A program made the position numbers and the translations under genes. 64,000 nucleotides of DNA, from the NCBI RefSeq assembly GCF_943192905.1, contig NZ_CALPCC010000012.1, positions 1 through 64,000 on the forward strand, read 5' to 3'. This DNA comes from Adlercreutzia murintestinalis (GTDB lineage: Bacteria; Actinomycetota; Coriobacteriia; Coriobacteriales; Eggerthellaceae). Every line of letters starts with the position of its first letter. Position 1 is the stretch's first letter. Below, piece by piece: positions 1-64,000 of this stretch. The notes under the pieces were generated by a model. That model was not told the DNA's origin and ran no database searches. It was given only the letters and a program-made list of their open reading frames with translations.

Positions 1-405
1 ATGGATGAGCCCGATGCAATACCGCAAGTCTTTAGGATATGCGGCCTAGGGTGTCCAGGAATTCGTCCGGAGCCCCCACGCAATGTGGCAATGGACATTG
101 TGGAAGAGGCGCGCGAAGTCTCAACAAGAGAACCGGTAGTTGTGGCTTTCTATACGGATGACAACGATCCTCTGCATTGCTTCATACCTTACTACAGCAC
201 GACCGAGCACCTCACCACACGACCAACCAAAATCGAACTACGGTCATGGTGCATCTTGGGCTTTACAGGAACAGTACAAATGAGGAGTGACTTCGAAGAA
301 ATTTTTGACAACGGCAAAGATGAGCGATTCTATCTTGATATAGTTATCGATATTGAACTGATCGATGGGGAATGGAAGATCGTAAAGACCGCAGCGATTA
401 TCTAG
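1..405 (+). CDS. Family B array protein, copy 0, N-terminus replaced
   Basis: Residues from about 28 (NVAM) to the end match the other family B proteins of this array closely (ending in IELIDGEWKIVKT). The first 27 residues do not match: the transmembrane/signal segment of the other copies is absent. At DNA level similarity to the other copies begins abruptly near base 77. The frame is open from base 1, so the gene may start outside the window and be fused to something upstream, or it may be a 5'-truncated remnant created by recombination. Family role unknown; without the anchor it would not be exported like its siblings. Confidence 0.55.
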   Translation: MDEPDAIPQVFRICGLGCPGIRPEPPRNVAMDIVEEAREVSTREPVVVAFYTDDNDPLHCFIPYYSTTEHLTTRPTKIELRSWCILGFTGTVQMRSDFEEIFDNGKDERFYLDIVIDIELIDGEWKIVKTAAII

Positions 406-608
406 CACATCCCATCGGTATCACACGAAGATTCGCTATGATGTGCATCAGTTCATCTGTTGCTGATGAATAACCTTTGGGAGGCTCTGTGGGTTCAAGA
501 TGTCTCTCTGCTTGCAAGATTAAGATTAACGATATTCGTTATAATGAGCGAGGTTTGCCACAAGAGCAACAACACCCTCCCATTGGCCACTAGAGAAGCT
601 CCATATCA
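406..608 (+). repeat. Array intergenic repeat block, copy 1
   Basis: This gene-free block recurs almost unchanged at 3763-3966 and 5870-6073, and in shortened form at 2450-2584. It holds a CATCAG...CTGATG inverted repeat, the operator-like palindrome and -10 box described separately, and ends with a conserved stretch (AGAGAAGCTCCATATCA) leading into an ATGAAAGCAGC start. The conservation of non-coding DNA shows that whole gene-plus-leader units were duplicated. Confidence 0.85.
527..545 (+). promoter_or_regulatory. Palindrome overlapping -10 box, copy 1
   Basis: Perfect inverted repeat TAACGA-TAT-TCGTTA (527-541) overlaps a consensus TATAAT (540-545) upstream of the first family A gene. No good -35 lies at 16-18 bp; TTGCAA at 512-517 is 22 bp away. 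This layout suggests a promoter controlled by a DNA-binding protein. The same element occurs at three more sites. Confidence 0.6.
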
Positions 609-1379
609 ATGAAAGCAGCTATATCTTTTTATCCTCATCGTCTTTATTGGGGAACATGCGCAGGTGATTGGGATTGCAACTACTGTCTCACTCTTGACAT
701 AGCCCGTGACCGAGCTTTGATCTGCTCGAATGCGGATGGCTTTCTTTCACTTGCATCTGAATGTATAACATACGCTCAGCCAGCGATGGATAATCAAAAC
801 CACACTCATCTCGATAATTTCTTTCCTTTTGAAACAGAAAGCAATGGAACGCTCACATTCCTACACAAGAAAGAGGTGATCGACAACAAGTGGCGCATCG
901 CCGGAAAGGCTGTCGCAGCATTCGGAGGTGATGCGGCTGTTGACGAGCTGGTCGAGATCGGAGATACCTTCTTGCGCTCTGACCCAGAGGCCGCATCAAC
1001 AACAGGCTCTCTTGAAACAGAAGATATACGATCGATCCCTCCCCTTCCCATGAGAGACGCATTCGTCGAATACACTCCCTGCGATGCAGATGGTGTTTTT
1101 GAGCACAAGATGGAGATCGAAGGGTATCTTCTCATGAAGGTAGACCGTGACGACGCATACTTCGAAGGAGACGATCTAGGTCTTTTAAGCCTTGCAAGCA
1201 TCTTTGTTTCTATGGCACAACCCAATATGCCAGAAGAAGGCATGCTTGCCTTGGATGCGGATGCTTTTGCTCCAGGCTCCAATGGGCACCTGGAGCTCAT
1301 GCGCATCGATACCTGGCCTCAATGGAACCTCACACGAAGTGATGCGATACCCGAAGCATTCAAGCGGGGTGAGGTCTGA
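609..1379 (+). CDS. Family A protein 1, double Imm32-like domains
   Basis: A 256-aa soluble protein with no signal or membrane segment. It contains an internal duplication: residues 27-90 (D-x5-R..NADGFLSLAS...YAQPAM...HTHLD...GTLTF) and 174-236 (DR...GDDLGLLSLAS...MAQPNM...GSNGHLELM). The shared plan, a glycine-leucine helix then a beta strand after a Ser/Gly turn, resembles Imm32-type immunity proteins of polymorphic toxin systems; that link is by eye only. Start chosen at ATGAAAGCAGC because it is shared by all copies; the RBS is weak (AGAGAAG). The family B gene follows after 2 bp. The C-terminal half is almost identical in all four copies, the N-terminal half differs. Confidence 0.75.
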   Translation: MKAAISFYPHRLYWGTCAGDWDCNYCLTLDIARDRALICSNADGFLSLASECITYAQPAMDNQNHTHLDNFFPFETESNGTLTFLHKKEVIDNKWRIAGKAVAAFGGDAAVDELVEIGDTFLRSDPEAASTTGSLETEDIRSIPPLPMRDAFVEYTPCDADGVFEHKMEIEGYLLMKVDRDDAYFEGDDLGLLSLASIFVSMAQPNMPEEGMLALDADAFAPGSNGHLELMRIDTWPQWNLTRSDAIPEAFKRGEV

Positions 1380-1381
1380 CG

Positions 1382-1801
1382 ATGACACCGCACACCAAAC
1401 GCACTGTGGCCCTTGTATGCAGCGCCCTATTTATATGCCTGATAGTAGGTGCGCTTTTCCTCTATACACACAATGTGGCAATGGACATTGTGGAAGAGGC
1501 TCGCGAAGTCTCAACAAGAGATCCTGTAGCCGTGAACAGTAATGTGTACACGGACGATGATGATCCGATGCGCTGTTTCATACCTTTCTACAGCACGACT
1601 AATTATTTCACTGAACGACCAATGGAAATTGAGCTACGCTCATGGTGGATCTTAGGCTTTACGGGAGCAGTTGAAACAGAGTCTGTTATTGGAATCATGC
1701 GCGATAACGGAACCGCAGATCAATTCAACCTCGATGTAATCATCGACATCGAACTGATCGATGGGGAGTGGAAGATCGTAAAGACCACAGCAATCACCTA
1801 G
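1382..1801 (+). CDS. Family B protein 1, membrane-anchored
   Basis: A 139-aa protein with a single N-terminal hydrophobic segment (residues about 8-29) and a short positively charged start (TKR), so it is probably an uncleaved membrane anchor with an extracytoplasmic domain. The domain ends in IDIELIDGEWKIVKTTAI, which looks like the last strands of an NTF2-like fold, but no family is recognised with certainty. It begins 2 bp after the family A stop and is surely co-transcribed. This copy carries a small insertion (VNSNVYTDD) relative to copies 2 and 3. Role unknown; the strict A-B pairing suggests a joint function on both sides of the membrane. Confidence 0.75.
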   Translation: MTPHTKRTVALVCSALFICLIVGALFLYTHNVAMDIVEEAREVSTRDPVAVNSNVYTDDDDPMRCFIPFYSTTNYFTERPMEIELRSWWILGFTGAVETESVIGIMRDNGTADQFNLDVIIDIELIDGEWKIVKTTAIT

Positions 1802-1907
1802 TGCATCCCATCAGTCTCTTACGAAGATTCGCTATGACGTATATCAGGTCATCTGTTGCTGATGAATAACCATTGGAAGGCTCCATAGGCTCATGATGCC
1901 TTATTGC

Positions 1908-1937
1908 TTGCAACATTCACAGGGTAGCAGAAATAAT
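1908..1937 (+). promoter_or_regulatory. Candidate promoter for the 157-aa membrane protein
   Basis: TTGCAA (1908-1913), 18-bp spacer, AATAAT (1932-1937). The surrounding 1802-1975 segment is a diverged copy of the array repeat that has lost the TAACGA palindrome, so this gene may escape the control acting on the family A genes. Confidence 0.35.
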
Positions 1938-1975
1938 GCGACAGGATTTTAGGAATAGACTTCGGGAGATACAAA

Positions 1976-2449
1976 ATGGATCAAGAGGAAAGGCTGTTAC
2001 GTGCCTTCGTTGAGGGCAACGCCGCCCAAGGATGCGATCATTCACGCAACACAGAAGTCCTTCTTCAGGGCTTACGATCCGAACGAAGCTCAAATGACGC
2101 TGATTTTCTCTTGGGCCCCCTGTATTGGGGATACCGAAAGTGCCTCATCGAAGCGATACCTCTGATCGTCCTTTTCGGATTCGTTGCCCTTCTCTTCGGA
2201 TGGCTATGCGCTCCTATCGGTCCTTTCCTGCTCTATTTCATTCCTGCATTCTTTTTCTTTCCAGTCTATCGCGCGCGGGCAAAGCGCGTGATACGCACAG
2301 CTCTCAAAAAGAACTTCAAGACCGACGATGAATTGATCGCATATGTCAGGAGACGAGGCGGCACGAGCATCTGGTATGCCTTTATATCAGGCATACTGTT
2401 CATGGCGATCATTGCTTTTGGCGTCATCGTTATTGTTGGCGCTAGATAG
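1976..2449 (+). CDS. Small multi-pass membrane protein of unknown function
   Basis: A 157-aa protein with a soluble N-terminus (about 50 residues), a long hydrophobic stretch at residues 55-97 that fits two helices, and a third helix at residues 131-155. A good RBS (GGGAG) precedes the ATG. It weakly recalls DUF2628-type proteins (short soluble head, aromatic YWGYRK before clustered helices), but I do not claim membership. It sits between two A-B units with its own candidate promoter and has no second copy in the window. Function unknown. Confidence 0.7.
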   Translation: MDQEERLLRAFVEGNAAQGCDHSRNTEVLLQGLRSERSSNDADFLLGPLYWGYRKCLIEAIPLIVLFGFVALLFGWLCAPIGPFLLYFIPAFFFFPVYRARAKRVIRTALKKNFKTDDELIAYVRRRGGTSIWYAFISGILFMAIIAFGVIVIVGAR

Positions 2450-2584
2450 TTTTCAAGGGTTTAGATAGGCTCAAGATGCACCATTGCTCACAAGATCAAG
2501 ATTAACGATATTCGTTATAATGAGCGAGGTTTGCCACAAGAGCAATAACACCCTCCCATTGGCCACTAGAGAAGCTCCATATCA
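2450..2584 (+). repeat. Array intergenic repeat block, copy 2 (shortened)
   Basis: Shorter version of the repeat at 406-608. The last roughly 85 bases, from the TAACGA palindrome to the ATGAAAGCAGC start, are nearly identical to copy 1; the first part has diverged and lacks the CATCAG...CTGATG element. Confidence 0.8.
2503..2521 (+). promoter_or_regulatory. Palindrome overlapping -10 box, copy 2
   Basis: TAACGA-TAT-TCGTTA (2503-2517) overlapping TATAAT (2516-2521), identical to copy 1, upstream of the second family A gene. Confidence 0.6.
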
Positions 2585-3346
2585 ATGAAAGCAGCTATAC
2601 CTTATTTTCTATACAACATCTACCAATCTGTTGGATACGCATGGGATGATGATTGCTATCTTTCAATAGATATGGCAAACGACCGCTGCCTCATCTGCGC
2701 GAATGCGGAAGGGTTTCTTTTTCTTGCTATTACCTGTGTGTCGTTCGCGCATCCGATCATGAAAGATTGGGATGATATAAGCTACAGCGATTTCTTTCCA
2801 TGCCAAGAGCGAACACGCGGAGCGCTAATAATCATGCGAAGAAAGGAAGTGGACGACAACGGTTGCTTCTTCGTTGACGATCGCGTCCTTTCTGCGTTTG
2901 GCGGAGAGGCGGCCTACAATGAGATATATGAACTGGCACTAGATGTAACAGCAGCTGCTACCACTGAAAAGCACGAAGCTGAGCAACCTCAAGACGTGCC
3001 TTATTACCCTCCAGCACGCACAGCTTTCGTTGAGTATTTGCCCTGCGATGCGCAGGGCAACTTCAAAGACGACTTCGATCTGCATGGCCATCTCAAGCTG
3101 GAGGTAACTGCCAAAGAGAGCGCATACCTCATCGGGGATGATCTAGGGCTTCTTAGCCTTGCAAGCATCTTCGTTTCCATGGCACAGCCCAATATGCCAG
3201 AAGAAGGCATGCTCATCTTGGATGCGGATGCTTTTGCTCCAGGCTCATATGGGCACCTTGAGCTCATGCGCATCGATACCTGGCCTCAATGGAACCTCAC
3301 ACGAAGTGATGCGATACCCGAAGCATTCAGACAGGATAAAGATTGA
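2585..3346 (+). CDS. Family A protein 2, double Imm32-like domains
   Basis: A 253-aa family A member with the same double-domain layout as copy 1: N-terminal domain with NAEGFLFLAITCVSFAHPIM, C-terminal domain with GDDLGLLSLASIFVSMAQP. It is closest to copy 4 (6074-6835): the two share almost the whole sequence except for short patches around residues 35-40, 61-75 and 170-180. Its C-terminal 70 residues are practically identical to copies 1 and 3 although the N-terminal domain is quite different, which suggests mosaic evolution by recombination. The stop overlaps the ATG of family B copy 2. Confidence 0.75.
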   Translation: MKAAIPYFLYNIYQSVGYAWDDDCYLSIDMANDRCLICANAEGFLFLAITCVSFAHPIMKDWDDISYSDFFPCQERTRGALIIMRRKEVDDNGCFFVDDRVLSAFGGEAAYNEIYELALDVTAAATTEKHEAEQPQDVPYYPPARTAFVEYLPCDAQGNFKDDFDLHGHLKLEVTAKESAYLIGDDLGLLSLASIFVSMAQPNMPEEGMLILDADAFAPGSYGHLELMRIDTWPQWNLTRSDAIPEAFRQDKD

Positions 3347-3762
3347 TGATGCCAAATCAAACCAAACGCACTGTGGCCCTTGTATGCAGCGCTCTTGCCA
3401 TATGCCTGATCGCAGGCGCGCTTTTTGTCTATACACGCAATGTGGCAATGGGCGTTGTGGAAGAGGCGCGCGAAGTCTCAACAAGAGAACCGGTAGTTGT
3501 GGCTTTCTATAGGGACGAAAACGATCCTCTGCGTTGTTTCTTACCTTACTACAGCACGACCGAGCATCTCACTAGACGGCCAACCAAAATCGAACTACGG
3601 TCATGGTACATTTTGGGCTTTACAGGAACCGTACAAGTGAGGAGTGACTTTATAAAAATCTCTGATAGTGGCAAAGAGGAGCAATACTATCTTGATATAG
3701 CCATCGACATCGAACTGATCGATGGAGAGTGGAAAATCGTAAAGACCACAGCAATCACCTAG
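3346..3762 (+). CDS. Family B protein 2, membrane-anchored
   Basis: A 138-aa family B protein with an N-terminal TKR-hydrophobic anchor and an extracytoplasmic domain ending IELIDGEWKIVKTTAI. The ATG at 3346 overlaps the family A stop as ATGA, the classic arrangement for translational coupling; a second ATG follows directly and a TTG precedes it in frame. It is nearly identical to copy 3 but complete, so copy 2 is the best reference for the intact family B protein. Confidence 0.75.
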   Translation: MMPNQTKRTVALVCSALAICLIAGALFVYTRNVAMGVVEEAREVSTREPVVVAFYRDENDPLRCFLPYYSTTEHLTRRPTKIELRSWYILGFTGTVQVRSDFIKISDSGKEEQYYLDIAIDIELIDGEWKIVKTTAIT

Positions 3763-3966
3763 TGCATCCCATCAGTCTCTTACGAAGATTCACTATGATG
3801 TGCATCAGTTCATCTGTTGCTGATGAATAACCTTTGGAAGGCTCTGTGGGTTCAAGATGTCTCTCTGCTTGCAAGATTAAGATTAACGATATTCGTTATA
3901 ATGGACAAGGTTTGTTATGGGAGCATTGCTACCATTCCCATTCGCCTCTAGAGAAGCTCCATATCA
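3763..3966 (+). repeat. Array intergenic repeat block, copy 3
   Basis: Near-identical to 406-608 in the first two thirds. Downstream of the TATAAT box it diverges (ATGGACAAGG...) and matches copy 4 better, then returns to the common GAGAAGCTCCATATCA-ATGAAAGCAGC end. Here it leads into a lipoprotein gene rather than a family A gene. Confidence 0.85.
3884..3902 (+). promoter_or_regulatory. Palindrome overlapping -10 box, copy 3
   Basis: TAACGA-TAT-TCGTTA (3884-3898) overlapping TATAAT (3897-3902), upstream of the lipoprotein gene. Confidence 0.6.
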
Positions 3967-4653
3967 ATGAAAGCAGCTTATCATACGTTCATCCACAGTA
4001 AGAAAGCTAACGCATCCGGTTCGCATGGATGCTTGAAGTTTCTACGCAGCGATATCTGGTCCGCATGCCATCTCGGGCGCAGCAATGTCCTATCAAAGGC
4101 CACCTTTTTCCTTGTCTGCACAGCCCTTCTTACTCTCTTCCTTGCAACAGGATGCTCTCGTGTGCTCTTCAATGAAGAAGAGGCAGCCGACGATGCCGCC
4201 AACACCATCCTTCAAACTATCGAAGAGAATGATCTGAGCATCCTTGCTCCCATGCTTGCCCCCTGTGCTACTGAAGCCGCTGACTTACAAGAAGGCCTAT
4301 CGTATGCCCATAGCTTGCTCGATGGGCCGATCGTTTCTATCGAGCGGCGCGGCACAAGTTATGGCAGCGCCACACGTGGTCTTCTGAGGTCGAAAAGCAT
4401 CCTTGGTGGATATGACATCGCGACTGAAAATCAGGAATACAGGCTTTGCTTCGAATACTACCCATACAACACCATCGATGATTCGAAGGAAGGGATCTGC
4501 TGCGTGTACTTTGAAACGCAAGAAACTTACCAGGGAAGCAGCAAGGCTCCAGATGGACTATGGCATTATGGTGCACCCTACGAACGCCCAGGTATCTATT
4601 ATCCTCGCTGGCAAGTCCCACAAGACAAGTTTGCATCAGAAGCAGCCTCGTAG
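3967..4653 (+). CDS. Lipoprotein, DUF5104-like, with family A-type start
   Basis: A 228-aa frame. A hydrophobic stretch and lipobox (LFLATGC, cysteine at residue 63) mark a lipoprotein signal, but 40 or so residues precede it, far more than a normal n-region. The first codons (ATGAAAGCAGCT) and everything upstream are the family A leader, so the gene appears to have been joined to a duplicated family A 5' end; the true start may be a later TTG (4033). The mature part (ADDAANTILQTIEENDLS...LLDGPIVSIERRG) resembles the DUF5104 lipoprotein family. The family A copy 3 start follows closely (gap 32 bp), suggesting a three-gene unit. Confidence 0.65.
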   Translation: MKAAYHTFIHSKKANASGSHGCLKFLRSDIWSACHLGRSNVLSKATFFLVCTALLTLFLATGCSRVLFNEEEAADDAANTILQTIEENDLSILAPMLAPCATEAADLQEGLSYAHSLLDGPIVSIERRGTSYGSATRGLLRSKSILGGYDIATENQEYRLCFEYYPYNTIDDSKEGICCVYFETQETYQGSSKAPDGLWHYGAPYERPGIYYPRWQVPQDKFASEAAS

Positions 4654-4685
4654 AGCATCACATGCGTAGTTTGAGAGACAAGTAT

Positions 4686-5453
4686 ATGCAGGCAGCGATC
4701 CCATTCATACCGCATCGCCAATATGACTGGATACGCTCCTTTCGCTATAACACAGAACACGTAACCTTAGACATAGCAGGAGACCGAACCCTGATATGCG
4801 GCAATGCAGATGGCTTTCTTTTGCTTGCCTCAAGGTGTATCACCTTCGCTCAACCAGCGATAAACGACTCATCCCATATTCATCTCGATGCCTTTTCCTT
4901 TTTCGAGCCGGGATGCAAAGGTTCCTTCACTATCCTGAGAAACAAAGAGATCGTTGATGGTCGGCAATTCATTAGCGAAAAGGTTGCTTTGGCATTCGGA
5001 GGTGATGCGGCTGTTGACGAGCTGGTCGAGATCGGAGATACCTTCTTGCGCTCTGACCCAGAGGCCGCATCAACAACAGGCTCTCTTGAAACAGAAGATG
5101 TGCACGCTATCCCTCAACTTCCCATGCGAGACGCATTCGTCGAATACACTCCCTGCGATGCAGATGGTATCTTCGAGCACAGGATGGAGATCGAAGGGTA
5201 TCTTCTCATGAAGGTAGACCGTGACGACGCATACTTCGAAGGAGACGATCTAGGTCTTTTAAGCCTTGCGAGCATCTTCGTTTCTATGGCACAGCCTAAT
5301 ATGCCAGAAGAAGGCATGCTCATCTTGGATGCGGATGTTTTTGCCCCTGGCTCATATGGGCACTTAGAGCTCATGCGCATCGATACCTGGCCTCAATGGA
5401 ACCTCACACGAAGTGATGCGATACCCGAAGCATTCAAGCGGGGTGAGATCTGA
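4686..5453 (+). CDS. Family A protein 3, double Imm32-like domains
   Basis: A 255-aa family A protein. The frame opens far upstream inside the lipoprotein gene, but the family start motif (MQAAIPF, matching MKAAISF of copy 1) fixes the ATG at 4686. The N-terminal domain diverges from copy 1, whereas from residue about 105 onward (FGGDAAVDELVEIGDTFLR) the two are almost identical. This copy alone lacks its own palindrome promoter and must depend on the lipoprotein transcript. The family B copy 3 follows after 2 bp. Confidence 0.75.
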   Translation: MQAAIPFIPHRQYDWIRSFRYNTEHVTLDIAGDRTLICGNADGFLLLASRCITFAQPAINDSSHIHLDAFSFFEPGCKGSFTILRNKEIVDGRQFISEKVALAFGGDAAVDELVEIGDTFLRSDPEAASTTGSLETEDVHAIPQLPMRDAFVEYTPCDADGIFEHRMEIEGYLLMKVDRDDAYFEGDDLGLLSLASIFVSMAQPNMPEEGMLILDADVFAPGSYGHLELMRIDTWPQWNLTRSDAIPEAFKRGEI

Positions 5454-5455
5454 CG

Positions 5456-5869
5456 ATGACACCGCGCACCAAACGCACTGTGGCCCTTATATGCAGCGCT
5501 CTTGTCATATGCCTGATAGCAGGCGCACTTTTTGTCTATACACGCAATGTAGCAATGAGCGTTGTGGAAGAGGCGCGCGAAGTCTCAACAAGAGAACCGG
5601 TAGCTGTGGTTTTCTATACGGATGACAACGATCCTCTGCGTTGTTTCTTACCTTACTACAGCACGACCGAGCATCTCGCTAGACGGCCAACCAAAATCGA
5701 ACTACGGTCATGGTACATTTTGGGCTTTACAGGAACAGTACAAGTGAGGAGTGACTTTATAAAAATCTCTGATAGTGGCAAAGAGGAGTAATACTATCTT
5801 GATATAGTCATCGATATTGAACTGATCGATGGAGAATGGAAGATCGTAAAGACCGCAGCGATTATCTAG
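5456..5869 (+). pseudogene. Family B copy 3, interrupted by an in-frame stop
   Basis: The frame matches copy 2 nearly base for base, but a CAA glutamine codon has become TAA at 5789-5791. The encoded product is 111 aa; the remaining 26 codons (YYLDIVIDIELIDGEWKIVK...) continue in the same frame to a TAG at 5867-5869. The loss removes the conserved C-terminal strands of the domain. The change is a single substitution without frameshift, so it is recent or is tolerated because sister copies exist. Confidence 0.75.
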
Positions 5870-6073
5870 CACATCCCATCGGTATCACACGAAGATTCGC
5901 TATGATGTGCATCAGTTCATCTGTTGCTGATGAATAACCTTTGGAAGGCTCTGTGGGTTCAAGATGTCTCTCTGCTTGCAAGATTAAGATTAACGATATT
6001 CGTTATAATGGGTGAGGTTTGTCATAGGAACATTGCTACCATTCCCATTGGCCCCTAGAGAAGCCCAGAGCCC
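5870..6073 (+). repeat. Array intergenic repeat block, copy 4
   Basis: The 5' part equals copy 1 (CACATCCCATCGGTATCACACG), the part after the -10 box equals copy 3 (ATTGCTACCATTCCCATT). The end before the gene differs slightly (GAGAAGCCCAGAGCCC-ATG). Confidence 0.85.
5991..6009 (+). promoter_or_regulatory. Palindrome overlapping -10 box, copy 4
   Basis: TAACGA-TAT-TCGTTA (5991-6005) overlapping TATAAT (6004-6009), upstream of the fourth family A gene. Confidence 0.6.
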
Positions 6074-6835
6074 ATGAAAGCAGCTATACCTTATTTTCTC
6101 TACAACATCTATCAATCTGTTGGATACGCATGGGATGACGATTGCTATCTTTCTGTAGATGTCATCAACGATCGAGGCTTGATCTGCGCGAATGCGGAAG
6201 GGTTTCTTTTTCTTGCTATTACCTGTGTGTCGTTCGCGCATCCGATCATGAAAGATTGGGATAGTGTAGGTCTAAATGATACATTTCCGTGTCAAGAGCG
6301 GACACATGGAACATTATCGATCGCGCGCAGAAAGGAAATAGACGACAACGGTTGCTTCTTCGTTGACGATCGCGTCCTTTCTGCGTTTGGCGGAGAGGCG
6401 GCCTACGATGAGATATATGAACTGGCACTAGATGCAACAGCAGCTGCTACCACTGAGAAGCACGGAGCTGAGCAATCTAAAAACGTGCCTTATTACCCTC
6501 CAACACGCACAGCTTTCGTTGAGTATTGCCCCTGCGATGCACAGGGCAACTTCAAAGACGACTTCGATCTGCATGGCCATCTCAAGCTACAAGCAGCAGA
6601 CGGGCAAAGTGCATATCTCAGTGGAGATGATCTAGGGCTTCTAAGCCTTGCGAGCATCTTCGTTTCTATGGCACAGCCTAATATGCCAGAAGAAGGCATG
6701 CTCATCTTGGATGCGGATGTTTTTGCCCCTGGCTCATCCGGACACCTAGAACTCATGCGTATCGATACCTGGCCTCAATGGAACCTCACACGAAGTGACG
6801 CGATACCCGAAGCATTCAAGCGGGGTGAAGCCTAG
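6074..6835 (+). CDS. Family A protein 4, double Imm32-like domains
   Basis: A 253-aa family A member, nearly a twin of copy 2. Differences cluster in short patches (DVINDRGLICANAEG, DSVGLNDTF, TLSIARRKEI, LQAADGQSAYLSG), mostly in predicted loop and strand positions, while the last 65 residues are the common sequence. It is the only copy without a family B partner: 35 bp after its stop begins the convergent HTH gene. It therefore marks the right-hand end of the array. Confidence 0.75.
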   Translation: MKAAIPYFLYNIYQSVGYAWDDDCYLSVDVINDRGLICANAEGFLFLAITCVSFAHPIMKDWDSVGLNDTFPCQERTHGTLSIARRKEIDDNGCFFVDDRVLSAFGGEAAYDEIYELALDATAAATTEKHGAEQSKNVPYYPPTRTAFVEYCPCDAQGNFKDDFDLHGHLKLQAADGQSAYLSGDDLGLLSLASIFVSMAQPNMPEEGMLILDADVFAPGSSGHLELMRIDTWPQWNLTRSDAIPEAFKRGEA

Positions 6836-6870
6836 CGCCCGTTGCAAATCCTCAGTATGTGCAAAGATCG

Positions 6871-7083
6871 TCAGTCTTCGTCGGGCAGATACTCGAAGAT
6901 ATCCCCAGGCTGGCATTCTAGCTCGGCGCACAGCCCCTCTAACGTGGAGAATCGAATGGCCTTGATCTTGCCCGTGCGGATGCGCGAAAGATTGACCGGC
7001 GACAAGTTGATGCGTGCCGCCAATTCATTGACGGATATCTTCCTGTCAGCCATCACGCGGTCAAGTCTTGAGATTATCGCCAT
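6871..7083 (-). CDS. Short Cro/C1-type HTH regulator
   Basis: A 70-aa protein that is almost only a helix-turn-helix domain of the XRE/HTH_26 type (MADRKISVNELAARINLS..NLSRIRTGKIKAIRFSTLEGLCAELECQPGDIFEYLP). The final CQPGDIFEY is typical of small regulators encoded with DUF2975 membrane proteins. Its start lies 10 bp after the stop of that upstream gene, so the pair is co-transcribed. It probably represses its own operon. Whether it also acts on the array palindromes is unknown. Confidence 0.85.
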   Translation of the reverse strand: MAIISRLDRVMADRKISVNELAARINLSPVNLSRIRTGKIKAIRFSTLEGLCAELECQPGDIFEYLPDED

Positions 7084-7093
7084 CCGAGGTGCC

Positions 7094-7630
7094 TCATACC
7101 GTATCGTCGCTCATTTCTTGTAAAAGACTACCATACCGGAAGATGAACGAGACACAGTAGATCGCAACGGCGAAGAACAGAGCGCCGATATTCACGAACG
7201 ATGTCGGAGTGGGTGAAACATCACCACCTGCAACACCGATCTCGTAACCAGCAATGACGATCCCTCCATAGAAGTCAATACCGAATACTAATTCGATGAG
7301 TGCAAAAAGAACCAGCAGAACACTGATGACCCTCAATCGAAGGACTTGCGATCTTTCAAATGGTCGTCCCTTTTCTGCTTCGGCGAAGATCTTCATTACA
7401 CAATAGAGAATGGCAATGATATCCAGACCAAGAAAACCCGCATACAACAAGCCCCCGAACGGAACAGAAGACCTCGGATCGATCATACCGAATGCCAACA
7501 ATCCTACGAAGAGAAGCAAGATAATCGCAAATACCACAAGCAAGACAGTAGCAACGACCTTTATCGCCCGGCATGCCTTCCGAACCTTGCCAATCTCATC
7601 ATCAAGCACTATCGCCTCTTCGCCGCTCAT
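7094..7630 (-). CDS. DUF2975 four-helix membrane protein
   Basis: A 178-aa membrane protein with four hydrophobic segments (about residues 22-48, 58-80, 102-125 and 145-168) and the F(S/A)xxSVLRLRxxS-like stretch after helix 2 (GRPFERSQVLRLRVIS) typical of DUF2975. RBS AGGGAAC. These proteins are usually encoded next to a small HTH regulator, as here, and are thought to modulate it from the membrane; the signal is not known. Confidence 0.8.
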   Translation of the reverse strand: MSGEEAIVLDDEIGKVRKACRAIKVVATVLLVVFAIILLLFVGLLAFGMIDPRSSVPFGGLLYAGFLGLDIIAILYCVMKIFAEAEKGRPFERSQVLRLRVISVLLVLFALIELVFGIDFYGGIVIAGYEIGVAGGDVSPTPTSFVNIGALFFAVAIYCVSFIFRYGSLLQEMSDDTV

Positions 7631-7662
7631 GTTGTTCCCTCTTTCATTCGCCCTTTTCTATG

Positions 7663-7715
7663 GATGTGGGCAGCATCTTTCGCATGATCCTACCCACATC
7701 TGACACGCTAGTGAA
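7663..7715 (-). promoter_or_regulatory. Promoter and inverted repeat of the DUF2975-HTH operon
   Basis: On the minus strand TTCACT (7715-7710), 17-bp spacer and TAGGAT (7692-7687) form a plausible promoter. An inverted repeat with 8-bp arms, CCCACATC at 7693-7700 and GATGTGGG at 7663-7670, brackets the -10 box and start point. This is where an autorepressor would bind. Confidence 0.4.
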
Positions 7716-7822
7716 CTTTACCCGATACCGATATTGGTGCAAGTTCCGCCGCTTGGCCCAATATGCAGGCACAGACCATAGGGTTCAGCATCTCCATAGA
7801 ACAGCATGGCTTCCTCCTTCCT

Positions 7823-9049
7823 CTATTGACCCGACAACTTCTTGAAGACCAGCGCGTAGTATTCTTTCATCAAAGCGCAATAAGGATCCCTTCCGCGCAG
7901 ACTTCCCGTCGCATGATAGGCGCGCGCACGGCAACCGCCGCCGCACAGATACTTGATCTCGCACGCGCGGCACTCGTCCACCGCATCAACATGAAAGCGC
8001 TCAAGGTCAGCAAGGCATTCCGCATCGGGCGCATCGCCCGTCAACGCACCAAGCGCAACAGCATCGTCGTGCAGCATATGGCACGGATAGGCACGCCCGT
8101 CATATCCCACGCTGACGCCCGAACACCCCGCTCCGCACCCGGTGCTCACGCGCAGCCCAGTAGACACGGGCGCATCGGCCACCTGAATAGGACCGCACGC
8201 CCCCTGCCCCGCCATGTACGCCGCCAGCTTCTTGAGCGCCGCATCATCGGGGGCCAGCTGCGCCACAGCATCGTCTGCCGGGCACGAGAGCAAGCTGAAA
8301 TTCATGGTGGCACCCAGCTGGTCAGCAAGGGCGGCGTATGCAGGAATATCGTCCACGTTCAAGCGATGGATCGTCGGGATGATATGGGCGGCAATGCCCG
8401 CATCCTTGATCATCTGCACCGCGTCAACCAACGTGTCGAAAAGTTGCGTGCGGCGCACCTGTGCCGCGCTTTCCGCCGAGCAACCGTCGAAGGACACTGA
8501 CACGCGGTCCACGAAGGGTGCCATGCGCTCCAGCACCTCTGCCAACACGCACGTTCCGTTGGTCAGCACATCCACGTTCGCGATGCCTGCCTCTTTCGCA
8601 TGCTGCACGATCTGAGGCAGATCAGGCCGCAGGAAGGGCTCGCCGCCCGACACGATCAGCCGCACCACCCCGGCTTGAGCAAGCGCCTCGATGATCCTTT
8701 GCAACTCTTCAAGAGGAAGGTCTGGCGCGCGGTTTCGGGCATCATCTTCCGAATAGCAGCCGACGCAGTGCAGGTTGCACGTTTGCGTGACATGCAAGTA
8801 TGCCGAGCGCAGCACACACGGCGCGGCAGGCTTGCCTTCGAAGAGCGCCACATGGCCTGCACCCTTGAAGTGCGCCAACAGCGCCTCGTCGGCGGCAGCA
8901 ATGTCGGCCTCATCCACCTCTTCGGCCAGCATACGCCGACACACCGCCGCACCTTCCGGCGTAAGCCCAACCAGATGACCGGCGATCGTATCTCCTACCA
9001 TGGGAATGGAAAAGGCCTCGAACATGACCACGCTATCAGCAAAGCGCAT
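7823..9049 (-). CDS. Radical SAM/SPASM peptide-modifying-type enzyme
   Basis: A 408-aa protein. The radical SAM cluster motif CNLHCVGC (C-x3-C-x2-C) follows HVTQ, with SGGEPFLRPDL as the GGE motif. The C-terminal SPASM region has cysteines in CGAGCSG, YPCHML, CRACEIKYLCGGGC and YCALM, enough for two auxiliary 4Fe-4S clusters. The N-terminal 90 residues resemble the RiPP-recognition/PqqD-like region of such enzymes only loosely. Enzymes of this class modify ribosomal peptides or act as anaerobic sulfatase-type maturases; substrate unknown. No obvious precursor peptide lies beside it. A TATAAT-like -10 is at 9108-9103. Confidence 0.8.
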   Translation of the reverse strand: MRFADSVVMFEAFSIPMVGDTIAGHLVGLTPEGAAVCRRMLAEEVDEADIAAADEALLAHFKGAGHVALFEGKPAAPCVLRSAYLHVTQTCNLHCVGCYSEDDARNRAPDLPLEELQRIIEALAQAGVVRLIVSGGEPFLRPDLPQIVQHAKEAGIANVDVLTNGTCVLAEVLERMAPFVDRVSVSFDGCSAESAAQVRRTQLFDTLVDAVQMIKDAGIAAHIIPTIHRLNVDDIPAYAALADQLGATMNFSLLSCPADDAVAQLAPDDAALKKLAAYMAGQGACGPIQVADAPVSTGLRVSTGCGAGCSGVSVGYDGRAYPCHMLHDDAVALGALTGDAPDAECLADLERFHVDAVDECRACEIKYLCGGGCRARAYHATGSLRGRDPYCALMKEYYALVFKKLSGQ

Positions 9050-9158
9050 GACTGCTCCCCTTCGCTCAACACTGACGTCGCATCGCGGGAAAACACCATG
9101 GCATTATACCGCGCCGAAGGTTTACAGCCGGATTTTTCTAGCGTATCTCGTTTGATAA

Positions 9159-10409
9159 TTAACGCTGCGCATTAAGCGTTGGCGCGTCGCCGGAAGACAG
9201 CGGAATGCGCGCCACCACACGCGTTTCCCCTTCATGGTACGTCCTGATATCGAAGATACCGCCGAGCACTGTCACGCGTTCGCGCATCCCTTCGATCCCG
9301 TGGCCTTCGCTCTGCCCTGTCGACAAGCCGCACCCATCGTCTGACACCGCTATCTCGGCGCTCCCGGGGCGCACGACCAAAGAGATGCTCGCCTGATGCG
9401 CGCCTGCGTGACGCACGATGTTGGTGGCCGCTTCGCGTGCGACGCTGAACAGCGCAGTGCTCACATACGTTGGTACATGCACCTTGGGCGACACCTGCTC
9501 CCGCAGTTCGCATGCCACGCCTGCCTGCTCAAGATAGGTCACCAGCTGATCCATGTGGTCAAGCCCCAAGACCGGCTGCGTCTCCGCTTCCTCGGGCGCG
9601 CCTGCCCGCAGCACCCCGATCACCCCGCGCATCTCGTCAAGCGCATCCTTCGCGGTTCCCCGAATGCTCGCGAGCGCCTCCTTGGCCGCCTGCGGATCCG
9701 TATCCACCAGTGCGCTGGCCGCGGCTGCCTGCACGCTCACAGCTGAGAGCGAATGCGCGGTGATATCGTGCACTTCTCGCGCGATGCGCAGCCGCTCTTC
9801 CTCCACGCGCCGCTGCGCCTCGGCATCGCGCGTGCGCTCGGCCGCATCCGCCCGCGCCTCGGCCGCCGCTACCACCTCAGCACGGGCATGCAGGGCGTAT
9901 CCCGCAAGCGCCACCGCCACCGTGATCGCCACATTCTGCACGAGCATCAACATGGCAAGCGAGCCCGTCTCGGCCGAAAACGAGCACAACACGATGAGCG
10001 CGGCCATCAGGGCGCATGCGCCTAGCGCCTCGCCGCGCGGACGTTCGTAGGCAACCGTGAACAGGGCGATCAGCGGCCCCAACAACGAGAGCGTCGCGAC
10101 GCCCATCTGCGACTCGAAGAACGTCCAGAACACCGCGCACGCCGCAAACGCCACCCAAGGAAACCGACGCCTCACCACCAATGGCGCGCACGTCAGCGCT
10201 ACCGCTGCCATGCCCCACGCCGAAAGCGTGATGGCGCGAATGCCCAGCACGCGCCTGATGAAATCGTCCGGGATCATCAGGTTGGCCGACATGCTCATCT
10301 GCAACAGCCCGAACCCGAAAGCCCCCAGCGCTATGATGACATCAACGCCCCAGTCGATGCCCGTCAAAGACGCCCGCTGCTCGCGTCCGTGCTTCTGGGC
10401 GTCAGGCAT
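9159..10409 (-). CDS. NarL-family sensor histidine kinase
   Basis: A 416-aa kinase. The N-terminal half has about five or six hydrophobic segments with little extracytoplasmic loop, so it probably senses within the membrane. A short coiled coil (AEARADAAERTRDAEAQRR) leads into the HisKA_3 box with the phospho-accepting His in IAREVHDITAHSL, then HATPase_c motifs REAATNIVRH, DDGCGL and GHGIEGMRERV. I place the start at the ATG overlapping the nadE stop by 8 bp; an upstream in-frame extension runs antisense through nadE. No response regulator is adjacent, so it is an orphan kinase here. Confidence 0.85.
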   Translation of the reverse strand: MPDAQKHGREQRASLTGIDWGVDVIIALGAFGFGLLQMSMSANLMIPDDFIRRVLGIRAITLSAWGMAAVALTCAPLVVRRRFPWVAFAACAVFWTFFESQMGVATLSLLGPLIALFTVAYERPRGEALGACALMAALIVLCSFSAETGSLAMLMLVQNVAITVAVALAGYALHARAEVVAAAEARADAAERTRDAEAQRRVEEERLRIAREVHDITAHSLSAVSVQAAAASALVDTDPQAAKEALASIRGTAKDALDEMRGVIGVLRAGAPEEAETQPVLGLDHMDQLVTYLEQAGVACELREQVSPKVHVPTYVSTALFSVAREAATNIVRHAGAHQASISLVVRPGSAEIAVSDDGCGLSTGQSEGHGIEGMRERVTVLGGIFDIRTYHEGETRVVARIPLSSGDAPTLNAQR

Positions 10410-11223
10410 AGAAATCCACATCCGGAAACGGCGGTTCGAGCGCGCGCTTGAACGCATATGCGGTGTAGCGCTGCGCCACTTCGCGCACCTGATCTTGCGA
10501 GAACCCGGCTGCGACCACCTCATCCGCGCTGCGCCCGTGTTCCACCAACTGCACCAGGATGCGATCGAGCGTAGCGTAGTCGATGCCCAGCGATGCCTCG
10601 TCGCTTTGATCGGGCGCCAATTCAGCCGACGGCGGCTTCTCTATCACGCTGCGCGGAATGGGCGGCACCTTCCCCAGCGCCTCTGCCTGCTGGTTGCGCC
10701 ATGCGCACAGTTCGTACACCTGCGTCTTGTACACACCGCCCAACGGCGCGAACGCACCCGCCGTATCGCCATACAACGTGGAATACCCCATGGCCGCCTC
10801 TGACTTGTTGCCGGTGTTCAGCATCATCCACCCGCGCGCATTCGCCAGCGCCATCAACACCACCATGCGGCAGCGCGCTTGCGTGTTCTCGGCTGCCAAG
10901 CCGCCGAACGGCTCGCCGGTCGCCTGCGTCAGCACCTGCGCGAAGGCGGCGTACGGCTCGGTGATGGACACGGTCAGCGTGGATATCCCCACGCGCTCAG
11001 CCACCGCGTGCGCATCGGTCAGCGACCCTTCGCTAGAATACGGCCCCGGCATGAGAACGCCATGCACGCGATGTGGCCCCAATGCGTCTGCCGCCATGAC
11101 CGCCACCAGCGATGAATCGATGCCCCCCGAAAACCCGATGACCACCTCATCGAACCCGGCGGCGCGCACGAAATCGGCCGTATGCTGCACGCACGCCGCA
11201 TACATCGCCTGGACATCCATCAT
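10402..11223 (-). CDS. nadE: NAD+ synthase, ammonia-dependent type
   Basis: A 273-aa NadE: PP-loop SGGIDSSLVAVMA, then NTQARCRMVVLMALAN and NTGNKSEAAMGYSTLYGDTAGAFAPLGGVYKTQV, which carry the NAD-adenylate and ATP binding residues. It lacks the N-terminal glutaminase domain of long NadE forms and should use ammonia to convert deamido-NAD to NAD+ in the cytoplasm. The start is MM at 11223 (or ATG 11220). It lies between hypB and the kinase and overlaps the kinase start, so the two are translationally linked. Confidence 0.92.
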   Translation of the reverse strand: MMDVQAMYAACVQHTADFVRAAGFDEVVIGFSGGIDSSLVAVMAADALGPHRVHGVLMPGPYSSEGSLTDAHAVAERVGISTLTVSITEPYAAFAQVLTQATGEPFGGLAAENTQARCRMVVLMALANARGWMMLNTGNKSEAAMGYSTLYGDTAGAFAPLGGVYKTQVYELCAWRNQQAEALGKVPPIPRSVIEKPPSAELAPDQSDEASLGIDYATLDRILVQLVEHGRSADEVVAAGFSQDQVREVAQRYTAYAFKRALEPPFPDVDFYA

Positions 11224-11332
11224 CGCCTCTCCCTTCGCGCCGATGCCTCAGCCTCAGCCGCACATCTCCCTGCATTCGGTGCGTCTACTCGCACTCGCCG
11301 CACCCACCTGCGCTCGCTGCGCCCACTCGCGC

Positions 11333-11986
11333 TCACTGCACCTGATGGATCCTCTCAGCCAGCCACGACGCCCACGCCTCCACGCCATCGCCCTTGGTGG
11401 CGGCAATGGGAAAGATGGGTGCCATCGGGTTCAACCGATGCACTTCGTCGCGAAACGCCGTCTCATCGAAATCGAACACGGGCATCGTGTCCACTTTGTT
11501 CAAGATAACGGCATCGGATACTTGGAAAACGCCGGGATATTTCAGCGGCTTGTCATCGCCTTCGGGCACCGACAGGATCATCACCTTGGCATTCTCGCCT
11601 AGGTCGAAGTCGGTCGGACATACCAGGTTTCCCACGTTCTCCACGATGATCAGGTCCAGCCGCTCAAGATCGAGCACATCAACCGCACGGCGGATCATAT
11701 CGCTTTCCAAGTGGCACGCGCCACCCGTGTTGATCTGCACGGCCGCAGTGCCCTGGCGCTTGATCTTCTCGGCATCCACGCTGCTGGCGATATCCCCCTC
11801 GATCACGGCGATATTGAACTCGTCGCGCAGCGCATCGATGGTTGCCAAGATGGTAGAGGTCTTGCCCGACCCTGGGCTCGCCAGCAAGTCCAGCACGAAC
11901 ACGTGGTGCTCGGCGAAACGCTGCCGCAGCTGTGCGGCAATATCGTCGTTCTTCTTGAGAATGGGTTGCTTGAGGTCTATCTGCAT
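11333..11986 (-). CDS. hypB: Hydrogenase nickel-insertion GTPase
   Basis: A 217-aa HypB: P-loop ASPGSGKTS, VIEGDIASSVDAEKI, the metal/GTPase site INTGGACHLES, ENVGNLVCPTDFDLGE and LNKVD. It supplies Ni to [NiFe]-hydrogenase together with HypA. The ATG at 11986 has a strong RBS (AGGGAGGAA). In the same frame upstream, however, the DNA encodes a CGSCGC motif (from a GTG at 12097), matching the CXXCGC nickel site at the N-terminus of E. coli HypB; see findings. Follows hypA in the operon. Confidence 0.9.
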   Translation of the reverse strand: MQIDLKQPILKKNDDIAAQLRQRFAEHHVFVLDLLASPGSGKTSTILATIDALRDEFNIAVIEGDIASSVDAEKIKRQGTAAVQINTGGACHLESDMIRRAVDVLDLERLDLIIVENVGNLVCPTDFDLGENAKVMILSVPEGDDKPLKYPGVFQVSDAVILNKVDTMPVFDFDETAFRDEVHRLNPMAPIFPIAATKGDGVEAWASWLAERIHQVQ

Positions 11987-12107
11987 GGTGGTTCCTCCCT
12001 CACTCCATCGCATGGGTTCCAGCGCACAGCCGCAGCTTCCGCACGCACAGCCTCCGTAGGCGCACCTCCCTACGCGCGAGCATGCCCACACGCACACGCG
12101 TGCGCGC

Positions 12108-12461
12108 CTATTCCGACATGTCCACTTCTATGCTCTCAATCTGCATTTCTCGACCTTCTATCAGCTCGGTGGCGAAGCTATCGCAGTGCGGGCAGAACAT
12201 GTTGAACCGGTCGTGATGATACTCGGCCCCGCACTCAAGGCAGCGGCTTTTCGGATGCACCATGATCACGTCAAGCTTGGCGTCGCGCACATACGGGTCG
12301 TCCTCGATGAGCGCCTCCCACGCGAACACGAGCGCATCCTCAATGGCTTCGGTCATGTCTCCGATGCGCAGCGTCACCGAAAGGAGCCGGTCGGCGCCTG
12401 CGTCCTGCGCGGCGCTCTTCGCCGCATCCAGAACCCCCGTCATGATGCCCAGTTCGTGCAC
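12108..12461 (-). CDS. hypA: Hydrogenase nickel incorporation protein HypA
   Basis: A 117-aa HypA with the N-terminal Met-His-Glu nickel site (MHELGIM), a glycine-acidic stretch (LRIGDMTEAIEDALVFAWE) and a zinc site formed by CLECG and CPHC. Starts with GTG at 12461, overlapping the tatC stop by one base. Works with HypB to deliver Ni to hydrogenase large subunits. No hydrogenase structural gene is in the window, so the client is elsewhere. Confidence 0.93.
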   Translation of the reverse strand: MHELGIMTGVLDAAKSAAQDAGADRLLSVTLRIGDMTEAIEDALVFAWEALIEDDPYVRDAKLDVIMVHPKSRCLECGAEYHHDRFNMFCPHCDSFATELIEGREMQIESIEVDMSE

Positions 12462-13246
12462 TACTCAGCTTCCTCGGCGGCCAGCTCTTCATTCTGACGC
12501 TTGATGCGACGGGCCAACACGATACGAGCGAGCAGCAGACTCAGTTCGTACAGCGCTATCATGGCGGCGAACATCAGCAGCATGGTCACCGGCGAGGCGT
12601 CCGGCGTTACCACCGCACACAGCACCATCAGCACGATATAGACCATGCGCCAGCTGCCCCGCAGCTTCTTGTACGGCACCACATCGAAGATGACCAGGTA
12701 GAAGATAACCAGCGGCAACTCAAAGGCAATGCCGAAGGCCACCTCGAACTTGATGATGATGTCGATGTAGGAGTTCATGCGCGGCTCAACGTAACCCAGA
12801 CCGATGGCCTGTTCGGTCAGCCACTGGAACGCCGCGTTCAAAATGACCAGATAGCAGAACACCACGCCCAAGATGAACAGCACCACGCCCACGATGAACG
12901 TGGGCACGAACCACTTGCGCTCCTTAGGCTTCAACGCCGGCAGGAAAAACGCCAACAGCTGCCACAAGATGATGGGTGAGGTGGCCACCACCCCGAAGAA
13001 CAGCGCTATCTCGAAGCGCACCGCGAACGCCTCGAAGGGGTCAAGCGCCACCATCTCGGCCCAGCCGGTCTGCGGATCGACCGGAATATAGGGCGTGATG
13101 GGCATGACCAAGAACTGCCCCATGGCGGGAGCCGCGAAGTAGAAGATGCAGATGGCAACGCCTAAGCACGCCACGATGCGCACCAAGCGCATGCGCAGCT
13201 CGCCCAGGTGATCGAACAGCGGCATCCGCGCCGGACCGATAGGCAT
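12461..13246 (-). CDS. tatC: Twin-arginine translocase subunit TatC
   Basis: A 261-aa TatC with six hydrophobic segments and the family hallmarks: MPLFDHLGELRMRLVR at the N-terminus (signal-peptide binding, conserved Glu), EAFAVRFEIALFFG and the PLVIFYLVIFDVV segment with the helix-bundle glutamate upstream. The C-terminal tail is charged (RRIKRQNEELAAEEAE). Start ATG overlaps the tatB stop by one base. Clients in this window include the two NlpC/P60 proteins with RR signals. Confidence 0.93.
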   Translation of the reverse strand: MPIGPARMPLFDHLGELRMRLVRIVACLGVAICIFYFAAPAMGQFLVMPITPYIPVDPQTGWAEMVALDPFEAFAVRFEIALFFGVVATSPIILWQLLAFFLPALKPKERKWFVPTFIVGVVLFILGVVFCYLVILNAAFQWLTEQAIGLGYVEPRMNSYIDIIIKFEVAFGIAFELPLVIFYLVIFDVVPYKKLRGSWRMVYIVLMVLCAVVTPDASPVTMLLMFAAMIALYELSLLLARIVLARRIKRQNEELAAEEAE

Positions 13247-13740
13247 TACGCATCACCCGCTTCCGCATCGTCGGTTGCGCATGCCGCAGCCTTCGCTGGA
13301 ACTTCGGTCTTGGGGTTGTCCTTGGCAGCTGCCGCTTGCGCTGCCTGCTCGTGCGCCGCTGCTGCCTCGGCTGCCTTGCGCTCGGCGCGCGCCTTGTCGT
13401 AAGCTGCCTTGCGCTCGGCGAAGCTGGCTGATTTCTCGGATATCTTCTCGGCTGCCTTATCGGTCGCCGCAGACACCTCCGCTTGCGCCTTGGCGGTCTT
13501 GGCCTGCGCGTCGCCCGCTGCCCGCTCGATCACCTCGAGCGGATTCTTGAACGGGTCCTCAGCATCCTTGTCCATGAACGATTGCGCGTTCAGCGTTGAC
13601 TTCATCTCGTCTTGCGCCGTGCGGAACTTGGCAATGGCGCGCCCCGCCGTCTTAGCGATCTCCGGCAGCTTATCAGGCCCGAACACCAGAAAGCCGAAGA
13701 GAAGGATCAGGAATAACTCGAATCCACCGATGCCGAACAC
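13246..13740 (-). CDS. tatB: Twin-arginine translocase subunit TatB
   Basis: A 164-aa protein with an N-terminal membrane helix and the amphipathic segment (FGIGGFELFLILLFG..VFGPDKLPEIAKTAGRAIAKFR). Glu at position 8, where TatA usually has Gln, and the long alanine/charge-rich coiled-coil tail (residues 60-150) favour TatB over TatA. It forms the receptor with TatC. No separate TatA is seen nearby. A small one-TM protein precedes it in the operon. Confidence 0.8.
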   Translation of the reverse strand: MFGIGGFELFLILLFGFLVFGPDKLPEIAKTAGRAIAKFRTAQDEMKSTLNAQSFMDKDAEDPFKNPLEVIERAAGDAQAKTAKAQAEVSAATDKAAEKISEKSASFAERKAAYDKARAERKAAEAAAAHEQAAQAAAAKDNPKTEVPAKAAACATDDAEAGDA

Positions 13741-13749
13741 GTCTCTCCT

Positions 13750-13947
13750 CTACATTCCCAAAACCGCGATAGCCATGGTCGGTATGCCCAACGCCAGCAC
13801 CAAGATGATGCAAACCGCCACCGTGAATGCCTTCTTCAAGCGTTCGCTGCGCTCCTTCTTAGCTGCTGCGGCCGCTTCGCGCTCGCGAGCTGCCTGGATG
13901 CGCGCTTCGCGCTGTGCCTTCGATATCTTCTGCTTGGCCGAACCCAT
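13750..13947 (-). CDS. Small basic one-TM protein
   Basis: A 65-aa protein: a Lys/Arg/Ala-rich helix (residues 1-40, likely coiled coil) followed by one hydrophobic helix (residues 41-62). It is squeezed exactly between the amidohydrolase (1-bp gap) and tatB (9-bp gap), which argues that it is real and co-translated. The layout, a cytoplasmic charged helix and a C-terminal tail anchor, is the mirror of TatA. Function unknown; a Tat accessory role is only a guess from position. Confidence 0.65.
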   Translation of the reverse strand: MGSAKQKISKAQREARIQAAREREAAAAAKKERSERLKKAFTVAVCIILVLALGIPTMAIAVLGM

Positions 13948-13948
13948 G

Positions 13949-15307
13949 CTATGCCTTCAACTTCGATCGTATCTCGATGACGCGCGCGATGTTCTTGGCA
14001 ACCTCTACGCCCACATGCCAGTTGTTCTTCTCGTAGAGCACCTTGCCGCCCACCATGGTCATCATGACGTCGCTTGCCGTGCACGTGTTCACCAGCGCGC
14101 TCACCGGATTCTGATCGAGCGATTGGTGCGATGATGACAAGTCGACCGCGATGATATCCGCTTGCTTGCCCACCTCGAGCGACCCGATGCGGTCGTCCTG
14201 CCGCAGCGCCCGTGCGCCGCCGATGGTAGCCAACTCCAGCACCTCTTGGCTGCTCAGGAAGCGGCGCGTATCAGAAGCGCGATGCAGCAACAGCCCCATG
14301 CGCATCTCGGCGATCATATCGGTCGATTCGGTGGCCGCAGGCGAATCGGTGCCCAGCCCCACGCGCAAACCGGCCTTCATGAACTCAGAGAGCGGTGCCA
14401 CGCCCATACCCAGCTTCGCGTTGCTCGATGGACATGTGCAGACCGCCACGTCGAACTCGCGCAGCTTCTTGATATCCTCGTCGTTGACATGCACCGCATG
14501 GATGAGCAGCACGTTGTTGGAGTCGAACGCGCCCCAATTCAGCGCATAGCGCACCGGTGTCACACCGAAGGGCAGCCACGGCGGTATCTCAACGTAGCCG
14601 CGCGCCTCTTCGGTCATGGTATCCACGGCGAACATGGACGAACCGTACATGACGAAGTTGTACTCTTCGCGGCTTCCGGCCAGACGCATAGCCACCGGCA
14701 GATCGTCGCGCTGAGCCACTTCGGTCACACGCTGGAACACCGAGGGGTGGTTGGCGTAGATGGCGGCAGGCGCGATGCCGATGCGCACCAGCTCGCTGCC
14801 GAATTCCTCGTTCCACTGCTCGATATCGCGCTGGGCGGAATGCATGGCGTAATCAACGCGCATCTTATCCATGGCGCCCACTTCGCGGTAGATGACCCCG
14901 CGCAGCCCCAGAGCGCTTGCCGCGCGCCCCGCAGCACCGGTGGACGTGATATCCACCACACAGGTGATACCCGAGCTGAGCGCATCAAGACCACCCAGAA
15001 TGGCCGAGTCATACCAATCGGACTGCTCAAGCTGCACGCTGTGGTCGATCACCGAAAGGATCCATTCCGCGAACGGCTTGTCAGCCACCACCCCGCGCAG
15101 CACGCTCTTCTCGAGGCGCGTATGCAGGTCGATCAACCCTGGCATGACGGCCGCCATGCCGTAGTCGACCACCTCTTCGTCGGGATAGCGCAACCGCAAT
15201 GCGTCCAACTCGCCAATATCGGCGATGCGATCTCCCTCTACCAGCACCGCTCCGTTGAAGATCGGCTCGCTGGTGACCGGGAATACGTATTTCGCTGAAA
15301 CGATCAT
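13949..15307 (-). CDS. Amidohydrolase, MTA/SAH deaminase-like, altered metal site
   Basis: A 452-aa amidohydrolase with the fold marks of the MtaD/TrzA-type deaminases: N-terminal beta region, PGLIDLHTR, LLIHAVHV, GTDSPAATES and the closing GGARALRQDDRIGSLEVGKQAD. Two positions normally filled by His are changed: the HxH metal pair reads HTR, and the substrate-binding HLAE-type motif reads MRLAGS. It may bind metal differently, act on another substrate or be inactive. It is followed directly by the small TM protein and tatBC. Confidence is high for the family, low for the reaction. Confidence 0.75.
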   Translation of the reverse strand: MIVSAKYVFPVTSEPIFNGAVLVEGDRIADIGELDALRLRYPDEEVVDYGMAAVMPGLIDLHTRLEKSVLRGVVADKPFAEWILSVIDHSVQLEQSDWYDSAILGGLDALSSGITCVVDITSTGAAGRAASALGLRGVIYREVGAMDKMRVDYAMHSAQRDIEQWNEEFGSELVRIGIAPAAIYANHPSVFQRVTEVAQRDDLPVAMRLAGSREEYNFVMYGSSMFAVDTMTEEARGYVEIPPWLPFGVTPVRYALNWGAFDSNNVLLIHAVHVNDEDIKKLREFDVAVCTCPSSNAKLGMGVAPLSEFMKAGLRVGLGTDSPAATESTDMIAEMRMGLLLHRASDTRRFLSSQEVLELATIGGARALRQDDRIGSLEVGKQADIIAVDLSSSHQSLDQNPVSALVNTCTASDVMMTMVGGKVLYEKNNWHVGVEVAKNIARVIEIRSKLKA

Positions 15308-15325
15308 GACGATGCGATGCAGCCG

Positions 15326-16465
15326 CTACTCGGCCGAGACGGCCTCGTCCGTCTCATCAAGCGCACCTGCGTCGCCCTCCGCTGCGTCGCCCTCCGCTGC
15401 GGCGTCATCCGCTGCGGCGTCATCCGCAGCTGGCAGCGACACCTCGATGAAGTAGGTCAGCCCCGCTGGCGCATCGTTGACCACCACGGTGGCACCATCA
15501 AGATAGTCAGCCATGAACTCCTGATACGCCTTCGTCTTGTTCTCGCTGGTGATCTGCGAGCGCACATACGACACGATGGTCGCCGGGATGCCCTCCAGCG
15601 AATCAAGCTGCGCTAAGCTCTCGTCGGTCTGCTGGATGAACGCCAGCACCTCTTCATCGGTAGCCTCGTAGATCTCTGCGCCCATGGCCTCTTTCATCTT
15701 GGCGATGCCCGCATCGATCAGGTCGACCAGCTCCTGCGCGCTCTTGAGGTTGTCCTGGGCCTCGGTCTGCGCTGCATCTATTTTGGCCTGCAGCTCGTCT
15801 TTCTGCTCTTGACTGGCATCCTCAGGAAGCGCCTGCTGCTCTTCCTGCAACGCCGTCAGCTCGTCAGAGGTGGCCGCCGAACTCAGCATCTGCGACGTGA
15901 TCTGATTCACCAGATCCTCCAGTTCGCTGCTGCCGGTGGCAAGGTAATACAGCTTGCGATTCAACAGGCTGATGCGCTGCGACTCGCGCACGTCGTATTC
16001 GGTCTGGCCGGTCTGCTTCAAGTAGATGCGCCACGATGACTCGTTGCCGTACTGCTCTTTCAGGTCGGCAACGGCTTTGTCCACCTCTTCATCGGTCACC
16101 TCGATACCGTTGGCAGCGGCAGCCTGACGGATCTCTTCGTTGCTCACGTATTGATCGATGATCTGGTTGCGCAGCTCTTCGGGAGTGATCTGGCTCTGCT
16201 CTAGATACGACTTCCACGACTCGTCGTCGGTCATGCCGAATGCCTCGCGTCGGGAATCAACGTAGGCCGTCACTGCCTTCTCTCCCAGCTCAACGCCGTT
16301 CACTGTGGCAGCCACGCCCTCGGAAGTGTCATAGACATCATAGACAGCCCGCACGGTGTCGCTGGGCGCCTCGATCTGAGTCTCTTGCTGCTGGCAACCG
16401 CTCAGCGCGAACAGGGACAGTGATGCGGCCAGGGTGGCGCACACGACGAACTTGGTCTTCTTCAT
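15326..16465 (-). CDS. SurA_N/PrsA-like foldase lipoprotein
   Basis: A 379-aa lipoprotein: signal peptide with lipobox LSGC, then a SurA_N-type helical domain (VATVNGVELGEKAVTAYVDSRRE...ELRNQIIDQYV..EEIRQAAAANGIEVTDEEVDKAVADLK). No parvulin catalytic domain is recognisable; the middle is a long Glu/Gln-rich helical stretch, so chaperone rather than isomerase action is likely outside the membrane. The C-terminus is an Asp/Ala tail encoded by 15-bp repeats. It starts the minus-strand run that includes tatBC, with a TATAAT-like -10 at 16533-16528. Confidence 0.75.
   Translation of the reverse strand: MKKTKFVVCATLAASLSLFALSGCQQQETQIEAPSDTVRAVYDVYDTSEGVAATVNGVELGEKAVTAYVDSRREAFGMTDDESWKSYLEQSQITPEELRNQIIDQYVSNEEIRQAAAANGIEVTDEEVDKAVADLKEQYGNESSWRIYLKQTGQTEYDVRESQRISLLNRKLYYLATGSSELEDLVNQITSQMLSSAATSDELTALQEEQQALPEDASQEQKDELQAKIDAAQTEAQDNLKSAQELVDLIDAGIAKMKEAMGAEIYEATDEEVLAFIQQTDESLAQLDSLEGIPATIVSYVRSQITSENKTKAYQEFMADYLDGATVVVNDAPAGLTYFIEVSLPAADDAAADDAAAEGDAAEGDAGALDETDEAVSAE
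15371..15430 (-). repeat. Four 15-bp tandem repeats
   Basis: Four units of 15 bp (GTCGCCCTCCGCTGC twice, then GGCGTCATCCGCTGC and GGCGTCATCCGCAGC) inside the lipoprotein gene encode its Ala/Asp tail in steps of five residues. Such repeats can change copy number by slippage without shifting the frame. Confidence 0.85.
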
Positions 16466-16684
16466 CCGATACCTCTCTATTCACCATATCGCCAAAGCGA
16501 GATACTCTCGCGAATGCACATCCGCTCATTATACATGCACCGCACGAGCACGCGCGGCTGAACAGGAGAACTACATCCTGCCCAGCGGCAGCGCGCCCGC
16601 AGGTTCGCCGGGCAGTTCTCTTGCGCTCTTCCCGTTCTCTCTTGTGGTCTTCCTGTTATGAGGGGCCAGATTCGACGCAACCAT

Positions 16685-16714
16685 GTTGACGCAAGAGTTG
16701 CATGCTCAGTACCA
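16685..16714 (+). promoter_or_regulatory. Candidate promoter of the DUF3320 gene
   Basis: TTGACG (16685-16690), 18-bp spacer, TACCAT (16709-16714), 34 bp before the GTG start. Confidence 0.35.
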
Positions 16715-16747
16715 TGAACGCGTACCGCGTACGGCAAAGGAGCACCT

Positions 16748-17656
16748 GTGGCTGATCGATTTGAAGTAGCAGAGTTGGAAGATGTAGCAGAACTGCTTGA
16801 GCTGGTTGAAGAGGGCGCTGGCAAGATCGTGGTCACCATGGGTGGCGCCGAGCGGTTCGTCGTGATGACCGCCGAGCGCTATCGCGCGCTGTCTGACGGC
16901 TACAACAAGGAGCGCGAGCGCGCCCGCGAAGCGAGCGCAGCCCTTGAAGAGGCGCAGGCCACCATCCAGCGCATGAAAGAGAACGCAGCCGCCGCCAACT
17001 GCGAAGCGGCCGGTGCCGCTGCATCAGAGACCGCCCCGAGCGTGAGCGCACGCCAACCGGTCGCATCCGGAAGCGCGCTCAACTGCTCTTCCGATGCTGG
17101 CAAGCCCTACCGCGTTGCCGATCTGCCCTACACGCCCATCGATTCGGACGATTACCAGCGCAGCTCCTACCAAGACGCCATCACCGACCGCATGCGCCGC
17201 GTCATCGATGCGGAAGCGCCGGTGGAAAAGCAGCGCCTGTTCAACACCGTGCGCGCCAGCTTCGGCATCAAGCGCAGCGGGCGCGACATCCAGGCGCACA
17301 ACGATTGGCTGTTCGGGCGCAACATCAACGCGAAGCAGACCGAATTCAACGATGCCACCTTCGTCTGGCGCGGCGATCAAAACCCTGAGACGTACGATAC
17401 GTTCCGCGTAGCCGATGGCGAATCAAGCCGCCAGATCACCGAGATCTGCTACCAAGAACTCAAAGCGGCCATCGTGGAGGCGCTCAGCTGCTCCGAGCGG
17501 CTCTCGCGCGATGAGCTCATCGAAGTTGCCATGCGGCTTCTCGGCTACAAGCGCAAGACCGCGCGCGTGCGCGAGGTGCTGGGCACGGCCATTCAGCAGG
17601 CCTCCGACGAGGGAGCCATCCGCATCTTCACCGATGGGACGTTCCGGGTCGCCTAG
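16748..17656 (+). CDS. Phd-like N-terminus joined to DUF3320 domain
   Basis: A 302-aa protein with three parts. Residues 1-60 resemble a Phd/antitoxin-type fold (GKIVVTMGGAERFVVMTAERYRAL). Residues 60-130 are a coiled coil and Ala/Ser linker. Residues 140-215 match DUF3320 (PVEKQRLFNTVRASFGIKR..RDIQ..NDWLFGRN), a domain otherwise found at the C-terminus of large DUF4011-type helicases. The end (SRDELIEVAMRLLGYKRKTARVREVL) is a winged-helix-like segment. Here DUF3320 stands without a helicase. GTG start. Its 3' end overlaps the convergent menG by 29 bp. Function unknown; DNA-related by domain company. Confidence 0.7.
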   Translation: MADRFEVAELEDVAELLELVEEGAGKIVVTMGGAERFVVMTAERYRALSDGYNKERERAREASAALEEAQATIQRMKENAAAANCEAAGAAASETAPSVSARQPVASGSALNCSSDAGKPYRVADLPYTPIDSDDYQRSSYQDAITDRMRRVIDAEAPVEKQRLFNTVRASFGIKRSGRDIQAHNDWLFGRNINAKQTEFNDATFVWRGDQNPETYDTFRVADGESSRQITEICYQELKAAIVEALSCSERLSRDELIEVAMRLLGYKRKTARVREVLGTAIQQASDEGAIRIFTDGTFRVA

Positions 17657-18386
17657 CCACGTGCACCGCTGCTACCCCGCCGGTGCAGTTGCGCCATTCC
17701 ACATCAACGAACCCCGCTTCGCGCATCAAGCGCGCCAGACCAGCTTGGTCGGGAAACGCGCGAATGGAATCGGCTAGGTAGACGAACCCCGCGCGGTCGC
17801 CCGTGATCAAGCCTCCCCACAGCGGAATCATGTGCTTCAAGTAGAAACCGTAGAGCCCACGCCATGCCGGATTGGGCGGTGTGGAGAAATCAAGGCACAC
17901 CAGGTGCCCTTCAGGTTTCAGCACGCGAAGCATCTCGGCAAGGGCGCGCGGACGGTTCGGCATGTTGCGAATACCGTAAGCCACCGTCACAACGTCGAAG
18001 CGAGCATCCTCGAACGGGAGCTCGTGCGCATCAGCCACCTGAAAGCTCATGGACACATCGCCCGAACGGCCTTCTGCATGATGCGCCCGCGCCACCTCCA
18101 ACATCTCGGGCACCAGATCGGTGCAGACGATGGAAGCCGGGCGCTTGCGCTGCGCCATGGTGAAGGAGACCTCGCCGGTACCGCCCGCCACATCCAGAAC
18201 GTGGCTCTCAGAGCTGATGGGCGCCATCTTCGCCATCGTGCGCAGCCACAGCTTGTAGGCGCCGAAGCTGCTGATGGCATTGAAGCGCTCGTAGCGCGGG
18301 GCGATATGCGCGAAGATGCCCTTGACGCGCTCGCTCGATATCTCCGCAGGCGCTGCCGCGCCGGTAGCCGTGTCGATCGTTGTCAT
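17628..18386 (-). CDS. menG: Demethylmenaquinone methyltransferase
   Basis: A 252-aa UbiE/MenG-family SAM methyltransferase: VKGIFAHIAPRYERFN at the N-terminus, SAM motif LDVAGGTGEVSF, DAHELPFEDARFDVVTVAYGIRNMPNRPRALAEMLRVLKPEG and the C-terminal FPDQAGLARLMREAGF. It makes menaquinone from demethylmenaquinone, fitting anaerobic respiration. Start overlaps the antiporter stop as ATGA, so the two are coupled. Confidence 0.88.
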   Translation of the reverse strand: MTTIDTATGAAAPAEISSERVKGIFAHIAPRYERFNAISSFGAYKLWLRTMAKMAPISSESHVLDVAGGTGEVSFTMAQRKRPASIVCTDLVPEMLEVARAHHAEGRSGDVSMSFQVADAHELPFEDARFDVVTVAYGIRNMPNRPRALAEMLRVLKPEGHLVCLDFSTPPNPAWRGLYGFYLKHMIPLWGGLITGDRAGFVYLADSIRAFPDQAGLARLMREAGFVDVEWRNCTGGVAAVHVARRPGTSHR

Positions 18387-20428
18387 AAGGTGTCATCCAA
18401 ATCCATCATCATGAGCGATACGTTATCGCGCATCGTACGAGCCTCCTGGCGGTTGATGCGTTCTTCCTCGTACATCTTTTGTATCTGTTCGAGCTCCATA
18501 TAGTATGCCATGCGGCGGATATCGTCCGATTCGTCGGCTATCTTGATGGAGGTGGTCACGCTCGTGCGGCTGCTGGTCAACGCCGAGATGCTTGCCTCGT
18601 ATTCCATGATCAGCTTACTGGCGTCTTCGGTGGCCACGTTGCCCTCCGCCATCTCAGCCCGCAGAATATCGACCACATACCGTGCCGTATCCTCTTGAAG
18701 ACGCCGCATTTTCTCGCCCATATCGGTCAGCTGCGAATCGGGAAGCTGTCGAATGAGCGCAAGGCGCGTGCGCACCAGCAGAATGCGCAAGTGGCTCAAG
18801 AATCGCCGTAGATCGAAGCGATGCCCCGAGCGGTGCTCGGTCAAGCGCTCCATGCGCTCAAGGCGCCCGAGGAACTCATAGCCTACGTCATGGTCCACGA
18901 TCCCCTGCTCGATCATGGTCATGGTGCGCTCCTGTTCCCAGGTGAGCGCTTGCAGGCGCAGCTCGGTGAAGGGCCCATCGTCCTGGTCGCTCATGTCCTT
19001 CGCGGCAGCAAGGCGGTCCTGGTACGCACGGATCACCACTCGCGTCGAGCGGCGGTTCGCGCGCGTCTGCTGCGCGGTCAGCTCTTCTATCACCGTGCGC
19101 AGGATATCCGAGAGCACCTCGAAGTAGTTCTGGCGCGCATCGATCTCGGACTGCTTGCGCTCGCGCTTGGGCGCCACCAGCGGCACCACGAACGTGGCCA
19201 GCAAGAGCGTGATCAAGATGACGCCGCAACCGATGAAGATGATCAGGTTGCGCTCGGGAAAGCGCTGTCCGGTTGCCATGAAGATGGGAATGGTGAAGAG
19301 GATGGACAGCGTGATGGTGCCCTTCGCGCCACACAGCGTGACGATCAGCGCATCGCGCACACTTTGGGAGCCGAACTGCTTCTTCTCGCCGCCGTTGTGC
19401 CCCGGATGGCGCGCGTGCCACCATTCCATGCACAGGCACCAGATGAAGCGCACGCCTACCAGAATGCCCGTGATCAGGAAGATGTACCCGATCAGGGTGA
19501 AATTGCTGACGGTTTGATCCGACCAGGCGTATCGCATGCTCGCAGGTAGCTGGGTGCCCAGCAGGATGAACACGATCCCGTTCAGCGCGAAGGAGAGCAC
19601 CTGCCACACATTGCTCGATACGATGTTCATGCGCGCGATGGACGGGCTTGACGTGCGCGGCGCCACCACGTTGAGCAGCCCGGCTACCACCACCGCGATG
19701 ATGCCAGAAACATGGAGCGCCTGCGCGAGCAGGTACACGATGAACGGCACGCACAGCTCATAGAGCACGTGGAAGGTGGCATTCTCAACGCCCAGGTCGC
19801 GTATCTTGCGCAGGATCAGATTGAAGGCGTATCCCAACACGGCGCCCGCCACCAAGCCGCCGAAGAACTCGATCAAAAAATCGATGCCCGCCTCGGCTAC
19901 ATTAAAGGTGCCCGTGACCGCAGCGCCGAGCGCGAACTGGAACATCACGATGCCTGAAGCATCGTTGAGCAGCAATTCCCCGCGAAGGATGCCCCATTGC
20001 CGCTCGGGGATGGATATCTGCTTGGAAAGCGAGGTCACCGCAACGGCGTCGGTGGGTCCCAGAGCCGCTCCCAGCGCGAGCGCCGCGGCCACCGATATGG
20101 AGGGCACCAGGCTGTGCAGCGCGATGCCGATGATGACCGCCGTGACCACCACCAGCCCGATGGCCAGCGCCAGAATGGGCCCTTTGTTGATCCAAAGCGC
20201 TAATCGGTCCGCGTTCTTCGCCTCGATGTAGAGCAGAGGTGCGATGAACAGCACGAGGAAGAGATCGGGTTCCAACTCAACGGTGATGGTCGAACTGGCG
20301 AAGATGGCGATGACAACGCCCAGGCCGATCTGGATCAGCGGCAAGCTGACCCGCGGTACGATCTGGTCGATGACCGCAGACAGCAGCACGCCCAGCGTGA
20401 GGAATAGTACGAGCGTCAGCGTCTCCAT
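18383..20428 (-). CDS. CPA1-type Na+/H+ antiporter
   Basis: A 681-aa protein. Residues 1-400 hold about twelve membrane segments with family motifs ALGPTDAVAVTSL and LLLNDASGIVMFQF (the ND ion site of electroneutral CPA1 exchangers) and a late GAKGTITLSILFTIP. Residues 420-681 are a long cytoplasmic helical tail rich in Arg/Glu, larger than in the shortest NhaP proteins and likely regulatory. It should exchange Na+ or K+ for H+. The NYN gene stop lies 30 bp upstream. Confidence 0.85.
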   Translation of the reverse strand: METLTLVLFLTLGVLLSAVIDQIVPRVSLPLIQIGLGVVIAIFASSTITVELEPDLFLVLFIAPLLYIEAKNADRLALWINKGPILALAIGLVVVTAVIIGIALHSLVPSISVAAALALGAALGPTDAVAVTSLSKQISIPERQWGILRGELLLNDASGIVMFQFALGAAVTGTFNVAEAGIDFLIEFFGGLVAGAVLGYAFNLILRKIRDLGVENATFHVLYELCVPFIVYLLAQALHVSGIIAVVVAGLLNVVAPRTSSPSIARMNIVSSNVWQVLSFALNGIVFILLGTQLPASMRYAWSDQTVSNFTLIGYIFLITGILVGVRFIWCLCMEWWHARHPGHNGGEKKQFGSQSVRDALIVTLCGAKGTITLSILFTIPIFMATGQRFPERNLIIFIGCGVILITLLLATFVVPLVAPKRERKQSEIDARQNYFEVLSDILRTVIEELTAQQTRANRRSTRVVIRAYQDRLAAAKDMSDQDDGPFTELRLQALTWEQERTMTMIEQGIVDHDVGYEFLGRLERMERLTEHRSGHRFDLRRFLSHLRILLVRTRLALIRQLPDSQLTDMGEKMRRLQEDTARYVVDILRAEMAEGNVATEDASKLIMEYEASISALTSSRTSVTTSIKIADESDDIRRMAYYMELEQIQKMYEEERINRQEARTMRDNVSLMMMDLDDTL

Positions 20429-20457
20429 CTGGCACTGCTCCCTTCCCGATCGCTGCG

Positions 20458-21582
20458 CTACTGCGCGAGGCGGACGTTCGTCTGGCGGCCTTCCTTGGTC
20501 ATCTCGAAATCACCGATGCTCGCAACATATTGGCGCATTTGCGCGAACCCCAGATCGCGCACCTTGAAGTCTTTGAATCGCTCGCGCACGGCATCGCTGA
20601 TGCGCTGCATGGCGATACCGTCAGCGCCCGCATCGCGCACCAGTGCGTAGATGTAGCTTTGCGGCGTCTCGCCCGCTTGCTGCTTGCGCGGTGAGGGAGC
20701 AGAGGGCTTCTCTTCCGCTCTGCGCTCGGCCTTCGCCGCATCCTCGTGCTGATCAGATGCCTCATCGGACCCTGCTGCAACCTTGCGACTTCGGCGGCGT
20801 CTGCTTCGCTTACGACCGCCCTCGCCGCTTGCGGCAGCATCTTCATCGGCGCCTTCCCGGCCTCCCTCAGCATGATCAACGCTCTCCACCAGCTCAACGG
20901 TGACGTTGCTGTGGTCCTTGGTGATCTTCACGCGCTCGAACTCGTCAAGCAGCTTGCTCAGCAGATTGGTGCCGTAATTGCGCACGTCGAAATCGGGGTA
21001 GCGCTTGAGCATGCGGCTGCCCACCTCGCCGAGCCCGGTCGCCTTGCCGTTGTTCAGGTTCTCGGTGATGATATCCACCACCGCCTGCTCAACATCCTGC
21101 TTGCGCATGGCGCCACCGTTCTTCGCGCGGTTGCCCGCGAGAAGTTCTAGATTGGTGAACACGTCGCACGCGCGGCGGAAGGGCACCGGGGTCTTCTTCT
21201 CCCCCATGCCGATCACATACATGCCGCTCTCTCGCAGCCGACTAGCGAGGCGCGTGAAGTCGGAATCGCTCGACACGATGCAGAAGCCATCCAGGTTGCC
21301 CCCGTAGAGCAGGTCCATCGCATCGATGATCATGGCCGAATCGGTGGCATTCTTGCCTTGGGTGTAACCGAACTGCTGAATGGGCGTCAGCGAGTTCTCC
21401 AGCAGCGCATCCTTCCATTTGGAATGGAGCGTCAGCGTCCAGTCACCATAGATGCGCTTGACGGTCACCGTGCCGTATTTCGACAACTCATCGAGAATGG
21501 ATTTCAGATAACGCGACGAGACGTTGTCGGCGTCGATCAGCAGGGCGAAGCGATTATCATCGCTCGATGGCTTTCGTTCCAT
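20458..21582 (-). CDS. NYN-domain nuclease-like protein with two OST-HTH domains
   Basis: A 374-aa protein. Residues 10-150 are a LabA-type NYN domain (FALLIDADNVS, TDSAMIIDAMDLL, CIVSSDSDFTRLASRLRE) whose aspartates form the PIN-like metal site. Residues 158-235 and about 300-374 are OST-HTH/LOTUS domains (DVEQAVVDIITEN...; SYIYALVRDAG...DLGFAQMRQYV), joined by a basic Arg/Lys linker (KRSRRRRSRK) that suits RNA binding. Likely an RNA-directed nuclease or RNA-binding regulator. Target unknown. Confidence 0.85.
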   Translation of the reverse strand: MERKPSSDDNRFALLIDADNVSSRYLKSILDELSKYGTVTVKRIYGDWTLTLHSKWKDALLENSLTPIQQFGYTQGKNATDSAMIIDAMDLLYGGNLDGFCIVSSDSDFTRLASRLRESGMYVIGMGEKKTPVPFRRACDVFTNLELLAGNRAKNGGAMRKQDVEQAVVDIITENLNNGKATGLGEVGSRMLKRYPDFDVRNYGTNLLSKLLDEFERVKITKDHSNVTVELVESVDHAEGGREGADEDAAASGEGGRKRSRRRRSRKVAAGSDEASDQHEDAAKAERRAEEKPSAPSPRKQQAGETPQSYIYALVRDAGADGIAMQRISDAVRERFKDFKVRDLGFAQMRQYVASIGDFEMTKEGRQTNVRLAQ

Positions 21583-21632
21583 GCAGGCTCCTTGTGTGTT
21601 TTTGAGTGCGTATGCCGCGCTTCAATGATAGC

Positions 21633-21656
21633 AAAAGGCCGCCCGCAGGCGGCCTT
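21633..21656 (-). terminator. Terminator after rplA
   Basis: On the minus strand AAGGCCGCC-TGCG-GGCGGCCTT followed by TTGC: a 9-bp GC-rich stem with a short T run, 25 bp beyond the rplA stop. Confidence 0.75.
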
Positions 21657-21680
21657 CACAATTCATGCGGTAGAGGTGCG

Positions 21681-22391
21681 CTACTCAGCGTCTTCGCTGT
21701 ACGCGCGCTGCACCGAGGCGTCAACGCGCACGCCCGGGCTCATAGTGGAGGACACCGCGATGCTCTTCACGTATTTGCCCTTCGCCGCTGCAGGCTTCAT
21801 GCGCAGGATCTCGTCATAGACAGCACCGTAGTTCTCCGCCAGCGCCTCCGGTGTGAAGCTGGCCTTGCCCAGCACCACATGCACGATGCCGAAACGGTCA
21901 GCGCGATACTCCACACGGCCGCCCTTGAGTTCGTTGATGGCCTTGGCAACATCGGTGGTGACCGTGCCCAGCTTGGGGTTAGGCATCAGACCACGGGGGC
22001 CCAGCACCTTACCCAGCTTGCCAACCTTGCCCATCTGATCGGGCGTGGCAACCGCAGCGTCGAAGTTGAACTCGCCACGGTTGATCTGCTCGGTGAGCTC
22101 GTCGGTGCCCACGATATCGGCACCGGCCTCTTCGGCAGCCTTGGCAGCATCGCCCTCGGCGAACACAGCCACGCGCACCGTTTTGCCAGAGCCGTTGGGC
22201 AGGCTGACAGTGCCCCTCAACTGCTGGTCGGCCTGACGCGTGTCAATGCCCAGACGGAAATCGGCGGTCACCGTTTCATCGAAGTTGGCGTTGCTGATCT
22301 CCTTGATCACCTTCATGGCCTCAAGGGGGGCTACCTCGCCTTCGGGAACCTTCGCCGTATCTGCTAGATACTTCTTGCTCTTCTTCGCCAT
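21681..22391 (-). CDS. rplA: Ribosomal protein L1
   Basis: A 236-aa L1 protein ([64 protein letters not shown]). Structural protein of the L1 stalk of the 50S subunit and, in other bacteria, repressor of the L11-L1 operon through the mRNA leader. It follows rplK after a 166-bp spacer, longer than usual. Confidence 0.96.
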
Positions 22392-22557
22392 GGTACTCTC
22401 CTTCGTGGTCGTGACGGGAGCAAAAAACTCCCTTCCACTGTCATATGCGCAAGGCCGTCTGGCCTCACCTTGCCGTATGCGGTGCTTCGCACCATCCTTG
22501 CAGAAGCGCTCTGCGCTCTACTCCGTAAAGCTGCGCCATCGCGCTCTGCACTGCGCG

Positions 22558-23076
22558 CTATGCAGCTGCGCCGTCGCCCTCGTCAACCGACTCGCCCTTG
22601 AGCAGAGCAGCCAGCTTACGGGTGACCTCGTACTTCTTCTTCATCTCGCGGCCTTCAATGCGCACGCCCATGGAGCGCGCCGTGCCCGCGATGATCTCTT
22701 TCGCCGCGTCGATGTCGTTGGCGTTCAGGTCGGGCATCTTGATCTCGGCGATCTCGGTCAGCTGCGCATCGGTCAGCGTGCCAACGTTTTGAAGCTGCGG
22801 AATGCCCGCGCCGCTCTGGATGCCCAGCTTCTCTTTGATGAGCACCGCAGCCGGCGGCGTCTTGCAGATGAACGTGAACGACTTGTCCTCGTACACGGTG
22901 ATCTCGACGGGGATGATGGTGCCCGCCTGGTCCTGCGTCTGCGCGTTGAACGCTTGGCAGAACTGCATGATGTTGACACCCTGTGCGCCCAGTGCCGGAC
23001 CGACCGGAGGTGCTGGATTCGCTTGACCTGCCGGGATCTGAAGCTTGATGAAGCCTGTTGCTTTCTTGTCAGCCAT
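22558..23076 (-). CDS. rplK: Ribosomal protein L11, C-terminally extended
   Basis: A 172-aa L11 ([56 protein letters not shown]). The usual protein ends near residue 141; here about 30 extra residues (charged, then acidic GESVDEGDG) follow. L11 forms the GTPase-associated centre with 23S rRNA. Gene order nusG-rplK-rplA is the standard one. Confidence 0.95.
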
Positions 23077-23173
23077 CTTGTTTCCTTACGTTGTTGGTTC
23101 GTCTTACCTCTATAGCATGCGCGGCCGCGAGAAGCCCCTGTCCACGAGGGCACGGCTGCGCGGGATATTCATC

Positions 23174-23704
23174 TTAAATGCGCGCCACCTGATCGAACGT
23201 GAGCTCCACCGGCGTTTCGCGTCCGAAGATGGACACCATCACGCGGACCTTGCCCGCATCCGGCATCACCTCGGCGACGATGCCATCGAAGTCCTTCAGC
23301 GGACCATCGGTCACGTGCACCGACTGGCCTTCTTCCAGCGTCGTCGACGTGCGCTTCGGGGTCTCGATAGACGTGCGCTTCATGATCTTGTTGTACTCGT
23401 CGCGCGTGAGCGGGCTGGGATTGCCTTGGCTTCCCACGAACCCGGTTACGCCCGGCGTATTGCGAACGGCCGCCCAACTGCGGTCATCCATCTCCATCTT
23501 CACCAGGACATACCCGGGGAAAACCTTCTTCTCCGTCTCCTTACGACGACCCCCGTCGCGAATCTCAGCAACGCGCTCCGTCGGGATCTCGATCTTGAAG
23601 ACGTTGTTCTCAAGACCCATCGTCTCGATGCGGGTCTCAAGATTGCTCTTCACCTTGTTCTCATATCCGGAATAGGTGTGAAGGACGTACCATTTCTTCG
23701 CCAT
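23174..23704 (-). CDS. nusG: Transcription elongation factor NusG
   Basis: A 176-aa NusG: N-terminal NGN domain (WYVLHTYSGYENKVKSNLE, RKVFPGYVLVKMEM, VRNTPGVTGFVG) and C-terminal KOW domain (EGQSVHVTDGPLKDFDGIVAEV). Couples RNA polymerase to Rho or the ribosome. Starts 3 bp after the secE stop. Confidence 0.96.
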   Translation of the reverse strand: MAKKWYVLHTYSGYENKVKSNLETRIETMGLENNVFKIEIPTERVAEIRDGGRRKETEKKVFPGYVLVKMEMDDRSWAAVRNTPGVTGFVGSQGNPSPLTRDEYNKIMKRTSIETPKRTSTTLEEGQSVHVTDGPLKDFDGIVAEVMPDAGKVRVMVSIFGRETPVELTFDQVARI

Positions 23705-23707
23705 GCT

Positions 23708-24406
23708 CTACCCCTCCGAACCGTTTTCAGCACCCGCATCTCCCTCGGAAGAGGCGGTATCGGCTTGGGCAGTATCGGTTGCATCAGCCGCCGTGTCAGC
23801 GGCAGCATCAGCGCCGCCATCGACCAGAGCCGCATCGGCTGTCGCGGCATCATCGGTGACCGGTTCCTCAGATGTGGTTGCGTCATCGGCAACCGTGCCA
23901 TCCGTGCTGGAGTCGGTGGTTTGAAGGCCGACATTGCCGTCGGTGTCCGCGCTCTCGGTCTCAGCAGCAGGTTGCTCCACTTCGATGCTCGAAACGCCAA
24001 TGAGAGCCGGGGTGATGATGAAGTTGTCAAGAATGGCAACATAGATGCCGAAGAACAGCAATGCCGCCACCACAACGCCCGTCCACTGGCCCACGTCCTT
24101 CTTGGAAGGCCAGGTGACGCGCTTGAGCTCGCCCTTCACATCGCGAAGGAACTGGAAGCGCTTCTTCTTCGGCTTCGCTTTCTCCGACTTCTTAGCATCA
24201 GAACCTTTTGCCTCGGCCTTCGCAGGGGCATCCTCTTTGGTCTTCTTCAGAAGGCCGCTCTTCTTTTCCGCCTCAGCGTCGCCAGCAGCATCGGTCGTGC
24301 TCGCCGATGATTCCTCTGCCTCGACCGCTTCCAACTCGCGGTCGGCCTTGCGGGCCTGGCGAGCGGCAGATGCCTTTGCCTTCTGGGTCTTCGATCTCTT
24401 AGCCAT
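23708..24406 (-). CDS. secE: Preprotein translocase subunit SecE with long tails
   Basis: The SecE core is residues 83-138 (FLRDVKGELKRVTWPSKKDV then one membrane helix), the essential clamp of SecYEG. The protein is 232 aa instead of the usual 60-130. An N-terminal 82-residue Lys/Ala/Glu-rich arm lies in the cytoplasm and a 94-residue Asp/Ala/Thr-rich acidic tail would be outside the membrane. Start set at the ATG at 24406 (AKRSKTQ); the longer upstream frame runs into tRNA-Trp and is not used. Confidence 0.9.
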   Translation of the reverse strand: MAKRSKTQKAKASAARQARKADRELEAVEAEESSASTTDAAGDAEAEKKSGLLKKTKEDAPAKAEAKGSDAKKSEKAKPKKKRFQFLRDVKGELKRVTWPSKKDVGQWTGVVVAALLFFGIYVAILDNFIITPALIGVSSIEVEQPAAETESADTDGNVGLQTTDSSTDGTVADDATTSEEPVTDDAATADAALVDGGADAAADTAADATDTAQADTASSEGDAGAENGSEG

Positions 24407-24511
24407 GTGTTCCTCTGCTACGCTTCTCTTATCGCCGGAGCGCTCGGAACCGCGTGTCCGAGCCTTCTTATAACGCCAAACAAGCAGCCCGGGGCTGCTC
24501 GTGATGCAAGC

Positions 24512-24588
24512 TGGCAGGCCAGGAGGGACTCGAACCCCCAACATGCGGTTTTGGAGACCGCCGCTCTACCAATTGGAGCTACTGGCCT
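24512..24588 (-). tRNA. tRNA-Trp (CCA)
   Basis: Cloverleaf with acceptor AGGCCAG/CTGGCCT, anticodon stem-loop GCGGT-CTCCAAA-ACCGC (anticodon CCA), T arm GGGGG-TTCGAGT-CCCTC and encoded CCA end. Located between rpmG and secE, its usual place. Confidence 0.97.
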
Positions 24589-24616
24589 ATTGCCTGTCTA
24601 CAAAAAATCCTGATGC

Positions 24617-24766
24617 CTAGCGAGTCTCGCGATGTACCGTATGGTGCTGGCACCATTTGCAGTACTTCTTGAACTCAAGGCGCTCGGGATTATTCTGCTT
24701 GTTCTTCGTGGTCGTGTAGTTACGGCGCTTGCAATCCGTGCACGCCATGGTGACCAACGTTCGCAT
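24617..24766 (-). CDS. rpmG: Ribosomal protein L33
   Basis: A 49-aa frame starting at the ATG 24766 behind AAAGGAG. It reads [17 protein letters not shown]... and ends [14 protein letters not shown]: the zinc-binding form of L33 with cysteines at 9, 12, 36 and 39. Standard position between tuf and tRNA-Trp/secE. Confidence 0.95.
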
Positions 24767-24830
24767 GAATACTCCTTTTACGCAAATTGTATCGCAAGCT
24801 TGCGATCATACACATGAATTGCGGTGACAC

Positions 24831-24860
24831 AGGGGCCGCCTTCCTTCGACGGCGACCCCT
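24831..24860 (-). terminator. Hairpin after tuf
   Basis: Minus strand AGGGGTCGCC and GGCGGCCCCT form a 10-bp stem with one G-U pair and a 10-base loop, 18 bp past the tuf stop. There is no T run, so it may act as a 3' stabiliser or a partial terminator before rpmG. Confidence 0.5.
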
Positions 24861-24877
24861 GATCGTGTACAGCGTTG

Positions 24878-26080
<1,203 letters not shown>

Positions 26081-26149
26081 GTATTTCCCTCCTTGTGGAA
26101 AAATCTGTCTTTCATACGAACGCGCCCCTTGCGGGACGCGGATTTTCTC

Positions 26150-26226
26150 TGGTAGCGGTGACTGGATTTGAACCAGTGACGCCACGGGTATGAACCGTGT
26201 GCTCTGACCAACTGAGCTACACCGCC
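26150..26226 (-). tRNA. tRNA-Met (CAT), elongator type
   Basis: Starts GGCGGTGTAGCTCAGTTGG, anticodon loop TTCATAC in a CACGG/CCGTG stem, T loop TTCAAAT and encoded CCA. A fully paired first base pair (G-C) indicates elongator rather than initiator tRNA. Confidence 0.95.
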
Positions 26227-26229
26227 GAA

Positions 26230-26305
26230 TGGAGCCTGCGACCGGACTTGAACCGGTGACCTCTTCGTTACCAACGAAGTGCTCTACCGACTGAGCTACA
26301 CAGGC
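26230..26305 (-). tRNA. tRNA-Thr (GGT)
   Basis: GCCTGTG/CGCAGGC acceptor, anticodon stem-loop CTTCG-TTGGTAA-CGAAG giving anticodon GGT, T arm ending with encoded CCA. Only 3 bp separate it from tRNA-Met. Confidence 0.96.
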
Positions 26306-26440
26306 GATTTGATCGCATCCATCTACGTCTGCTGCTGCGTCAGGGCTTTCGTCGTCTGTTCGGTCACGACCGCAAGGTCGCTCCCTCGCATCCGCTCTGC
26401 CCTTCCTTGCATCATACGCATCTGAATGGCTCAAAAAAAA

Positions 26441-26525
26441 TGGTGGGCGCGCTAGGATTCGAACCTAGGTAGGCAGAGCCAACGGGTTTACAGCCCGTCC
26501 CCTTTAACCACTCGGGCACACGCCC
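26441..26525 (-). tRNA. tRNA-Tyr (GTA)
   Basis: A class II tRNA of 85 nt with a long variable arm, starting GGGCGTGTGCCCGAGTGG, anticodon GTA in CTGTAAA, and encoded CCA. First gene of the tRNA-tuf transcript. Confidence 0.96.
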
Positions 26526-26560
26526 ATTCTGAACCTGCACAGCATGCCCTCTGGCTGCCG

Positions 26561-26678
26561 TGCTATTCAAAATAGCAAATGAAAATTCATGTGTAATTTT
26601 CAAGCTGCCGCTCGACAAAAGCCCCCGGTGGGACTTAGCAAGCGAATGAATAATACGTGAGCAAAGTACGAGTGTCAA
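26561..26678 (-). promoter_or_regulatory. tRNA-tuf promoter and structured leader
   Basis: Strong promoter on the minus strand: TTGACA (26678-26673), 17-bp spacer, TATTAT (26655-26650). Just after the start point comes a terminator-like hairpin AAGTCCC-ACCG-GGGGCTT with TTTT (26636-26615), then an inverted repeat TGAAAATT...AATTTTCA (26602-26580) and a second one TGCTATT-TTG-AATAGCA (26577-26561), before tRNA-Tyr. The rest of the 26526-26855 gap shows no gene. Confidence 0.6.
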
Positions 26679-26855
26679 GCAATAACACGGGTCGGGGCGT
26701 ATCCATATCGGCGGTTGCATCTTTTCTCTACAAAATCGGCCCGATCGCAAACCGAATGCCTACGACCACGTCCTTGCTGATCGCTTTCTCGTTGGTTTCT
26801 GATCGCCAACGCGCGACTACGGAAGGTGCGAACTCAAGCACCTGGACCAGGCATG

Positions 26856-26890
26856 AAAAAGCCCGCCGAGCATGCAGCAGGGCGGGCTTT
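26856..26890 (-). terminator. Terminator after the first NlpC/P60 gene
   Basis: Minus strand AAAGCCCGCC, 14-base loop, GGCGGGCTTTTT: a 10-bp stem followed by a T run, 44 bp past the stop codon. Confidence 0.85.
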
Positions 26891-26933
26891 CGGAACGCAT
26901 CAGATACTATGCACCTTCATGGCGCAGTGCGCG

Positions 26934-28043
26934 CTACCCCGTGTAGCGCTTGAAGACCATGCCAGAATCCACCGCGCGCGGACCCACCACGCCATAGCGC
27001 GAACCGCGAGCATCGATCATCTGGCCGTTGCCCACATACAGACCCACGTGGCTGCTCTTCCAGCAGATATCGCCCGGCTGCGGATCGGATACCACCGGGA
27101 AGCGAGACCCTACCATCGCATAGGTGCTCGAGATAACGCGCCCGTACTGTCCGGTCAGACAGTAGCTGACCAAACCCGAGCAGTCGAACGCATTCGGGCC
27201 GCCAGCGCCCCACACATAGGGCTTGCCCAGATGCTCGTATGCACGCGCGACCGCACCGCTGACACTACCCGCCTGCACGGCGTTGTTGTTATAGTTTCCG
27301 CCGCCGCTGCTGCCGCCGCTGCTGCTGCCGCCGCCGTAATGACCGGTCGACTGCTGCTGGCGTACCGCTGCTGCCGCCGCTGCTGCCGCCGCGCGCTCGC
27401 GCGCCTCTTCCTCTTGGCGCATGAGCTCCTGCACTTCGGCATTCAAGGAGTCGTAGAGGCTCTGATACTGGTTGACGAGCGTCTCAGCCTCGGCCTTGGT
27501 GGCCGCTGCCTGTTCGGCTGCCTCCTTGGCAGCCTGCTCCTGCTCTTCCAGCACGGCCTTCTCGGCTTCCACTTCGGCCTTCAAGTCCTTGGTCTGCTGA
27601 ACCATGGCCGAATCGTTCTCATTCATGTTGTTCAGCACGTCCCAGTTGGTGGTGAATGCCTGGAAACTGGTCGCGCCGAGCAACAGGTCGATGAACGTGG
27701 ACGAACCGGTGCGGTACATGCTGCGCGCACGCGTGCTGAGCTGCTCTTGCAGTCCGCTGATCTGCTCGTTGACCTCAGCGATGCGATTCTCAGCTTCAGC
27801 CACCCGCTCTTCGGCTTGCTGCTGCGTCTCGAGCGCGGTGTAATACTCGTCAGATGCCACATCCAGCTTCTCTTGCATGGAGTTGAGATTATCGAGCGCC
27901 GTTTGCGCTTCGATCTTCTTCTGCGCCGAGGTAACGGCGAAGGCATCGAGCGGATCTGCCCCTACAAGGCAGGTGGCAGCGCCTGCGGCCAGGGCGGTGC
28001 CTACGAAAGCGCGTCTGCTGAGTGCGTTGGTCTGCTCGCTCAT
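26934..28043 (-). CDS. Tat-exported NlpC/P60 peptidase with coiled coil, copy 1
   Basis: A 369-aa protein. The start ATG 28043 follows GAGGAGGG and opens a Tat signal (SRRAFVGTALAAGAATCLVG). Residues 40-230 are a long coiled coil with Ala/Glu/Gln repeats (CwlO/RipA-like), then a Gly/Ser/Asn linker, then an NlpC/P60 domain with catalytic Cys in NAFDCSGLVSYC and His in SSHVGLYVGNGQ. It should cut peptidoglycan stem peptides at septum or wall, with the coiled coil holding it inactive or at a partner. The next minus-strand gene is a close paralogue, so the pair is a tandem duplication. Confidence 0.85.
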   Translation of the reverse strand: MSEQTNALSRRAFVGTALAAGAATCLVGADPLDAFAVTSAQKKIEAQTALDNLNSMQEKLDVASDEYYTALETQQQAEERVAEAENRIAEVNEQISGLQEQLSTRARSMYRTGSSTFIDLLLGATSFQAFTTNWDVLNNMNENDSAMVQQTKDLKAEVEAEKAVLEEQEQAAKEAAEQAAATKAEAETLVNQYQSLYDSLNAEVQELMRQEEEARERAAAAAAAAAVRQQQSTGHYGGGSSSGGSSGGGNYNNNAVQAGSVSGAVARAYEHLGKPYVWGAGGPNAFDCSGLVSYCLTGQYGRVISSTYAMVGSRFPVVSDPQPGDICWKSSHVGLYVGNGQMIDARGSRYGVVGPRAVDSGMVFKRYTG

Positions 28044-28200
28044 AAGTTGGTAGCCCTCCTCGATCGAGCAATCGTGTCGTTGTGCAAACAAATGAGCGAC
28101 GATAGTATCATTGCAGCAACGCGCGAGACGTGCGCTCCACAACTTCTCCAACCGCTGCGCATAACTTCTGCATCGAACGTTCACCCCGTGTACGGGCATG

Positions 28201-28230
28201 AAAAAAGCCCACCGCACGTGCGATGGGCCT
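28201..28230 (-). terminator. Terminator after the second NlpC/P60 gene
   Basis: Minus strand GCCCATCGCAC/GTGCGGTGGGC stem (11 bp, one G-U pair) followed directly by TTTTTT, 24 bp beyond the stop. Confidence 0.85.
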
Positions 28231-28253
28231 TGCCTACACTCTATGTTGTTGCT

Positions 28254-29339
28254 CTAGTAGCGCACGTACACCATATCGGAGGTAACACCACCATAACGAA
28301 CCACATCGCCCGTGCGGGGAGCGTGGATCATCTGGCCACCGCCCACATAAATGCCGCAATGCTGACGCGAGTTGTTGTGCACCACGCACACATCGCCAGG
28401 CTGCGGGTTGGACACGCGCGGCCAGCTGATGTAGTCAGCCGTTGACCAACGGCGCCCGAAGCTGCCCGTCAAGCAATAGCTCACCAGACCCGAGCAGTCG
28501 AACGTATGAGGACCAGCGGCGCCGTACTCGTACGGAATGCCCAAGCAGCCCTGCGCGCGGCTCACCGCGTCGTAGCCAGCGGTAGGCACCTTGCTATCGT
28601 TATAGGAAGGCTTGCTGCTTCCACCGCCGCTCGTGCCACCACCACTGGTGGTACCCGAGGAAATAGCAGCCTGCGCGGCTGCCGCCTGAGCGGCTTCGCG
28701 AGCAGCCTCTTCTTCAGCCAGAAGTTGCTCAACCTCAGCAGAGAGGGAATCGTAGACGGCCTGCTGCTGCGCAACTACCGATTCCGCCTCGTTCTTCTTG
28801 GTCTCGGCCTGCTGCGCTGCTGCTTCGGCTGCTGCCTGCTGCTCTTCCAGCACGACCTTCTGCTCTTCCACTTCCGCCTTGAGGTCCTTGGTCTGCTGGA
28901 CCATCTCAGCGTCGCTCTCGTTCATGTTGTTCAGCACACCCCAGTTGGTGGTGAACGCCTGGAACGTGGTAGCGCCCAAGAGCAGGTCGATGAACGTGGA
29001 TGAACCGGTGCGATACATGCTGCGCGCGCGCACGCCCAGCTGCTCTTGCAGGCCACCGATCTGTTCGGTTGCCTCATCGATGCGGTTCTGCGCTTCGTCA
29101 ACGCGGCCTTCAGCCTCTTCCTGCGCGTCTAATGCGTTGTAGTATTCGTTCGTAGCTACTTCCAGCTTGTCCTGCATGGAATTGAGACTATCGAGCGCTG
29201 CTTGCGCCTCGGCCTTCTTCTGGTCGGACGGGGCGGCAAGAGCAGGAAGCGGATCGGCTGAGATCAGGCACGCGGCACCTGCCATGGCAGCGGTACCCAC
29301 GAAGGCGCGTCTGCTGAGTGCGATGGTATGCTCGCTCAT
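28254..29339 (-). CDS. Tat-exported NlpC/P60 peptidase with coiled coil, copy 2
   Basis: A 361-aa paralogue of the neighbouring gene: Tat signal SRRAFVGTAAMAGAACLISA, nearly the same coiled coil (MYRTGSSTFIDLLLGAT shared exactly), Ser/Gly linker, NlpC/P60 domain with HTFDCSGLVSYC and QHCGIYVGGGQMIHA. The two catalytic domains differ more than the coiled coils (for example around the catalytic His), suggesting different substrates or partners. RBS GGAGGAGGAA. Each copy has its own terminator, so they are transcribed separately. Confidence 0.85.
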   Translation of the reverse strand: MSEHTIALSRRAFVGTAAMAGAACLISADPLPALAAPSDQKKAEAQAALDSLNSMQDKLEVATNEYYNALDAQEEAEGRVDEAQNRIDEATEQIGGLQEQLGVRARSMYRTGSSTFIDLLLGATTFQAFTTNWGVLNNMNESDAEMVQQTKDLKAEVEEQKVVLEEQQAAAEAAAQQAETKKNEAESVVAQQQAVYDSLSAEVEQLLAEEEAAREAAQAAAAQAAISSGTTSGGGTSGGGSSKPSYNDSKVPTAGYDAVSRAQGCLGIPYEYGAAGPHTFDCSGLVSYCLTGSFGRRWSTADYISWPRVSNPQPGDVCVVHNNSRQHCGIYVGGGQMIHAPRTGDVVRYGGVTSDMVYVRY

Positions 29340-29443
29340 AAGTTGAGGTTCCTCCTCCTTCGAGCAAGTTGTGTGTTCGGCAAACATTCGCACTATGATA
29401 GCACGCTGCGCAAAAATGGCAACCGGGCCACGCGAGCCGCGCC

Positions 29444-31075
29444 CTACTCCCCTACTGCCTCGGCCGCAGCCTTCTCGACCGCCACCGAAGTCTGCGCCGC
29501 CTGCTCTTCGAGCGCTGGGTCGTCATCCATATAGTGATCGAACTCGTAGAGCACCTCTGCGGGCGGCTCAGGCGTCAACAGCGATACCACCACGATGCAC
29601 AGCAGGCTGATCAAGAACGCTGGCAGCAGTTCGTAGATGCCGAAGATGCCACCGAGAGGCGTGAGGAAGTTATGCCACACCAGCACGCTCACGGTGCCCG
29701 CCAGCATACCGGCGATGGCGCCTTGCTTGGTGAGGCGGCGCCAGTACAGACTGCACAACGTGAGCGGCCCGAAGCTGGCACCGAGGCCCGCCCAGGCGTA
29801 GCTCACCACGAAGAAGATGACCGAATTCTCGTCAGCGGCAACGAAGATGCCCAGCAGGAACACCACGATCAGCGTGATGCGCGCCACGATCATGACTTGC
29901 GCGTCGGTAGCATCCTTCTTGATGACGCCGCGGAAGATGTTCTCGGCAACGCTTGAACCCGCGATCAAGAGATAGCTGCTCGACGAGGACATGCTGGCGG
30001 CCAGAATGCCGGAGACCACCACGCCGCACATGAACGAAGGCAGCATGATCTGAGACAACACGATGAACACGTTCTCTGCCGCGCTGTTGGTAGCGAACGC
30101 CGTGGGGATGACCGCGCGACCCACCAAGCCGATGCAGATGGCGCAGAACAGCGACACCACCACCCACGTGACCGCGATGACGCGGCTGCGCTTGATCTCG
30201 TCGGCGCTGCGGATGCCCAAGAAGCGCACCAGCACCTGCGGCATGCCGAAATACCCCAAGCCCCATGCCAGCATGGAGATGATGGAGAGCAGCCCATACT
30301 CGGCCGGCATATCGAAGACCGGTGCGTTGTCGTTCATGATCTGAAGGCCATCTTCGCCAAGCACGGGCACGGCGATCTCCACGCCTGAGAGGAACCCGGG
30401 GATATTCTGGAGGAACGCTGCGACGTTCTCCACGCCGCCGCCCATGGCGATAGAGCCCACCAACACGACGATCAGCGCGAAGAACATGAGGCAGCCCTGC
30501 ACGAAGTCGGTGGCTACCACGGAGAGGTATCCGCCGATGAGCGTGTAGAGAAACACGATGATGGCGCCCAGGCACATCATGGGCAGGTAGTCGAGCCCGA
30601 ACAGCGTGTTGAACAGCTTGCCGCACGTGACGAAGCAGCTGCCGACGTACACGCAGAAGAACACCAAGATGATGAGCGCTGCCACCGTGGATACGATGTT
30701 CTTCGTGTCATGGAAGCGGTTGGAGTAAAACCCTGGCAGCGTGATGGCGTTGCCCGCCACCACCGAATAGCGACGCAGACGGCGCGCAACCAGCTTCCAG
30801 TTGAGATAGGTGCCGATGGCCAGACCGACTGCGGTCCAACCCGCATCGGAAGCGCCGGTGAAATACGCCAAGCCCGGCAGACCCATGAGCAGATAGCCCG
30901 ACATATCGGACGCCTCCGCCGAGAGCGCCGTCAGCCACGGCCCCACTTTGCGACCGCCGATGAAGTATTCGGACGTGGACGAGTTCGAGCGCTTCGCGTA
31001 CACGAAGCCAATGGTGAGCACTACGATGAAGTAGAGCAGCATCGCGAATAATACCCAGAAATCCCCTGTGTTCAT
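29444..31075 (-). CDS. putP: Sodium/proline symporter family transporter
   Basis: A 543-aa SSS-family transporter with about 13 membrane segments: YAKRSNSSTSEYFIGGRKVGPWLTALSAEASDMSGYLLMGLPG is the PutP signature, with Na+-site SSSSSYLLIAGS. Uptake of proline or a similar zwitterion coupled to Na+. The ATG at 31075 is preferred over a TTG 39 bp upstream because the helix begins directly after it. A charged C-terminal tail of about 40 residues follows. Divergent from the aminotransferase with a shared upstream region. Confidence 0.85.
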   Translation of the reverse strand: MNTGDFWVLFAMLLYFIVVLTIGFVYAKRSNSSTSEYFIGGRKVGPWLTALSAEASDMSGYLLMGLPGLAYFTGASDAGWTAVGLAIGTYLNWKLVARRLRRYSVVAGNAITLPGFYSNRFHDTKNIVSTVAALIILVFFCVYVGSCFVTCGKLFNTLFGLDYLPMMCLGAIIVFLYTLIGGYLSVVATDFVQGCLMFFALIVVLVGSIAMGGGVENVAAFLQNIPGFLSGVEIAVPVLGEDGLQIMNDNAPVFDMPAEYGLLSIISMLAWGLGYFGMPQVLVRFLGIRSADEIKRSRVIAVTWVVVSLFCAICIGLVGRAVIPTAFATNSAAENVFIVLSQIMLPSFMCGVVVSGILAASMSSSSSYLLIAGSSVAENIFRGVIKKDATDAQVMIVARITLIVVFLLGIFVAADENSVIFFVVSYAWAGLGASFGPLTLCSLYWRRLTKQGAIAGMLAGTVSVLVWHNFLTPLGGIFGIYELLPAFLISLLCIVVVSLLTPEPPAEVLYEFDHYMDDDPALEEQAAQTSVAVEKAAAEAVGE

Positions 31076-31194
31076 CTTGTTTCTTTCCTTCTTTATTGCT
31101 GGAATGCCGCTCAAGCGCGGCCTTCGCGATTATACTTTATCCGAGTAAAGCGCAACGAGCCTATCGGCCAACGCATCCACGAGAAGGGACGCTC

Positions 31195-32478
31195 ATGCGG
31201 TATGAGGACATGACAGCACAGCAGCGGGAAGCGGAGCTGGCGCATCAGCGGCAGGTCTTCGACGAGTTCAAGGCCGCCGGATTGGCGCTCGATATGTCGC
31301 GCGGGAAGCCGTGCGCCGAACAGCTGGATCTGTCAACGCCGATGCTGAGCCTGCTGCAGAGCGCCGAGGATTGCTTCGATGCGGCGGGGCTCGATTGTCG
31401 CAACTACGGCGTGATCGACGGCATTCCCGAAGCGAAGCAGCTGATGGCCCACCTGCTCGATGACGAGCCGGACAACGTGTTCGTGTTCGGCAATGCGAGC
31501 CTGACCGCCATGCATGATGCCATCGCGCGGTGCTTGGACTACGGGTGCCTGGGCAGCCGCCCATGGGCAAGCTACGATCAGGTGAGCTTCATCTGCCCGG
31601 TGCCGGGCTACGACCGGCATTTCGCCATCTTGGAGCAGTTCGGCATCAAGATGCTGCCGGTGACGCTTGGGCCAGACGGCCCCGATATGGATGAGGTGGA
31701 GCGGCTGGTCGCCAGCGACGAGCGCGTGAAGGGCATCTGGTGCGTGCCGAAGTACTCGAACCCCAGCGGCATCACCTATTCCGACGAGGTGGTGCGCAGA
31801 CTGGCGAAGATGCCCTGCGCCGCTGCGGATTTCCGCATCTTCTGGGACAACGCTTACTGCGTGCACCATCTGTGCGCCGAGGTAGAGCGCCAAGACCAGG
31901 TGCTCGATATCGGCATTGCCTGCCAAGAGGCGGGCACGCCCGACCGGTACTTGAAATTCGCGAGCACCTCGAAGATCACCTTCCCTGGTGCTGGTGTGGC
32001 AGCCATGGCGTGCAGCACCGCAAACCTGGCGGAGGCGAAGCGGCTATGCGGTGCGCAGATGATCGGGCACGACAAGCTCAACCAGCTGCGCCACGCGCGC
32101 TTCTTGCCCACCGCCGATGCGCTGGCTGAGCATATGAATCGCCATGCGACCATCCTGCGCCCGAAGTTCCAGCTGGTGCAGGAGAAGCTGCAGGCGGGCT
32201 TGAACGGGCTGGGCATCGCCACGTGGACCGACCCGCACGGCGGGTACTTCGTCTCCTTCGACGGGCTGCCGGGAACCGCCAAGCGCACCGTTGCGCTCGC
32301 GCGCGAGGCTGGCGTGGTGCTGACCGGCGCAGGGGCTACCTGGCCTTACGCCGACGACCCGCAGGATCGCAACATTCGCATCGCACCCACCATGCCGCCG
32401 CTTGAGGATCTTGACCTGGCGCTGGACATCTTCGTGTGCTGCGCGCGCCTGGCTGCCCTTGAGACGCTAGCGGAATAA
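31195..32478 (+). CDS. Aminotransferase, PF12897 (Aminotran_MocR) type
   Basis: A 427-aa PLP enzyme: LDMSRGKPCAEQLDLS at the N-terminus, NYGVIDGIPEAKQLMA, VFVFGNASLTAMHDAI, WCVPKYSNPSGITYS, IFWDNAYCVHH and the PLP lysine in FASTSKITFPGAGVA. This is the putative aminotransferase family often annotated alanine-glyoxylate-like; substrate unknown. The ATG at 31195 is chosen; an in-frame TTG at 31096 would overlap the promoter region of putP. Confidence 0.8.
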   Translation: MRYEDMTAQQREAELAHQRQVFDEFKAAGLALDMSRGKPCAEQLDLSTPMLSLLQSAEDCFDAAGLDCRNYGVIDGIPEAKQLMAHLLDDEPDNVFVFGNASLTAMHDAIARCLDYGCLGSRPWASYDQVSFICPVPGYDRHFAILEQFGIKMLPVTLGPDGPDMDEVERLVASDERVKGIWCVPKYSNPSGITYSDEVVRRLAKMPCAAADFRIFWDNAYCVHHLCAEVERQDQVLDIGIACQEAGTPDRYLKFASTSKITFPGAGVAAMACSTANLAEAKRLCGAQMIGHDKLNQLRHARFLPTADALAEHMNRHATILRPKFQLVQEKLQAGLNGLGIATWTDPHGGYFVSFDGLPGTAKRTVALAREAGVVLTGAGATWPYADDPQDRNIRIAPTMPPLEDLDLALDIFVCCARLAALETLAE

Positions 32479-32565
32479 CGAGAATCAGCGCAGGTTCTCT
32501 CCTTACGCTGGTTCACCATGCATGGTTTTGGCAACTGCCCATATCAACTCTTCGATGCTCAAAAA

Positions 32566-32581
32566 TGTTTCATGTGAAACA
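32566..32581. promoter_or_regulatory. parS-like ParB site 1
   Basis: TGTTTCATGTGAAACA differs by one base from the bacterial parS consensus TGTTTCACGTGAAACA. Lies in the 309-bp gap after the aminotransferase gene. Confidence 0.75.
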
Positions 32582-32623
32582 ATTCAAAACCGGTTGCGGT
32601 TTTCCTTACCGTGCCTCCCAAAA

Positions 32624-32639
32624 TGTTTCACATGAAACA
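32624..32639. promoter_or_regulatory. parS-like ParB site 2
   Basis: TGTTTCACATGAAACA, also one base from the parS consensus and the reverse complement of site 1, 58 bp away centre to centre. The rest of the gap 32479-32787 holds only the yebC terminator. Confidence 0.75.
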
Positions 32640-32704
32640 TTTTAAGCAGTTGCAACGTTTGGGCAACCAGATCTACTGGCGCTCAGGGCTGTGAGGATAC
32701 GTGA

Positions 32705-32734
32705 AAAAGCCCCAGATGCGGATGCATCCAGGGC
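32705..32734 (-). terminator. Terminator after yebC
   Basis: Minus strand GCCCTGGATGC-ATCC-GCATCTGGGGC (two G-U pairs) followed by TTTTT, about 55 bp past the stop. Confidence 0.8.
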
Positions 32735-32787
32735 TTCACGGCATCATGGAGCTTCGGCGACCGTCAGACCGTCCGCCAGCGGAACGA

Positions 32788-33588
32788 TTAATCGTCCAGT
32801 TGCTCGGCGATCTCGTCGGTGATGTCGGCGGTGTGGTAGACGTTCTGGAGGTCTTCCAGCTCTTCGAGCTTGTCCACCAGACGCATGACCTTCTTGGCAT
32901 CGGTCAGCGTGACCTCGGTGGGGTTAGTGGCGATCATGGTGAGCTCGGCGCCCTTGGTCTCCACGCCTTGCTCTTCGAGCGCCTTCTTCACCGCCATCAG
33001 ATCGGATGCACCGGTATAGACCACCCACTCGTCCTCGGCATCCTCGTAGTCATCGCCGCCAGCCTCGGCCACGGCCAGCATGAACTCTTCCTCGTCAGCT
33101 GCCGCGCCGTTGGGGCCAGTGGGGTTCTTCTTGTCGCCGGTCTCCACTTCCTTGGGCACCTGGATCATGCCCTTGCGCTCGAACTGGAACGCCACGCTGC
33201 CACTGGTGCCCAAGCTGCCACCTGCATGGCTGAACGTGGAGCGCACGTCGGCGGCGGTGCGGTTGCGGTTGTCGGTGAGCGCCTCGCAATACACCGCGAT
33301 ACCGGCCGGGCCGTAGCCCTCATACACCACGGTCTCGTAGTTCGCCGCATCCTTGCCCGACCCGAACGCCTTGTCGATGGCGGTCTTGATCTTATCCTTC
33401 GGCAGCGAATAGCCCTTGGCCTTCTCGATAGCTGCTGCCAGCGAAGCGTTGTTGTCAGGGTTGGGATCGCCGCCTTCCTTGGCCGCCACGGTGATGTTGC
33501 GCGACAGTTTGCTGAACAGCGCGGAGCGCTTGGCGTCCTGCGCGGCTTTGCGATGCTTGGTTGTTGCCCATTTGGAATGCCCTGACAT
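32788..33588 (-). CDS. yebC: YebC/PmpR (TACO1-like) protein
   Basis: A 266-aa YebC-family protein: MSGHSKWATTKHRKAAQDAKR, DNNASLAAAIEKAKGYSLPKDKI, YEGYGPAGIAVYCEALTDNRNRT and GGSLGTSGSVAFQFERKG. Family members act in translation of proline-rich stretches or as transcription regulators. Slightly longer than the common 240-250 aa because of an inserted acidic stretch (VETGDKKNPTGPNGAAADEEE). The 33589-33830 stretch upstream holds no gene that I can support. Confidence 0.92.
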   Translation of the reverse strand: MSGHSKWATTKHRKAAQDAKRSALFSKLSRNITVAAKEGGDPNPDNNASLAAAIEKAKGYSLPKDKIKTAIDKAFGSGKDAANYETVVYEGYGPAGIAVYCEALTDNRNRTAADVRSTFSHAGGSLGTSGSVAFQFERKGMIQVPKEVETGDKKNPTGPNGAAADEEEFMLAVAEAGGDDYEDAEDEWVVYTGASDLMAVKKALEEQGVETKGAELTMIATNPTEVTLTDAKKVMRLVDKLEELEDLQNVYHTADITDEIAEQLDD

Positions 33589-33801
33589 ACCTCTGCCTTT
33601 CTATATGGTTTAGTGCCAGAACATGGTAGCACACACCACTTTTGGAAACGGCATACAGGTGAGGAAAGGTCAGCGAGAAACCTTAGATGCGTTTCCCAGT
33701 GCTTCAGATTCGCGTGTTGCGCGGCCGAGCAGCCTTGGGGCTGTGAGGGCAAGCGCAAAAACGTGAAGATGATGTGCTGGGCAACGCCGCAGCGTCGAGC
33801 G

Positions 33802-33830
33802 GTTCCGGCGGACTCGACGCCCGCCGGAAC
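33802..33830 (-). terminator. Hairpin at the end of pyk
   Basis: GTTCCGGCGG/CCGCCGGAAC, a perfect 10-bp stem with a 9-base loop directly after the pyk stop. No T run follows, so it may be a Rho-assisted or 3'-protecting structure. Confidence 0.55.
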
Positions 33831-35291
33831 TTAACGGAACTGCACCACATACATCACGTTAGCGGGCGAGGTGCCGAAGTAGTGCGAATCGGTCGGCTCC
33901 ACCGGACCCGTCGTGGGATCGCCCGCGGTGAACACGGCCAGATCGCCCGGCTTCACCAGTTCATGCTGCTGCACGGCCTTGCGCGCTTGATCGATAACAT
34001 GGCGCATATCGCCGCGCACGTCATCGTGCAAGGGCATCACGCCCCACGAGAGCTGCATCTGACGCATCACGCGCGGAAACGGCGTGACCGCATAGATGGG
34101 CATGCGAGGGCGCAGATTCGAGATGAGCCGCGCCGTGCGGCCCGACATAGTGGGTGCCACGATGCAGGCAGCATCCAGCTTCTCGGCGGTATCCACCGCA
34201 GCGATCCCCACTGCCAACGACACGCGCACGTGCGTGCGGAAGCGCTCGGGCGGATGCTCGTCGAACACGCGCGGTTCGGTCTCTTGAGCGATCTCGACCA
34301 TGGTGCGCACCGCTTCCACCGGATGGCGGCCCACCGCCGTCTCGCCCGACAGCATGATGCAGTCGGTACCGTCATAGATAGCGTTGGCGACATCGGCCAC
34401 CTCGGCGCGCGTGGGACGCGGGTTGCGGATCATGGAATCGAGCATCTGCGTTGCCGTGATGACCGGCTTGGACTCCATGTTGCACAGACGGATGATCTTC
34501 TTCTGGATATAAGGCACTTTGTACTCAGGTAACTCCACGCCCAGATCGCCACGTGCGACCATCACGCCATCGGACACGGCCACGATATCGGCGATGTTGC
34601 GCACCGCATCGGCGTTCTCCACTTTTGAAATGATGCGGATATCCTCGCCGCCGTTCTCCTTCAGAAACGCGCGAATCTCCCGAATGCCATCCCCATCGCG
34701 CACGAACGATGCAGCCACATAATCAACCTCATGCTGTATGCCGAACAGCAAGTCTTGACGGTCCTTCTCGGTCACCGCAGGAAGAGGAATGGACACGCCG
34801 GGTACGTTCACCGATTTCCGCTGGCCCAACAGGCCGTCGTTCTCGACCTCGCAGATGATGCTATCGCCGTCGAGCGCTCGCACGCACAGCGATATGAGTC
34901 CATCATCGAGCAGGATATGTTCGCCGGGCGACACGCAGCGCGCTAGTTCGGGAAACGTCTGACTCACGCACGCAGCGTCTCCCGGTACCTCATGCGCCGC
35001 CAGCACCAACTGCGCACCCGCCTGTAACTGAACGGGCTCGCCCCCAGCAAGCGTGCCTGTGCGAATCTCGGGACCTTTCGTGTCGAGCATGATGGCGGTA
35101 GGCACGCCCAGTCTTTCGCGCACACGCTTCACGCGCGCGATGCGCTCTGCATGCTCAGCGTGGCTCCCATGACTGAAATTGAGCCGAGCCACGTTCATGC
35201 CGCAGCGTATGAGCTCTTCGAGCATCTCGTCGGAATCGACCGCTGGCCCCAGCGTGCAGATTATCTTCGTTCGCTTCTCCACCGCGCCCAC
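33831..35291 (-). CDS. pyk: Pyruvate kinase
   Basis: A 486-aa pyruvate kinase: TKIICTLGPAVDS, ARLNFSHGSHAEH, MLDTKGPEIRTG, IISKVEN with the catalytic Lys, VARGDLGVELP, ATQMLDSMIRNPRPTRAEVADVANAIYDGTDCIMLSGETA. Final ATP-forming step of glycolysis. The C-terminal domain is of ordinary length, so no PEP-utiliser fusion. 45 bp separate it from moaC. Confidence 0.96.
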   Translation of the reverse strand: MGAVEKRTKIICTLGPAVDSDEMLEELIRCGMNVARLNFSHGSHAEHAERIARVKRVRERLGVPTAIMLDTKGPEIRTGTLAGGEPVQLQAGAQLVLAAHEVPGDAACVSQTFPELARCVSPGEHILLDDGLISLCVRALDGDSIICEVENDGLLGQRKSVNVPGVSIPLPAVTEKDRQDLLFGIQHEVDYVAASFVRDGDGIREIRAFLKENGGEDIRIISKVENADAVRNIADIVAVSDGVMVARGDLGVELPEYKVPYIQKKIIRLCNMESKPVITATQMLDSMIRNPRPTRAEVADVANAIYDGTDCIMLSGETAVGRHPVEAVRTMVEIAQETEPRVFDEHPPERFRTHVRVSLAVGIAAVDTAEKLDAACIVAPTMSGRTARLISNLRPRMPIYAVTPFPRVMRQMQLSWGVMPLHDDVRGDMRHVIDQARKAVQQHELVKPGDLAVFTAGDPTTGPVEPTDSHYFGTSPANVMYVVQFR

Positions 35292-35336
35292 CTCGCTTTG
35301 ATCAGCAGACCTGCGGCAGAGCGAATATGCGTGCCC

Positions 35337-35840
35337 CTAGACTTCCTCGCGCAGCCAAAGGCCCGTCTTGCCGCCGTCCTTACGCAATAACCTGACATCC
35401 ATTATCTCCATGCCACGGTCAACAGCCTTGCACATATCGTAAACCGTAAGGCACGCGATACTTGCGGCGGTCAGCGCCTCCATCTCGATGCCGGTCTTGC
35501 CCGTGACGCCGCAGGTGGTGGTCACCTGGATGCCCACGCGCCCGTCCGCGCGCTGCCCCGCCTGCACCGGCACGCATTCGACCTTCGCCTTCGTGATGTT
35601 GAGCGGGTGGCACATGGGAATCAGATCGCTCGTGCGCTTGGCCGCCATGACGCCTGCCACACGCGCGCAGGCAAGCACGTCGCCTTTAGCCGCCGTGCCG
35701 GTCGTGATCAGATCGAGCGTTTCTTGGTGCATGCTGATGAAGCCCTCGGCCACAGCCACGCGCTCGGTGTCCGGCTTGGCAGACACATCCACCATGCGCA
35801 CATCGCCCTGTTCGTCAATATGGGTCAACTGCTCTGCCAT
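35337..35840 (-). CDS. moaC: Cyclic pyranopterin monophosphate synthase
   Basis: A 167-aa Moa[74 protein letters not shown] with the catalytic Lys and Asp. Turns the MoaA product into cPMP in molybdopterin synthesis. Directly follows moaA: the moaA TAA abuts this ATG. Confidence 0.95.
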
Positions 35841-36872
35841 TTAGCCTCCTATGGCGGACATGCCGCGTTCGGTGCCCACCTTGTCGTGATGGTCGTCGGG
35901 CTTCGCACCCAGCGCTTCCAAGAGCACCGCGCGCACCTCATCATCGGTGCCGCCTCGCAGCGCTTCGCGAACATCGAATTCATTGTCCGAGAACAGGCAC
36001 GGGCGTATCTTGCCGTCAGCCGTTACCCGCAACCGGTTGCATTCAGCGCAAAAATGGCGCGACAGCGGCGAGATGAAGCCCACCGTACCTTGCGCGCCCG
36101 GGAACTCATAGTATTGCGCCGGACCCCAGCCCACCGGTTTGTTGCCAGCCGGACGCAACGCGGGCATGCCCGCCTCGCGCGCGCGCTCGTTGATGATGCC
36201 CAGCAGCTCGTCGCTCGGGATCACATCCTGCTTGCCCCACCCCGCACCGTTCACGCCCGTGCTGTCGCTAGCGCCCACGGGCATGAACTCGATGAAGCGC
36301 ACGTGCAAAGGCCGATCCACCGACAGCTTCGCGAACGCCAGAAAATCCTGATCGAGGCTGCGCACGGTGACCGCATTCACCTTCACCGGCTTGAACCCCG
36401 TCTCAAGAGCCGCATCGATGCCCGCCAGCGTATCTTCCAGGCGTCCCACGCGCGTCACCTGGCGGAACTGCTCGGCGTCCAGCGTATCCAGAGAGATGTT
36501 CACCCGGTTGAGCCCTGCGGCCTTCAGGTCATCGGCCATCTGCGGCAGCAGCACGCCATTGGTGGTCATGGAAACGTTCTGGATGCCCGGCGTGTGCGTG
36601 ACCGCCTCCACCAAGCTTTCCACACCCTTGCGCACCAGCGGCTCGCCGCCGGTCAAGCGCACGCTCGTGATGCCAAGATCGGCCGCCACGCGCACCAGCC
36701 GCTCTATCTCTTCCAGCGAGAGGATCTCCTGATGGCCCAGTTGGCATACGCCTTCTTCCGGCATGCAATAAATGCAGCGGAAGTTGCACCTATCCGTCAG
36801 CGATATGCGCAGGTAATCGATGGTACGTCCGTGGCTATCTTTCAAAGCGATCCTTATGTGACAGGGCCCCAT
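35841..36872 (-). CDS. moaA: GTP 3',8-cyclase
   Basis: A 343-aa MoaA: radical SAM motif CNFRCIYC, LTGGEPLVRKGVE, second cluster from CAECNRLRVTADGKIRPCLFS and the last residues Gly-Gly needed for catalysis in this family. Opens molybdenum cofactor synthesis. Its ATG abuts the modC stop, so uptake and cofactor genes form one operon. Confidence 0.96.
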   Translation of the reverse strand: MGPCHIRIALKDSHGRTIDYLRISLTDRCNFRCIYCMPEEGVCQLGHQEILSLEEIERLVRVAADLGITSVRLTGGEPLVRKGVESLVEAVTHTPGIQNVSMTTNGVLLPQMADDLKAAGLNRVNISLDTLDAEQFRQVTRVGRLEDTLAGIDAALETGFKPVKVNAVTVRSLDQDFLAFAKLSVDRPLHVRFIEFMPVGASDSTGVNGAGWGKQDVIPSDELLGIINERAREAGMPALRPAGNKPVGWGPAQYYEFPGAQGTVGFISPLSRHFCAECNRLRVTADGKIRPCLFSDNEFDVREALRGGTDDEVRAVLLEALGAKPDDHHDKVGTERGMSAIGG

Positions 36873-37985
36873 TCATCTGGTGACCAAGTATATCCTATCC
36901 GGGGGAAGGTGCACCCACAGCTCGTCGCCCACCTCGGGCAAGGTGCCCGGTGCCGCATCCGTCTTGCTGACGCGCCAGAACAGGTGCTGATGCAGGTACT
37001 TCATCTCGTCATCTTCGCGGCTCACCGCCGTTGTGCTGCCCTCTTCGCGGTCCAAAAAGCCCAGAAGCACCGACCGATCGAAGCGCGCATCGCTCACTCG
37101 GTCAACCCGCACGCGATAGTTGTTCACACCCGGGCCCTCCGCACGCTGGATGTAGGCGGCTCGTATCCCTAAGTGGCATACCTCGGGCGGTACCGGCTCG
37201 GCAGTCTGCACGTGCACACCCCACTTCGGCACCCACGCGCAATGGCTTCCCGCAAACGACGCCTGCGGCGCATTCTTGCAGCCCGACAGCTTCAATGCCG
37301 CCTCTGACTGCGGATGGTTCACCAGCTGATCGGGCGTATCCACCTCAAGGATATGCCCCGCTTCCACCACGGCGATGCGATCGCAGAACCTGATAGCCTC
37401 GTCAATATCGTGGCTCACGTACAAGATGGTGCCTTCATAGGCGTCGAACAGGCTCACCAGGTTCTGCTCCAGCAAGCTCTTCAGGTGCGCATCGAGCGCA
37501 CTGAACGGCTCGTCGAGCATGAGGATGCCAGGGCGCGCCGCCAGCATGCGCGCCAGCGCCACGCGCTGCTGCTGACCGCCCGAAAGCTGCGCCGGATAGC
37601 GCTGCTCGAACCCGCTCAGACTGAATCGGGCAAGCTCGGCCGCCACGATGCGCGCGCGCTCATCTTTCGGCACCTCTCGCCCAATGCCAGCTGCCACGTT
37701 TTGCTGCACGGTCAAATTCGGGAACAGCATGTAGTTCTGGAACAAGAGCGCTGTCTTGCGCTGCTGCGGTTTCAGATTGATATGCTGCGCCGAATCGAAG
37801 AAGACTTGCCCATTGACCACAATGCGGCCCTCGTCCGGCGTTTCGATGCCAGCGATACAGCGCATGGTGAGCGACTTGCCGCACCCGCTGGCGCCGAGAA
37901 AGCCCAGCGTCTCGTTGGCCGCCTCCAGATCGACCTCGAGCGTGAAGCTGCCGAACTGCTTTCTGATGCGCACCTCAAGACTCAT
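36873..37985 (-). CDS. modC: Molybdate ABC transporter ATPase
   Basis: A 370-aa ATPase: Walker A GASGCGKSL, FQNYMLFPNLTV, signature LSGGQQQRVALARML, Walker B ILMLDEPFSALD and switch His in YVSHD. A C-terminal region of about 150 residues fits a regulatory (TOBE-like) domain. The ATG at 37985 with AGGAGAGG is used; it overlaps the modB stop by 11 bp. Energises molybdate (or tungstate) uptake. Confidence 0.92.
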   Translation of the reverse strand: MSLEVRIRKQFGSFTLEVDLEAANETLGFLGASGCGKSLTMRCIAGIETPDEGRIVVNGQVFFDSAQHINLKPQQRKTALLFQNYMLFPNLTVQQNVAAGIGREVPKDERARIVAAELARFSLSGFEQRYPAQLSGGQQQRVALARMLAARPGILMLDEPFSALDAHLKSLLEQNLVSLFDAYEGTILYVSHDIDEAIRFCDRIAVVEAGHILEVDTPDQLVNHPQSEAALKLSGCKNAPQASFAGSHCAWVPKWGVHVQTAEPVPPEVCHLGIRAAYIQRAEGPGVNNYRVRVDRVSDARFDRSVLLGFLDREEGSTTAVSREDDEMKYLHQHLFWRVSKTDAAPGTLPEVGDELWVHLPPDRIYLVTR

Positions 37986-39399
37986 GCTGCACCTCTCCTG
38001 AGGCCATACCACCATCCGTATCCGACGCCTGCGCACGCACGCTCTGCCCGCGCGGGGGCTTCACCTGGTTGCTGCGCTGACGATACTTCGTCGTGCGCCG
38101 CCCCAGCAGATTGATCAGCAAGATCACCACGAAACTGAACACCAGAATGACCGCGGTCCAGAACCACGCGACCTCGGTGTTGCCTCCCATCCACTCAAAG
38201 TAGATGGCGATGGGTATGGTGCGCGTCACGCCTACGTAGTTGCCCGCCAAGAACAGCGTGGCGCCGAATTCGCCCAGCGCCCGCGCAAAGGCCAGCACGG
38301 TAGCCGCCGCGATCGAGCCCCACGACAGGGGGATCATCAGCCGGAAGAAGATACGAGCATTCGACCAACCCAGCGTGCGCGCCGCATCCATCATGTTTGC
38401 GTCCAAGTTCTCGAACGCACCGCGACAACTGCGATACATCAACGGGAACGCCACCACCGTGGCTGCGATCACCGTGGCTGGCCAGCTGAATATCAACGGG
38501 AACCCGATATCGATGAACCATTGGCCCACCGCCGTATTGCGGCCTAAGCACCACAGCAGGATAAAGCCGCACACGGTCGGCGGCAGCACCATGGGAATGG
38601 TGAAGATCGTATCGAAGATGTCTTGGGCGCGCTTGGGGATGCGCATAGTGAAATAGGCTGCGGCCAGCCCTAGCACGAAGATGAACACGATGGCAACGCC
38701 GGTCGTTTTCAGCGTCACCCAGAGCGGCGAATAGTCGATGCTGCCCAAAAAATCGGCCAGTTGCTGGAGCGGGGGCGCCGCGGCGGCGATGACCGCATCC
38801 TTAGCCGCCACCACCTGGAACGTATCGGCGCACAGCGGCTGCACGGCATCTTTCACATCTGAGCCGTCGGCCCCCCTGATGCAGGTGTAGAAGCGGCCTT
38901 CGCGCAATTCCTGATCGAAGCGGAACACCACCTGGCCCACCTGATACTCTTGCTGCGTGGTCAGGTACCACACCTCTTGATCGGCAAGCTTCGCTGCACC
39001 GCTTGCCTGCCCGGCATCCAGCGCAGACGCATACCGCTTCATGTCGTCCCAGCTGGCCGAGCCCTCGCTGATGCCAAAGCGCTCGGCCACCTCGGGCGGC
39101 ACGTAGACAACCGCGTACGATGCGGTGTCAACCACCACTACCTGGCCGCCATCGAGCAGATAGGCATACCCTTGATACACCTCATCGATCGGGCGGTTGC
39201 TTCCCACCTGCACTCGCTGGAAGCCTTGCACGGCGAAGGCGCATCCTTCGATGCGCGCTGCATCCCCATCGGCAGAGATATCCACCGGAGCCTCTGCGGC
39301 CTCCTGCGCGAACGCAGCGGCGGGCAGCACGCACGCGCTCAGCACCAACGCGCACAACCCCGCCGCTAAACCACGCACGATCTTTCCACGATTGAGCAT
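37975..39399 (-). CDS. modB: Molybdate ABC permease with extra N-terminal domain
   Basis: A 474-aa protein, about twice the normal ModB length. Residues 1-32 form a signal peptide, residues 33-205 a domain outside the membrane of no family I recognise (QVVVVDTASYAVVYVPPEVAERFGI...QVGQVVFRFDQELREGRFY), and residues 210-440 the ModB permease (TLKTTGVAIVFIFVLGLAAAYF, EAA loop DAARTLGWSNARIFFRLMIP, ALGEFGATLFLAGN). A basic tail of about 30 residues ends it. The added domain may help receive substrate from ModA or sense the envelope. Confidence 0.85.
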   Translation of the reverse strand: MLNRGKIVRGLAAGLCALVLSACVLPAAAFAQEAAEAPVDISADGDAARIEGCAFAVQGFQRVQVGSNRPIDEVYQGYAYLLDGGQVVVVDTASYAVVYVPPEVAERFGISEGSASWDDMKRYASALDAGQASGAAKLADQEVWYLTTQQEYQVGQVVFRFDQELREGRFYTCIRGADGSDVKDAVQPLCADTFQVVAAKDAVIAAAAPPLQQLADFLGSIDYSPLWVTLKTTGVAIVFIFVLGLAAAYFTMRIPKRAQDIFDTIFTIPMVLPPTVCGFILLWCLGRNTAVGQWFIDIGFPLIFSWPATVIAATVVAFPLMYRSCRGAFENLDANMMDAARTLGWSNARIFFRLMIPLSWGSIAAATVLAFARALGEFGATLFLAGNYVGVTRTIPIAIYFEWMGGNTEVAWFWTAVILVFSFVVILLINLLGRRTTKYRQRSNQVKPPRGQSVRAQASDTDGGMASGEVQHES

Positions 39400-39420
39400 C
39401 TACGAGCCCCCGATGCAGCA

Positions 39421-39446
39421 GTCGGGCGCGCACCTGCGCACCCGAC
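39421..39446 (-). promoter_or_regulatory. Hairpin between modA and modB
   Basis: Minus strand GTCGGGTGCGC-AGGT-GCGCGCCCGAC: 11-bp stem with one G-U pair, no T run, in the 85-bp gap between modA and modB. It probably protects the modA message or limits read-through so that the binding protein is made in excess. Confidence 0.5.
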
Positions 39447-39484
39447 GCGAACGTTCTTTCCGACCGAACTTCAAGCGCTACGCA

Positions 39485-40375
39485 CTACGCGAGCTCGAAG
39501 CCCCACTTCTGCCAGATCTGGGCGCAATCCTCGTCGGTCATGCACCACGTCAGGAAGGCCTGTGCAGCCTCGGCATTGTTGGAATCGGCACAGATCGCAC
39601 CTGGGTATGTGATGGCCTTGTGGGTATCGTTGGGCACCACCGAGCAGATGGACACGCCGCCGAAGCGATACACGTCCGAGCTGTAGACCATAGCGATATC
39701 CACCTCGCCGCTCTCGGCGTACTTGCACACGCTGCCCACCTTGTCGCCCAGCGTCACCTTAGGCTGAAGCGTCTCGGAGAACGTGCCGCCCTTGCCGGTA
39801 GCATCAGCGCCCGTTGCGCCATCGGGCTCAACGTAGGCACCCACCGTGGAAAGCGCCTGACAGGCATAGTTGCCGGCCGGCACGTTCTCATCACCCACCG
39901 AGAGCGTATAGATGCCCGCGGCGATATCCTCGAGCGTGATGTCGATGTTCGCGAGCGCGCCGTCTTCCTGGGTCACGATGACCAGATCGTTCGTGAACAT
40001 GGTCTCGTTGGTTGATTCGTCCACGTATCCCGCGTCGATGGCAGTATCCATCGTGCTCTTCGACGCGGTGATGAGCACGTCCGCATACGCGCCGCCCTTC
40101 AACTTCTCATTGAGCGTGCCCGATCCGTCATATTGCGTGTCGGCGAACGTGACGCCGGTCTGCTGCGTGTAGAGCTCCTGCGCCTCGTTCATCGCCTTCT
40201 CGAGCGAGTTAGCGGCGAAGATCTGCAACTGGATATCGCTTTGCGGCGCCGCGCTGCTAGCTGAGCCCTCAGATGAGCTGCTCGAGGTGCCCGAGCCGGT
40301 GCAGCCGGTCAGCCCGATAGCGGATACCAGCGCGCACGAAACGGCGGCGGCAAGGAACTTCTTCATGCTCTTCAT
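39485..40375 (-). CDS. modA: Molybdate-binding lipoprotein
   Basis: A 296-aa solute-binding lipoprotein: lipobox GLTGC, a Ser-rich linker, then the ModA domain (IQLQIFAANSLEKAMNEAQELYTQQTG, YADVLITASKSTMD, TNDLVIVTQ, AMVYSSDVYR, ITYPGAICADS). Captures molybdate outside the membrane for ModBC. The RBS GGAGGGG is only 2 bp from the ATG at 40375; the second Met (40366) is better spaced and may be the true start. Confidence 0.9.
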   Translation of the reverse strand: MKSMKKFLAAAVSCALVSAIGLTGCTGSGTSSSSSEGSASSAAPQSDIQLQIFAANSLEKAMNEAQELYTQQTGVTFADTQYDGSGTLNEKLKGGAYADVLITASKSTMDTAIDAGYVDESTNETMFTNDLVIVTQEDGALANIDITLEDIAAGIYTLSVGDENVPAGNYACQALSTVGAYVEPDGATGADATGKGGTFSETLQPKVTLGDKVGSVCKYAESGEVDIAMVYSSDVYRFGGVSICSVVPNDTHKAITYPGAICADSNNAEAAQAFLTWCMTDEDCAQIWQKWGFELA

Positions 40376-40463
40376 ATCCCCTCCGATGGTCGATGGAACA
40401 ACGCAGCCCTTTTCCGCGCGGTTCCGCACGAGATTGTCCGCATGTGGGATTATTCTCGTCTGT

Positions 40464-40503
40464 GATAGATATGGATGCTATCGTTCGCGGCGTGGAAAGT
40501 CAA
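40464..40503 (-). promoter_or_regulatory. mod-moa promoter with inverted repeat
   Basis: Minus strand TTGACT (40503-40498), 17-bp spacer, TAGCAT (40480-40475). An inverted repeat GATAG-N9-CTATC (40482-40464) covers the -10 box, the position expected for a molybdate-responsive repressor. Confidence 0.45.
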
Positions 40504-40533
40504 TTGATTATCCGCAAACGGAAATAATAGGAA

Positions 40534-42081
40534 CTACCCGTGGTAGTCAGACCCCAGCACGATCAGCACATCCTCGTCGAACAGATACACATCGCGATCG
40601 GGCATGACCTCGCCCACGCCAAGCGCCTGCGCGATCAGTTCCGCATCGGCCTTGTCGCTGGTGGTCTTGTACACGATGACCGTCTTGTCGTAATCGAAGT
40701 TGTCCGCGTTGCGCGCGTTGATCTTCGAATACCCCATCTCTTCCAGGATATCCTCAGCAGCAGCGCAGATGCCGTCAGAGCCATTGCCGTTGCGCAAACC
40801 GATGGATGCGCTGCGGTTGGCCGCATGAACGCTATTGAGCGAATTGCTGTAGGCGCCCTGCCCCGCGGTGGACATGATGGTGCCCGTCAACGGGTCGATC
40901 ACTTCCTCTTCAACCGGAGGCTGGCCTGCGTCCACGCGCTTCATCATAGCCTTCCATTCCTTCTCGTCCAGAATATCCCACCAGATGCCGTCGGTGTATT
41001 CTGAGGTGGAAGGAGCCTTCGCTGAATAGATATCGTCGGCGGTCATGCCAGCCATGCTCTGCGCGATGGCGACGATCTCCGCCACGCTCATATCGGTGAG
41101 CACATACTCGGACATGGCAGATATGGTGTTGGACAGCGTTACCGGATCAGAGGCCAGCAGCTTTTGCGCGATAGCCGAGATGACCATGCGCTGATTGGCG
41201 GCACGGTAATCGTCGCCCGAGCCGTAATCGTCATACGAATGGCGGCTGCGGCACAAGATGAGCGCCTGACTGCCCGAGAGCGTCTGCGTGCCCGCATCCA
41301 AATGGCCGCCCGCCTCAGGGTCGTCGATCTGAATGGGAACGTCAACCTCAACGCCGCCCAGCGCGTCTACCGCAGACTGAAAACCGTCGAAGTTGATCTC
41401 GGCATAGTGCGAGATAGGAACACCCGCCAGCTCAGAGACCGTTTTCACCGTGAGCGCAGGGCCACCGAAGGCGTGCGCTGCATTGATCTTCTGCTGCCCA
41501 TGACCGTCCAGATCATCCATTTGAAGGTCGCGCGGAATGGAAACGAGCGCTACCTGGTTACTGCGCGGGTCGATGCGAGCCAAGATCATGGAGTCGCTGC
41601 GGAAATTCGCGCCCATGGTCTCTTCGCGCTCGAGCGAGCCATCAATGCCCAGCAACAGCGCATAGAACGGATCCTCGGGCGTATCGGTGGTAGCAAGGAG
41701 CGCGAGCAGGTTGTCGTCAACCCCCGAACGCAGATTCCGGTCGATATTGGAAATGAAGGCGAACGCGAATGCCCCTGCGCCCAACGCGAGCACCAACACG
41801 CCGCTGAGCACACCGAGCAGGATGCGCTTGCGTTTACGCTTCTTGCGCAATTCCGCAAACGCCAATGCCTCACGACGCGTCCGCGCACTGAAACGATCAG
41901 CCGTGGTCTGGGCATCTTCAGTATCGGGCGCAGACTCCGCAGAACTTACCGGCGCTTCCGCCCGAGCCGACGCACGACGCCGCTCCTTGGAGGCACGCCG
42001 GGGGTTGCCCGACTGTACAGCCTTCTCAGGTTCTGCGGCCGCCGCTTTGGCATGCCGTGGATTGCCTTTCTTATAAGCCAT
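40534..42081 (-). CDS. LytR-CpsA-Psr family protein
   Basis: A 515-aa protein: basic cytoplasmic arm (about 85 residues), one membrane helix (residues 87-110), LCP domain (FRSDSMILARIDPRSNQVALVSIPRDLQ, KINAAHAFGG, YAEINFDGFQSAVDALGGVEVDVP, CRSRHSYDDYGSGDDYRAANQRMV with the catalytic Arg) and a C-terminal LytR_C domain (SIGLRNGNG...ILEEMGYSKINARN). These enzymes attach polymers to peptidoglycan outside the membrane. The 42082-42255 stretch to ligA holds no gene. Confidence 0.88.
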   Translation of the reverse strand: MAYKKGNPRHAKAAAAEPEKAVQSGNPRRASKERRRASARAEAPVSSAESAPDTEDAQTTADRFSARTRREALAFAELRKKRKRKRILLGVLSGVLVLALGAGAFAFAFISNIDRNLRSGVDDNLLALLATTDTPEDPFYALLLGIDGSLEREETMGANFRSDSMILARIDPRSNQVALVSIPRDLQMDDLDGHGQQKINAAHAFGGPALTVKTVSELAGVPISHYAEINFDGFQSAVDALGGVEVDVPIQIDDPEAGGHLDAGTQTLSGSQALILCRSRHSYDDYGSGDDYRAANQRMVISAIAQKLLASDPVTLSNTISAMSEYVLTDMSVAEIVAIAQSMAGMTADDIYSAKAPSTSEYTDGIWWDILDEKEWKAMMKRVDAGQPPVEEEVIDPLTGTIMSTAGQGAYSNSLNSVHAANRSASIGLRNGNGSDGICAAAEDILEEMGYSKINARNADNFDYDKTVIVYKTTSDKADAELIAQALGVGEVMPDRDVYLFDEDVLIVLGSDYHG

Positions 42082-42255
42082 GGAGGGTATTGTGCCATGG
42101 ATGCGGCGAAATGACCAATCCTTGGTGAAATAAACATAATGTTTCGCTGCGCACGCCGATCGTACCCGCTCTGCCGTGACCGCTTTGAGTGCGCACTCCG
42201 ATCGCGGCTGCCGCGATGCGCGTGCTCTGCTGCGCTTGCGCTCCTTGCTCCAACT

Positions 42256-44433
<2,178 letters not shown>

Positions 44434-44482
44434 TCAGTATCCGTTTTTCCGCAGAACATCTTTTATTCAGCAGCAAAACGTA

Positions 44483-44488
44483 TATAAT
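44483..44488 (+). promoter_or_regulatory. TATAAT box of the Phd-like gene
   Basis: Consensus TATAAT in an AT-rich pocket (44430-44560) between the divergent ligA and the small gene; no convincing -35. Confidence 0.4.
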
Positions 44489-44555
44489 CATTTTAGTTTG
44501 CTGGCTAGGGTTACAAGCCGGTTTAAGGTTAACTAAGTTGAAAAGGAGCACTTTC

Positions 44556-44792
44556 ATGAATGAAGGCCTGAATCTGCCGCGCTTGCAGAGCCTGAACGAC
44601 TGGATGGTCACGAAGGACGAGATCAACAGCATGTCCGAGCAGCAGCTGATCGACGTCGTGAAGGATCAGAAGGTAAAGGTCATGATCACCGACGGCCAGG
44701 TTTCCACTGTGCTGATCTCCCCTGACCTGTACAACACGTTCGTCAGCACGGTCGAGAAGCTGGCTGCTTCCAGCGGCGCTTCCAACCTGTAA
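44556..44792 (+). CDS. Small Phd/antitoxin-like protein without toxin
   Basis: A 78-aa protein starting at ATG 44556 behind AAAAGGAG. The central part (VTKDEINSMSEQQLIDVVKDQKVKVMITDGQVSTVLIS) resembles the Phd/YefM fold: a helix followed by ITDGQV-type strands and a SPDLYNTFV helix. No toxin gene is next to it and it has its own promoter and strong terminator, so it is monocistronic. It may be a DNA-binding regulator derived from an antitoxin. The DUF3320 protein at 16748 begins with a similar segment. Confidence 0.65.
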   Translation: MNEGLNLPRLQSLNDWMVTKDEINSMSEQQLIDVVKDQKVKVMITDGQVSTVLISPDLYNTFVSTVEKLAASSGASNL

Positions 44793-44812
44793 ACGGTACG
44801 AGCAGAATCTTT

Positions 44813-44843
44813 AACGGCCTCCCGCGGGAGGCCGTTTTTTTTT
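44813..44843 (+). terminator. Strong terminator of the Phd-like gene
   Basis: AACGGCCTCCC-GC-GGGAGGCCGTT followed by nine T residues: an 11-bp stem with U tract, 21 bp past the stop. Confidence 0.95.
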
Positions 44844-44920
44844 GCGCACAATCTTGTTGCTCATGCGCGCTCGGGCATGCCAGAGCATTCCGCACACACC
44901 CCGGCGCGCTAATTCAATGA

Positions 44921-46600
44921 TTACTTGGTGACGCCCGTCTCGATCACTTTGAACTCAGCCATGTTCGACGAGAGCAGTTCGGTATAGGAATCCACATCCA
45001 GATCGTCGCGATCGATATTGACCGTGAGGTACACCTCGCCATCGCGCAGCCCCGCATCAGCCACCGCATCCCCAAAATCGCTCTTCAGCTGATCCAACAG
45101 GCTTTGCGCCTGCGTTGCATCGGGCGCGTCGATCACGATGCTACTGGAGAGCAGACGGCCATCAGCGGCAAACGTAGCCGTCTCGGTTGCCTGATGCGTA
45201 GCCCCATCAGTGCCGCGAACCACATACCCATAGACCGCATGCGTCTCGGTAGCCTCGTTCGCAGACGAACTGGATCCCTCATCGAACACCGTCGCTGACG
45301 ACTCCAGCTGCTCGGTGCTGCTGATGTTCCTATTCGTCAAGTTGGTGAACGTGGTGGCATCGATGGTTCCCGTGAGAAGCATGATAGTGAGCGCCGCGCA
45401 CACCAGCGCGATCACGATCAGGATGATGCCGAGCACATTGCCCTTGTTGACGCCGTGCTTTTCCTTCTTGGGTTGCACCGGCACCGCAACAGGCTCAGGC
45501 ACCGGAGCCTCCAAGGGCATGGGTGCCGCCAGCGGTGCGGCGGGCTGCTGTATGGAAGGACGCTGCTGCACAGCCGGAGCAGCCGTTGCCGGAACAACGT
45601 CATCGAACGCCTTCGATTGCGAAATGGGCGCGATGACCTGCGTTGACCGTGCTGGTTGCAGCTGGGCTGCCGGTGTCTGCTGCACCTCGGCTGCTTGTTG
45701 TACAGCAGGTACAGCTGCGTGCGGCGCCTGTGCGGCCGGTGACGTCGTCTGCTGCGCGGTAGCTGCCGCGGCTGACTCGGAGATAGGCTTGATCACACCA
45801 GAAGCGGGCTCTTCAACCGCCGCCTGCGGTGTGGCCGACGGAGCCTCCACCGGAATGGTCACTTGCTGATCGGGCTGCACGGGCGTCTGCGCCATGGCAG
45901 CAGCGGGCTGCTCGACCGCTACCGCAGGAGCAGGTTCGCTCTGTGAAGAGGCAGCCGCGTCAACCGGCACCTCTTGGGTGATTTCTGGCGATGCTGGTGC
46001 TGCGACCAGCTCAGGCTGTGCTGGCGTTGCCGCCACCGCGCTCGGCTGTGTCTCGGCCTGAGCGGCGGCCTTCTGCGCCTTTGCTTGAAGATCCACGGTA
46101 TGAGCCGCAGCGAACGACTCAGGCGCGTCGCGCTTATCCAAAAACGACGGTTCCGCAATACGGGTGGTGTCCTCACCGAACCCGTTCTTGCGCGGCGGCG
46201 TTTCCACCACCGGCTCTTCCACCTCAGCCTCGCGGGCAGCTTGCATCTGACGACGACGCTGCTGTTCTTCCAATTCGCGCTGCCACTGCTGTGAGCGGAT
46301 CTGCTGTTCGCGAATCTGCTCTTCGCGCTGCGTAGAGCGCGCTTGACGCTCACGCGTGCTGGCAACCGACGACCGCATATCCGCATTCGGCGTGATGCCC
46401 AACGCGGACATGACGTCTATGACATCCGATTCGCCATCCGTGTCGTCATGATCGCTTGCCGTACGGCTCGCGGCGCGGGCCGATGCGGCGGCTGTCTGCG
46501 TGCTCTTCGCTGCGGGGGCCTTCTCTTCTGCGGAAGTGGTCCCCAGCGCGGCAAAAAGATCGCCGATGGAAATTGAATCGTCGCGTCCGGCGTCGCTCAT
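44921..46600 (-). CDS. Membrane protein with long Ala/Gln/Pro-rich cytoplasmic arm
   Basis: A 559-aa protein of unknown function. Residues 1-390 are a low-complexity Ala/Pro/Gln/Glu arm, starting with a short conserved-looking motif (DDSISIGDLFAALGTTSAEEK) and an Arg/Gln coiled coil (residues 85-125). One membrane helix lies at about 392-414 and a 140-residue outer domain follows (FAADGRLLSSSIVIDAPDATQAQSLLDQLKSDFGDAV), which recalls small DUF1307-type lipoprotein domains but is not assigned. A 26-bp gap to the next minus-strand gene suggests an operon of two membrane proteins. Confidence 0.75.
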   Translation of the reverse strand: MSDAGRDDSISIGDLFAALGTTSAEEKAPAAKSTQTAAASARAASRTASDHDDTDGESDVIDVMSALGITPNADMRSSVASTRERQARSTQREEQIREQQIRSQQWQRELEEQQRRRQMQAAREAEVEEPVVETPPRKNGFGEDTTRIAEPSFLDKRDAPESFAAAHTVDLQAKAQKAAAQAETQPSAVAATPAQPELVAAPASPEITQEVPVDAAASSQSEPAPAVAVEQPAAAMAQTPVQPDQQVTIPVEAPSATPQAAVEEPASGVIKPISESAAAATAQQTTSPAAQAPHAAVPAVQQAAEVQQTPAAQLQPARSTQVIAPISQSKAFDDVVPATAAPAVQQRPSIQQPAAPLAAPMPLEAPVPEPVAVPVQPKKEKHGVNKGNVLGIILIVIALVCAALTIMLLTGTIDATTFTNLTNRNISSTEQLESSATVFDEGSSSSANEATETHAVYGYVVRGTDGATHQATETATFAADGRLLSSSIVIDAPDATQAQSLLDQLKSDFGDAVADAGLRDGEVYLTVNIDRDDLDVDSYTELLSSNMAEFKVIETGVTK

Positions 46601-46626
46601 AAAATATCCCCTACCCTAGCGCGCAG

Positions 46627-47223
46627 CTAGCAGGCGCGAAGGGCGCTGCCGTATTCGGCCGTGATGCGCCTTCCCAGCATCTGCCTGCTGTGCGTGATCA
46701 TACGTAGGCCCAGTATAGCGCAAACAACGGCCATGAAGAACGCTACCAGCGCGGGCACGAGGTTGCGGTCGGGCTGCTCGACGGGAGCCTCGGGCACCGC
46801 CTGCGCCGTCACCATGGTGTTCTGCGCGGAGGTGACCACTTGCATTGCCTCGGCGCGCTTGATGGCGGAATCGACCGCAGCATCGTTGGAGAGCATGGCA
46901 GGCCCGATGGTCTCGCTCATGACGACCGCAGCGGCGGTGGATGCCGCATTCGCTGCGGCAGCGCCCTCGGCAGGTTCGGCCGTTGCCTGCGCAACCGCCG
47001 GTACCGTGGAACCGTCGTGGTCGTTCACCGAAGAAGAGAATGCGATGCCGCCCGGCACCTGATCGTCATAGTCGAACACGCTGACCGCGAAACACGGAAT
47101 AGCGTAGAACATGAGCGCTATGGAAAGGGTGACAAGGGCAGAACCAAGAGCACGTTGTTTGCGCTGCTTGCGCTTTATCATCGCGCGGTAATGATGCGCA
47201 TCGCCTTGATACAGCATCCTCAT
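46627..47223 (-). CDS. Two-TM hypothetical membrane protein
   Basis: A 198-aa protein: basic N-terminus (MIKRKQRKQR), first hydrophobic helix (residues 26-48), an outer loop of about 105 residues rich in Ala/Thr/Glu, and a second helix (residues 160-180) with a basic C-terminus. No family recognised. It lies directly upstream of the 559-aa membrane protein on the same strand, and the two probably form an envelope pair. Confidence 0.7.
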   Translation of the reverse strand: MRMLYQGDAHHYRAMIKRKQRKQRALGSALVTLSIALMFYAIPCFAVSVFDYDDQVPGGIAFSSSVNDHDGSTVPAVAQATAEPAEGAAAANAASTAAAVVMSETIGPAMLSNDAAVDSAIKRAEAMQVVTSAQNTMVTAQAVPEAPVEQPDRNLVPALVAFFMAVVCAILGLRMITHSRQMLGRRITAEYGSALRAC

Positions 47224-47371
47224 TCTCCTTAATCGTTTTAGCTACAGTTTGAGAATATTCCCATAATAACAAAATGCGCAGGATAGATGCAAATGGATGT
47301 TCGGTATCCGGTTGGCGTGCGTCAGGTGGTGTAGAATGACCCAAAAACCATTCCGACGCAGGAGAAAGCAG

Positions 47372-48256
47372 ATGTATGACGGCGGTCCCCATCTTGGGCG
47401 CAACGATGAATGCTGGTGCGGCAGCGGGCGCAAGTACAAGAAGTGCCATGCCGACTTCGACGAGCGGCTGGAAGCGCTGGCCAACGCGGGCGAAGAGGTG
47501 CCGCCGCGCAGCTTGCTGAAAACCCCCGAGGACATCGCAGGCGTGAAGCGCTCTGCGGCGGTCAACATCGGCGTGCTCGACTACGTTGCCGAGCACATCG
47601 CCCCAGGCGTGACCACCGAGCAGATCGATCAATGGGTCCACGACTACACCTTCGAGCATGGCGCCATTCCCGCTCCGCTCGACTACGAGGGCTTTCCGAA
47701 GAGCGTGTGCACCAGCGTGAACGAAGTGGTCTGCCATGGCATCCCCGACCCTGACCAAGTGCTGGCCGCGGGCGATATCGTGAATGTGGATTGCTCCACC
47801 ATCAAGGACGGCTACTTCAGCGATTCGTCGCGCATGTTCATGATCGGCGAGGTGTCGCCTGAGGCAGCTGAGCTGGTCAAGGTGACCAAAGAAGCGGTCG
47901 AGGTGGGCTTGGCCGCCGTGAAACCGTGGAGGCACTTGGGCGATATCGGCGCAGCCATCAACAAGTTCGCGAAGGCCCACGGCTATTCTGTCGTGCGCGA
48001 GTTCGGCGGGCATGGCATTGGCTTGGAGTTCCACGAAGAGCCCTTCGTTAGCTTCGTCACGCGCGCAGGTACCGGGCCCATCCTGGTGCCCGGGCTCATG
48101 TTCACCATCGAGCCGATGATCAACATGGGCAAGCACCGCATCGACATGAGCGACCCGAACGGCTGGACCGTGCGCACCGCCGACGGGAAGCTGACCGCCC
48201 AATGGGAGGTGCAGATCGTGGTCACCGACGAAGGCTACGAACTGCTGAGCTGGTAG
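47372..48256 (+). CDS. map: Methionine aminopeptidase with SEC-C zinc motif
   Basis: A 294-aa type I MetAP. Residues 8-24 carry a SEC-C motif (NDECWCGSGRKYKKCH) that binds zinc and ribosomes or partners. The catalytic domain has metal ligands in NVDCSTIKDGYFSDSS, HGIGLEFHEEP, FTIEPMIN and QWEVQIVV. Removes the N-terminal Met. The ATG at 47372 is chosen for its AGGAGAAAG RBS; earlier in-frame starts lack one. Confidence 0.93.
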   Translation: MYDGGPHLGRNDECWCGSGRKYKKCHADFDERLEALANAGEEVPPRSLLKTPEDIAGVKRSAAVNIGVLDYVAEHIAPGVTTEQIDQWVHDYTFEHGAIPAPLDYEGFPKSVCTSVNEVVCHGIPDPDQVLAAGDIVNVDCSTIKDGYFSDSSRMFMIGEVSPEAAELVKVTKEAVEVGLAAVKPWRHLGDIGAAINKFAKAHGYSVVREFGGHGIGLEFHEEPFVSFVTRAGTGPILVPGLMFTIEPMINMGKHRIDMSDPNGWTVRTADGKLTAQWEVQIVVTDEGYELLSW

Positions 48257-48366
48257 CGAAGGGGCGCCTGAGTATTTTTTTGCGCATGCTCTGCATTGCG
48301 CATGTTGCGCTCCGCGCTCACGTCAGCTGCGCGAGCGTGCCGCAAGGCCAGTGCGCTCTTGCCTGA

Positions 48367-49128
48367 TCAGATGACGATCGGTTCGTGGTCGGCGGCGGTC
48401 AGCTTCACGAAACCGCTCTCGGTGACCACGCCCATATCCTCAAGACGCATGCCGAACTGGCCCGGCAGATAGATGCCCGGCTCTATGGTGATCACATGAC
48501 CCACGCGCAGCGGCCGATCGAAGCGGCGATTGAGCACCGGCTGCTCATGGATATCCAGACCCACCCCATGGCCAAGGCCATGCGGCATGCACTCCCCGAA
48601 GCCGCCTTCGATGAGCACCTGCTCGGCCACCATATGCACCGCCCGGCCCGTGATGCCCGGGCGCACCGCCTCGGCGGCTTCCTCGTTGGCAAGGCGCATG
48701 GTGCGCCACGCGTCCGCCATGCGCCCGGTCGGCTCGCCTATGAAGACCGTGCGCGTCATGTCAGAGCAGTAGCCATCCTTCTTGGCGCCAAAATCGATCA
48801 CCACGCACTGTCCGCGCTCGAACGGCCGGTCTCCCGGCACCGCATGCGGGTTGGCGCCATTAGCGCCGGTGCCCACGATGGTGGGAAACGCCAGTTCGTC
48901 AGCGCCCAGGTCGAACAGCGCATCATCGAGCAGATGGGCCGCTTCGCGCTCGGTCATGCCTTCATGCAGCTGCGGCACCAACTGGGCGAACGCCGCATCG
49001 GTGATAGCCTGCGCCGCCATGATCCGCTCTATCTCGTCCATGCTCTTGACCGCGCGCAACTCAACTTCGAGCGCGCGCGCAGCATGCACGATGCGTTCTT
49101 TCAGCGTGGTCGGCTGTGCGTATGTCAT
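48367..49128 (-). CDS. M24 aminopeptidase P-like, catalytic domain only
   Basis: A 253-aa pita-bread peptidase with all five metal ligands (VVIDFGAKKDGYCSDMTRTVF, HGLGHGVGLDIHEQPVL, ITIEPGIYLPGQFGMRLEDMGVV). Normal Xaa-Pro aminopeptidases of this group have about 100 more N-terminal residues (creatinase-like domain), missing here. Its ATG overlaps the aroQ stop (ATGA). An aroQ-peptidase pairing is common in Gram-positive bacteria, usually followed by efp, which is absent here. Confidence 0.85.
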   Translation of the reverse strand: MTYAQPTTLKERIVHAARALEVELRAVKSMDEIERIMAAQAITDAAFAQLVPQLHEGMTEREAAHLLDDALFDLGADELAFPTIVGTGANGANPHAVPGDRPFERGQCVVIDFGAKKDGYCSDMTRTVFIGEPTGRMADAWRTMRLANEEAAEAVRPGITGRAVHMVAEQVLIEGGFGECMPHGLGHGVGLDIHEQPVLNRRFDRPLRVGHVITIEPGIYLPGQFGMRLEDMGVVTESGFVKLTAADHEPIVI

Positions 49129-49556
49129 GCGTCCTCCAAAAGAAGATCGAGCGCGTCCAGGTAGCCTTGGCGGCCTCGCCCGCTGATCTGCGCCACGCAT
49201 TCAGGCTCGATCACCGAGACCCGGCGGAATTCCTCGCGGCTCGTGATATCGGATATGTGCACTTCCACCACCGGCACGTCGATAGCTGCCACGGCATCGC
49301 GCAGCGCGTAGCTGTAGTGGGTGTGCGCACCCGGATTGTACACGATGCCGTCGAAGCGCCCGTGAGCCGCATGGAGCCGATCGATCAGCGCGCCCTCGTG
49401 GTTGCTCTGAAAGCACTCGGCCATCGCCCCGCGCGCCGCCGCATGCTCGCAGAACTCGCGCTCGATGCTGGCAAGGCTATCGGTGCCGTAGATGCCCGGT
49501 TCGCGAATGCCCAGCATGTTCAAGTTGGGCCCGTTCATCAGTAAGATGCGCTTCAT
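49125..49556 (-). CDS. aroQ: 3-dehydroquinate dehydratase, type II
   Basis: A 143-aa AroQ: LLMNGPNLNMLGIREPGIYG with the catalytic Tyr, FQSNHEGALIDRLHAA, GIVYNPGAHTHYSYALRDAV and VEVHISDITSREEFR. Third step of the shikimate pathway. ATG abuts the aroB stop. Confidence 0.96.
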   Translation of the reverse strand: MKRILLMNGPNLNMLGIREPGIYGTDSLASIEREFCEHAAARGAMAECFQSNHEGALIDRLHAAHGRFDGIVYNPGAHTHYSYALRDAVAAIDVPVVEVHISDITSREEFRRVSVIEPECVAQISGRGRQGYLDALDLLLEDA

Positions 49557-50678
49557 TCATGCCTCCTTCGGCGCCGAGGCGTTCCACGCCTGAAGCTGAG
49601 CCAGTATGACGTCGTCGTCAACCTCGCAGATCTCCCAATCGCCCACATCGCGCAGCAGCACGAAGCGCACCTGACCCGCGCGCGCCTTCTTGTCGCGCTT
49701 CATGGCGTCAAGCGCTGCCGCCGGATCGGCCGTCCATGGCAGCCGCGGCAGCCCCAGCGCATCGAGCAGGTCGGCTTGCGCGTTCACGAAATCGAGGCTT
49801 GCGCCCACCAGCTCATGCGCCAATGCTGCAGCGAAGCGCATGCCCTCGGCCACCGCCGCCCCATGCGAGAACGTGCCGTACCCCGACAGCTTCTCGATGG
49901 CATGGGCGAGCGTATGCCCGTAATTCAGACACTCGCGCACCCCGCAGCTCTCCGTCTTATCCTGCGCCACCACATCGGCCTTGAACACCACGCACCGCGC
50001 GATAGCCTGCGTGGCCACCTCGGTATCGCGAGCCATCAGCGCTGGTGCGTTCTCTGCCAACCAGAAGAAGAAGTCGTCCGAATCGACCACAGCGCTCTTC
50101 GCCACCTCGGCACATCCGCACCGCCATTCGCGCTCGGACAGCGTTGCCAGACAATCCGTGCTCGCGCACACATACGACGGCTGACAGAACGTGCCCACCA
50201 GGTTCTTCCCCGCCTCAAGGTTGATGCCGGTCTTGCCTCCCACCGACGAGTCCACCATGGCGAGCAAGGTGGTCGGCGCCTGCACCACCGTGATGCCGCG
50301 CATGAAGGTGGATGCCGCAAACCCCGCCAGGTCTCCTACCACACCGCCGCCCAGGGCCAGCACCGCACAATCGCGCGTCAGCCCCAGAGCGGCCATGGCC
50401 TCCCACAGCTCTGAGACGACCTCGACGCTCTTCGAGGATTCGCCCGCGGGCACCACGATGTCGGGCACCTTGAAGCCCGCACGCTCAAGCGATGCCTTCG
50501 CCCGCGCCAGATACAGCGGCGCCACGTTCTCGTCGCTGATGACGAGCACCTGCGGCGCGTACGCAAGTGCTGCCGTGCGCTGGCACCACGCGCCAATGCC
50601 GTCGAGCACCTCATCGCCGATGCGCACGTCGTAGGGCGCCTCCCCGGGAATGTTCACCTCCACGCGCGTTGCTGCCAC
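49557..50678 (-). CDS. aroB: 3-dehydroquinate synthase
   Basis: A 373-aa AroB: GGGVVGDLAGFAASTFMRG, PTTLLAMVDSSVGGKTGIN, zinc ligands in CLNYGHTLAHAIEKLSGY and FSHGAAVAEGM. NAD-dependent second step of the shikimate pathway. 15 bp after aroK. Confidence 0.96.
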   Translation of the reverse strand: MAATRVEVNIPGEAPYDVRIGDEVLDGIGAWCQRTAALAYAPQVLVISDENVAPLYLARAKASLERAGFKVPDIVVPAGESSKSVEVVSELWEAMAALGLTRDCAVLALGGGVVGDLAGFAASTFMRGITVVQAPTTLLAMVDSSVGGKTGINLEAGKNLVGTFCQPSYVCASTDCLATLSEREWRCGCAEVAKSAVVDSDDFFFWLAENAPALMARDTEVATQAIARCVVFKADVVAQDKTESCGVRECLNYGHTLAHAIEKLSGYGTFSHGAAVAEGMRFAAALAHELVGASLDFVNAQADLLDALGLPRLPWTADPAAALDAMKRDKKARAGQVRFVLLRDVGDWEICEVDDDVILAQLQAWNASAPKEA

Positions 50679-50693
50679 GCGATCACCTTCCTT

Positions 50694-51278
50694 TCAAGCC
50701 ACGCTGCTCGCGTCAAGGCGCTCAAGCACGCCGCGCCGCTCGAGCGCTCGGCGCACCTCATGCGCGATAGCGCCCACGCTGCGCCCTCCTGTTTCTATGG
50801 TCAGATCCGCCGCCGCCTCATAGGCGGGAAGCCGCTCTTCCAGGCGCGCACGGGCCGCCGCCAGGTCTTGGAAGAGCGGGCGCGACGAGGTGTCGCTGAT
50901 GCGCGCCGCGGCCTGATCGGCGGTGACCCGCAAATGAACGACCGTGCCGTGCGCGCTCATGAGGGCGATGTTCTCCGGACGCGTCACCACGCCTCCCCCG
51001 CACGAGACCACCATGGGCTCCATGGCGGCAATATCGCGCAGCGCTTGAGTCTCCATACGGCGAAACCCCTCTTCGCCGCTTTCCTCGAAGATCTGAGGAA
51101 TGGGCATGCCCGCCAGCCGTTCGATATAGGAATCCATGTCGATGCTCGCAAGGCCGCACATGCGCGAAAGACGACGCGCCACGGTGGACTTGCCAGCACC
51201 CATGAACCCGATCAGATACACGCTGCGGTGCAGGCGGTGCGGTCGTTTGGGAGATGACTGTCCGCTGCGGCGCGCCAC
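50694..51278 (-). CDS. aroK: Shikimate kinase
   Basis: A 194-aa kinase: VYLIGFMGAGKSTVARRL (P-loop), DMDSYIERLAG, EEGFRRMETQAL, VSCGGGVVTRPEN and the lid Arg in DTSSRPLFQDL. GTG start right after the aroC TAA gives about 18 extra basic residues at the N-terminus; a start further in is possible. Confidence 0.94.
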   Translation of the reverse strand: MARRSGQSSPKRPHRLHRSVYLIGFMGAGKSTVARRLSRMCGLASIDMDSYIERLAGMPIPQIFEESGEEGFRRMETQALRDIAAMEPMVVSCGGGVVTRPENIALMSAHGTVVHLRVTADQAAARISDTSSRPLFQDLAAARARLEERLPAYEAAADLTIETGGRSVGAIAHEVRRALERRGVLERLDASSVA

Positions 51279-52448
51279 TTAGCGGCCCATCGTGTCGAGC
51301 CGATGCGTGTAGCTGGCGATGTTGGCCTTGATGTCAGCCAGAGACGTGCTGCCGAACGCGCGCTGGTAGGCGTTGGCCAACACGAACGCCACCTCGCCCT
51401 CTGCCACGACCGCCGCTGCTGGCACGGCGCACACATCGCTGCGCTCGCGCGATGCCTCTTCCACTTCGAGCGTATCCAGATTGACCGTTTGCAGCGGGTT
51501 CATCAGCGTAGGTATGGGCTTCATAGCTGCGCGCACCACCACGGGCATGCCGGTGGTCATGCCGCCTTCCAGGCCGCCCGCGTTGTTGCTGGTGCGCGTG
51601 AACGTGCTGCCGTCGAGCACGATGCCGTCATGCACGCGGCTGCCCGGCAGCGCGGCCGCCTGAAACCCCAGCCCGAACTCCACGCCCTTGATGGCGGGAA
51701 TGCTGAACAGCGCCGCGCCAAGCTGGCTGGTCAGACGCTCGGGGCCTGCCACGTGGCTGCCAAGGCCCGCCACCACACCGGTTGCCACCACGCAAAACGT
51801 GCCGCCCAGGCTCTCGCCCGCATCGCGCGCCGCATCGATGGCCGCCTTCATGCGCTCGGTGGTGTCGGCATCCGGACAGCGCAGGGCAGACATCTCGATG
51901 CCCATCTGCACCTCCGCCGCGTCACCCTCGAGCGCATAGCCCTCCGGCAGCGCCACATCGCCGACCGACGTGACATAGCTGTAGACCTCAACCCCAAGCT
52001 CCGCCAGGAATTCCTTCGCGATGCCCGCAGCCGCCACGCGCGCCGCCGTCTCGCGCGCGCTCGAGCGCTCGAGGATGTTGCGACAGTCGTCCTGGTTCGT
52101 GCGCAGCACGCCCACCAGGTCGGCATGACCGGGGCGCGGCGTCACCTCGCGATGCAGATCGGCTGGCGGACGCCCGAAATGCGCCATGCGCTCATGCCAG
52201 TTCTCCCAGTCACGGTTCTGCACGGTGATGCTGACCGGCGCGCCCGTCGTGCGCCCGAAGCGCACGCCTGAGGTGACCACCGCCTGATCGCGCTCGATCT
52301 TCTGGCGGTCTCCGCGCCCGTAGCCTCCCTGGCGCCGCCGCAGATCGGTGTTGATGTTCGTTATATCCACCGGGATGCCCGCAGGCACATCGCTGACGAT
52401 GGTGGTCAGCTCAGGGCCATGGCTCTCTCCCGCTGTCAGATACTGCAT
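51279..52448 (-). CDS. aroC: Chorismate synthase
   Basis: A 389-aa AroC: LTAGESHGPELTTIVSDVPAG, RRRQGGYGRGDRQKIE, SGVRFGRTTGAPVSI, RPGHADLVG, SSARETAARVAAAGIAKEFL and NNAGGLEGGMTTGMPVVVRAAMKPI. FMN-dependent last step to chorismate. It follows aroE after 3 bp. Confidence 0.96.
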   Translation of the reverse strand: MQYLTAGESHGPELTTIVSDVPAGIPVDITNINTDLRRRQGGYGRGDRQKIERDQAVVTSGVRFGRTTGAPVSITVQNRDWENWHERMAHFGRPPADLHREVTPRPGHADLVGVLRTNQDDCRNILERSSARETAARVAAAGIAKEFLAELGVEVYSYVTSVGDVALPEGYALEGDAAEVQMGIEMSALRCPDADTTERMKAAIDAARDAGESLGGTFCVVATGVVAGLGSHVAGPERLTSQLGAALFSIPAIKGVEFGLGFQAAALPGSRVHDGIVLDGSTFTRTSNNAGGLEGGMTTGMPVVVRAAMKPIPTLMNPLQTVNLDTLEVEEASRERSDVCAVPAAAVVAEGEVAFVLANAYQRAFGSTSLADIKANIASYTHRLDTMGR

Positions 52449-52451
52449 CTG

Positions 52452-53387
52452 CTACTCCTTTTGGTCGAAGGTGAACCCTGCCGCGTTCGCCATCAGCATG
52501 AAAAGCTGCTCGAAGGTGTAGGGTAGCTCAACCCCCTGCACGTCGCACACGATGCCCGCGGTAGCCACCGCCTGCGCCACCAACATGCCGCGCCCGTCAA
52601 AGGCGCGCGCGCCCGCCTTGCGCGCAGCTTGCATGAGAGCTGTTAGCCCATGGCCGTACACCGTGTCGAAGACCACTTGATCGGACCCGATCAGCGCCGT
52701 GTCGAAGGGAGCAGGATCGCCCGGCGTCATGCCGAGCGGCGTGGCATCCACGATGACATCTGACGCCGCGATCGCCTGGGTGGAGGTGTCGTAGCTGCCG
52801 AACAGCAGCTCCGCCTGCTCATACGCTTCGTCGAAACCGAGCCGCCCAGCCGCCGAGCCCGGCAGCATGACCGCGGTGGCAAGCAGGTCGCGATACGTCT
52901 CCAAATACTGGTTCACCACCGTGCGCGCCTTGTCCTTGTCGCGCCCGAGCAGCACCACGCGCTGCGCACCCATTTGCACGCATTCGTGCATGATGGACAC
53001 CGCGGTGGGCCCCGTGCCGCAAATGGCCACCTTCGCGCCTGTGATGCGCACGCCTTCGCGCAGCAGATAGTCAACGCACCCTTGCCCGTCCACGTTGTAG
53101 GCGAGCAACCGATCCGAGGCGCGCACGAGCACATTGGCTCCCGCGGCCAGCTTGGCCGTGGCCGCCGTCACGTCGGCTGTCGCATACGCCAGCGGCTTCC
53201 ACGGAGTGGTCACGTTCACGGCAAGAAAGGCACGCGCCTCCAAGAAGCGCTGCGCCTCGTCGGCCTGCGCCAGATCGGCGAACCCGTATTCCCAATCAAG
53301 CCCCAAAGCCCCATACGCCGCGTTGTACATGGCGGGAGACTTCGAGTGCGCAACAGGGTGGCCCACTATGTAGAGATGCTCGGTCAT
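52452..53387 (-). CDS. aroE: Shikimate dehydrogenase
   Basis: A 311-aa AroE: IVGHPVAHSKSPAMYNAAY, NVTTPWKPLA with the catalytic Lys, YNVDGQG with the catalytic Asp, nucleotide loop CGTGPTAVSIMHEC and DATPLGM. Longer than the usual 270 aa because of an insertion around QYLETYRDLLATAVML. The NADP loop reads GTGPTA instead of the common GAGGAA. Start ATG 53387 (TEHLYIVG); the frame continues upstream antisense-free only as an artefact through mltG. Confidence 0.92.
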   Translation of the reverse strand: MTEHLYIVGHPVAHSKSPAMYNAAYGALGLDWEYGFADLAQADEAQRFLEARAFLAVNVTTPWKPLAYATADVTAATAKLAAGANVLVRASDRLLAYNVDGQGCVDYLLREGVRITGAKVAICGTGPTAVSIMHECVQMGAQRVVLLGRDKDKARTVVNQYLETYRDLLATAVMLPGSAAGRLGFDEAYEQAELLFGSYDTSTQAIAASDVIVDATPLGMTPGDPAPFDTALIGSDQVVFDTVYGHGLTALMQAARKAGARAFDGRGMLVAQAVATAGIVCDVQGVELPYTFEQLFMLMANAAGFTFDQKE

Positions 53388-53407
53388 ACTGCTTCGCGCG
53401 CTCCGGA

Positions 53408-54526
53408 TCAACTGTAGGTGCTCTGGTGATCCTCGTAGGTCACGCTGAACGTGTATTCGCCGCCGCCGGAATAGAAGTACATGTAGTCGGTCTGCTCGGG
53501 CGTGCATACGGCTTGCAGCGCCTTGAGCGACGGGTTGCAAATAGGAGTGGGCGGCAGCCCGGCATTGGTGTAGGTGCTGTACGGGGTGTTCGCATGCACC
53601 TCTTCGCCCGACGGATCGTGGCCCACCTCGTAGGCGGTAGTGGCGTCGGACTCCAGATACGGCCGGTCGGATGCCAGGCGGTTGTAGAACACGGATGCCA
53701 CCGTGGCCATGTTGTCGGGGTTGGATTCCTTCTCGACGATGGAAGCCAGGATGAGCGCCTGGTAATGGTTGAGACCGGCTTCCTCCGGATACGCCCAATC
53801 GAGCCCCGCCGTTTCCGCTTGATATTGCGCGAGCATCATCTTCACGACGCTCTGGGCGGTATCGGTAGCGGTGATGGCGTAGGTCTTCGGGAACAGGAAG
53901 CCTTCCAGGTTGTTGGTGCCCGCTTCCTCAAGGAAGGGGAACTCCGCCGCATAGGTGGCGGCGTTTTCCGTGGCGTTCATGAAATCGCCCATGGAGATGC
54001 GGCCGTTCGTGACGCGCTGCACCTCTTCGGCGATGGCAGTGCGGATATAGCCTTCCGGCACGGTAAGCGTATCGGCGGTGGATGCCGGGCCAGCCATGAG
54101 CGCGCTCAGAATGTCCTCCACCGGAGTTTTGCCCTTGAACAGGTAGCTGCCCGGGATGATGGCGGATGCGGCATTCTTCTCCTTCACCAGGTTGACGAAC
54201 ACATCCGCAGTGCCGATGAGACCCTCATCGACCAGCGTTGCCGCCACTTGCGAGGCAGACTCCCCCTGCTCGACCACCACAACGGCCTCTTGGTCGGCTG
54301 GCAGCGACCCTTCGGGGTGCGCTTGGCAGCTGATGACCACGAAGACGATGGCCGCCACCGCGATGACGGCGATAAGAGCCGCGATGATGAACGGCGCCTT
54401 CGAGCGCTTGGGCTTGATGGCGCTGGTGTCGTAGGTTCTGAACTCTTGACTGGCGCGCGCATGCGCTCGTTGCGCCGAGAAGCTGTTCTTCGATGAGATG
54501 GGGACCTGCCGCTGACGAAGTGCCAC
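53408..54526 (-). CDS. mltG: Endolytic transglycosylase MltG
   Basis: A 372-aa YceG/MltG: basic cytoplasmic arm, one membrane helix (residues 46-70), LysM-like part (VVEQGESASQVAATLVDEGLI) and the catalytic domain with Glu in ILASIVEKESN and PYSTYTNAGLPPTPICNPSLKAL. Trims nascent glycan strands. Starts with GTG behind AAAGGCGG. Between ruvX and aroE, as in many Gram-positive genomes. Confidence 0.93.
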   Translation of the reverse strand: MALRQRQVPISSKNSFSAQRAHARASQEFRTYDTSAIKPKRSKAPFIIAALIAVIAVAAIVFVVISCQAHPEGSLPADQEAVVVVEQGESASQVAATLVDEGLIGTADVFVNLVKEKNAASAIIPGSYLFKGKTPVEDILSALMAGPASTADTLTVPEGYIRTAIAEEVQRVTNGRISMGDFMNATENAATYAAEFPFLEEAGTNNLEGFLFPKTYAITATDTAQSVVKMMLAQYQAETAGLDWAYPEEAGLNHYQALILASIVEKESNPDNMATVASVFYNRLASDRPYLESDATTAYEVGHDPSGEEVHANTPYSTYTNAGLPPTPICNPSLKALQAVCTPEQTDYMYFYSGGGEYTFSVTYEDHQSTYS

Positions 54527-54547
54527 GGTGCCGCCTTTCGTGTTGCG

Positions 54548-54967
54548 TTACTGTTGCGTGTTGCGGGCGTCCAGCCATGCCTGCAAGAACAGGCTAGCGG
54601 CCACCATGTCGATTTTACCGCGCATTCGCGCTTCGTCATAGCCCAAATCTCGCAAGCTGCGCTTGGCCTCGGCGGAACTGAGGCGCTCATCGGCGAAATG
54701 CAGGGGTACATCAGCCGCCTGCGCAATAGCGCGCGCCGCCGCTTTGATGCGCTCGGCCTGAGGGCCTTCCTCGCCTGCCAAGGTGAGCGGCAGACCGCAC
54801 AGCAGCGCTTCGGGCTCCCAATCTTCAAGGACGCGCCGCCAGCTTTTCGCAGCCGATATCACCTCGGGAAACGGCAGCACGCAGACGGGCGAGGCAACGC
54901 GCCCTAGCGGGTCGCTTATTGCCACCCCAACGCGTTTCTCCCCTATGTCGAGCGCCATTACCCTCAT
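54548..54967 (-). CDS. ruvX: RuvX/YqgF Holliday junction resolvase-like
   Basis: A 139-aa RNase H-fold protein: MALDIGEKRVGVAISDPLG, VCGLPLTLAGE-type strand (LLCGLPLTLAGEEG), HFADERLSSAEA and KIDMVAASLFLQAWLD. Involved in pre-16S rRNA 5' processing. ATG at 54967 chosen (54976 and 54958 are alternatives). Same order ruvX-mltG-aroE as in related phyla. Confidence 0.92.
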   Translation of the reverse strand: MRVMALDIGEKRVGVAISDPLGRVASPVCVLPFPEVISAAKSWRRVLEDWEPEALLCGLPLTLAGEEGPQAERIKAAARAIAQAADVPLHFADERLSSAEAKRSLRDLGYDEARMRGKIDMVAASLFLQAWLDARNTQQ

Positions 54968-55035
54968 AGGTCGCATTATGGTCCAAGCGGGCCGAAGATG
55001 CCAGAAGAAACCGCGCCGAGGCGGCGGATAGTACC

Positions 55036-58000
55036 TTAGACCTCCGGCGCCTCCTGCTTCGTGCGGCGCCTGCGCGCTGCCAACAGGAACGCAACACCTG
55101 CTGCCGCGCATGCTACCCCGGCAAGGCACGTAATAGCGGGCGGCGTGAGGTCGCCCGTTTTCGCCAGCGAACGCAACCGATGCACGGTGCGCCCCGGCTC
55201 GGCAAGGCTGTCCGTCTCGGCGCGGGCGGCGAAGGTCACGCGCACCGTGGTATCGCGCTGGATGTTGCGCAGAACGCAGCCTGTCAACGCATAATCGCTG
55301 ATGCGCTGCCCGTTGACCTCCACGCGCACCACCCGATACCCCGCATCAGCCGAGAACGCGAGCGATGCGCTGCCACCGCGCGCCACCGTGAACGGCTGCG
55401 ACGGCGTGATGCGCCCGTGCGTGCGCCCAGCTCCATCGGCCACCACGATAGGCGTCACCGTGGGGCGCCCGGAAGGATCCTTGATGCCGCCAATATCGCC
55501 ACCCGACGAGCCGCCCTGGTTGCCACCTGATGAGCCGCCCGAAGACCCGGCGCTGCTGCCGGACGATGACCCCGAAGATGACCCGGCGCTGCTGCCCGAG
55601 GACGACCCGGCCGAACTTGACGAGGAAGACGAGCTTGACGAGCCGCCGTTCGGCCCGAAGACGAACTCCCAGTTCTCGTCCTCGTCCCCCGAGCCTCCGA
55701 TGATCTCCGTTGAGGTCTTGTCGTTGCCCGCCGCATTGGCGGTAGGCGCCACGGCCGCAATATCGCCCGCAGTGCCAGCGGATGCCGCCGCGTCACTGCG
55801 CACATCGTCAGCCCGGCGCACCTCGTAGTGGTAGCCTTCCTTGGTCACCACCGTGACCACGATGGTCTTGCCGACCGGCACCTTGAGCGGCGGCTTGCCT
55901 ACCGTGTTCGGGAACACCGCACCCCACTCATCGCCCACCACGTTGATGGTGATGTTGCGCGTTCTGGTGGGCGGTCGCGGATCCTCGCCCTCTTCAAGTG
56001 GCCTGAATCCCACGCGCACCTGCGTGTCGGAGTTCACCCCTTCCACCTTGAGCAACCAATAGCCCGTCGCAGCATCGGTGGGCCACACCACCCACGATGC
56101 CTGCTTGGTGATATCGCGCCAGGTCAGATCGGCATCCCCCTTCGCGCGCACGAATGCCAGCTCCGCATCGCCCGCAGACGCCGGGATCACGTAGAAGTCG
56201 TATCCAGCGCCCTTGGGAACCGACACGCTTTGCGGGGTCACGCTGGGCAGTGAGGAAGATGCAAGCCCGTCCACAGCCTCCACCGCCACGTTGATGGTGA
56301 CGAAAGTACCCGGCACCACCACCGGCGGCAGCTCTTCTCCCGCCTTCGTGAAGCGCACCACGATCACGCGATCGCGCCCCACATCGGGCACCGAAAGGCT
56401 GTAGCCACCCGCAACCGCATGCGCGTAGGCGCCCACATCGGTCGTGCCCTCCTGCACCGTGTAGAGCGCATACCCCGTTTCAGGGAAAAGCGAGAAGGTG
56501 GCGGGCACGCCAGGGGCCACGCTCTTGACCGCCTCGATGGTGCTCGCAGCGCCCGCGAACAGCTCGTCCACCGAACCGTGGCCTCCCTCCACGCGCACGG
56601 TGACCGTGTGGTTTACCACGGGCGGCTCAGGCTCGCCGGAGAACACGATGCGCACGACCGCATCGGCACCGGGCCCCTGAAAGCCGCACACGCCGCCAAC
56701 CACGTTCAGCGGAATCTCTTCGCCGTTGACGGTGAGGGTAGCCGACGCAATAGACTGCGAAGGGTCACTGGGCAGCGCCGTCAGCTCAATGCGCTGACCT
56801 TTGCGAAACGTGTAGGGCACACTGGCAGACTCGCCTGCCACGCTCACCTGCACGCTGCCGCTACCCTCGGTGACCACGGTGAGCTTCCAGTCCTTGTTCA
56901 TAGGATCGTCCGGGTCGTTCGGGTCGACCGGACGGTTCGGGTCGTCCGGATCGACCACCGGCGGGTCGGGCTCACCCGGATCGGTCGAGCCTCCCGTCGT
57001 CACGAAAATCGCTCTGATGGTCACCTGCGATGCGCCTTCGGGCAGCCCTTCCAGATCAAGGTCGTAATAACCCGCCAGTTGCGCCCATGACGGCACCGTC
57101 ATGCTGACCCCATCAACGTCAACCTCCACCCGAGACAGCGCCGCGCCGGGCACCACCGGAGTGAACGTGTAGCGGATGGCGCCCTTCTTCGGCCAGGTGT
57201 AGGTGCCCTCGTAGTTCATGAAGCCCGGGCCGTCCACCACGCCCGTCACCTGCACGGTCAGCGGGTTGCCCGGCTTGGTCGGATCGTTCGGGTCGGTGGG
57301 GCCGGTCGCGCCTTTCGGAATGTAGGTGCACACCGCATACGCTCCCAGCGTCGCGTCATCAAAACTGACATAGCGGTTTCCGGCATCGTCTTCCTCAACC
57401 CGCAGCGTGCGCACCTCTTTGGCTCCCGCGCCATCGAAGCCGAACACCGTCACCGCCTCGCCCACCGCAGGCGCATCGCCTGTGTTTGGCAGCGGGATGA
57501 CCACGCTCAAGCGCCCTTTATAGGGGTCGGGGTCTCCCGCTTGCGGGAAGGTGAAATGCGTCTCTAGGTTCCATGCAGCCTGTATCGCATAGGCACCATC
57601 GCGCCCCGTGTCGGCGGCATACGCCGCTGCCTGCGCCATCAGGGCCGCATAGACCGGAGAGAGCGGTTCGGCTTTCGTGGCAGCAAGGTGCTGCACCTGC
57701 TTGTGAATGATGCCGGTCACGGACGGCTCGGTATACGTAGCTACGCCGTCGAAGGTCTCGTCGTGGTCCTTGTAGACCGTCTTCGCGCCATACGCGCCAC
57801 CCGCCGACACCATGAACGTGACGCACGCCGACACCGTGCGCCCCTGCGCGTCGGTTGCCGTGAACGTGCAGCTGTAGAGATGGTCGGCCTCCACCTTGAG
57901 GCTCGATGCCGCGCCGTCAGAGGTCAGATCGAGCCCCCAGGTGCCATCCGGTGCCTGCGTGGACGCGAACGTGCCCACCGGCACGCCATCGCGCGTCACA

Positions 58001-58344
58001 TCCCAGGTGCCGGAAAGCGGGCTCGTGCCGCCCTGCGTTTGCACCCAGATGCGTCCGCCGTAGAAGCCGAGCAGCGCGGATACGTCCGCTGCCACGTAAT
58101 CGGGCGAGCGATCCACCACCTCGAAAGCATCCTGATCGACCTCCACGAACACGTTCGATGACACGCTCTGTCCCGCGCTATTCGCCGAAGGCGCCATCTG
58201 CGTGGTGCCCGCATCGTCCACGCCAACTCCTGCGCTATCGAACGCCGCGCCAGCGCCCAGAGCAGCCGCGGGTAGCATGCTCGCCGCGAGCACTGCTGCC
58301 AGCAGCGTTGCCGCCATCCGTTTTATCTGTTTCCCAATACCCAT
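55036..58344 (-). CDS. LAKTG-anchored cell-surface protein with repeat domains
   Basis: A 1102-aa surface protein. Signal peptide (AATLLAAVLAASMLPAAALG) at 1-32. Several beta domains follow, separated by Asp/Pro linkers (DPDDPNRPVDPNDPDDP); at least four look like divergent InlB B-repeats (VRVEGGHGSVDELFAGA..., GRITPSQPFTVARGGSASLAF). A Ser/Gly stretch lies before the last repeat. The end is LAKTGD, hydrophobic helix and RRRR: a sorting signal of the LAxTG type cut by class E sortases. ATG at 58344 behind AAAGGG. Last gene of the surface cluster. Confidence 0.85.
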   Translation of the reverse strand: MGIGKQIKRMAATLLAAVLAASMLPAAALGAGAAFDSAGVGVDDAGTTQMAPSANSAGQSVSSNVFVEVDQDAFEVVDRSPDYVAADVSALLGFYGGRIWVQTQGGTSPLSGTWDVTRDGVPVGTFASTQAPDGTWGLDLTSDGAASSLKVEADHLYSCTFTATDAQGRTVSACVTFMVSAGGAYGAKTVYKDHDETFDGVATYTEPSVTGIIHKQVQHLAATKAEPLSPVYAALMAQAAAYAADTGRDGAYAIQAAWNLETHFTFPQAGDPDPYKGRLSVVIPLPNTGDAPAVGEAVTVFGFDGAGAKEVRTLRVEEDDAGNRYVSFDDATLGAYAVCTYIPKGATGPTDPNDPTKPGNPLTVQVTGVVDGPGFMNYEGTYTWPKKGAIRYTFTPVVPGAALSRVEVDVDGVSMTVPSWAQLAGYYDLDLEGLPEGASQVTIRAIFVTTGGSTDPGEPDPPVVDPDDPNRPVDPNDPDDPMNKDWKLTVVTEGSGSVQVSVAGESASVPYTFRKGQRIELTALPSDPSQSIASATLTVNGEEIPLNVVGGVCGFQGPGADAVVRIVFSGEPEPPVVNHTVTVRVEGGHGSVDELFAGAASTIEAVKSVAPGVPATFSLFPETGYALYTVQEGTTDVGAYAHAVAGGYSLSVPDVGRDRVIVVRFTKAGEELPPVVVPGTFVTINVAVEAVDGLASSSLPSVTPQSVSVPKGAGYDFYVIPASAGDAELAFVRAKGDADLTWRDITKQASWVVWPTDAATGYWLLKVEGVNSDTQVRVGFRPLEEGEDPRPPTRTRNITINVVGDEWGAVFPNTVGKPPLKVPVGKTIVVTVVTKEGYHYEVRRADDVRSDAAASAGTAGDIAAVAPTANAAGNDKTSTEIIGGSGDEDENWEFVFGPNGGSSSSSSSSSSAGSSSGSSAGSSSGSSSGSSAGSSGGSSGGNQGGSSGGDIGGIKDPSGRPTVTPIVVADGAGRTHGRITPSQPFTVARGGSASLAFSADAGYRVVRVEVNGQRISDYALTGCVLRNIQRDTTVRVTFAARAETDSLAEPGRTVHRLRSLAKTGDLTPPAITCLAGVACAAAGVAFLLAARRRRTKQEAPEV
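55505..55640 (-). repeat. Ser/Gly codon repeat region
   Basis: Degenerate 6- to 15-bp repeats (GACGACCCGGCCGAACTTGAC-like blocks on the plus strand) encode a run of Ser with Gly/Ala every few residues, a flexible wall-spanning linker near the C-terminus of the LAKTG protein. Confidence 0.7.
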
Positions 58345-58369
58345 GATGTTTCCCTTTACTTCGCGTTCC

Positions 58370-59236
58370 TCACGAACGCACATTCACGGTGATGACCGCC
58401 GCTGCCTGTCCCACCTGCTCTTCGGTCTCAGGATCGAGCGCCTCGAAAAGCGCCGTGCACTCATAGCTTCCCTGCGGCAACACCACATCGAGCGCATCGC
58501 GTTGAATGTGGTGGTCCGGCTCTATGATGTCGGTCTGATAGAGTTGCTCGCCCGTGTCGTTGCGCACGAGCGTCACGCGCATGAGATAGCGGTTGCCCGG
58601 CACGTTCTCGATGCGCAGGTCGCCCTCGGCGCTGCCGTTCTCGAACTCAACGACGCTGGCCACCGAGATGTTGAACATGCCCTCTTCGACCACACGATCG
58701 AGTTCGGCCTGTATCTCAGCGTCGGTCTTGCCCTCAAGCTGGCCCGCGTCACCCTGGCGTCGGCTCTTCTCGTCGGAGCAGAGCGTGAGCGCCAGCAATA
58801 TGGCCACCACGATGGCCACGAGCGCAACAACGAGCGCGACAACGATGCCGCGCCTGCTCTTGCGCGGCGGCGCCTGTGGCACCGAGGTCGCTGGCATCTG
58901 GTAGGTGCCCGGATACGCCGCGGAAGGCTGCCCGTAAAACGGCGGCCCTCCGCCAGCACCGGGATTGCCGGGGTGTGCCTGCGATACCTGCTGCTGCCAG
59001 CGCGGGTCACCCGGAAACGCCGCGGGCGGATACGCCTCAGGCCCGCCGCCTGGCCCCGGCTGATACGCCTCCCGCCCGGCACCGCCCGGCGCGGGCGCAG
59101 AACCGCCTGCGCCCGCATGTCCCATGCCATATGAGCGCACGCTGCCCGTTGCCGCTCCGGGCGCGCCGCCGTATGCAGGCGCGCTCCCTGTCCCTGGCTG
59201 GCCTTGCTGACCGTATCTCATATCAGGTGCGCTCAT
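58370..59236 (-). CDS. One-TM surface protein, paralogue 2 of pair
   Basis: A 288-aa protein: a Gly/Pro/Tyr-rich cytoplasmic arm (residues 1-125), a basic patch and one membrane helix (SRRGIVVALVVALVAIVVAI, about 126-150), then a 130-residue outer domain (EAELDRVVEEGMFNIS-like start, RIENVPGNRYLMRVTLV, QLYQTDIIEPDHHIQ, ALDVVLPQGSYECTALFEALDPETEEQVGQAAAVITVNV). The domain is shared with the gene at 60261. Similar domains occur beside InlB-type surface proteins in other Gram-positive anaerobes, function unknown. 25 bp upstream of the LAKTG gene. Confidence 0.75.
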   Translation of the reverse strand: MSAPDMRYGQQGQPGTGSAPAYGGAPGAATGSVRSYGMGHAGAGGSAPAPGGAGREAYQPGPGGGPEAYPPAAFPGDPRWQQQVSQAHPGNPGAGGGPPFYGQPSAAYPGTYQMPATSVPQAPPRKSRRGIVVALVVALVAIVVAILLALTLCSDEKSRRQGDAGQLEGKTDAEIQAELDRVVEEGMFNISVASVVEFENGSAEGDLRIENVPGNRYLMRVTLVRNDTGEQLYQTDIIEPDHHIQRDALDVVLPQGSYECTALFEALDPETEEQVGQAAAVITVNVRS

Positions 59237-59261
59237 AGACCCGTTCCGTTTCCCCGTGCGC

Positions 59262-60113
59262 TTATGCCGCGGCGATGGTGTAGGTGATCTGGAATGCCTT
59301 CTCCACGATCACATTGCCATCGTCGTCGGTCAGGCCGCTCTTGAAATTGGGGTTGATGGGCGAGCTCTTGCCGTCGATCTGCAGGCCCAAGATGCCCGGA
59401 ATGGGATCGGTGCCATCGATCTGACGCGCTGCGATCTCCCAGTAGGGCTTGGCGGTGGCGCCGAAGAGGTCAACCACAGCCGGTGTGCTGGTGCCGGCAT
59501 AGACGTTGCCCTCGTTGTAGTCGACCAGCGTGGCAAGGTCGTTCGCGGAAGCGCCGCCCGGGCCCCACGTGATGCCGCTCGTAGCAGCAGCAGACGGTGC
59601 CAGCGTCAGGGCCAGGTCGCCCTTCTTGCCCACGATGGAATACCCAGCCGTGTCAACGCCGGTGCTGGAAGCCACCAGGTTCCACTTCTTGTCAGCACCA
59701 TCCATGTTCTCCGCGATGGTGTCGTCGGACTCCACATTGATGACCTTCACGTTGAGACCCGAGTAGTTCTCGATGCGATAGCCCGTGGTGATCAGACCGT
59801 CGGTGGTGTTGTAGTTCTTCACACCCGTGGAAGGCGTGGCCTTGAGCGCGCCGCCCGATGCCTTGGTGACCACCTTCACGTTCAGCGGCACGGTAACGCT
59901 CAGGTTGTCCACGTAGGTGTCCACCCACACGTTCGATGCCGTGGTGCCCTTGTTCTGGGTAACGCTTGTGGCCATCTCGGTGTCGCCGTTGCTGTCGCGG
60001 CCCACCAGGTCGTCCCCGAACGTGGGAGCGGCGGCGAACGCAGGCATTGCGCAACCCACTGCCAACGCGGCGGACAGACCAACAGCGCCCATCAGCTTGC
60101 TTGCCTTTTTCAT
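59262..60113 (-). CDS. Secreted beta-rich protein of the surface cluster
   Basis: A 283-aa protein with a clear Sec signal (KKASKLMGAVGLSAALAVG...PAFAAA) and RBS AAAGGAGG. The mature part is Thr/Ser/Asp/Val-rich with beta features (NLSVTVPLNVKVVTKASGG, GYRIENYSGLNVKVINVES, LALTLAPSA) and ends without anchor. The VPLN...IENYSxxxVKV pattern recalls strand-exchange-like or WxL-type surface subunits, but no family is assigned. A good candidate for the structural subunit of an extracellular assembly, lying between the two paralogous one-TM proteins. Confidence 0.7.
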   Translation of the reverse strand: MKKASKLMGAVGLSAALAVGCAMPAFAAAPTFGDDLVGRDSNGDTEMATSVTQNKGTTASNVWVDTYVDNLSVTVPLNVKVVTKASGGALKATPSTGVKNYNTTDGLITTGYRIENYSGLNVKVINVESDDTIAENMDGADKKWNLVASSTGVDTAGYSIVGKKGDLALTLAPSAAATSGITWGPGGASANDLATLVDYNEGNVYAGTSTPAVVDLFGATAKPYWEIAARQIDGTDPIPGILGLQIDGKSSPINPNFKSGLTDDDGNVIVEKAFQITYTIAAA

Positions 60114-60260
60114 GCTTTCCTCCTTTTCGTGCCCGAGCGCCACAGGCGGCACCCGAACCGTTTGATGCGCAGAGCTCGCATGCGCTTGGCTTGAGCCCGA
60201 GCATCGTTTCCCAACTACTGTCCTTGCTTTATGTCCAGCGGCTCCCATGCCGCGAAACAC

Positions 60261-60968
60261 CTATCCTTCCAGCACGTTCAGCGTCACCTTGGCCGCCGCC
60301 TTGCCCGTTTCCTCATGGGTGGTCTGGTCAAGGGCGACAAACGTTGCGGTGGCATCGTGCATGCCGGGTTCCAATTCGCGCGTCAGCGTGATGTCCTCGA
60401 TGAATTGGTTCGGCTTCAAAACGCCGCTTTCGTAGAGCACCTCCCCCGAGGCGTCATCGGTGATCTGCACGCGCATGTCATAGCGGTTGCCCGGCACGTT
60501 CTCGATGTAGGCTGTGCCGGATGCGCCGGGATTGTCGAACTGGATGACGCTGGCGATGGAGATGTTGAACATGCCTTCCTCGACCACGCGGTCAAGTTCG
60601 GCCTGCATCTCTTCGTCGGTCTTGTACGGCGCTTGCCCGGTCTGCGCGTTCGGGTCGAACAGGCTCGATCCGTTGCAGGCGAACAGCCACACCAAAAGCC
60701 AGATCACGATGGCGGCCACCACCAGCCCGATCACGATCAGCGCCGTGCGACGACCGTTGCCGCGCTGCGCACCCGGCGCCTGCCCTGCCGCCTGTGCGGC
60801 ACCAGCGGGCATACCAGCGGCCGCTTTGCCGCCCTTGGTTGCCGCCGCTCGCGCGCTTGGCGCGCCCGGCGTTTGCGCCATGGGCACCCGAGCGCCCATC
60901 GCTGCACGATCGGAAGGCAGCCTGCCTTCGCGACGAGGATCTGTCTGGTTGTTGTCGTTTCGTGCCAT
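60261..60968 (-). CDS. One-TM surface protein, paralogue 1 of pair
   Basis: A 235-aa protein: Ala/Gly/Arg-rich cytoplasmic arm (residues 1-72), one membrane helix (TALIVIGLVVAAIVIWLLVWLF, about 74-96), then the same outer domain as the 58370 gene (ELDRVVEEGMFNIS, IENVPGNRYDMRVQI, EVLYESGVLKPNQFI, LEPGMHDATATFVALDQTTHEETGKAAAKVTLNV). Pairwise the outer domains are alike, the arms differ. RBS AAAGGACT. Perhaps a membrane base or chaperone for the secreted protein encoded next. Confidence 0.75.
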   Translation of the reverse strand: MARNDNNQTDPRREGRLPSDRAAMGARVPMAQTPGAPSARAAATKGGKAAAGMPAGAAQAAGQAPGAQRGNGRRTALIVIGLVVAAIVIWLLVWLFACNGSSLFDPNAQTGQAPYKTDEEMQAELDRVVEEGMFNISIASVIQFDNPGASGTAYIENVPGNRYDMRVQITDDASGEVLYESGVLKPNQFIEDITLTRELEPGMHDATATFVALDQTTHEETGKAAAKVTLNVLEG

Positions 60969-61101
60969 GAGTCGTTGAGTCCTTTGATCGTGGTCCTACA
61001 CAGTGGTCCTATACGTTGGTCCCGCGATGCGCCCAGCACCCGGCAGTGCGATGCCACAGGGCCGCCGTGCAGCCCCGCTGAGCGCTTCGCGTACCAGTGG
61101 C

Positions 61102-64000
61102 CTACTCGGCCAATGAACAGGTGAATATGAGCGTGCCTACCTGCACCGGGTCTTCGCTGTAGCGCACAGGCGCACCTTCGGGCACGCTCATGGACAGCTT
61201 GTATTGCAAGCGCCCCGGCGTAGAGGTTGCCGTGTCGTAGGCTGGCACGTAGTAGTTGTTGCGCTGGCCTGGCAAGAACGCGAAGCCGTTGCCGAAGTCG
61301 ATGGAGCTCTTCACCTGTTTGCCCGTATCCTCGTTCAAGGCCGTGAACTCCAGCGTGAAATCCTCCCAGCTATCGCGCGTGGGCGCCCCGTCCACCGGGA
61401 AGATGCGCGCCATGCCCGCTTCTGGGTCAAGGTTCGGGTCAAGCTCCATGGTCTCCACGAACAGCTTGCCGCGCGTGTGCGACTCGATGGCCTCTTGCGG
61501 GCTTCCCGGCTTGACCGCCACCACCTTCACGTCCATGCCGTCGATGTACACCTCAATGTGCGCATTGATGGGCGAGGTCATCGATATCACCGGCGACCAC
61601 TGCGCGTACAGCGTCACTTTCCCATCGTGGATGCCCGGAATATCCTGCACGAGCTGCGTATCGGTGTAGGCATCCCCGCTGCCATCCGGTGCCGTGTTCC
61701 ATCCCTTGAAGGAGAAGCCCGGGCACTCGTAAGTGTTCTTCGGCAGCGCGCGTCCCACGCCTAAGAACATATCCAGCGGTGCCATGGCACCACTCGGGCC
61801 GGGTACGGCATGGTGCTCATCATCAGCGTTCGCGTCGAAGATGATCTGGTACGGCGCGCCCTTCCATTGCGCGTAGAGCTGCACGATCTTGTTGCGTTCG
61901 TCGGTCAGGTTGCGGAAGGTGTCGCCCACCTTGTAGTCGACCAAAGGCGTGCCGGACGCATCCGAGGCCACGATGCGATCGTGGCTCCAGCCCACGAACT
62001 CGTACCCAGGACGCGCAAACTCGGTCTGGATGGTGACCGTGTCGCCCCAGTGCGGGGTGAGCACCTGATCCCCTGCCACCACGCTCCATTCGTCTTGGGT
62101 GTTCGCGTCGAACATCACCAGGTACATGATGGGCTCCCACTGAGCGTACAGGCGCACGGTCGCACCCCGCACGTGGGCATCATCGAAGTCGGTGTGGCCC
62201 ACGAACTGGCAAACCGTACCGGTCCTGTACGCAGTGCCCGAACCATCGGCGCGCGTATTCCATCCGGCGAAGTAGTGCCCCTGCCAAGCCATGCCGTTCT
62301 GGCCCGGGATGGTCACCTTCTCCGTATAGAGCGGGTCGAGTCGGCCCGGAGCTGCGCCCGTGCGCGTCTCGTCGGGGGTAGCCTGCGACCAGTTCTCGTC
62401 GAAGATGACGGTGTAGCGGCTCTCGTTCCAAATGGCGTAGAGCTTGACCGTGGTGGGCACCGCATTGCCCGAACCATCTTCTGCGGTGGTCAGGTTCCCC
62501 GTGAACGCGCCGTCAACCCATTCGCCGAACTGCTTGTCGCGGAAGGTGCCATCAGATTCGGGCGCATGCGGGAAGCGCGGCGTCATGCCCGCGTAGTCTG
62601 GGTTGGTGTCCCAGCCCACGAAGTAATATCCGCGGCGGTTCGGCACATTGCCCCCGCGCACCGTCCAAGGCGTGTCGTATTCAGCCGAGATGCTGCCGAC
62701 CGCTACGCCGTGACCATCGTCTCCGGTGCCGTCGTTCTTCATCAGCTCGATGGTGTAGCCGTTAGGCGCGAAGATGGCGTAGTAGGTGTTGGCCACATTG
62801 AGTCCGTAGCTCCACCCGGAAACCGATTGCTTGGTGGGCACGAACACTGCCGAGGCGTCGGTCGAGAGCGTCTGGCCCGTACCGTCGGCCTTCGTGTTCC
62901 AGCCGACGAAGTGCCAACCAGTGTTGTGCGTAGGCCGCGACCCTTGCAGCGTGCCCGTGGCCGCCTTCACCGTCTCGGTCGCGCGCGACACGCTGCCGCC
63001 GCCGCGGGTGCCCACTTGGTATTTGACCGTGACGTCGTTCTCTTTCCAGATGGCCTTATAGGTTGCGCCTGGAGAAGAGCCCTTACCATCTTGAGCTGCA
63101 TCTAAGGTACTGCCCGAGGTGGGGGCAATTGATCCACCCGACCACTCCCAATGAGAGAAGGTGTAGCCCGGGCGCTCTATCTTGGTGCCATCCATCCGAA
63201 TGCGATCCGAGAAGGTGCCGTCTGCCTTGCGCACGTTGAAGTTGAGCGTACGATCGCCGATCACGAACCAGTTGTACCAAATGTATTGCGCGGTCCGCCC
63301 GGTAAGCCCTGCCTCCGGCACTTTGAACTCGCCACCGTTCGGATCGATGGTGGACGCATAGGAACCACCCCAAATAGCATAGTAGGTGGTTGATTTCGTG
63401 ACCGTGATCTCTTTTAAAGGCGTGCCCGTTTTGCTCTCCGCCCATCCGAGGAAGGTGTAGTGGGCTTTTGCGGGTACGCCAACTGATGGCCCTGACCACT
63501 TCGTATTACCCAGCGCATCAGTTGTCTGCTTAATGCCGGTATCGCTTGTGTTGCCGCTCCAATATCCACCGTTGGCATCCCACTTGATCTGGTACTTGTT
63601 CACCGTCACGTTCCACGAAGCCGTGAGATCGCGGGCGCTGGTGACGTTGGTGGCACCGCCATCCCAAGACTTGAACGAATAGGTGTACTCGATACCGCTA
63701 TCTCGCTGAGGCGTTGCTGGTTGCGTAGCGTTTTTGCCGCTTTCTACCCACGTGTGCTTGTCCGCCTTGTCCGTCTTGTTTGATGGGTCGCCGTTGTTCT
63801 TCCAATACGCATCTGCCACACCGAGCTTCCAGGTAACGTAGTATTCCGTCTTCCATTTGGCCGTGTAGGTGGCAGGACCGGTGGCTGGCGTGACCGGCGT
63901 TTTGTCCCAGGTGTTCAGGAACGTCCAGCGCGTGTCGTTGTTGATGGCATCTTTCTTGAGCGAGTTTGCCCCTGGTTTTGCCACGGCCTTGCCTGCTTCA
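61102..64000 (-). CDS. InlB-repeat surface protein, 5' end outside the window
   Basis: At least 965 codons, open to the window edge, no signal peptide seen, so the start is missing. It is a chain of roughly nine InlB/Listeria-Bacteroides repeats (strand, GYxFxGWxxxxxGxG, YAQW/YAIW: for example YTVIFDENWS..GHYFAGWNTRADGSG...LYAQW). The last 150 residues are a distinct domain (VISMTSPINAHIEVYIDGMDVKVVAV) without sorting signal or membrane anchor. First gene of the surface cluster in transcription order. Probably an adhesin-like stalk. Confidence 0.85.
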   Translation of the reverse strand, partial: EAGKAVAKPGANSLKKDAINNDTRWTFLNTWDKTPVTPATGPATYTAKWKTEYYVTWKLGVADAYWKNNGDPSNKTDKADKHTWVESGKNATQPATPQRDSGIEYTYSFKSWDGGATNVTSARDLTASWNVTVNKYQIKWDANGGYWSGNTSDTGIKQTTDALGNTKWSGPSVGVPAKAHYTFLGWAESKTGTPLKEITVTKSTTYYAIWGGSYASTIDPNGGEFKVPEAGLTGRTAQYIWYNWFVIGDRTLNFNVRKADGTFSDRIRMDGTKIERPGYTFSHWEWSGGSIAPTSGSTLDAAQDGKGSSPGATYKAIWKENDVTVKYQVGTRGGGSVSRATETVKAATGTLQGSRPTHNTGWHFVGWNTKADGTGQTLSTDASAVFVPTKQSVSGWSYGLNVANTYYAIFAPNGYTIELMKNDGTGDDGHGVAVGSISAEYDTPWTVRGGNVPNRRGYYFVGWDTNPDYAGMTPRFPHAPESDGTFRDKQFGEWVDGAFTGNLTTAEDGSGNAVPTTVKLYAIWNESRYTVIFDENWSQATPDETRTGAAPGRLDPLYTEKVTIPGQNGMAWQGHYFAGWNTRADGSGTAYRTGTVCQFVGHTDFDDAHVRGATVRLYAQWEPIMYLVMFDANTQDEWSVVAGDQVLTPHWGDTVTIQTEFARPGYEFVGWSHDRIVASDASGTPLVDYKVGDTFRNLTDERNKIVQLYAQWKGAPYQIIFDANADDEHHAVPGPSGAMAPLDMFLGVGRALPKNTYECPGFSFKGWNTAPDGSGDAYTDTQLVQDIPGIHDGKVTLYAQWSPVISMTSPINAHIEVYIDGMDVKVVAVKPGSPQEAIESHTRGKLFVETMELDPNLDPEAGMARIFPVDGAPTRDSWEDFTLEFTALNEDTGKQVKSSIDFGNGFAFLPGQRNNYYVPAYDTATSTPGRLQYKLSMSVPEGAPVRYSEDPVQVGTLIFTCSLAE

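Follow-up and report, generated by a model that had tools for sequence, protein, structure and literature searches.

A probable heterogeneous polyimmunity locus next to a WapA-like Rhs gene in Adlercreutzia murintestinalis

Introduction

What purpose is served by a tandem array in which genes for a soluble protein (A) alternate with genes for a small membrane-anchored protein (B)? Such an array opens the 64,000-nucleotide stretch of DNA analysed here (the window), which is the start of contig C12 in the 2.04-Mb draft genome of Adlercreutzia murintestinalis. An initial annotation made from the letters took it for an array of immunity or defence-related cassettes. Tandem immunity arrays are, as that annotation held, a known kind: polyimmunity loci have been described (Zhang et al. 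2012, PMC3482391) as tandem, closely spaced genes on one strand, usually one locus per genome, with no toxin genes between them. Our analysis of the sequence indicates that the array is very probably a heterogeneous polyimmunity locus that accompanies a polymorphic-toxin gene of the WapA-like Rhs type. We found no literature that joins immunity genes, polymorphic toxins and Eggerthella.

Results

The A proteins

The four A genes of the window, all on the plus strand, lie where they had been annotated (A1, 609..1379; A2, 2585..3346; A3, 4683..5453, with an ATG at 4686; A4, 6074..6835), and a fifth, A5, is located on contig C11. The copies in the window are about 52-78% identical to the reference copy. 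All five frames are open, and dN is smaller than dS for every A pair with a defined dS. The internal duplication noticed in A is real: in a profile comparison the N half matches the C half with a probability of 90.6 (E 1.3e-6, 66 columns), against a maximum of 1.7 in 100 column-shuffled control comparisons. The family Imm32, assigned by eye in the initial annotation, is recovered with PF15566, whose curated cut-off is 27 bits. A1 (E 5e-9, 36.4 bits) and A3 (E 7.5e-12, 45.4 bits) pass the cut-off with two matching stretches each; A2 (E 0.0024; 54% identical to A1), A4 (E 0.0011) and A5 stay below it at 18-21 bits (E 4e-4 to 2.4e-3) and are 52-57% identical to A3. Because of the Pfam matches and the mutual match of the halves, we regard A as a polyimmunity-type protein of two Imm32 domains; as an Imm32-family immunity protein that neutralises a polymorphic toxin it is putative. 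The partner toxins listed for Imm32 are Ntox12, Ntox37 and Ntox7. No membrane segment is predicted in A, its best match in the PDB is at chance level (E 0.5), and searches of genome contigs, viral contigs and plasmids returned no matches. The AlphaFold2 models (pLDDT 30 for A, 44 for B) are unusable for fold comparison. A 112-residue protein encoded on C11 was considered as a single Imm32 domain and ruled out (hhalign probability 0.3).

Two types can be told apart among the five A genes over their first two thirds, but the last third mixes them. In one block A1 matches A5 with 99% identity, although farther left the two are only 41-60% alike, and the max-chi2 test with permutation reaches its floor (p = 0.0005) in many A triplets. 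By these patterns, the A copies are recombination mosaics. Similar exchange among esaG and tipC immunity arrays has been published (PMC9484751).

The B proteins

Each B protein has an outer domain and, at its N-terminus, a single membrane helix. B1 (1382..1801) begins 2 bp behind A1 and B2 (3343..3762) probably starts at 3349, also 2 bp behind A2; B3 (5456..5869) contains a TAA stop in frame at 5789-5791, before and after which the frame is open; all three are on the plus strand. Four small, membrane-anchored B proteins, one with a nonsense codon, had been annotated, and to this extent the description stands; the fourth, described as truncated, is instead a gene (B0) split by an IS3-type insertion, and bases 1-76 are not part of B. 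The 3' part of B0 (77..405, plus strand) is 82% identical to B2, and its other half, the 5' part of 30 residues including the membrane helix, is found at C11:76-165 on the minus strand. No family and no solved relative of B was found (PDB match E 0.8, chance level). Among 398 genomes of the class, a profile of B found only its own members, the match in the genome labelled G067 not being independent since its row is in the profile.

The gap between A and B is 2 bp in three pairs, and in these three the coupling seen earlier is upheld and tight; the alternation of A and B is incomplete in that the array also holds a gene for a membrane protein (M1) and one for a DUF5104 lipoprotein. The statement that A and B are strictly paired went too far. 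A4, the final gene of the array, and A5 have no B partner, B0 is preceded by membrane-protein genes and has no adjacent A, and B3 has a stop codon; the pairing is thus not obligatory. The coupling may mean that immunity to one toxin is two-layered, or it may reflect neighbourhood only.

The contig join and the layout of the locus

Bases 1..76 of the window (plus strand) are the right end of an IS3-family element, comprising the end of orfB and a 26-bp terminal inverted repeat at 51-76; this element splits B0 and coincides with the contig end. One frame there encodes the C-terminus of a transposase, ...MSPMQYRKSLGYAA, which is also read as ...WMSPMQYRKSLGYAA. The 76 bases terminate in GTGTCCAGGAATTCGTCCGGAGCCCC, an inverted copy of which is present at C11:52-77; with up to 3 mismatches allowed, the 26-bp repeat has no further site in the genome. 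The frame at the end of C11 begins MYSLEFKK. We take the C12 end and the C11 end to be the OrfB and OrfA ends, respectively, of an IS3-family element. The trinucleotide CAC ends the B0 sequence left of the insertion and begins the sequence right of it, a 3-bp target duplication. Three independent signs thus suggest that C11 and C12 are neighbours: the IS ends are present only at both contig ends, the two halves of B0 are accompanied by the 3-bp duplication, and the leader described below occurs only on these contigs. Read in this manner, the insertion that splits B0 is also what broke the assembly.

The left boundary of the array lies on C11, about 3.7 kb left of window base 1 and behind an Rhs gene. 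Toward the junction, C11 carries the Rhs gene, an M gene, A5, two genes for soluble proteins (about 88 and about 256 residues, with no family match in Pfam or NCBIfam), two further M genes and the 5' end of B0. In total about 15 small genes follow 3' of the Rhs gene in its orientation, grouped in sets, six of which have the same 20-bp element in front of them. They are spaced by -14 to 204 bp and occupy a single strand throughout, with four A genes in the window alone. Three protein families, B, M and the lipoprotein, are predicted in or outside the membrane. No toxin domain was found with Pfam or NCBIfam in any gene between the immunity genes, and this genome has no convincing A or B outside the array. 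The right border is formed by a convergent gene for an HTH_26 (Cro/C1) regulator (6871..7083, minus strand; PF13443 E 2e-22). In an empty-site comparison with two congeners, one lacked the right-hand flanking gene, and in the second this gene stood at a contig end.

The Rhs gene, the M proteins and the lipoprotein

To the left of base 1, where the initial annotation would have looked for a toxin gene, C11 encodes a WapA-like Rhs/YD-repeat protein of 3144 residues in the orientation of the array. It is composed of a DNRLRE/CBM96 domain, DUF6531, 45 YD/RHS repeats, an Rhs core and a short variable tip (PF05593 E 9e-271, TIGR03696 E 4e-15, DNRLRE E 6e-17), has a signal peptide by eye, and matches Rhs toxins of solved structure, among them Tre23 and Tse5. 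Its Rhs core is the sole one found in this genome. The presence of this gene beside the array, together with the Imm32 domains, supports the earlier reading as an immunity locus. Pfam recognises no toxin or catalytic domain in the resident tip, and therefore no toxin-immunity match can be named. The tip is either a short, unrecognised and perhaps membrane-acting toxin, or it has lost its active domain.

The first M gene on C11 overlaps the stop codon of the Rhs gene. The three M genes on C11 (DUF2628-like) have a paralogue in the window, M1 (1976..2449, plus strand). M proteins show two hydrophobic segments, except for a 99-residue copy that has one. The DUF5104 lipoprotein gene (3967..4653, plus strand; PF17117 E 1.6e-7; lipobox LATGC by eye) shares its leader and first codons (ATGAAAGCAGCT) with the A genes, as if sets had been swapped behind a common leader.

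The leader element

The leader, TAACGATATTCGTTATAATG, is a 20-bp sequence with a 6-bp inverted repeat around TAT (TAACGA-TAT-TCGTTA) that overlaps a TATAAT box. It has six exact copies in the genome, all in the locus: four in the window (527..546, 2503..2522, 3884..3903 and 5991..6010, plus strand) and two on C11. It is absent from 137 other genomes of the family. This layout is as expected for an operator placed over a -10 box, and we propose it as such. A sigma-70 scan found promoters not in excess (11, with 10 expected), so that we call the element promoter-like solely for its exact recurrence and its TATAAT box. Six identical promoter-like elements suggest several separate transcripts; published polyimmunity loci are described as likely single polycistronic transcripts (PMC3482391). 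The HTH_26 protein is a candidate regulator of the leader elements.

Related genomes

Neither A nor B was found in 59 other genomes, two congeners included. Among the 138 genomes of the family, Imm32 is present in three others. In G067, which belongs to another genus, the gene order is Rhs-AHH (AHH nuclease domain, PF14412 E 9.6e-21), DUF1963, DUF2247 (the family named Imm38 in PMC3482391), a double Imm32, a 133-residue anchored protein and a lipoprotein. The double Imm32 matches A locally (E 3e-8); the anchored protein, whose C-terminus is GSWKIVRVNVRP (compare GEWKIVKTTAIT in B), is weakly similar to B (hhalign probability 17%). The Rhs protein of A. murintestinalis is 33% identical to that of G067 (E 7e-22) in an alignment that extends up to the pre-toxin region, where our protein then ends. 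On a short contig of a second genome (G065), the gene for an Imm32 protein precedes one for a lipoprotein, a relative of the G067 lipoprotein (30% identity, E 2e-12). The third (G154) has a lone single-domain Imm32 gene, with no Rhs-like gene seen by eye within 20 kb.

Discussion

We read the locus as a polyimmunity locus because of the Imm32 domains in A, the linkage to the Rhs gene, the mosaic A genes, the gene order in G067, the short gaps on one strand, and published models. In such a locus, the Rhs protein would be exported and its tip would enter or attack cells nearby. Immunity to the present tip may come from the M protein encoded by the gene that overlaps the Rhs stop codon, and the remaining immunity genes may have been retained from earlier or foreign tips, their products binding incoming toxins, with A acting in the cytosol and the other three, B, M and the lipoprotein, acting either outside the membrane or at it. 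Exchange by recombination between the repeated leaders and A genes would shuffle sets and create new A variants, while the identical leaders would permit joint expression of the sets. The likely origin is the one proposed for Vibrio cholerae, where displacement of T6SS effectors leaves immunity arrays behind (PMC5361080): new tips would take the place of earlier ones, whose immunity genes would persist.

An alternative explanation is that each A-B pair forms a two-layered immunity to one toxin, in which B would catch the toxin on the outside of the membrane and A would do so in the cytosol. The 2-bp gap in three pairs speaks for this, as does the other genus (G067), where a B-like anchored gene comes after a double Imm32, the likeness to B being weak as noted above; one toxin with two unlike immunity proteins is also known, namely that countered by Tdi5a and Tdi5b (PMC13392607). 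However, the solitary A4 and A5, the isolated B0 and the stop codon in B3 argue against such pairs, and adjoining polyimmunity genes may answer different toxins. We consider this explanation possible but rather doubtful. A fuller form of the idea, which strikes us as unlikely, would make a cytosolic doubled Imm32 and a co-made anchored B one unit across two compartments, both parts being required to counter Rhs tips acting at the membrane or across it, and would have the units multiplied and shuffled under a shared palindromic promoter-operator.

It is similarly unlikely that the locus is a decaying relic, with erosion under way in the immunity genes and a tip that no longer has its active domain. 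Counted from where the pre-toxin motif begins, the Rhs protein has 74 residues up to its C-terminus, compared to 193 in the related Rhs-AHH of G067; the tip lacks a Pfam toxin domain, and among the B genes one is split and another has a stop codon. However, the A genes, with all their frames open and dN below dS, and the six letter-perfect leaders do not look eroded, and a short hydrophobic tip could be a membrane toxin. That A is the antitoxin to a toxin B in a toxin-antitoxin pair is very improbable: the genes are coupled and B is a small membrane protein, but A belongs to the Imm32 immunity family and lies beside an Rhs toxin, B has a large outer domain, and some copies of A and B0 occur without a neighbouring partner. 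The defence half of the initial annotation finds no support, an anti-phage cassette array being scarcely credible despite tandem paralogues in variable copies, as none of seven array proteins compared with PADLOC has a match there, the one weak PHROG match, to a C11 gene, is of unknown function, and the array is linked to an Rhs gene.

Compared with known systems, the polyimmunity locus favoured here agrees with those described before in its several immunity families, its tandem genes on the same strand with short gaps, and its being the single locus in the genome (PMC3482391). It differs in that it lies directly behind a full Rhs gene, that a leader is common to six sets, that double Imm32 dominates, and that several membrane or outer proteins are present; immunity proteins are nearly all cytosolic according to the same survey, and Imm32 is not among the families that form prominent homogeneous loci or fused proteins there. 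A1 and A3 pass the curated cut-off of the Imm32 family, whereas the present proteins have two domains each and are coupled to a membrane-anchored partner. As in the Bacillus WapA/WapI system of a wall-associated Rhs/YD toxin and its immunity (PMC5566331), an exported YD-repeat protein ends in a C-terminal tip and has immunity genes directly behind it; here, however, the protein has 3144 residues, its tip has no recognised toxin domain, and about 15 immunity-type genes take the place of one. The T6SS immunity arrays of V. cholerae (PMC5361080) likewise have orphan immunity genes in a row 3' of a toxin locus, whereas here the gene is Rhs/WapA-like, a repeated leader is common to the units, and one genome holds five close paralogues. 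The T7SS paralogues esaG and tipC (PMC9484751), of which TipC counters the lipid II phosphatase toxin TelC, are also mosaics exchanged via conserved blocks; in contrast, our locus involves an Rhs gene, and soluble and anchored genes alternate. Tdi5a and Tdi5b (PMC13392607) are, like A and B, two unlike immunity proteins encoded together, but both bind one DNase directly, whereas one partner here is predicted outside the membrane. The heterogeneous polyimmunity locus is therefore a known type; new in detail are the double-Imm32 series, the A-B coupling and the repeated element.

The analysis connects an array that lacked annotation with contact- or wall-based bacterial warfare in gut actinobacteria of the Eggerthellaceae type. 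The five Imm32 variants made by recombination are a compact natural series for mapping changes in immunity specificity, and the common leader predicts one regulator for the entire immunity stock. If A and B act together, immunity would be split between two compartments of the cell.

Discussion

The sole Rhs gene that we found in the genome lies on the minus strand of contig C11 (L007:3729-13163), the inferred left neighbour of the contig that holds the window. Its protein ends shortly after the pre-toxin region, and no toxin domain was recognised there, whereas the related Rhs protein of G067, a genome of another genus in the family, carries an AHH nuclease at this tip position.

At the array border in the window, an HTH_26 regulator and a DUF2975 membrane protein are encoded on the minus strand (6871-7630), convergent with the array. 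This pair may regulate the palindromic leader element that precedes six gene sets of the array, or it may be an unrelated common module. Elsewhere in the window, two secreted-protein paralogues with coiled-coils and NlpC/P60-like C-termini (family assigned by eye) lie side by side (26934-29393, minus strand).

Inside the immunity array on C11, two soluble genes overlap on the minus strand (L007:1151-1951 and L007:1908-2246). Searches of Pfam, NCBIfam and PADLOC gave no significant hit for either gene. The shorter one matches phrog_1791 weakly (PHROG, E 9e-4) and was rejected as an Imm32 gene. Both products are candidate new immunity families. Two further genomes of this family encode mutually related lipoproteins 3' of Imm32 genes (L024:6926-8323 and L025:2501-3352); these are likewise candidates, as putative outer immunity proteins.
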